This document shows, piece after piece, positions 1 to 23,870 of a stretch of 23,870 nucleotides of DNA. The stretch covers positions 1 to 23,870 of IMG/VR virus record IMGVR_UViG_3300020457_001285; one strand, written 5' to 3'. Position numbers and translations under genes: made by a program. The notes under the pieces are model-generated. The model saw only the letters and a list, made by a program, of their open reading frames with translations, made no database searches and had not been told where the DNA came from. The first letter of the stretch is position 1, and every line of letters begins with the position of its first letter. This DNA comes from a virus.

Positions 1-90
1 TTCAAACAAGCAGAAGGAAGAGCTGCTCCAGGATTATGGAGAGACCCTAATGAACCTGTACCACCTAAGAAAAAAGGTAAAAAGAAATGA
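1..90 (+). CDS. C-terminal end of a thermonuclease-like (SNase family) protein, 5' truncated
   Basis: Frame 1 is open from the window edge to a TGA at 88-90 and gives 29 residues. They contain the pattern A-x2-RAAPGLWRDPNEPVPP followed by a lysine-rich tail. The 'A..A..GLW..P.PVPP' ending is characteristic of staphylococcal-nuclease-like domains, whose C-terminus normally reads GLW-x-DP-x-PVPPW. The catalytic part lies outside the window, so activity cannot be judged. SNase-like nucleases are known in cyanomyoviruses and could help degrade host DNA. The stop overlaps the next start (ATGA), so the two are probably translationally coupled. The assignment rests on a short tail only. Confidence 0.55.
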   Translation, partial: FKQAEGRAAPGLWRDPNEPVPPKKKGKKK

Positions 91-326
91 GTGCATACGG
101 AAAGTTTAAACTCCCTAGTGAAATGTCGGAGGAAGAGAAGAGACAAGAAAGTTATAAAGCACTTGCTGGTGTTGTAACATTCTTCTTCAAACCTTTAATT
201 GTTAAGTACCTATGGAACTGGTTGATACCAGGTCTATTTGGATTCGCAACCCTCACATACTTACAAGCATTAGTATTATGTTGGTTGTTAAAACTGCTCT
301 TTGATTATACTCATGAATTGAAATGA
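87..326 (+). CDS. Small hypothetical membrane protein (79 aa)
   Basis: The ATG overlaps the upstream stop (ATGA) and the stop overlaps the thyX start (ATGA at 323-326), so it sits in a coupled operon. The first 25 residues are charged (EMSEEEKRQES). Two hydrophobic stretches follow, about residues 27-46 and 50-73, separated by a Pro-Gly turn, which suggests a two-pass or hairpin membrane protein with both ends on the same side. I recognise no family. Its position between a nuclease and thyX gives no clear functional hint. Confidence 0.7.
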   Translation: MSAYGKFKLPSEMSEEEKRQESYKALAGVVTFFFKPLIVKYLWNWLIPGLFGFATLTYLQALVLCWLLKLLFDYTHELK

Positions 327-958
327 AGGTATCTAAAATTTCTGTAACTCCTGATGCAGAAAAAACTATAGGGTACATTGCTCGTGTGAGCAATCCTAAT
401 AATCAGGACAACCCTAATGTAAAAGGGTTGTTAAAGTATTGTATTAAGCATGGTCATTGGTCTGTATTTGAACAGGCACATTTGACACTGGAGATTGAGA
501 CTACACGTGGTCTTGCTGCACAGATACTTAGACACCGATCATTCACCTACCAAGAATTTTCACAGAGGTATCAGGATGTCTCTTATATTAGAGAGGACAT
601 ACCATTACCTGAACTTCGTAGACAAGATGATAAGAACAGACAAAATTCTATTGATGATATAGATCCAATCACACAACAAAACTTTGAGATTGAGATACGA
701 AAGCATTTTGATAGCAGTATAGATCTGTATAAGAAAATGCTTCACGCAGGTATCGCTAAGGAGTGTGCTAGGTTTGTTCTACCATTGTCCACACCTACTA
801 GAATATACATGACTGGTTCAGCACGGTCATGGATACATTACATAGACCTACGTTCTTCACATGGTACTCAGAAAGAGCACATGGATATTGCAGAGGCATG
901 TAGATCTATCTTTGTTGAAGAGTTCCCTACCATAGCGGAGGCACTAGAATGGATTTAG
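323..958 (+). CDS. thyX: FAD-dependent thymidylate synthase ThyX
   Basis: Flavin-dependent thymidylate synthase, which methylates dUMP to dTMP using methylene-tetrahydrofolate and NADPH. The ThyX signature RHR-x7-S is present: RHR at residues 70-72, then S80 and R82. The typical 'HWSVFE' segment (45-50) lies before it, and the C-terminal block with 'ARFVLPLSTPT' and 'RSWIHYIDLR' after it carries the usual arginines and histidine. The 211-residue length is normal. ThyX is common in marine cyanophages, where it supports dTTP supply for phage DNA replication. It starts inside the preceding stop codon and overlaps ho1 by 10 bases, so it is part of a coupled operon. Confidence 0.95.
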   Translation: MKVSKISVTPDAEKTIGYIARVSNPNNQDNPNVKGLLKYCIKHGHWSVFEQAHLTLEIETTRGLAAQILRHRSFTYQEFSQRYQDVSYIREDIPLPELRRQDDKNRQNSIDDIDPITQQNFEIEIRKHFDSSIDLYKKMLHAGIAKECARFVLPLSTPTRIYMTGSARSWIHYIDLRSSHGTQKEHMDIAEACRSIFVEEFPTIAEALEWI

Positions 959-1653
959 CAGTACAACTTAAGGAAGGAACTAAGAAGTCTCATTCAGCAG
1001 CAGAGAACACTAAGTTCGTTGCATCATTTCTGCGTGGGGTATTAGATCCTAAACAGTATCGTCAGTTGCTTACTAATTTTTATTATGTTTACGATACTAT
1101 GGAGCAACGTATCAGAGAGACAGAAGATCCTCTGGTAAAAGCAATTAAATCTGAAGCACTTGAACGTAAGGAGGCTTTAGAATTAGATCTTGAATATTAT
1201 TATGGTCCTACATGGAAGGATGAACAAATACCTTCGGAAGCATGTAACACATACTGCTATAGGATTAATGAGGTGGCAGAAAAGGATCCTTATCTTCTCA
1301 TTGCTCATCACTATACAAGATACATTGGTGATCTATCTGGTGGACAAGTACTTAAAGAGATCACTCAGCGTGTCCTACAACCTCCTGTAGGCAAAGGTTT
1401 AAACTTCTATGAGTTTCCTAGTATACAGAACGCTAAGATGTTTAAGCAGAACTATAGAGCAGTGCTAGATAACTTAGATGTAGATCAATCACAGATCAAT
1501 AATCTAATTGCAGAAGCAAATTATGCTTTCCGATTGAACATGTATATGTTTGAAGAGATTCAAGGCAAAGCAGCACTTGCTGGTTGGGCACTCCTTAAGA
1601 GTTATCTTAATGATTTTGCACAAGAAATGATTCTATCAAAGAGGTTTAGGTAA
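949..1653 (+). CDS. ho1: Heme oxygenase (biliverdin-forming)
   Basis: Cleaves heme to biliverdin IX-alpha, CO and iron with ferredoxin as reductant, the first step of phycobilin and phytochrome chromophore synthesis. The 234 residues match cyanobacterial HO1 in length. H15 in 'KKSHSAAEN' corresponds to the proximal heme ligand, and the heme oxygenase signature 'LLIAHHYTRYIGDLSGGQVL' lies at 116-135. It is an auxiliary metabolic gene of many cyanomyoviruses. No bilin reductase gene (pebS or pcyA) is seen in this window, so the biliverdin would be used by host enzymes or by a phage reductase encoded elsewhere. The start lies inside the end of thyX, and the stop shares a base with the next ATG (TAATG). 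Confidence 0.95.
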   Translation: MDLAVQLKEGTKKSHSAAENTKFVASFLRGVLDPKQYRQLLTNFYYVYDTMEQRIRETEDPLVKAIKSEALERKEALELDLEYYYGPTWKDEQIPSEACNTYCYRINEVAEKDPYLLIAHHYTRYIGDLSGGQVLKEITQRVLQPPVGKGLNFYEFPSIQNAKMFKQNYRAVLDNLDVDQSQINNLIAEANYAFRLNMYMFEEIQGKAALAGWALLKSYLNDFAQEMILSKRFR

Positions 1654-1883
1654 TGCCAACATACCCAGTAATAAATAAGAATACTCAAGAGAAGAAAGAA
1701 CTCTCTATGACTATGAAGGAGTACGACGAGTGGAGAAAGGACAATCCTGAATGGGATAAGGACTGGACTGCTGGTGTAGGTGGTGTTACTTACGGTACTC
1801 CTAAAATGGATGATGGATTCAAAGAAGTAATGTCTAAAGTCCAACAACACCATCCTACTGCTAACCTGAGTCGCTTCACCTAA
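1653..1883 (+). CDS. Conserved small phage protein resembling FmdB-type N-terminus (76 aa)
   Basis: It begins MPTYPVIN, like the MPTYEY start of FmdB-type small proteins, but lacks the cysteine pairs of the FmdB zinc ribbon. The middle contains 'MTMKEYDEWRKDNPEWDKDW' and the end 'EVMSKVQQHHPTANLSRF'. To my recollection, T4-like cyanophages and pelagiphages carry similar small proteins with a 'S-hydrophobic-x-E/D-x(n)-NP' block and a C-terminal 'I/VQ..HP..N' tail. No enzymatic residues stand out and the role is unknown. It is coupled to ho1 through TAATG and is followed directly by phoH. Confidence 0.7.
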   Translation: MPTYPVINKNTQEKKELSMTMKEYDEWRKDNPEWDKDWTAGVGGVTYGTPKMDDGFKEVMSKVQQHHPTANLSRFT

Positions 1884-2657
1884 ATGCCAAGAGCCAGAAA
1901 GAAAACAAACGGTAATGGAAATGGTACTGCACCACTCCAACCTATGTCCAAGAAGCAAATGAGACGTAAGAAACCCATTGATAAGTCTTACATGACTGAG
2001 ATCAAGCCTCTGACTGATAATCAGAAGGCTGCTTTCAAGTGTTATCAAGACGGTAAGAATCTTCTTCTACATGGTGCTGCTGGTACAGGTAAAACATTTA
2101 TCACATTGTATCTTGCATTGCAAGAAGTACTTGACGAATCCACACCTTATGATAAAATAGTAATCGTAAGGTCATTAGTACCTACAAGAGAGATTGGTTT
2201 CCTACCAGGAGATCATGAGGACAAGTCCTATCTCTATCAGATTCCATACAAGAATATGGTCAGGTATATGTTTAGTATGCCTGATGATAATTCATTTGAG
2301 ATGTTGTATGACAACCTCAGAGCACAAGACACTATTGATTTCTGGTCTACGTCTTTTATTAGGGGTGTTACCCTTGATAATACTATTGTTATTGTAGATG
2401 AGTTCAGTAATCTCAACTTCCATGAACTTGATTCAATGATCACTCGCATAGGTGAGGACTCTAAGATCATGTTCTGTGGAGACATTCAACAGAGTGATCT
2501 CACAAGGGAGAATGAGAAGTCTGGTATCCATAACTTTATTAAGATCCTTGAGGAGATGAAAGAGTTTTGTTGTATAGAGTTTGGTATAGATGACATCGTT
2601 CGTTCAGGTCTGGTTAGAAACTATCTAATCTCAAAATATAATCTAGGTTTTTCTTAA
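1884..2657 (+). CDS. phoH: PhoH-like P-loop ATPase
   Basis: Walker A GAAGTGKT lies at residues 64-71 and Walker B 'IVIVDE' at 168-173, followed by 'MFCGDIQQ' (197-204) as the sensor region, in the order usual for the PhoH family. The 257 residues match phage PhoH. The first 32 residues are basic and low in complexity, outside the core. PhoH is a predicted ATPase, related to helicases, that is widespread in marine phages. It was named for phosphate-starvation induction in E. coli, but its role in phage infection is not settled. The ATG follows the previous stop directly (TAAATG) without a clear Shine-Dalgarno, which suggests coupled translation. Confidence 0.93.
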   Translation: MPRARKKTNGNGNGTAPLQPMSKKQMRRKKPIDKSYMTEIKPLTDNQKAAFKCYQDGKNLLLHGAAGTGKTFITLYLALQEVLDESTPYDKIVIVRSLVPTREIGFLPGDHEDKSYLYQIPYKNMVRYMFSMPDDNSFEMLYDNLRAQDTIDFWSTSFIRGVTLDNTIVIVDEFSNLNFHELDSMITRIGEDSKIMFCGDIQQSDLTRENEKSGIHNFIKILEEMKEFCCIEFGIDDIVRSGLVRNYLISKYNLGFS

Positions 2658-3337
2658 TGAGTTTTACTTTTGTTGATGTTGACCTCGGTATCCAAGAGGT
2701 CGAACCTGTGAATAAAGATGGGGTAAGATTTTACCCTATTCCTGGTGCGGATAAATATTATCCAAGCGTTACCTCAATCACATCGTTTAAGAACGCAGCA
2801 TTCTTCAAGAATTGGAGAAAGAAAATTGGTGAGACAGAGGCGAATCGTATTACTGCTAGAGCAACTCAAAGAGGCACAGCATTCCATAGCATCACAGAAG
2901 ATTATGTTAAGGGTGACTTAAATCTTGACAGTTACTTGGAAAATAATCCATTATCTGTTAGAATGTTTCAGACAGCGAGGGATACTCTCAATCGTATCGA
3001 TAAGATACATTGCTTAGAGACTTTCCTTTACTCACATTACCTTGGACTTGCAGGTCGAGTTGATTGTATTGGTGAGTTTGATGGAGAGTTAGCAGTGATC
3101 GATTTTAAAACTTCTACTAAAGAAAAAAAGGAATCATACATTGAACATTACTTTGTTCAAGAGACTGCATACGCAGCGATGTTCCTTGAACGTTCAGGTA
3201 TTGAGGTCAAGAAAATTGTCACACTTATCGCAACAGAAGAGGGTAGTACTCAAGTATTTCAGAAGTACAATCTTGATGACTATTTACAATTACTTAAGTC
3301 CTACATTGAAGAATTTGTTAGGGGAAAAAATGCCTAA
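2657..3337 (+). CDS. PD-(D/E)XK exonuclease, MGME1/RecB-nuclease type
   Basis: A 226-residue protein with the motif order of RecB-type nucleases: 'RGTAFH' (72-77), an acidic residue at E121, 'GRVD' (133-136), 'DFKTS' (149-153) and a Q-x2-AY motif (169-172). D136, D149 and K151 should form the metal-binding catalytic core. This arrangement resembles mitochondrial genome maintenance exonuclease 1 and related phage nucleases that act on single-stranded DNA ends. A role in recombination or in processing replication intermediates fits its place among gp33, gp59 and gp32. The start overlaps the phoH stop (TAATG). Confidence 0.85.
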   Translation: MSFTFVDVDLGIQEVEPVNKDGVRFYPIPGADKYYPSVTSITSFKNAAFFKNWRKKIGETEANRITARATQRGTAFHSITEDYVKGDLNLDSYLENNPLSVRMFQTARDTLNRIDKIHCLETFLYSHYLGLAGRVDCIGEFDGELAVIDFKTSTKEKKESYIEHYFVQETAYAAMFLERSGIEVKKIVTLIATEEGSTQVFQKYNLDDYLQLLKSYIEEFVRGKNA

Positions 3338-3584
3338 AGATACTAAAGGTGACGATAAATTTTTAACTCCAACAAAGTTCTCACAAGAGATCGAGCGTTT
3401 GGTTAAGACTTCTAATGGTTTAATATCATACCTAGAAGCTATTGTAACTTACTGCCAAGAGAATGAGGTCGAGTTAGAAACTGTACCTAAGTTAGTATCT
3501 AAACCATTGAAGGAAAGATTAAGACACGAGGCACAACGACTGAATTACATGAAGCAAACTACTAAGGGAGTCTTACCATTGTGA
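3330..3584 (+). CDS. gp33: gp33-like late transcription co-activator
   Basis: The start is the ATG at 3330 (MPKDTKGDD), preceded by GGGGAAAAA and overlapping the end of the exonuclease gene. An in-frame extension back to 3141 lies inside that gene and is unlikely. The 84 residues contain 'SYLEAIVTYCQENEVE' and then 'PKLVSKPLKERLRHEA', which line up with the T4 gp33 block 'SYLEATTAFLEENSIPE...' and 'AKFIPSGIIEKIQSEA'. It is shorter than T4 gp33 (about 112 residues), mainly at the N-terminus. In T4, gp33 bridges RNA polymerase and the sliding clamp to activate late promoters. The adjacent gp59 matches the T4 gene neighbourhood. Confidence 0.82.
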   Translation: MPKDTKGDDKFLTPTKFSQEIERLVKTSNGLISYLEAIVTYCQENEVELETVPKLVSKPLKERLRHEAQRLNYMKQTTKGVLPL

Positions 3585-4180
3585 CAGGGTTTGAGTGTTA
3601 TAAGATGTACCTTGCACTCAAACAACATTTCACTAAACCAAAGTATGATTACAAACTTTACAATGGTAGAGTCCGTGCTAGTGAAAAGGCATTTGAAGAA
3701 AGACGAGACAGGTATTTCTTTAAGAAGTTAGCAACCAAGTATTCCTCTGATGAAATGCTAGGTTATTTTGTTTCCAATTTTATTGATAACCCTAAAGGAT
3801 ATCTTAGAAATTTTAGTGTGGATGCCTACACTAAATGGAAAATACATCAAGAGTCATTCGGTTATAAATTTAAACAGGATGTGTATTTACTCCTTGATGA
3901 TTACGAGTTCCCATTTAATGAGGCATTCGATAAGATCTTTGAAGTAAAATCGGGACAGCATCCTAAACTTATCAAACATTACCTTGCTGATGATGTATCA
4001 TTAGAAACCTTGGTAGTCTTAGATCATTGTTTAGGATTTGTTACTGAGTTTAGTAAAGTTTTATCTGATCCTATATGGAATGATGTAAAGATGAAAGTTG
4101 TTAAGTACCAACCCTTCCTAACCATTGATTGTAAAGCATATAAAGGAATGATTTTAGATACCATTGCCACTAAGATATGA
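3581..4180 (+). CDS. gp59: gp59-like replicative helicase loader
   Basis: In T4, gp59 loads the gp41 helicase onto gp32-coated fork DNA. The N-terminus 'YKMYLALKQH', then 'YDYKLYNGRVRAS' and 'RRDRYFFKKLATKY', match the T4 gp59 blocks 'YKLYLMIKQH', 'YDVIKYNWCMRVS' and 'RRDKYFFQKLSEKY' in the same order. The later 'ETLVVLDHCLGFV' matches 'ETFILLDSFLNII'. It has 199 residues against about 217 in T4. The start is GTG at 3581, overlapping the gp33 stop as GTGA. The gp33-gp59 order near gp32 is the T4-type replication and late-transcription cluster. Confidence 0.9.
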   Translation: MTGFECYKMYLALKQHFTKPKYDYKLYNGRVRASEKAFEERRDRYFFKKLATKYSSDEMLGYFVSNFIDNPKGYLRNFSVDAYTKWKIHQESFGYKFKQDVYLLLDDYEFPFNEAFDKIFEVKSGQHPKLIKHYLADDVSLETLVVLDHCLGFVTEFSKVLSDPIWNDVKMKVVKYQPFLTIDCKAYKGMILDTIATKI

Positions 4181-4356
4181 GACTAACACAAGAAGTAATT
4201 GATAAGATTCAATTAGCAATGACTCACACCAAAATGAATGGTGAGACCAACTGGAAAGATGGTGACGAGATAGATGTCTGTCTTGGTGGAACATTTGCTG
4301 GTGATAAATTTATCAGTATAATCAATAGAACACGTAGCAACACAACTAAACAATGA
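4177..4356 (+). CDS. Small hypothetical protein (59 aa)
   Basis: An ATG at 4177 overlaps the gp59 stop (ATGA), and the ORF ends with a TGA at 4354-4356 that overlaps the next ATG (ATGA at 4353). It fills the gap exactly and so is very probably a real coupled gene. The protein starts MRLTQEVIDKIQLAM and contains 'NWKDGDEIDVCLGGT'. It has no membrane segment and no family I recognise. It may be a small accessory factor of the replication cluster, but only its location supports that. Confidence 0.65.
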   Translation: MRLTQEVIDKIQLAMTHTKMNGETNWKDGDEIDVCLGGTFAGDKFISIINRTRSNTTKQ

Positions 4357-4685
4357 GTTTCTTCGAGTCAGAACAAGTACAAGATAACCTTCGGGATATT
4401 TTCAGCACCTATAATAACCTAGCAGCAATGACTGCTAACCTATCCTCAATGCCTCCTGATGAAAGGATAAAACACATAGACAAGTGCAGAGTACTTGTAG
4501 ATAAACAGAAGACATTCTATGGTAGGTTATGCCTTGCTGCTACAGAAGGTGATAAAGATGCAGCAGACATGAAGACTAGAATCAATGCAATGTCTCAAGC
4601 ATTTGGGTTTAAAGATCTTGCAGCATGTATGGATGCCATGATGGTAACACTTGACAGAGCAGAATCTAAGGAGGGTTTCCGATGA
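4353..4685 (+). CDS. DUF1825-family protein (110 aa)
   Basis: The N-terminus 'FFESEQVQDNLRDIFSTYNNL' (positions 3-23) and a following helical region with 'MDAMMVTLDRAE' resemble the short DUF1825 proteins of cyanobacteria, which begin with 'FFDSEIVQEE...'. The protein is predicted helical and soluble and has no obvious catalytic motif. The function of DUF1825 is unknown to me, and phage copies in cyanomyoviruses suggest an ancient acquisition from the host. The start overlaps the upstream stop and the stop overlaps purC (ATGA), so the three genes are probably translated together. Confidence 0.68.
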   Translation: MSFFESEQVQDNLRDIFSTYNNLAAMTANLSSMPPDERIKHIDKCRVLVDKQKTFYGRLCLAATEGDKDAADMKTRINAMSQAFGFKDLAACMDAMMVTLDRAESKEGFR

Positions 4686-5371
4686 CTCTATTACATAAAG
4701 GTAAGGTCAAGTCTGTTTATAATGTTCTTGATGATGATGAGCAAGTCGTTATACAATATCATGATAAAGTTACTGCTGGTAATGGTAGGAAGGTAGACTT
4801 CCCTGAAGAGAAGGGACAGTTATGCTGTGAGATTTCTGAATGGTTCTTCAAATATTTTCAGGATAAATTTCTTGTTCATTATATTAGTTGCCCATCACCC
4901 ACTCATATGTTATGTAAAAAATTAAATATGATACCAGTGGAGGTTATCTGTAGAAACATAGCAGCAGGTTCTATTGTTAGAGACACTCCTCTACCAGAAG
5001 GAACTGTGTTCGATCCATGTTTAGTAGAGTTTAACTTAAAGAATGATGAGAAGGATGATCCACTACTAACTGATGATAGAGTTAGACTAATGGGTTTTGA
5101 TCCTCATACATTCAGACGTAGAGCATCCGAAATGAACTGGCATTTTAAACAGATCTTTGCTACAATGGATATAGATATTGTTGATTTCAAATTAGAGTAT
5201 GGATACGATAGCAACGGTGCTTTATACTTGGCTGATGAGATATCACCTGACAACATGCGACTCTGGAAAAGAGGCACGAAGGAACGTTTTGACAAGGATC
5301 TTTTCCGTAAAGGTGAAGGAAACATAGTCGAAGCGTACAAATATATACTACAACAGCTAAAAAAACTTTAA
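4682..5371 (+). CDS. purC: Phosphoribosylaminoimidazole-succinocarboxamide (SAICAR) synthetase
   Basis: Joins CAIR and aspartate with ATP to form SAICAR in de novo purine synthesis. The N-terminus 'LLHKGKVKSVYNV' is the nucleotide-binding start of PurC. 'VEVICRNIAAGSIV' (about residues 84-97) and the C-terminal 'DFKLEYG' with 'LADEISPDNMRLW' (about 170-200) are family signatures. The 229 residues match bacterial PurC of about 237, so it looks intact. Purine genes are known cyanophage auxiliary metabolic genes and would raise the nucleotide supply. It overlaps the DUF1825 gene by 4 bases and is followed 3 bases later by a small ORF. Confidence 0.95.
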   Translation: MTLLHKGKVKSVYNVLDDDEQVVIQYHDKVTAGNGRKVDFPEEKGQLCCEISEWFFKYFQDKFLVHYISCPSPTHMLCKKLNMIPVEVICRNIAAGSIVRDTPLPEGTVFDPCLVEFNLKNDEKDDPLLTDDRVRLMGFDPHTFRRRASEMNWHFKQIFATMDIDIVDFKLEYGYDSNGALYLADEISPDNMRLWKRGTKERFDKDLFRKGEGNIVEAYKYILQQLKKL

Positions 5372-5374
5372 ATT

Positions 5375-5674
5375 ATGTCAGTTTACAGAGACTATGAGAT
5401 TAGAATTAATCTTAATGAACTAATTGAAAAGAGAATTCCATGCTGTGATCTGTTACATCCTGACCATTGCTTTACAGCAGATCAGGTATCACAGATAGCA
5501 CATGATATTAATATGGATCTTAACCTCCACCCAATATACCACCAGATTGATGACCATATCATGAGGTATGTTAAGGCAGCAGGTATAGATAACCATGATC
5601 ATTGGGTGGAACCTCACCTACCAGATCTTGATGATCCATCACAGGCAGATGAGGTTGGGATCGATTTTGAATGA
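5375..5674 (+). CDS. Hypothetical His-rich acidic protein (99 aa)
   Basis: It starts 3 bases after purC. The protein contains 'RIPCCDLLHPDHCF' (20-33) with three cysteines, and many histidines (for example 'HPIYHQIDDH' and 'DNHDHW'), with an acidic C-terminus. The Cys/His clustering would allow metal binding, but I see no known motif spacing and recognise no family. It ends just before the gp32 promoter and looks like the last gene of the upstream operon. I see no strong terminator hairpin behind it, so read-through into gp32 is possible. Confidence 0.65.
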   Translation: MSVYRDYEIRINLNELIEKRIPCCDLLHPDHCFTADQVSQIAHDINMDLNLHPIYHQIDDHIMRYVKAAGIDNHDHWVEPHLPDLDDPSQADEVGIDFE

Positions 5675-5677
5675 TCC

Positions 5678-5706
5678 TTGACACCTTATAAATAGTATGC
5701 TACGAT
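5678..5706 (+). promoter_or_regulatory. Promoter region of gp32: T4-type late box, possible overlapping sigma70 promoter
   Basis: TATAAATA at 5687-5694 is a perfect T4 late -10 element, 53 bases before the gp32 ATG. In the same place TTGACA (5678-5683), a 17-base spacer and TACGAT (5701-5706) could serve as a host-type promoter, with a perfect -35 and a 4/6 -10. The late box is the stronger call, and the sigma70 reading is inference. Confidence 0.7.
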
Positions 5707-5718
5707 CATACAGTAGCA
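5698..5718 (+). promoter_or_regulatory. Hairpin at the 5' end of the gp32 leader
   Basis: TGCTAC (5698-5703) and GTAGCA (5713-5718) form a 6-bp stem with a 9-base loop. From the late box, the transcript should start near 5700, so the hairpin would sit at its very 5' end. T4 gp32 mRNA is autoregulated through a 5' pseudoknot, and a similar role here is only a possibility. Confidence 0.4.
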
Positions 5719-5747
5719 ACAATACACACAATACGGAGAATACGTTT

Positions 5748-6653
5748 ATGTCTTTTGCAACATTAAAAAAAGCATCTAGTTCTGCTAATGCTTTAAGCAA
5801 ACTGACACAGGAGATTGAGAAACTCAATCAACCTCAAAGAACAGGTGCTGATGAGCGTCTGTGGAAACCAGAACTTGACAAGTCAGGTAATGGTTTTGCT
5901 GTTATTAGATTCCTACCTGCTCCTAACGGAGAAGATATGCCTTGGGCAAAGGTCTGGAGTCATGCATTTAAAGGTCCAGGTGGTCAATGGTACATCGAGA
6001 ATAGTCTTACTACTCTTGGTAAAGATGACCCTGTGGGTGAATTGAATAGAGAACTCTGGAACAGTGGTCGTGATACTGACAAGGAGATTGCTAGAGCACA
6101 GAAGCGTAAGCTTTCTTACTACTCTAACATCTATGTTGTTAGTGATCCAGCACACCCAGAGAACGAAGGAAAAGTCTTCTTGTATAAGTATGGTAAGAAG
6201 ATCTTTGACAAACTTGTTGAAGCAATGCAACCAGCATTTGCTGATGAGACCCCATTAGATCCTTTCAATTTCTGGAAGGGTGCTGACTTCAAATTGAAGA
6301 TCAGAAAGTTAGATGGGTATTGGAACTATGATAAGTCTGAGTTCGCTGCACCTGCTACGTTAGGTGATTTCAGTGATGACAAACTTGAAAAGATTTGGGA
6401 ACAGTCCTACTCACTTGCTGAGTTTGAAGCACCCAAGAACTTTAAATCCTATGAGGATCTAAAGAAGAGATTGGATCTCGTTCTTGGTAAGTCTGCTGCT
6501 CCTGCTGTTGTTGATGAATCTCAGGAGGAAGTTACTCCACAGAAATGGGGTAAAGAAGTGTCCGACTTCAGAGAGAAAGCAGTTGCTGCCTCTCCTGTAA
6601 GTGATTCGGAAGACACACTCTCTTACTTTGCTCAACTGGCAGAGGAGGACTGA
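5748..6653 (+). CDS. gp32: gp32 single-stranded DNA-binding protein
   Basis: The start is the ATG at 5748 behind GGAGAA. The ORF extends upstream to 5697, but that region holds the promoter and leader. The 301 residues follow T4 gp32 closely: 'GNGFAVIRFLPAPN', 'SHAFKG-x3-QWYIEN', 'SYYSNIYVVSDPAHPENEGKVF', 'YGKKIFDK' and 'NFKSYEDL' match T4 blocks in order. The C-terminal tail is acidic (SDSEDTLSYFAQLAEED), as expected for partner recruitment. The T4 zinc-binding cysteines are absent: the segment after 'YIEN' reads SLTTLGKDDPVGEL. The protein coats ssDNA during replication and recombination and contacts gp59. It has its own late promoter and a terminator behind it. Confidence 0.95.
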   Translation: MSFATLKKASSSANALSKLTQEIEKLNQPQRTGADERLWKPELDKSGNGFAVIRFLPAPNGEDMPWAKVWSHAFKGPGGQWYIENSLTTLGKDDPVGELNRELWNSGRDTDKEIARAQKRKLSYYSNIYVVSDPAHPENEGKVFLYKYGKKIFDKLVEAMQPAFADETPLDPFNFWKGADFKLKIRKLDGYWNYDKSEFAAPATLGDFSDDKLEKIWEQSYSLAEFEAPKNFKSYEDLKKRLDLVLGKSAAPAVVDESQEEVTPQKWGKEVSDFREKAVAASPVSDSEDTLSYFAQLAEED

Positions 6654-6667
6654 TCATAAAGTGGCAC

Positions 6668-6693
6668 AAGGGGGGTTCACAATGACCCCCTTT
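6668..6693 (+). terminator. Rho-independent terminator after gp32
   Basis: AAGGGGG (6668-6674) pairs with CCCCCTT (6686-6692) around an 11-base loop, followed by T and then CTGC. It lies 14 bases behind the gp32 stop. The stem is G/C-rich but the T-tract is short, and the loop overlaps the -35 of the next promoter. Confidence 0.7.
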
Positions 6694-6703
6694 CTGCTAT
6701 AAT
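6676..6703 (+). promoter_or_regulatory. Host-type extended -10 promoter
   Basis: TTCACA (6676-6681, 5/6 to TTGACA), a 16-base spacer and TATAAT (6698-6703) preceded by TG at 6695-6696 form a consensus extended -10 promoter. It is the best sigma70 match I noticed in the window and points to early transcription of the small membrane-protein genes. The start codon of the first gene is 23 bases behind the -10. Confidence 0.72.
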
Positions 6704-6726
6704 ATAACCATACACAAAAGAATTAA

Positions 6727-7134
6727 ATGAAAATTGCTCTCGCTGCTGCTCTACTACTTGGTTCACTTCCAGTGAATGCAGATGAGTATCAACCAGGATA
6801 TTCTGCTAGTAGAACATGTGTGAAGACTGAGTACAGAGAAGAATATGTACCAGGCACACAAGATAATCCTGGTTATGTAAAGAGTTGGTCAGAACAGGTT
6901 GAGGTTCCATGTGAACCTTGGCAAAGAAGTAGATACCCTTCTGACAGACCATCATATCGCAGACATGTTACTGTCTATGAAGATACTAATGATTGCTCAG
7001 ACGGTGCAGTCCTTGGTGGAATTGCTGGAGGCGGTGCAGGTGCTGCACTATCACGTGGAGATGGACGTTGGTGGGCGATACCTTTAGGTATTGTTGCTGG
7101 ATCCATGATCGGATGTGATATAGATGGTGGGTGA
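6727..7134 (+). CDS. Secreted or envelope protein with glycine-zipper segments (135 aa)
   Basis: Residues 1-18 form a signal peptide (MKIALAAALLLGSLPVNA) with a typical AxA-like cleavage site before DEYQ. There is no lipobox cysteine. Four cysteines (31, 62, 90, 130) could form disulfides in the periplasm. The C-terminal third has 'VLGGIAGGGAGAAL' (95-108) and 'PLGIVAGSMIG' (119-129), a glycine-zipper hairpin as found in SlyB-like and 17-kDa surface-antigen proteins. This predicts export and association with the host envelope. It is the first gene behind the extended -10 promoter and overlaps the next reading frame. Confidence 0.72.
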   Translation: MKIALAAALLLGSLPVNADEYQPGYSASRTCVKTEYREEYVPGTQDNPGYVKSWSEQVEVPCEPWQRSRYPSDRPSYRRHVTVYEDTNDCSDGAVLGGIAGGGAGAALSRGDGRWWAIPLGIVAGSMIGCDIDGG

Positions 7135-7136
7135 TC

Positions 7137-7445
7137 ATGGACAAGCATGACATCCCTATCTTAGGAGATTTTTATACAAAGAAAGAAGTTGATTCTATGG
7201 TTGCTGCTGCTTTAGCAGAAGCACGTGCCATTGATGAGGAGTCTATGCGTAAGCACAACCGAGACGCTACTATCATTAGTATGATTCTTGGTTTTACTTG
7301 CCTTGCTTTGTTTGTTGATGGTCTTCTAAGAATACTAGGGATCATACCACCGTTTGCAGGTCTTGATGTTAATGTTATTGATGACATCATAGAAAAAGTT
7401 GAGTCAGATATTTTACCTTTAGTACAAAAACTTCCTCGAATTTAA
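7137..7445 (+). CDS. Hypothetical single-pass membrane protein (102 aa)
   Basis: The ATG at 7137 is preferred. A GTG at 7131 overlapping the upstream stop (GTGA) would add two residues and is the alternative. The N-terminal 40 residues are charged and helical ('FYTKKEVDSMVAAALAEAR'). One membrane segment follows at about 45-70 ('ATIISMILGFTCLALFVDGLLRI'), and then an acidic C-terminal helix. I recognise no family. It is the second gene of the small membrane-protein unit. Confidence 0.65.
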   Translation: MDKHDIPILGDFYTKKEVDSMVAAALAEARAIDEESMRKHNRDATIISMILGFTCLALFVDGLLRILGIIPPFAGLDVNVIDDIIEKVESDILPLVQKLPRI

Positions 7446-7447
7446 TC

Positions 7448-7534
7448 ATGCATTTATTATTGCCGATCATTAGTATCGCATTGATTGTATTAGTCATAGT
7501 TTATTCCATCATACAAAAGTATAATCCACACTAA
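7448..7534 (+). CDS. Possible 28-residue single-span membrane microprotein
   Basis: ATG at 7448 to TAA at 7532-7534. Almost the whole product is a membrane span (MHLLLPIISIALIVLVIVYS, then IIQKYNPH). It begins 2 bases after the preceding stop and ends 22 bases before the next gene, filling the gap. There is no clear Shine-Dalgarno, so coupling would be needed. Its size and layout resemble small photosystem or cytochrome b6f subunits, but I cannot match it to any of them. It may be noncoding. Confidence 0.4.
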   Translation: MHLLLPIISIALIVLVIVYSIIQKYNPH

Positions 7535-7548
7535 ATATTAACAGGAGG
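7531..7548 (+). promoter_or_regulatory. Late-box-like sequence and strong Shine-Dalgarno
   Basis: CTAAATATT at 7531-7539 resembles the phage late -10 box (CTAAATAAC elsewhere in this window). It is followed by AGGAGGA at 7542-7548, the best ribosome-binding site in the region, 8 bases before the ATG at 7557. This would give the downstream pair of genes a separate late start. Confidence 0.45.
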
Positions 7549-7556
7549 ACACCATC

Positions 7557-7925
7557 ATGACTATCATAGGACCATTTATATTCTTGCTCTTCATGGTAGG
7601 TACAGCAGGTGCTGCCTTTGCTTTGATGTATAAAAACATCAGTGATATTTCTAAGTCAAGGTGGTCAGCAGATTTCGATCCTCGTAAGGGTAGGAATCAA
7701 ATTAAGTTAGCACACCCAGAACTTGCAGATGTTGAGCATGGTGATGAGTTACTTGTTGTGAAATTTAAACCCGAACTTGACGCAGAGGGTACAGTTGATT
7801 TAAAATTTACTCCCGATAAAGAATTTGAAGATGTATTTCTCAGTAAATCACTTGCTAAAAGAATGGAGGAACTTGATGATGAAGAAGACGATGATGATGA
7901 CGGAGACATTATAGTAAGAGTATGA
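7557..7925 (+). CDS. Membrane-anchored protein with acidic C-terminal tail (122 aa)
   Basis: It has an N-terminal membrane anchor at about residues 4-24 ('IGPFIFLLFMVGTAGAAFAL'). A basic patch follows ('ISKSRWSADFDPRKGRNQIK'), then a beta-rich region with 'GDELLVVKFKPELDAEG' and a strongly acidic run at 104-118. It starts behind AGGAGGA, so expression should be good. I recognise no named family, although I recall similar proteins in cyanomyovirus genomes. The anchor plus acidic tail suggests a cytoplasmic domain that contacts a basic partner. The stop overlaps the next ATG region by 4 bases. Confidence 0.72.
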   Translation: MTIIGPFIFLLFMVGTAGAAFALMYKNISDISKSRWSADFDPRKGRNQIKLAHPELADVEHGDELLVVKFKPELDAEGTVDLKFTPDKEFEDVFLSKSLAKRMEELDDEEDDDDDGDIIVRV

Positions 7926-8203
7926 CTTTTCTAATAGCAATCATGTCATTTGCAAACTTTGTATTCTATCCATTGGTAGTGGGTACAATTATTGCTGTGA
8001 TAATAGAACAGATCTTAAGAGCAACAGGCAATGAAGATGATCCTAAAGCAGTGCGGAATGTATTTCTTGCTATGGGAGTAAGAAAATATCTTTGGAGACA
8101 AGCATGGTTGTTTAATATTATCTGGTTCTTAGGGTATGGTATACTGTTAGTCATTAACAGACCAGGCCAACAACCAATGCCTGATATGATTTGGCAAGGT
8201 TAA
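7922..8203 (+). CDS. Two-pass membrane protein (93 aa)
   Basis: Two hydrophobic segments (about residues 4-32 and 60-79) flank a polar loop with 'RATGNEDDPKAVRNVF' and 'GVRKYLWRQ'. The loop carries the positive charges, so it is predicted to be cytoplasmic. The ATG overlaps the upstream stop (ATGA). It is the last gene of the unit before the hairpin at 8213-8234. The function is unknown and I recognise no family. Confidence 0.68.
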   Translation: MTFLIAIMSFANFVFYPLVVGTIIAVIIEQILRATGNEDDPKAVRNVFLAMGVRKYLWRQAWLFNIIWFLGYGILLVINRPGQQPMPDMIWQG

Positions 8204-8212
8204 ACTAAAATC

Positions 8213-8245
8213 GACTTTGAGTTACCTCAAAGTCAAAAAATTTTC
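8213..8245 (+). terminator. Hairpin behind the small membrane-protein unit
   Basis: GACTTTGAG (8213-8221) and CTCAAAGTC (8226-8234) form a perfect 9-bp stem with a TTAC loop, followed by AAAAAATTTT. The stem is the longest perfect inverted repeat I found. The T-run on the + strand is offset by six A residues, so it could also act on the opposite strand or as an RNA-stability element. Confidence 0.62.
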
Positions 8246-8252
8246 CCGCCTC

Positions 8253-8274
8253 ATTTTTTGCCTCTTAGAGTTTT
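8253..8274 (+). terminator. T-tract plus mini-hairpin module, copy 1
   Basis: ATTTTTTGCC (8253-8262) is followed by the mini-palindrome CTCTTAGAG (8262-8270) and TTTT. The same layout recurs at 13103-13125 with paired base changes in the stem. On its own the stem is only 3-4 bp, so it probably acts as an add-on to the hairpin at 8213. Confidence 0.4.
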
Positions 8275-8277
8275 ATT

Positions 8278-8451
8278 ATGAAAGAACAGATGATTAAAGA
8301 CATCCAAGACTGGGAGAGAGAATACCTTGGTATGGATGCTGACATAACAGAGAGACAAATAGAAATCCTTAAGGGATCTGAAATAAAATCCCATGAAGGT
8401 ATGCTTTATGGTAGAATGTATGCAGACTGGAAACTGAGGAAGTATGGATGA
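8278..8451 (+). CDS. Small hypothetical protein (57 aa)
   Basis: ATG at 8278 to TGA at 8449-8451, which overlaps the halogenase start (ATGA at 8448). The product is charged and probably helical (MKEQMIKDIQDWEREYLGMD, and 'LYGRMYADWKLRKYG' at the end). It has no membrane segment or known motif. The 4-base overlap with the next gene makes it likely real and translationally coupled to the halogenase. No Shine-Dalgarno is obvious. Confidence 0.6.
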   Translation: MKEQMIKDIQDWEREYLGMDADITERQIEILKGSEIKSHEGMLYGRMYADWKLRKYG

Positions 8452-9815
8452 AGATTGTAATCGTTGGTGGTGGTACTGCTGGATGGTTGTCAGCATATAT
8501 GTTGACACGTTTGCAACCAAACCATTCTTATACTGTCATTGATGATTCAAAACATAATATTGTTGGTGTTGGAGAAAGTACGACAGGACATTTCAGAGAA
8601 GCAATCGAACTTGGTACAACTGAGTCAGAATTTATTAATGAAACTGATGCTACAGTTAAACTTGGTATTGAATTTAAAGATTGGAGAAAGGTAGGAGAAG
8701 AATTTTATAATCCTATTGAACCTTCATCTACTGCTACAGAATACTTTGATGCTGCAACATACTATGCAGTATATAAAGGACATCCTGCTGAAGTATCAAG
8801 TATTAATGGTGTGTGGCATAGGAATAAAAGATATGATAGAAAGTTTAATACACATGCGTATCACTTTGATACGTTTAAGTGTGCTCAGTTTTTAAAGAAA
8901 AGATCTGGTGCACGTCATCTTGATAAGAAAGTTGTTGACTGTAACTTAAATGAGACAGGATTTATAGAGTCTGTTGTCTGTGAAGATGGTAGTATAATAA
9001 AAGGAGATTTCTTTATAGATGCTAGTGGATTCTCTAGGGTATTGATTGGTAAACTATCTTCATGGAGATCGTTTCAAGATAATTTACCAGTCAATTCTGC
9101 TGTACCTTTTATAGAAGATAATGATGGTGGAGATAGTACCATTTGTACTGCACTATCTTCTGGATGGTTGTGGCAGATACCAACAGCCAAGAAGATGGGT
9201 TCGGGTTATGTATATTGTGATAAGTATATTACTGAAGACCAAGCCATAGATGAGGTACAAAAACACTTAGGAAGAACCATAACTCCTGGAGCAGCAATTA
9301 AGTTTGAGTCTGGTAGGTTTGATAATATATGGAGTAAGAATTGTCTTGCTGTAGGGTTAGCAGGATCATTCCTAGAACCATTACAGTCTACTAATATTCA
9401 TACTACTGTAATAGAAATCAGCAATTTCCACAGGAAGTATCTAAGAAATACCTTTGAAGACACCTATTCCAGAGCAAATGTTAAGAAATTCTGTAGTGAA
9501 ATAGGTATGATGGTAGATAATTTTAAAGATTTCATTAACCTACACTACTCTGGAGAGAGAAGAGACTCAAAATTCTGGAGGATGATCTATCAGAAGGAAC
9601 ATCTTACAGATTTCACAAGAAATATAATAGAACTTGCTAGACACAGAGGTATCTTTAGAGATGACTTCTTATATTATTATGGATGTACTGGTGTAGAACT
9701 ATGGATCTATACCCTCTTTGGTATGGGACACATACCTAAGAAGACCGTGCAAAAAATATTTAAAAAACCTATGCTACTTGACTATGCTAAGTCAAAATTT
9801 AAACTGTTGTCGTAG
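8448..9815 (+). CDS. prnA: Flavin-dependent tryptophan-halogenase-like protein
   Basis: A 455-residue member of the tryptophan halogenase (PrnA/RebH) superfamily. It has an N-terminal FAD-binding GGGTAGW (7-13), the 'GVGES' loop (40-44), K71 in 'DATVKLGIEFKDW' at the position of the catalytic lysine (PrnA K79), and the halogenase hallmark W-x-W-x-I-P (WLWQIP, 240-245). The block 'LEPLQSTNIH' at 309-318 corresponds to family 'LEPLESTG', so the residue matching PrnA E346 is Gln313. Such genes are common in cyanomyoviruses and their substrate is unknown. It is slightly shorter than PrnA (about 538), mainly in the C-terminal half. Its last 17 bases overlap the end of gp53 on the opposite strand. 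Confidence 0.85.
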   Translation: MKIVIVGGGTAGWLSAYMLTRLQPNHSYTVIDDSKHNIVGVGESTTGHFREAIELGTTESEFINETDATVKLGIEFKDWRKVGEEFYNPIEPSSTATEYFDAATYYAVYKGHPAEVSSINGVWHRNKRYDRKFNTHAYHFDTFKCAQFLKKRSGARHLDKKVVDCNLNETGFIESVVCEDGSIIKGDFFIDASGFSRVLIGKLSSWRSFQDNLPVNSAVPFIEDNDGGDSTICTALSSGWLWQIPTAKKMGSGYVYCDKYITEDQAIDEVQKHLGRTITPGAAIKFESGRFDNIWSKNCLAVGLAGSFLEPLQSTNIHTTVIEISNFHRKYLRNTFEDTYSRANVKKFCSEIGMMVDNFKDFINLHYSGERRDSKFWRMIYQKEHLTDFTRNIIELARHRGIFRDDFLYYYGCTGVELWIYTLFGMGHIPKKTVQKIFKKPMLLDYAKSKFKLLS

Positions 9816-10542
9816 CAGATCCAGGACCGTTATCGTATGATGTAACATTACCAACATTACTGTCTATGTTAACACTACCAGTAACATACCCAGTATTGTC
9901 AAGGAAACGAGCAGCAGCACCTATCTCTGTTTTCTTATCACCGAACTCATCTAGTTCTGCGTGAGATTCATACGCTACTAACTCTTCAAATTCTGACATG
10001 ATGAACTCAACTACAGGAGTAGTTGGTATTTTTATGATTGCTTTTTGTTCATTAAGATACACTTCATGTTCATAGTTAGATACAGGATACACTGAGGCTT
10101 CTTCTCCTAGTGTTGATCCATCAGGTAGAACTGTTCTCCATGTCCTATTAACTTCCAATCCTTTCTTAAGGAATACTTCTCCATTATATTTTGCTTCTAC
10201 AGTTTCATAATGATGAATTGCATCTGGGTCTGCGTATTCATTATTGACATGTTCTCTTAGAACTTCTTCAGTCTTAGGCCATTGTGAATATACATCAGTA
10301 ATATTATTAACCAATAGAATTATCCAGTCTAAGTATGCGTTACCTAATACAGCTTGAGCAAGTCTCTCTGGTCTTTCACCATTAGGTATGATGAATGCTT
10401 CCATCAAAGTAATATACTGAGCTAGATCTGCTCTTGTTTGTGTCCTTCTGAATATGTTTTTTGCTAGACGATATTTGTATGCTTCATCATCGGTGATACC
10501 TTCACCAACATATACGTTTGGAAGTAAGTCGAAATATTTCAT
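9799..10542 (-). CDS. gp53: gp53-like baseplate wedge protein
   Basis: A 247-residue product on the - strand. In T4, gp53 completes the wedge and joins neighbouring wedges around the hub. The block 'RPERLAQAVLGNAYLDWIILLVNNITDVYSQWP' corresponds to T4 'RPEELANAIYGNPQLYWVLLMCNDNYDPYYGW', and the upstream 'YKYRLAKNIFRRTQ' fits the same region. It is about 50 residues longer than T4 gp53 (196), with an Asn/Gly/Ser/Thr-rich end. The start shares one base with the gp48 stop, so gp48-gp53 is one transcript. The stop lies inside the convergent halogenase gene. Confidence 0.85.
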   Translation of the reverse strand: MKYFDLLPNVYVGEGITDDEAYKYRLAKNIFRRTQTRADLAQYITLMEAFIIPNGERPERLAQAVLGNAYLDWIILLVNNITDVYSQWPKTEEVLREHVNNEYADPDAIHHYETVEAKYNGEVFLKKGLEVNRTWRTVLPDGSTLGEEASVYPVSNYEHEVYLNEQKAIIKIPTTPVVEFIMSEFEELVAYESHAELDEFGDKKTEIGAAARFLDNTGYVTGSVNIDSNVGNVTSYDNGPGSATTTV

Positions 10543-11624
10543 TAATACCCCACTGCTGCATCGTTTTCTGTCAAGAGTCTAGTCTCTGTGAAACTAAGTG
10601 TCATAACGATAGCTGGAACTGATACTCCATTTGGATCAGGTTGTTTGAATGATACGTATTGATTGTCTGGTGTATAGTTTACATTAATACCTGTACATAC
10701 AGAAGGATACATCTTAAACATTAGATCCCTTCTAGTAGTCTCTGTCATTGATCCCATTGTACCGTCATCGTTTGCACCGAAACGTACAAACCTTAGTTGG
10801 AATCTATCTGGTATGTCAAAGAACCTATTACTCTTTGCATAGTCTGCCTTATTAAAGTGCTTGAAGTATTCTTTACCCCAGATATCTTGACTGGTTCCTT
10901 CTTTCTTTCCTTTACCTGCTCTCTTTACTTCACCACCAGGAACTTTATACTTATCACCTGCGTTAATGAATCGTTTATCAAACTCACCACCTCTTACTTT
11001 AGGTAACGTTCCTATTTTAATGTAGTCAATAATATTTTGTATGTGTCTTGACTCATTCCTACTTCGAGCCATAAATTTGAAAGCAAAGTTGTGAGTTCTA
11101 AAACTCATACCTTGGAAGATCTGCTCACTGTATGGGTTAAAGACCTGACCTTTCTGTAGTGCTTGTATAGCATTGATGTCCATTGATCCTTGTAAGCCAA
11201 CGAACTGGTTGAAACCATTAATCAAACTAAGTACAGCATTGGTAGAGAACTCAGGTAGTGCTGCGAATGCTGCGTCTTGTAAATCTTTTGCCATCTGTGT
11301 AAAATCATTACCAGATTGCATCATGTTCATAGCTGCAACACCAGACACACCAATGTCTTGTCTTCTATATGCAGGACCATATGATGTAGAAATACCAGCA
11401 GGTATTGCTATGTAACATCTATCAGGATGTTGTTTAACAGTTGCTTGGTTTCCTGGAACCTCTCTATTGTAGAAGTTAGGTACGTTTTTACCATCATACT
11501 TAAATCTTTCTCTACGAAGCATTAAGTAGTCAACATGTTTTGTAGCACCTTCAGCCAGACCAAGCTGTCTGTTACGGTACTGTTCCTCCATTGGGAACTT
11601 AAGTGGGTACTTATATATTGTCAT
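10542..11624 (-). CDS. gp48: gp48-like baseplate tail-tube cap protein
   Basis: A 360-residue protein on the - strand, close to T4 gp48 (364), which caps the baseplate with gp54 and starts the tail tube. It begins MTIYKYPLKFPMEEQYRNRQ. The middle holds 'NPYSEQIFQGMSFRTHNFAFKF', a pattern shared by the tube-like fold of gp48 and gp54, and 'RSRNESRHIQNIIDYIK' follows. The adjacent gp53 on the same strand and gp54 nearby support the call over a generic tail protein. The residue after the start is Thr, and no strong Shine-Dalgarno is visible on the - strand. Confidence 0.85.
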   Translation of the reverse strand: MTIYKYPLKFPMEEQYRNRQLGLAEGATKHVDYLMLRRERFKYDGKNVPNFYNREVPGNQATVKQHPDRCYIAIPAGISTSYGPAYRRQDIGVSGVAAMNMMQSGNDFTQMAKDLQDAAFAALPEFSTNAVLSLINGFNQFVGLQGSMDINAIQALQKGQVFNPYSEQIFQGMSFRTHNFAFKFMARSRNESRHIQNIIDYIKIGTLPKVRGGEFDKRFINAGDKYKVPGGEVKRAGKGKKEGTSQDIWGKEYFKHFNKADYAKSNRFFDIPDRFQLRFVRFGANDDGTMGSMTETTRRDLMFKMYPSVCTGINVNYTPDNQYVSFKQPDPNGVSVPAIVMTLSFTETRLLTENDAAVGY

Positions 11625-11640
11625 CTACTTCAATAACTAC

Positions 11641-11649
11641 CTAAATAAC
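11641..11649 (+). promoter_or_regulatory. Late promoter for gp4-gp54
   Basis: CTAAATAAC matches the late -10 form found before gp26 and gp5 in this window. It lies 20 bases before the gp4 ATG, so the transcript would have a leader of only about 15 bases. Confidence 0.6.
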
Positions 11650-11664
11650 AGTGTGATCTCTATG

Positions 11665-11671
11665 TATTTAT
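11665..11671 (-). promoter_or_regulatory. Late promoter for gp48-gp53 (minus strand)
   Basis: TATTTAT on the + strand is ATAAATA on the - strand, a T4-type late -10 box, 41 bases before the gp48 ATG. It overlaps the gp4 start codon and faces the + strand late box at 11641-11649. Confidence 0.5.
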
Positions 11672-12092
11672 GCGTTATAAGCAGGGAAAATACATCCCTC
11701 GGAATAGAAACAAATATAAAGGTGATTTATCTAAAATATTTTACCGTTCTGGGTGGGAATATAAATTCATGAAGTGGTGTGATGCCACGCCTTCTATTAC
11801 TGAATGGGGTAGTGAAGAGATCTTTATACCATATGTTTCACCAATAGATAATAAAAGACATAAGTATTATCCAGACTTCTATGTCAAGGCGAATAACAAG
11901 AAATATATCGTTGAGGTAAAACCCTCTAAGCAAACTAAAGAACCAACGAAACGTAAGAAAGTGACTAAAGGTTATTTACAAGAAGTATTTACTTGGGGTG
12001 TCAACCAAGCGAAGTGGAAGGCTGCAGAGGAGTTCTGTAGGGATTATGGTATGGAGTTTATGATAATCACAGAGAAGGAGCTTAAGGTATAA
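11670..12092 (+). CDS. gp4: gp4-like head completion protein (TnsA/PD-(D/E)XK fold)
   Basis: A 140-residue protein resembling T4 gp4 (about 150), which is needed to finish the filled head before tail joining. It begins 'KQGKYIPRNRNKYKGDLSKI', then 'FYRSGWEYKFMKWCD' and 'PSITEWGSEE'. 'YYPDFYVK' and 'YIVEVKP' follow, the latter two forming a PD...E-x-K nuclease-like core as in TnsA-type endonucleases. It could trim or guard the packaged DNA end. The start codon lacks a clear Shine-Dalgarno and overlaps the - strand late box. The stop overlaps the gp54 start (TAATG). Confidence 0.85.
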   Translation: MRYKQGKYIPRNRNKYKGDLSKIFYRSGWEYKFMKWCDATPSITEWGSEEIFIPYVSPIDNKRHKYYPDFYVKANNKKYIVEVKPSKQTKEPTKRKKVTKGYLQEVFTWGVNQAKWKAAEEFCRDYGMEFMIITEKELKV

Positions 12093-13048
12093 TGTTTGGA
12101 TTTATAAGTAAATTTTTTGCAAACTGGGCTGGGTCTCTACCTGTAGTTGGTGGTTGGCCAGTTGGACAACTTCCACCAGAGTATGATGGTGTTAACTCTA
12201 TACCTGGTTCTGATACTGCAAGGGTTCAATCATTTCAGGAGTTTCTAGCACAAACTAGAAAACCTATGAATGAGTTTTCATTAACTAACTTATATTCTCT
12301 TGAGTTTTCTACTCCAAGGATGTTGACGGATAACCTTGAAGTTGGTGATGATAGGATGCTCCTAGACTACTATGCTGATAGTGTAAACCTTCCTAGTAAG
12401 CAAGTAACTACTGGACAAATTGCTAACGTTGGTTCTGCATACAAATATACCACTGGTAGTGCTTTCAGTCAGATTAATATATCATTTAAAATACCTGCCT
12501 CTCATAGAACAAGAGCTATATTTGAGAGATGGGTTACTATGATGAACAGTGATGCTCATCAGTACACAGAATTTTATGAGGATTATGTATCACCAAGACT
12601 TAGAATCTTTAAGTTAGAAAGAGGTCTTGGTGCTGCAGCAATGTATCACATGTATAACAGTGGTTTATATTATTTGAGACCTAAGATTACATTGTTCAAT
12701 AACTTTGATTCAGATGCATACTTAAAACCTCTTTCTCAATCACATCAGCAACAATATCAAAACTATAGATTACCTGGAGTTGTTGCAATGTGGGAACTTT
12801 CTAATGTTTTCCCAGTTAACATTGGATCTACTCAATTAAATAATATGGAAGCAAGGGTCGCAACTATGACTGTTGGGTTTAACTTTGAGAGGTATAGATT
12901 CTATACGCTACCTTTATACTCTCATGGTTCAAACTTTGATGCTATTGCACCTAACCCTGGATTAAAAACACTTGGATCAAACTATGGTATCACTGATCGA
13001 GGTAGTTACTCTGAGTTCCACAAGGTCACCCAAGATGATCGCTGGTAA
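12092..13048 (+). CDS. gp54: gp54-like baseplate tail-tube initiator
   Basis: A 318-residue protein, matching T4 gp54 (320), which sits on gp48 and primes tail-tube polymerisation. The region from 'NEFSLTNLYSLEFST' (about residue 60) through 'DYYADSVNLPSKQV' and 'AFSQINISFKIP' to 'FERWVTMMNSD' has the tail-tube-like pattern of N-terminal beta strands followed by a short 'F.RW...M' helix. 'ARVATMTVGFNFERYRF' near 285-301 fits the last tube strand. Its pairing with gp4 and opposite gp48 fits a baseplate role. Similarity to T4 gp54 itself is weak by eye, so a related tail-tube protein is the alternative. Confidence 0.7.
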   Translation: MFGFISKFFANWAGSLPVVGGWPVGQLPPEYDGVNSIPGSDTARVQSFQEFLAQTRKPMNEFSLTNLYSLEFSTPRMLTDNLEVGDDRMLLDYYADSVNLPSKQVTTGQIANVGSAYKYTTGSAFSQINISFKIPASHRTRAIFERWVTMMNSDAHQYTEFYEDYVSPRLRIFKLERGLGAAAMYHMYNSGLYYLRPKITLFNNFDSDAYLKPLSQSHQQQYQNYRLPGVVAMWELSNVFPVNIGSTQLNNMEARVATMTVGFNFERYRFYTLPLYSHGSNFDAIAPNPGLKTLGSNYGITDRGSYSEFHKVTQDDRW

Positions 13049-13077
13049 CTTGTATATTATTTCGATTTTCATTCCCC

Positions 13078-13125
13078 AGGAAGCGTAAAAAATTCGCTTC
13101 CTATTTTTTGCCCCTTTGGGTTTTT
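13078..13125 (+). terminator. Terminator after gp54, with T-tract plus mini-hairpin module, copy 2
   Basis: GGAAGCG (13079-13085) and CGCTTCC (13095-13101), plus an outer A-T pair, form an 8-bp stem with a 9-base A-rich loop, followed by ATTTTTT (13103-13109). GCCCCTTTGGG and TTTTT follow (13110-13125), copying the layout at 8253-8274. It is a good intrinsic terminator directly in front of the gp26 late promoter. Confidence 0.8.
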
Positions 13126-13127
13126 GA

Positions 13128-13136
13128 CTAAATAAC
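13128..13136 (+). promoter_or_regulatory. Late promoter of the tail-hub operon
   Basis: CTAAATAAC, identical to the box before gp4, 18 bases before the gp26 ATG at 13155 and just behind the terminator. It should drive gp26 through gp27. Confidence 0.65.
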
Positions 13137-13154
13137 TACACTGAATTGAACACT

Positions 13155-13865
13155 ATGGCATTACCTAAATTAAACGCCCCTCGTTATAAAATGAAATTGC
13201 CGTCAGACGGCAGAGTTGTGAATTTTCGTCCATTTCTTGTAAAAGAGGAAAAAAGTCTTCTTATTGCAACTGAAACTGGCGATTCTTCTACCATGATTAA
13301 CGCTATTAAAGATATTATTAGAGGATGTACTGATATTAAAGATGTTGAAGAATTGGCAACATTTGATATTGAGTATGTTTTCCTTCAAGTGAGAACTAAG
13401 TCCGTTGGTGAAAGCGTTGATGTTTCTGTGGTTTGTCCCGATGATGAGGAAACAGAAGTTGAAGTGAATATTCCTTTAGAAGACATTAAGGTTCAAAAGA
13501 CCAAAGGTCATAAAAAGGAACTTAAGCTTGATGATGGAATAATGGTTACTATGAAGTATCCAAGTCTTGAAAATTTCGTTGAAATGAACTTTGCTGGTGA
13601 ACAACCAGGAGTTGATCAAGTTTTCAAAATGGCAGCAGGTTGTATCGAACAAATTGCTACTGAGGAAGAAGTACATGATTGCACAAGTCTTCCAGAAAGC
13701 GAAATGCTTGAATTTTTGGATCAATTAACATCTGCTCAATTTAAGGCAATTCAAGATTTCTTTGAAACTATGCCCAAATTGGCACATACGTTAAATGTGA
13801 AAAATCCTAAAACTGGGAAAACTGGTGAGGTGAAATTAGAAGGATTAGCGGCTTTTTTCGGTTAG
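13155..13865 (+). CDS. gp26: gp26-like baseplate hub subunit / tail assembly chaperone
   Basis: The start is the ATG at 13155 (MALPKLNAPRYKMKLPSDG). A TTG at 13146 in the same frame is less likely. The 236 residues match the gp26-like hub proteins of cyanomyoviruses: 'NFRPFLVKEEKSLLIATETGD' near the N-terminus, 'CTDIKDVEELATFDIEYVFLQVR' (about 55-77), an acidic middle with 'CPDDEETEVEV', and a helical end with 'QFKAIQDFFETMPKLAH'. T4 gp26 (208 residues) helps build the central hub. The last codons contain a -1 slippery site (13853-13859), so a longer form of 300 residues is also likely. It is the first gene of the hub operon behind a late promoter. Confidence 0.8.
   Translation: MALPKLNAPRYKMKLPSDGRVVNFRPFLVKEEKSLLIATETGDSSTMINAIKDIIRGCTDIKDVEELATFDIEYVFLQVRTKSVGESVDVSVVCPDDEETEVEVNIPLEDIKVQKTKGHKKELKLDDGIMVTMKYPSLENFVEMNFAGEQPGVDQVFKMAAGCIEQIATEEEVHDCTSLPESEMLEFLDQLTSAQFKAIQDFFETMPKLAHTLNVKNPKTGKTGEVKLEGLAAFFG
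13838..13859 (+). promoter_or_regulatory. Probable programmed -1 ribosomal frameshift site
   Basis: In the gp26 frame the bases read gcT TTT TTC ggt tag, a perfect X XXY YYZ heptamer at 13853-13859. SD-like AGAAGGA (13838-13844) ends 8 bases upstream, as in dnaX-type sites. Slippage gives TTT TTT CGG TTA and enters the -1 ORF that ends at 14056. A weak GGTTAG/CTAATC stem (13860-13865 with 13878-13883) lies behind it. Confidence 0.72.
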
Positions 13866-14056
13866 CCCTTCTTCACACTAATCTCCGTACTTATTATGAA
13901 ACCAATTTTGCTCTAATCCACCATCATAAGTGGAATATTGAGTATATTGACAATCTCATGCCTTGGGAAAAAGAACTCTATCTCAATTTATTGATGGAAT
14001 TCTTAAAAGAAGAAGAACGTAGAATGAAGGAGCAAGAAACTAAGACGAGTGGCTAA
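13859..14056 (+). CDS. -1 frameshift extension of gp26 (65 codons)
   Basis: Reading from CGG at 13859 gives 'RLALLHTNLRTYYETNFALI', then 'HHHKWNIEYIDNLMPWEKEL' and the coiled-coil-like 'YLNLLMEFLKEEERRMKEQ', with a stop at 14054-14056. The -1 frame has a stop at 13826-13828 and no ATG, GTG or TTG until 13958, although sequence before that codon looks coding. Access by frameshift from gp26 is therefore the simplest reading and gives a 300-residue fusion. Lambda-type tail chaperones make such a minor extended form in front of the tape-measure gene. The same place in T4 is held by gp51. The end overlaps the next GTG start by 8 bases. A separate protein starting at 13958 is the alternative. Confidence 0.7.
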   Translation, partial: RLALLHTNLRTYYETNFALIHHHKWNIEYIDNLMPWEKELYLNLLMEFLKEEERRMKEQETKTSG

Positions 14057-17000
14057 ACTAAGTGCATACAAGTTTATTAACCCACCTGGCAAGGACAGCG
14101 AAGCACCAATGTCGCAAAATGCTGGAAGGGCATCTTTATTAGCCACAAATCGTCTTGGAATTACTGTTACTGCCCTTGGTGCAACAGTAGGAGACTTACA
14201 AGCGATATACGCTGCAGGTTTGAAGAATGATAAACTGCAAGCAATCGCTGAACGTAAAAGAGCAAAGAGAGAAGCGGATAGAAAGAGAGAGGAAGAGATA
14301 GAGAATCAAAATCTTTTCCAGAAAGGTGATATTACTAATAAAATGGCCAAGAAAGGGCCAGATGATAAGACGAAGAAGGGTATTGATGGAATAATTAAGG
14401 CATTGGGACTGGATGGTCCTTTAATGGCAGTATTTGGATGGCTGGTCAAGCTAGGAACATGGATGTCCACTCTTGCCATTATGAAATGGGTGGCAGATCC
14501 GAGCAGTCAACCGCAATTAGAAGTTTTTATACACAAAATTACTGTAATCTGGAAGGCACTTAAAAAGGCATTTGGGTTTGTAATAGGAAAGGGCATACTG
14601 GATGGATTTGCCCAATTATCAGATCCAAATGGATCATTTGCTAGTAGAATAACTGGACTAGGTAAATTTGTCTTAGGGATAATAGGCTTAGGGGCACTTT
14701 TAAACCCATTTGGATTAATGGGATCAATATTGTCCATGTTGGACTTTGTTTGGGATAAAAAAGATCCTCTACAGAGACGTAATGATACTAAAGCAAATAA
14801 TAGAAAAAATCAAAAAACCAAACTAAAAAATAAAGTAAGGTCTAATAATAATCCTCTTTTAAAGAAGTATGGTAAGAATGGTGATAGATTATATCGACAA
14901 GCAATTAAGGATGGTGCAACCAGAGCAGAAGCACTAAACAAAGTACGGAGAGCAGCAAATAAAAACCCTGCTGCATTCAAACCACCCCCAAAAACGAGTG
15001 GATTATCTCCAAGAACTGCTCCTCCAGGAAGCGTCATGGGCAAGGGTCTACAACGATCCTTTGGTCGTGGTGCACTTAAGTTTTTAGGTAAAAATAATGT
15101 AAAATTACTTGGAAAAGCATTCCAGAACACGTTTGGTAGGATACCTGTTTTTGGTAGTATTCTAACTGCGATATTTTCTCTGTTACAGGGTGATCCTTGG
15201 GATAAAGTACTATTTAAAACTGCTGGTACTGCTATTGGTGGTGCATTAGGTTCATTTATACCTCTTCCTGGTCTTGGTACCTTATTGGGAATGAGTTTAG
15301 GTGAATATTTTGGTGAATTGTTGTGGATTGGATTTAAAGGTGGAGGCTGGGGTGAAGCTGGGCAGAAATTATTAAATGACCTAAAAGGTGTCTTTAATCA
15401 GCTTAAAAACGTCCTTGTATGGATCAGAGACGGGTGGACTAAATTTTATACGGGTATTCCTAAGTTCAAAATACCAGATTTTCCTGAAAAACCACCTGGG
15501 TGGTTAGCTAAGGTTTGGGGTTCTGGTAAGATTTGGGGAGCCATGAAGTTAATGATGAAGGGCATGTTGGGTCCTTTATCATTATTAATGGGTAAGGAAA
15601 TACCCAATATTGGCTGGATGCTCAATTTAACTGGAAACACGTTCCCGTTACTACACAAAGCTTTCTTTAAAGATTCTTGGCAAGCATCACAACCTACTAC
15701 TCAAGAAGGTACTCTAACAGGTGGTGATGCACTTGGTAGTCAAATTGAGGGTGAACAGAAAGGTCAAAAAGGTAGTTCTGTTGTTGGTGCTTCTCAAGGA
15801 TCGATAGAACTTGCCAAGATACAAGGAAGATTTGTAGTTGGTGAAATGATTCAAGGTCTCAGGTCTGGGGCTGAGGCAGTAATTAAGAAACTTAATATTG
15901 ATTTTAAAGAAACTCTTGGAAAAGGTAAATCAAAAACTACTGTTGGTAAGAATCAGTTTACAGTAGGAGGTAAAACACATACAAAACCTAAGAGAAGTGA
16001 TTTTGCTAACACTAGAGCTGGTGCTAAGGCATTTGAGAAAGCAAATAAGAAATATAAGGATAGATTAAAACTTGCAAAAGAAAATCCTGGTGTTTTATTT
16101 GGCGATGAGTTAATAGAAAAATATGGAATGAGTGAAGAGGCGAAAATTGATCTTATGGATCAAAACTCACCTTATAATATAGGATACACTCCTTCCTCTA
16201 CTGCTAACAGAAAGAAGAATAGGCATGGTAACGTTAATATAAGAGAAGATCATGCTTCAAAACCAGAATATCAGAATCAGTGGTGGGACTTCTTAGACTT
16301 ATTTGAAAATAAGAAGGTTACTCCTAAAGGTACATCTGGTATAGGACCATTGGCACCTGGTCATGGTGCTGATACTTATGGAAAGCATCTCGAAAAAGAA
16401 GCGAATAAGAAGAAGACTACTTGGTGGAATCCATTTAGTTGGGGTGCTAAAAAACCAATTAATACGAAGAGAAAGAAAGAATTTGGTGGAAGGATACCAT
16501 CAAGACTACAAAGTCCTGATAAACAATTCATCTTTGGTAAAATTTTTAAAGGTATTGGTAAGGCAGTTAGTGGTGTAGTTAATGGTGTTAGTAAGGCAGT
16601 ATCTGGTGTTGTAAACGGAGTTTCTAGTCTAGTAAGTGGTGTGATGGAATCACCGCTTGGTAGCATATTAATGACAGTTGCACCAATAGTATTCCCTGCT
16701 GCTGCACCGTTTATACATGCTGCAAGAGGTATATACTCGTTATCTCAAGGTGATATATTAGGTGCTATAAGTTCTGGTATTGGTGCTGCACATGGTTTCT
16801 CTACTCATTTTGGTAGTGGTGCATTAGCAGCAAGTATTGATAAATTCCAAGCTTCAGGATTTGGTAAAGTTGCTATGGGATTCCTTGATGGAGGAGTCTC
16901 AGGAGCATTATCTTCAGGATTAGGATTATTACAAGGTAAGTTACCATCTGGATTAACCAAGTTCTTGGGTAATATTGGTGATGTGATGAACAAGGTTCCA

Positions 17001-17468
17001 GGATTAGGTAATATTGTTTCAGCAATACCAGGTATAGGAAATATACCAGGATTGTCTTCATTATTTGGATTGGGTGATGGTGGTATGCCTGGAGGGACAT
17101 TTAGTCCTATGGGATTATTTGGTAGTATTGCCAATGAGATGGGATTTGGTGGCATATTTAAGGCAATCACAGGCATGGTGTCTGGAGGTGGGCCTATGGC
17201 AATGATGCAAGGTCTACAAGAACTTGCTCCAGAATTGGGTGTTGATCCAAGATTATTAGGTCAATTCCCATCACAAATAAAATCGATGGATAGTACTAGA
17301 AGTGGTTCAACTTCAGAAATGTCTCAGCAGTATGCTTTACAGACTAAGATGGAGTTTATTCCAGTACCTATGATTGCTAATAAGTTAGTACCAATAGCTA
17401 AGCCTGTCCCAATAAATAATGTTGTGAGAGTACCAGTTAGGCAACCCTGTCAGAGGTGTGGTAAATAA
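14049..17468 (+). CDS. Giant tape-measure-like tail protein 1 (1139 aa)
   Basis: The start is GTG at 14049 (MAKLSAYKF), with AAGGAG about 17 bases upstream. Residues 34-53 ('NRLGITVTALGATVGDLQAI') and 144-221 ('IMKWVADPSSQ...' to 'GALLNPF') are paralogous to the next protein. A charged coiled-coil segment (59-90) separates them. The rest is rich in Gly, hydrophobic and amphipathic segments. It includes 'FQNTFGRIPVFGSILTAIFSLLQGDPWDK' (about 357-385), two copies of KAVSGVVNGVS (838-859) and a 'PGLGNIVSAIPGIGNIPGL' stretch. It ends PCQRCGK with a C-x2-C pair. Large size, membrane-like helices and position after the frameshift gene suggest a tape measure or tail-interior protein. T4 gp29 is half this size, and I see no direct match to it. 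Confidence 0.65.
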   Translation: MAKLSAYKFINPPGKDSEAPMSQNAGRASLLATNRLGITVTALGATVGDLQAIYAAGLKNDKLQAIAERKRAKREADRKREEEIENQNLFQKGDITNKMAKKGPDDKTKKGIDGIIKALGLDGPLMAVFGWLVKLGTWMSTLAIMKWVADPSSQPQLEVFIHKITVIWKALKKAFGFVIGKGILDGFAQLSDPNGSFASRITGLGKFVLGIIGLGALLNPFGLMGSILSMLDFVWDKKDPLQRRNDTKANNRKNQKTKLKNKVRSNNNPLLKKYGKNGDRLYRQAIKDGATRAEALNKVRRAANKNPAAFKPPPKTSGLSPRTAPPGSVMGKGLQRSFGRGALKFLGKNNVKLLGKAFQNTFGRIPVFGSILTAIFSLLQGDPWDKVLFKTAGTAIGGALGSFIPLPGLGTLLGMSLGEYFGELLWIGFKGGGWGEAGQKLLNDLKGVFNQLKNVLVWIRDGWTKFYTGIPKFKIPDFPEKPPGWLAKVWGSGKIWGAMKLMMKGMLGPLSLLMGKEIPNIGWMLNLTGNTFPLLHKAFFKDSWQASQPTTQEGTLTGGDALGSQIEGEQKGQKGSSVVGASQGSIELAKIQGRFVVGEMIQGLRSGAEAVIKKLNIDFKETLGKGKSKTTVGKNQFTVGGKTHTKPKRSDFANTRAGAKAFEKANKKYKDRLKLAKENPGVLFGDELIEKYGMSEEAKIDLMDQNSPYNIGYTPSSTANRKKNRHGNVNIREDHASKPEYQNQWWDFLDLFENKKVTPKGTSGIGPLAPGHGADTYGKHLEKEANKKKTTWWNPFSWGAKKPINTKRKKEFGGRIPSRLQSPDKQFIFGKIFKGIGKAVSGVVNGVSKAVSGVVNGVSSLVSGVMESPLGSILMTVAPIVFPAAAPFIHAARGIYSLSQGDILGAISSGIGAAHGFSTHFGSGALAASIDKFQASGFGKVAMGFLDGGVSGALSSGLGLLQGKLPSGLTKFLGNIGDVMNKVPGLGNIVSAIPGIGNIPGLSSLFGLGDGGMPGGTFSPMGLFGSIANEMGFGGIFKAITGMVSGGGPMAMMQGLQELAPELGVDPRLLGQFPSQIKSMDSTRSGSTSEMSQQYALQTKMEFIPVPMIANKLVPIAKPVPINNVVRVPVRQPCQRCGK
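16560..16625 (+). repeat. Tandem repeat coding for KAVSGVVNGVS twice
   Basis: Two adjacent 33-base units encode the same 11 residues at 838-859 of the first giant protein, with synonymous differences between the copies. A partial third unit ('SSLVSGV') follows. The period of 11 fits a helical repeat. Confidence 0.7.
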
Positions 17469-20400
17469 ATGGCAATAAAGAAGAACAGAAAATTAAATCT
17501 CTATAAGATGGTATCTGTTACAGGTGTCGCAGCTGCTGGTGGAAATAATAGGCAAACTCAATTACAAGTAGCACAGGTAGGTGCACTCAATCGTTTAGGT
17601 ACTACTGTTAATAGTATTGCTGGAATCGTTTCTGATATTAAAAAGATTGAACTTAAACGTCTTGCGGATGCTCAGAAAAGGATAAAGTTCACTCCAAGAT
17701 ATACTAAACCACAGAAGGTAGAATCAGCAAAGTTTGCTAAGACTTTTATAGGTAGGACTGCTCCTAAATTCTGGGAAGGTTTATTGAAGATGCTTTCTGG
17801 TCTCTTTAAGTTGTTGGTACTGAGACCAATATTAAAATGGCTTTCTGATCCTAATAATCAAGAAGCAGTTGCAAATACACTTAGGACGCTTGATAAGATA
17901 TTTACGTGGGTAGCAAAATTCCTGACAAAGAATCTTACAGGAGCTGTAGATGGATTATATGATCTCTTAAGAGAAGATGCCTCGTGGGCTCAACGAATAG
18001 GTGGGTTTATGAAAACCTTCGTTGGGTTGGGAGCAATATTCTTAGGATTGAGATGGTTAAATCCACTTAGAGTTGGTAGGACTTTAAAGGATTTTAAATG
18101 GATCTTATCTACCTTTTATAATTCATTAACTAGATTTAAAACAGGTTTAGCAAAACGCAGAGGAATGCGTTGGATGGGTGGTAAGTGGGGTAAAGCACTC
18201 CAAGTTACTACAATGGTGGCAGGTACTGCCTATGTTGCTAAAAAAGGCATGGATTATGCTGCTGATGTAGGAGATGATCCTGATCCATTTGGCAGAACAG
18301 GTACTAGAGATGATGGATCTTCATATGAATATGGTGGAAATGTTTTAAAACTTCTTCCTCAGAGAGCAACAGGTGGATGGATTAATGGTCCTAATAGTGG
18401 ATATCCTGTTTCTTTAGGATCACAAAGTGGTGCTTCCCCTGACTTTGTTGGTCATGGATTGGAATATGTTGCAAGAAAAAATACTGGTGAAAACTTTGTA
18501 ATACCTGTTGATAATGCTGCTACTCGCAGAAATCCTGGATTGATGGAAGCAAACATGCGTGTTGCTTCTGCTAATGGATTTGACATTAGAATGCCAAGAT
18601 TGAATAATCAAAGTAAGCATTTTGGATTAGGAAGTTGGTTAAACAATAAAGGTTGGGGTGGTAATAAATCAAGTGGTAGTAAATCAGGTGGAGGATTTAG
18701 TTGGGGTAATTTATTTGGTGGTGGTAAGAAGAATAAAGGTAGTAGTGGTGGATTATTAGGTACTATTAGCAGTAATGTTAATGATATGATCAATACACCA
18801 AAGCAAACTGGTAATTGGTTTAGTAACTTTGGTCAAAAATTCACTGCTGGAAATAAAGGTTGGCAAGGTAGATTAGGAGATTGGTTTAAAGGTGGTGGTG
18901 CTGGACAGATAGGTGCAGCATTTGGTAATGAAGGAGCTGGTAATGCTATTGGTGGTCTCTTTAACATCTTTAGTGGTGGTGGTAGTGGTAAAGATGGTAA
19001 GGCTACTGCTTGGGATATAATAAAAGGTATTGGTGGTGTTGCTACCAACTTCATGAAACCAGGAAGCAAAGCTCAAGGGTGGCTTAGCACTGGTTTAGGT
19101 ATTGGTGATATCCTTAGAGGTGAAGGAACATTTGGTCAAAAACTAGGTCAAGTCTTTGGTAGTTACGGTAATAATATTGCCCAGTTAATTGGTGGTAAGG
19201 CTGGAAGCCTCATGCAAAATGCTATGGGGATCTACAACAACCTTACAGGTGGTGGTGGACTTCAAGGCATGGTGGATAATCTCCAAAGTGCTATGGAAGG
19301 AGGTGTCTCTGGATTAGTACATTCTGCTGGTGGTGCACCTATTAATCCTGAAACACTCGGTATTACTGCTAAAGGTGGTGGTATTGAAGCAGCGAAGAGA
19401 GTTGGTAAGCAAATGCTTAGCCAAGGGTTTACTATTGAGGATAACCCATTCTTCCATGCTAATAAGTGGAATAAGATGAAAGCTAATACTGAAGGATTCA
19501 ACCCTAGAGGTGATTCTCCTGTAAATGCTGGTGGATTACATGCTTTAGGTCTTGGATTAAATATTGCTGATTATAGACCAGGACAAAAAGGTCAAAGGTT
19601 ACATTCACTTGCTGATACTTTACACAGTCAGGTAGGAGCATATAAGATTACTGAAATCGTTCATGATAAATGGGGTGCTTGGGCGGTCAATCAAGAACGT
19701 AAGCAAGGACCAAATAATTATGGTTATCCTGGACATGTTCATATAGGTATTGCTGGTAAAGAAGAAAAGCAAGGAGGCGGTAAAAATTCTTCTATCCAAG
19801 CACCTGGCAATATGCAGATGATTGCTCAACAGATTCATAATGATACTCAGGGTGGAAGTTTGTTAGAGCAGTCTTTACATGCAAGATCTTGGATGAATAA
19901 AGCAAGTTTGATGGAACAGTTTGGTAATTCTAGTGGTAAGTTTGGTAATGCAAGTACTTGGATGGATTTAATTGATAGTACTAATATATTCAAGAAAGAC
20001 ATGTCTAGTGCAGATTCAGCACTATCATGGAAGGCAATATTAAATGCACAGAAGGACGGATATTTACAAACTGCTTTATCCAATCAAGGATATGATGATG
20101 CAGCAATTAACGTCTTGACGAATGCTACTACCTTTAAAAAGACTTCTAAGGGTGGTAAAGATAGAACTGCATATCAAGTTAGCTTTAAGGATATGTTTGC
20201 CAGCACTGATGGTAATAAGGAAGCTAATGCAAAAATTTCTTCAGAAGGTCTTGACGGTCAATCACCCAATATGACTGATAAGAAGAAGCAGGTTCATAAA
20301 GCACCTGGTTTATTGAGTGGGTTTAGTCAGGGTAGTACAATGTTCCCTTCTCAGATGCCACAGGGTAAACAGGGAAGTAATGTTAGTAATGCTAAGTCTG

Positions 20401-20756
20401 CCTATAGTCCAGTAAAATCTGGAAGAAATGATACTGCTAGTAACACAAGTGCTGGTAGTAATGTTAATTCTATGACCAACAAAGGATCAACAAGTGGTAG
20501 AGATAAAGATGATAAATCTACCATGAGGATGCAGCAGAAGATTCTTAGAGAGAAAGAATTCTTATCCTTCCGTTTGTCTGAGAAAATAAATAGCTCAGTG
20601 CAAGCTACTATGGCATCAATCGAAGCAAATAATGCTTCAGTACGTTCTGAAGTAGCAGCAGCACAATCTTTTGTTACTAAGGCTGTTGCAGAGTCCAAGC
20701 GTGCTGGTGTTGGTAATAACTTATCTTATGCAGCGAGTAGGGCAGGTACTGGTTAA
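17469..20756 (+). CDS. Giant tape-measure-like tail protein 2 with LAS/M15-type peptidase-like domain (1095 aa)
   Basis: It starts 1 base after the preceding stop. Residues 41-60 and 121-200 are paralogous to the first giant protein. A 'TGGWINGPNSGYPVSLG' stretch (about 301-317) and 'ENFVIPVDNAATRRNPGLM' (about 340-358) are of the kind found near the C-terminal part of phage tape measures. Gly-rich linkers follow (390-620). At 684-760 'GGLHALGLGLNIADY' (H691, N698) and 'GHVHIGI' (H756, H758) resemble the zinc motifs H-x6-D and H-x-H of LAS/M15 peptidases, with Asn at the usual Asp. Similar domains sit in tape measures and cut peptidoglycan on entry. The last 80 residues form a long helix. The stop overlaps gp27 (TAATG). 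Confidence 0.68.
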   Translation: MAIKKNRKLNLYKMVSVTGVAAAGGNNRQTQLQVAQVGALNRLGTTVNSIAGIVSDIKKIELKRLADAQKRIKFTPRYTKPQKVESAKFAKTFIGRTAPKFWEGLLKMLSGLFKLLVLRPILKWLSDPNNQEAVANTLRTLDKIFTWVAKFLTKNLTGAVDGLYDLLREDASWAQRIGGFMKTFVGLGAIFLGLRWLNPLRVGRTLKDFKWILSTFYNSLTRFKTGLAKRRGMRWMGGKWGKALQVTTMVAGTAYVAKKGMDYAADVGDDPDPFGRTGTRDDGSSYEYGGNVLKLLPQRATGGWINGPNSGYPVSLGSQSGASPDFVGHGLEYVARKNTGENFVIPVDNAATRRNPGLMEANMRVASANGFDIRMPRLNNQSKHFGLGSWLNNKGWGGNKSSGSKSGGGFSWGNLFGGGKKNKGSSGGLLGTISSNVNDMINTPKQTGNWFSNFGQKFTAGNKGWQGRLGDWFKGGGAGQIGAAFGNEGAGNAIGGLFNIFSGGGSGKDGKATAWDIIKGIGGVATNFMKPGSKAQGWLSTGLGIGDILRGEGTFGQKLGQVFGSYGNNIAQLIGGKAGSLMQNAMGIYNNLTGGGGLQGMVDNLQSAMEGGVSGLVHSAGGAPINPETLGITAKGGGIEAAKRVGKQMLSQGFTIEDNPFFHANKWNKMKANTEGFNPRGDSPVNAGGLHALGLGLNIADYRPGQKGQRLHSLADTLHSQVGAYKITEIVHDKWGAWAVNQERKQGPNNYGYPGHVHIGIAGKEEKQGGGKNSSIQAPGNMQMIAQQIHNDTQGGSLLEQSLHARSWMNKASLMEQFGNSSGKFGNASTWMDLIDSTNIFKKDMSSADSALSWKAILNAQKDGYLQTALSNQGYDDAAINVLTNATTFKKTSKGGKDRTAYQVSFKDMFASTDGNKEANAKISSEGLDGQSPNMTDKKKQVHKAPGLLSGFSQGSTMFPSQMPQGKQGSNVSNAKSAYSPVKSGRNDTASNTSAGSNVNSMTNKGSTSGRDKDDKSTMRMQQKILREKEFLSFRLSEKINSSVQATMASIEANNASVRSEVAAAQSFVTKAVAESKRAGVGNNLSYAASRAGTG

Positions 20757-22153
20757 TGGCAAAATTAAAGGAAGGATCGTTATTAGCATCTAGTCCAGGT
20801 GAAGCAACCTATCGATTATCCATGTATAGAAATGGTAAACGATTAGAAGGTCCAGAACGTGCTTTTAACTTAGTTCAGTTTTGTAGAGGATGGTTGATCT
20901 ATAATGAGATTAATAGACCAACTATTGAAGCAGAGTTTATATTTGAAGATGCTGCTGGTTTGATTGGTACTATGACTGGTACTGAACTCTTTAAGTTGGA
21001 TATTGAAACTTCTATTATTGATAGGACTTATTGGTTTAGATCATTTGGTATATTTGATAGAGTAAATGCAAGTCAAAGCAACCAACTGTTTAAAATTAAA
21101 TGCTTTAGTGTAGAGCATATTAAGAATGAATCTATTGATATTTTTGGTAGTTCTGATGTAATATTCAATAATAAGACAGAAACTTCTGATATTATTAAGA
21201 CTGTTCTTAGAGATAAGAGGTTTATAGCTACTAAGAAAAGAGTATTTGCTGAACAAACCCTTACAAAACATTCATTTATAGCAAGTCATTGGAGACCTGC
21301 TACTCTTATTAGGTGGATACTTGATCGTAGTATTAGAAAAGCACCTAAAGGTGGTACTCTTCAGAATGGATTCCAATTCTTTGAGAATGCATTAGGATTT
21401 CATGCTAAGTCATGGGATAAGATGATTGAAGATATTCAACAGCAGCATACTGTAAAGGTTACGGATGATGTTAGTGGTAAAGCAAAACTATATCGATACA
21501 CTCATACGTTAAAGAGTGTTGGTCAAGAAGAATTAGATCAATTCAGTACTATTGGTATTGGTTATCCAGAAGAGGGACAAGTTATAGATGGATTGAGACA
21601 TGGTACATATGCTGGTTATAGCGTTGGATTTGATCCAGTAAGTATCACATCAAGTAAACTTGGATTCAGTAAGGATACAAAAGATCCAGCAATTCAATAT
21701 AGTGTCAATCAAATGTGGAAGAAGATGTCTCATTTGAATGAGAAGAAATCTGTTAATCCTATTACACAGATGGATAGTGAAACTCAAATAGCATTACAGA
21801 CACCAAAAAGAATTAGATATTGTTCTCTACCTAATCAAAGTTTTGATTCAAAGAATAGTGTTAATAGTATGGCAACATATGAGCAACTTGCAGAGTTGCA
21901 AGCATATAAGCATATGAGGGAACAATCACTCAATCAATTACAGCTAACATTAAGAGTTCCTGGAAATTTGGACCTATATGTTGGTTATGGATTAGAATTA
22001 CAAGTACCTGCAAACGTAAAGGGTGCAGGGGATGGAGGCGAATTAGATAGGCGATATAGTGGCAGGTATATTATAACGGAAGTTATTCATTCCCTGACAG
22101 AAACACGTCTTGTAACTGAGTTGAAGTTACGAAAAGACTCTATTCTTAGATAA
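20756..22153 (+). CDS. gp27: gp27-like baseplate hub protein
   Basis: A 465-residue protein in the expected hub position behind the tape-measure-like genes. It begins 'MAKLKEGSLLASSPGEATYR'. Beta-rich regions with 'RPTIEAEFIFEDAAGLIG', 'TYWFRSFGIFDRVNASQSN' and 'FKIKCFSVEHIKNESIDI' fit the gp27/gpD hub fold, and 'HWRPATLIRWILDRSIRK' is the helical insert typical of that fold. The C-terminal 'RRYSGRYIITEVIHSLTETRLVTELKLRKDSI' is the last barrel as seen in hub proteins. T4 gp27 has 391 residues, forms a trimeric ring on the tail tip and carries gp5. Here gp5 lies 1.4 kb downstream. The match is by overall pattern, not by strict sequence identity. Confidence 0.75.
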   Translation: MAKLKEGSLLASSPGEATYRLSMYRNGKRLEGPERAFNLVQFCRGWLIYNEINRPTIEAEFIFEDAAGLIGTMTGTELFKLDIETSIIDRTYWFRSFGIFDRVNASQSNQLFKIKCFSVEHIKNESIDIFGSSDVIFNNKTETSDIIKTVLRDKRFIATKKRVFAEQTLTKHSFIASHWRPATLIRWILDRSIRKAPKGGTLQNGFQFFENALGFHAKSWDKMIEDIQQQHTVKVTDDVSGKAKLYRYTHTLKSVGQEELDQFSTIGIGYPEEGQVIDGLRHGTYAGYSVGFDPVSITSSKLGFSKDTKDPAIQYSVNQMWKKMSHLNEKKSVNPITQMDSETQIALQTPKRIRYCSLPNQSFDSKNSVNSMATYEQLAELQAYKHMREQSLNQLQLTLRVPGNLDLYVGYGLELQVPANVKGAGDGGELDRRYSGRYIITEVIHSLTETRLVTELKLRKDSILR

Positions 22154-22169
22154 ATAATAGTGTACTATT
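22151..22169 (+). promoter_or_regulatory. Late-box promoter and dyad before cp12
   Basis: GATAAATAA contains the late box TAAATA at 22151-22156, overlapping the gp27 stop. The dyad AATAGT-GT-ACTATT follows immediately (22156-22169), where transcription would begin. GAGGT at 22170-22174 is the ribosome-binding site, 7 bases before the ATG. Confidence 0.5.
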
Positions 22170-22181
22170 GAGGTAGTAATT

Positions 22182-22409
22182 ATGAAAACCATTGAAGAAC
22201 ACATCGCAGCAGACATAGCGATTATTGAGGATCCTCAAACAAATCCAGCTGCTCGTCGTCATTATAAAGAAGAGCTTCATGAACTTGAGGTTTATGAGCA
22301 ACATCATCATGATGAGATAGAAGCAGGAGATCATCACGATCCAAATGCTATTGAACTATTTTGTGAGATGCATCCTGATGAACCAGAATGTTTAATTTAT
22401 GACGATTGA
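22182..22409 (+). CDS. cp12: CP12, Calvin-cycle inhibitor
   Basis: A 75-residue acidic protein with the CP12 C-terminus: 'AIELFCEMHPDEPECLIYDD' (56-75) has the C-x8-C pair (C61, C70) and the ...YDD end that inserts into GAPDH. CP12 links GAPDH and phosphoribulokinase into an inactive complex when oxidised, stopping the Calvin cycle. In cyanophages it is thought to divert carbon to the pentose phosphate pathway for NADPH and nucleotides. The N-terminal cysteine pair of plant and many cyanobacterial CP12 proteins is absent, and the N-terminal half is helical and His/Glu-rich. It overlaps cpeT by 11 bases and has a late-type promoter and a good ribosome-binding site. Confidence 0.92.
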   Translation: MKTIEEHIAADIAIIEDPQTNPAARRHYKEELHELEVYEQHHHDEIEAGDHHDPNAIELFCEMHPDEPECLIYDD

Positions 22410-22845
22410 TAGTTATTTGTTAGGACATTGGACTAACAGACAACAAGCTCAGTCAAACCCCCACCGTTTCTCCCAGTGTGAAATTATCTGGGAGAAAGAT
22501 GGTGATTGGTATACTTCCAAGAATTTTTATAGAGTAGACGGAAAGACAAATCCGTATAGGCATAAGAAACATAGATTCGTTCAAACATCCTCCACGACTG
22601 CGATCATGGAGAACTATCATCTTGACTTGACAAGGCATGGTGAATGTGATATGATGTTTACGTTCCAAGATAATGTTTGGCATGGATCACTTAATAGTGA
22701 TTTGTGTCTAGGTGAGCGAGGAAGTCGCATTGTCTCCGAAATACATCTTTTCGGAGATAAACTTCACAGCAAGGATCAAGGATTTGATTCTAACAACAAC
22801 GTTGTTTGGGGTAGTCCTGACTTGTTCCGATTTATTAGATTATGA
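22399..22845 (+). CDS. cpeT: CpeT-like phycobiliprotein lyase
   Basis: CpeT/CpcT-type proteins bind bilins and attach them to a cysteine of phycoerythrin or phycocyanin beta subunits. The N-terminus 'LLGHWTNRQQAQSNPHRFSQ' (7-26) matches the family start 'L.G.F.N..QA...P..F', and 'WYTSKNFYRVDGKTNPYRHK' follows as in CpeT. 'HGECDMMFTFQDNVWHGSL' and the closing 'GSPDLFRFIRL' fit the barrel. The 148 residues are shorter than host CpeT (about 200), as in other cyanophage versions, so lyase activity may differ. It works downstream of ho1-type chromophore supply. The start lies in the end of cp12, which suggests coupled translation. Confidence 0.88.
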   Translation: MTIDSYLLGHWTNRQQAQSNPHRFSQCEIIWEKDGDWYTSKNFYRVDGKTNPYRHKKHRFVQTSSTTAIMENYHLDLTRHGECDMMFTFQDNVWHGSLNSDLCLGERGSRIVSEIHLFGDKLHSKDQGFDSNNNVVWGSPDLFRFIRL

Positions 22846-23045
22846 ATAAAGACAAAAGAAAACTAAGAGCACAAGTTAAATCCAGATGGTATTATATCTT
22901 CTGGGGTGCTGCTACTGTATCTGTATTTGCAGGTCAGATTCACGTTGGTAACGGATTTAATAGGATGTCAGAAACACTTGAGAAGGTGTTTGAACGACCT
23001 GTTATGATCGAGGTTCCTTATCCTAGAGATGGCGTTATATATTAA
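22842..23045 (+). CDS. Small single-pass membrane protein (67 aa)
   Basis: The ATG overlaps the cpeT stop (ATGA). The N-terminus is basic (MNKDKRKLRAQVKSRW), with one membrane segment at about 17-32 ('YYIFWGAATVSVFAGQ') and then 'FERPVMIEVPYPRDGVIY' at the C-terminus. By the positive-inside rule the short basic end is cytoplasmic. I recall small proteins of this type in cyanomyovirus genomes but know no function. It may be linked to cp12 and cpeT through co-expression. Confidence 0.7.
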   Translation: MNKDKRKLRAQVKSRWYYIFWGAATVSVFAGQIHVGNGFNRMSETLEKVFERPVMIEVPYPRDGVIY

Positions 23046-23093
23046 AAACCGTTGAGGAAATCTTAATTCATCCTTAAATGTAGCAAGAAATAC

Positions 23094-23122
23094 TTGTATT
23101 TCAACACATACTATGCTAAATT
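23094..23122 (+). promoter_or_regulatory. Possible host-type promoter in the 23046-23151 gap
   Basis: TTGTAT (23094-23099), a 17-base spacer and TAAATT (23117-23122) preceded by TG give a weak extended -10 promoter in front of two small ORFs. The -35 matches consensus at only 3-4 positions. The rest of this 106-base gap shows nothing else. Confidence 0.3.
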
Positions 23123-23151
23123 GTTAGGTATCACAAATTAAGACACGACCA

Positions 23152-23334
23152 TTGACTTACAAACGTAATCCCGAAGGGGTAAAAACTCTAACGGACGAAG
23201 AATGGGTGGAAATGATCGCTATTAAACAAGCCATAGCAGAAAATCCGTCTACTGTTCATCCAAGAAAAATGGAATACTTTACTGAACTATTAGTTCGGTC
23301 TGATTCTATCTACACAAGGCATTTACGATCATGA
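23152..23334 (+). CDS. Small hypothetical protein (60 aa), TTG start
   Basis: The TTG at 23152 gives 'MTYKRNPEGVKTLTDEEWVE', then 'MIAIKQAIAENPSTVHPRKM' and 'EYFTELLVRSDSIYTRHLRS'. The composition looks like a real soluble helical protein. No ATG occurs until 23212, which would remove a third of it. The TTG start has no clear Shine-Dalgarno, so the exact start is uncertain. The stop overlaps the next ATG (ATGA at 23331), supporting coding. I recognise no family. Confidence 0.55.
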   Translation: MTYKRNPEGVKTLTDEEWVEMIAIKQAIAENPSTVHPRKMEYFTELLVRSDSIYTRHLRS

Positions 23335-23525
23335 GTGGAGATTCATCCTTAAATTCCCACACCCATAATGACGAACAACCTGTAATTTTTTATTCAAATG
23401 CTATGACGGAGGCAAAGAGAATTGTCCTCCTTCATAAACGTCAGCAATACCAAAACGAGATCCTTGAATGGCAAGGTTACTCTGTTCAAACCAGATGGAG
23501 AACAGGGAGTCCTATGCAGGGATAA
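23331..23525 (+). CDS. Small hypothetical protein (64 aa)
   Basis: Coupled to the previous ORF by ATGA. The product begins MSGDSSLNSHTHNDEQPVIF and contains 'AKRIVLLHKRQQYQNEILEWQGY', a probable amphipathic helix with a basic end. It has no membrane segment and no known motif. The stop TAA overlaps the gp5 late box (GATAAATAAC), so the gene is tightly packed against the next promoter. Confidence 0.55.
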   Translation: MSGDSSLNSHTHNDEQPVIFYSNAMTEAKRIVLLHKRQQYQNEILEWQGYSVQTRWRTGSPMQG

Positions 23526-23530
23526 ATAAC
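23521..23530 (+). promoter_or_regulatory. Late promoter for gp5
   Basis: GATAAATAAC has the late box TAAATA at 23523-23528, 18 bases before the gp5 ATG. The spacing equals that of the gp26 promoter. Confidence 0.65.
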
Positions 23531-23547
23531 TAAAAACCTGCAGAGTT

Positions 23548-23870
23548 ATGTCGTTAGATAATCTGTTCTTAGAAGAAACAGATCAAATTAATTTTATCGG
23601 AAAAGATGGTTTTTTCTGGTGGGTTGGTGAGGTCGAAGATAATGAAGACCCTATGGAATTAGGTAGGGTTAAGGTTCGAGTAGTTGGATATTATACTAAT
23701 TTTAGAGGTGGAACTGTAGCAGATCTTCCATCAGAGAATTTACCTTGGGCTACAGTATTACAACATACATCTCAAGCAGGTAACGATGGACAAGGAGAAT
23801 CATCAGGACAATTACAACCTGGTGCTATTGTTATGGGTTTCTTTATGGATGGAGAAGTCGCACAGATGCC
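23548..23870 (+). CDS. gp5: gp5-like baseplate hub protein (N-terminal OB domain), 3' truncated
   Basis: ATG at 23548, open to the window end (107 codons). 'FFWWVGEVEDNEDPMELGRV' and then 'KVRVVGYY' match the T4 gp5 N-terminus 'NWFVGVVEDRMDPLKLGRVRVRVVG', and 'SENLPWATVLQHTSQAG' matches 'TEKLPWMSVIQPITSA'. This is the OB-fold domain that binds gp27. In T4 a lysozyme domain and a beta-helix needle follow, but whether this phage keeps the lysozyme cannot be seen here. T4 gp5-gp27 form the puncturing device. It has its own late promoter. Confidence 0.9.
   Translation, partial: MSLDNLFLEETDQINFIGKDGFFWWVGEVEDNEDPMELGRVKVRVVGYYTNFRGGTVADLPSENLPWATVLQHTSQAGNDGQGESSGQLQPGAIVMGFFMDGEVAQM

Follow-up and report, generated by a model that had tools for sequence, protein, structure and literature searches.

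The window analyzed here is the whole 23,870-base stretch of a virus record from a T4-like marine cyanophage. ORFs at 323–958, 949–1653, 1884–2657, 4682–5371 and 8448–9815 look like, and are presumably, thyX, heme oxygenase, phoH, purC and a tryptophan-halogenase-like flavoprotein gene, all of which are often seen in cyanophages. On the plus strand, gp26 is encoded at 13155–13865, with an ATG at 13155, a final sense codon at 13860–13862 and a TAG at 13863–13865. Its 236-aa zero-frame product (TAC-N) matches PF12322 (T4_baseplate, E 1.8e-76) and phrog_150 (baseplate hub, E 1.3e-86). The 3’ end of the gene reads GCT TTT TTC GGT TAG, in which TTC is the second codon ahead of the stop. A candidate slippery heptamer, T TTT TTC, lies on the plus strand at 13853–13859 and is phased X XXY YYZ in the gp26 frame (T13853, TTT, TTC). 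An SD-like AGAAGGA, a putative −1 frameshift stimulator, is located 8 nt ahead of the heptamer at 13838–13844 (plus strand). A stop at 13826–13828 bounds the −1 frame on its 5’ side, and from 13829 this frame stays open to 14053. As a fusion it would contribute a 65-aa, gp51-type C-terminal domain (13859–14056, plus strand, including the TAA at 14054–14056), yielding a predicted product of 300 aa as compared to 236 aa for gp26. The first ATG in this frame, at 13958–13960 (plus strand), falls within the conserved domain (MPWEKE) and is preceded by no ATG, GTG or TTG. The first-pass annotation had described the heptamer, AGAAGGA and the −1 frame, and the position of the heptamer two codons ahead of the stop (exact to the base), the 8-nt spacing of AGAAGGA, the lack of a start codon until 13958 and both protein lengths were all recovered from the window sequence.

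Related loci were collected to compare the junction between gp26 and the −1 frame. The collection comprised 283 loci and the window. The gp26 match reached the C-terminus in 280, excluding L095 (T4), L200, L201 and L221, and 279 of these contained a gp26 stop, giving 223 distinct junctions. The codon-usage analysis of the heptamer, the anti-SD analysis and the Glu-Gly analysis used the 221 heptamer-bearing junctions, not all 223. A set of 38 representatives was derived from 94 junctions (L075 has no gp26 stop) by dropping ten distant loci (L001, L086–L094) together with L049 and L066, in which the contig ends within the extension. From the remaining 82, near-duplicates (95% ungapped identity) were then removed. 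Loci L295–L302 lie outside the 223, and their junction sequences were inspected separately. By tblastn, the −1 extension has matches in 524 phage records, 482 of which cover at least 80% of it.

Conservation of the heptamer across relatives had been set as a check on the proposed frameshift, and an in-phase T TTT TTN was present at the gp26 end in 221 of 223 distinct junctions. The TTT of the heptamer lies two or three codons ahead of the gp26 stop, and the last base of the heptamer is C in 169 junctions, T in 30, A in 20 and G in 2, all of which retain the X XXY YYZ pattern. With relatedness ignored, the T TTT TTN form would be expected in approximately 80 of the 221 given the encoded amino acids and the codon usage of each gene, and it occurs in 11 of 762 other F-F/F-L dipeptides of the same genes, counts that likewise ignore relatedness. 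A control on the same tree is provided by the 224 codon columns of the 38 representatives. The third base never varies in only five of these columns, three of which are the heptamer codons (38/38 each). This holds for the first heptamer codon as well, although it encodes Ser in some representatives and Ala in others. TTC is the only codon used for the last Phe of the heptamer, while TTT and TTC both occur in eight of the nine other conserved Phe columns. By these comparisons, the candidate slippery heptamer at the gp26 end is conserved far beyond chance.

The −1 frame ahead of 13958 was assessed for coding selection. The 33 codons between the slip site and 13958 are ungapped and free of stops in the −1 frame in 38/38 representatives, while the other two frames of the same stretch contain stops in 38/38 (the zero-frame count includes gp26’s own stop). 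Across 19 disjoint pairs of the representatives, dN/dS in the −1 frame was 0.139, and it was 0.126 for the part beyond the gp26 stop. The same stretch read in the other frames gave 1.118 and 2.737. A signal of the third-position-excess type was also seen in the changes among the 38 representatives, and all 212 untruncated −1 frames extend 150–209 nt beyond the gp26 stop. Purifying selection in the −1 frame before 13958, the second check on the proposal, is thus borne out. A decayed or mis-sequenced gene, in which a single-base error has split one ORF, would look alike if the error were one base in a homopolymer. However, the split recurs in 223 distinct junctions, which come from many different assemblies and isolates, and dN/dS in the representatives is 0.14; we consider this explanation improbable to the point of being negligible.

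The ATG at 13958 is unlikely to be a real start, since the 33 residues ahead of it are under purifying selection. This bears on how the C-terminal domain is annotated in databases, as a separate short gp51 that is reinitiated, or started independently, downstream of the gp26 stop. In the S-RIM2 and S-P4 annotations, for example, a 45-aa gp51 starts 51 nt beyond the gp26 end. In 100 of 223 junctions, the gp26 stop has an ATG, GTG or TTG of the −1 frame no more than 8 nt away, so reinitiation could contribute at those junctions. In the window, however, a start at 13958 would lose the 33 selected residues, and the heptamer and the spacing of the SD-like element are fixed relative to the gp26 frame. 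The window is one of eight junctions in which the first −1 frame start lies more than 60 nt from the gp26 stop. Similarly, Aeromonas phage avDM6 (Straboviridae) carries TTTTTTC and has no −1 frame start until +89. A separate gp51 is accordingly an unlikely account of the C-terminal domain, and a frameshift at the end of gp26 is the preferred one. Because the −1 frame before 13958 is under selection, an annotated gp51 that begins 51 nt past gp26 would cut off conserved protein.

Pairing with the anti-SD sequence was calculated upstream of the heptamer in the 221 junctions. The duplex energy peaks at spacers of 7–8 nt, with means of −6.7 and −6.5 kcal/mol, and −4 kcal/mol is reached at spacers of 6–14 nt in 94.6% of junctions as compared to 15.2% of control stretches. 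A Glu-Gly dipeptide is encoded upstream of the heptamer in 197 of the 221 (the other 24 were left out of the codon tests), and this dipeptide accounts for part of the predicted pairing signal. Codon choice within it is nevertheless skewed. With relatedness ignored, Glu is encoded by GAG in 126 of 197 junction Glu-Gly pairs versus 1351 of 4786 elsewhere, and Gly by GGA or GGG in 144 of 197 versus 504 of 1348 elsewhere. The two codons are also coupled, with GGA or GGG following GAA in 62 of 71 cases and GAG in 82 of 126 (p 0.0007, relatedness again ignored). These patterns indicate an SD-like element that is held at a fixed spacing and would be selected beyond the requirements of the amino acids. 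In the window, an anti-SD match at spacer 18–19 is stronger than that of AGAAGGA (−9.9 vs −6.0 kcal/mol), and the acting stimulator is putatively either of the two. This stronger match lies at approximately 13826–13835, and the junction mean at spacer 18–19 is only about −1.3 kcal/mol.

The T run might also cause RNA polymerase to slip, such that some mRNAs carry the shift, and seven T are present in 30 of 221 junctions. However, 169 of 221 heptamers end in C, and polymerase slippage gives no role to an SD-like element held at a fixed spacing. A run of six T is short for slippage during transcription. We regard this origin of the shift as very unlikely compared to slippage by the ribosome. Downstream of the heptamer, RNA stability shows a weak excess in the 38 representatives (mean z −1.53 at offset 5 over 50 nt, vs −0.37 in controls). 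No common downstream stem was apparent by eye in 12 folds of representatives, and no Rfam family reached the gathering threshold in the window. Given this slight gain in stability and no stem in common, a downstream stimulatory RNA structure is not claimed. In E. coli dnaX, an internal SD lies approximately 10 nt upstream of the −1 heptamer A AAA AAG, and a strong stem-loop follows. The window shares with dnaX an SD-type element upstream of a candidate −1 heptamer, but differs in its T TTT TTC heptamer and in that no conserved stem was found.

For the −1 extension, the profile match is phrog_634 (gp51, labelled ‘baseplate hub assembly catalyst’), with an E-value of 1.5e-29. In the case of T4, gp51 (249 aa) aligns to residues 12–280 of the predicted fusion, across the frameshift junction, with an E-value of 1e-7 and 23% identity. 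Residues 1–201 of T4 gp51 match PF12322 over its full length (1–219/219), and the C-terminal part is left over. By these profile matches and alignments, gp26 and its predicted extension belong to the T4 gp26/gp51 family (PF12322, phrog_150/634). T4 gp26 matches PF12322 as well and ends in GAG TTC TTT GAG TTA CTA TAA, without the heptamer. A single uninterrupted ORF encodes gp51 in T4 and in nine of ten related contigs; in the exception, L293, a broken frame lies within the gp51 stretch that was translated. Because T4 gp26 and gp51 share PF12322, gp51 is uninterrupted and gp26 has no heptamer, T4 encodes the short and long forms separately, whereas cyanophages would produce the long form by frameshifting. 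This agrees with a statement in the text available from PMC10885494, citing Vladimirov et al. 2022, that some T4-like phages replace frameshifting by two genes, a short one and a long fused one. It also weighs against a separate short gp51, as the T4 counterpart is one fused protein.

The first-pass annotation had placed the extension where T4 has gp51. Genes 26 and 51 are adjacent in T4 but divergent, and T4 gp51 is a whole two-domain protein rather than the extension alone. The likeness to T4 is therefore one of family (PF12322) and of colinearity between the cyanophage fusion and T4 gp51; T4 differs in having two divergent genes and a gp26 end without a heptamer. T4 gp26 and gp51 are described as hub assembly chaperones in the part of PMC3004832 that was available. 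Cyanophage gp51 is given as only ~20% of the length of other gp51 proteins in the accessible portion of PMC3037559, which would be explained if the annotated cyanophage gp51 is the frameshifted end of gp26. By this comparison, the cyanophage “short gp51” is not truncated but is the predicted frameshifted end of gp26.

The fold of gp26 and the large ORFs that follow it were also considered. An AlphaFold2 model of gp26 was built from 76 sequences and has a mean pLDDT of 87.7. Among 998 chains compared by VIA, the top match to the N-domain model was 2ob9, the HK97 tail assembly chaperone (rmsd 4.6, 83 aligned), at a Z of 6.9, which is below the informative value of 8, under which a match may reflect only a common arrangement. 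The runners-up, 3klu and 3fgx, which we take to be phage tail chaperone relatives, both scored 6.0, and the next row scored 4.0; the top three matches all lie within gp26 residues 1–93. Foldseek gave a weak match of the gp26 model to 2ob9 (probability 0.60, E ~1.1), and when solved structures were searched by sequence, using profiles of gp26 and of the extension, nothing fell below an E of 0.13. The model lends moderate support to a tail assembly chaperone fold for gp26. The next ORF (14049–17468, plus strand, GTG start, 1139 aa) overlaps the −1 ORF end by 8 nt and matches phrog_790 (E 9.8e-121). It had been proposed as a giant tape-measure-like gene. No tape-measure family match was obtained in Pfam-type and PHROG profile searches, and the product would be tape-measure-like only by its position, its size and its several hydrophobic segments, as found in tape measures. 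The PHROG label of phrog_790, ‘endolysin’, looks doubtful for this ORF. The tandem giant ORFs at 14049–17468 and 17469–20756 have common N-terminal family matches (phrog_790, phrog_17500).

The frameshift between lambda gpG and gpGT has counterparts in P2 and HK97. According to PMC5009743, G coats the tape measure and the T part binds the tube protein in lambda, and long-tailed phages ‘except T4’ widely conserve the G-T frameshift. As in the lambda system (PMC5009743), the window combines a predicted −1 slip close to the 3’ end of a probable chaperone gene, a short extension that would be made only in fused form and a very large gene next in order. It differs in the T TTT TTC heptamer with an upstream SD-like element, in the 236-aa N part and in its occurrence in a T4-like phage. 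The Vandenendeviridae and Andersonviridae (phage Adele) share a poly-T slip and a −1 extension that is routinely annotated as a separate ORF, but have the motif GTTTTT and belong to other phage families, as given in the available part of PMC12846349.

A tail-chaperone-type −1 frameshift at the gp26 end, as first suggested, is supported by the conservation of the heptamer, the selection on the −1 frame and the alignment with gp51. Gene 26 of the window is very probably a lambda G/GT-type tail assembly chaperone gene that encodes gp26 and a −1 fusion. From sequence comparison we infer that slippage occurs, its rate, which product is the minor one and the chaperone function. The majority of ribosomes would stop at 13863 and produce gp26. 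A minority would pause at T TTT TTC, assisted by base-pairing between AGAAGGA and the 3’ end of the 16S rRNA, and two tRNA-Phe would re-pair one base back in a tandem slip. The ribosome would then continue in the −1 frame to 14053, producing the 300-aa gp26-gp51C fusion (TAC-NC). By analogy to lambda, gp26 may coat the tape measure protein, and the C-domain of the fusion may recruit tail tube or hub subunits.

Vladimirov et al. 2022 (Virology) reportedly deals with the tail chaperones of T4-like phages and is cited for poly-T sites in these phages. The first-pass annotation had considered the frameshift not described for T4-type cyanophages. No report of a cyanophage gp26 frameshift was found among the literature matches listed, which cover few subscription papers, but the claim is doubtful in view of what is cited from Vladimirov et al. 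2022. The kind of frameshift, that of the G/GT class, is known, and the cyanophage case may already be included in that study. Among the records of 22 relatives besides T4, one is unannotated. None of the other 21 has a joined CDS; the C-domain is a separate ORF in 13 and unlisted in eight. Annotation of a conserved gene is thereby affected in several hundred public records, given that 524 match the extension.

The heptamer is absent, with the −1 frame C-domain kept, in two of the 223 distinct junctions, one from the Vibrio D504 group and one from the Ackermannviridae, both distant from the window in that their gp26 is ~23–26% identical to its own. In the Vibrio D504 group (L092, L299 and L300, which are D504, K469 and K393), 3/3 records have an ATG that overlaps the gp26 stop, and the heptamer site in them reads CTT TTC or CTT TTT. 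This arrangement suggests stop-start reinitiation for the C-domain of this group and is consistent with a separate gp51 there. In the Ackermannviridae (L001, L295, L296, L297 and L298), the gp26 end is ATT TTC ATT TAA TTT TTG, identical in 5/5 and without a canonical heptamer, and the C-domain is unannotated in all four annotated records. A gp51-like C-domain is seen in the −1 frame in both heptamer-less groups, by alignment and inspection. Relatives that lack the slippery run and keep the downstream ORF with its own start would argue against frameshifting; 221 of 223 junctions retain the heptamer, but the Vibrio D504 group fits that pattern. A CxxC motif, zinc-ribbon-like, occurs near the gp26 C-terminus in eight of ten distant proteins (L087, L089–L094 and L001), and gp26 of the window is without it.

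We lean toward the reading that one two-form chaperone has been kept across T4-related phages while the route to the long form varies among four routes. These would be frameshifting at T TTT TTN in cyanophages, methylophage Melnitz, rhizobiophages and some Straboviridae (avDM6, Vibrio phage 1.081.O); possible reinitiation in the Vibrio D504 group; a non-canonical site in the Ackermannviridae; and a separate full-length gene 51 in T4. The poorly understood hub proteins of T4, gp26 and gp51, would thereby be tied to the tail assembly chaperones of lambda. If this reading is true, the essential ‘baseplate hub assembly catalyst’ of T4, gp51, would represent a copy that has escaped an ancestral frameshift.
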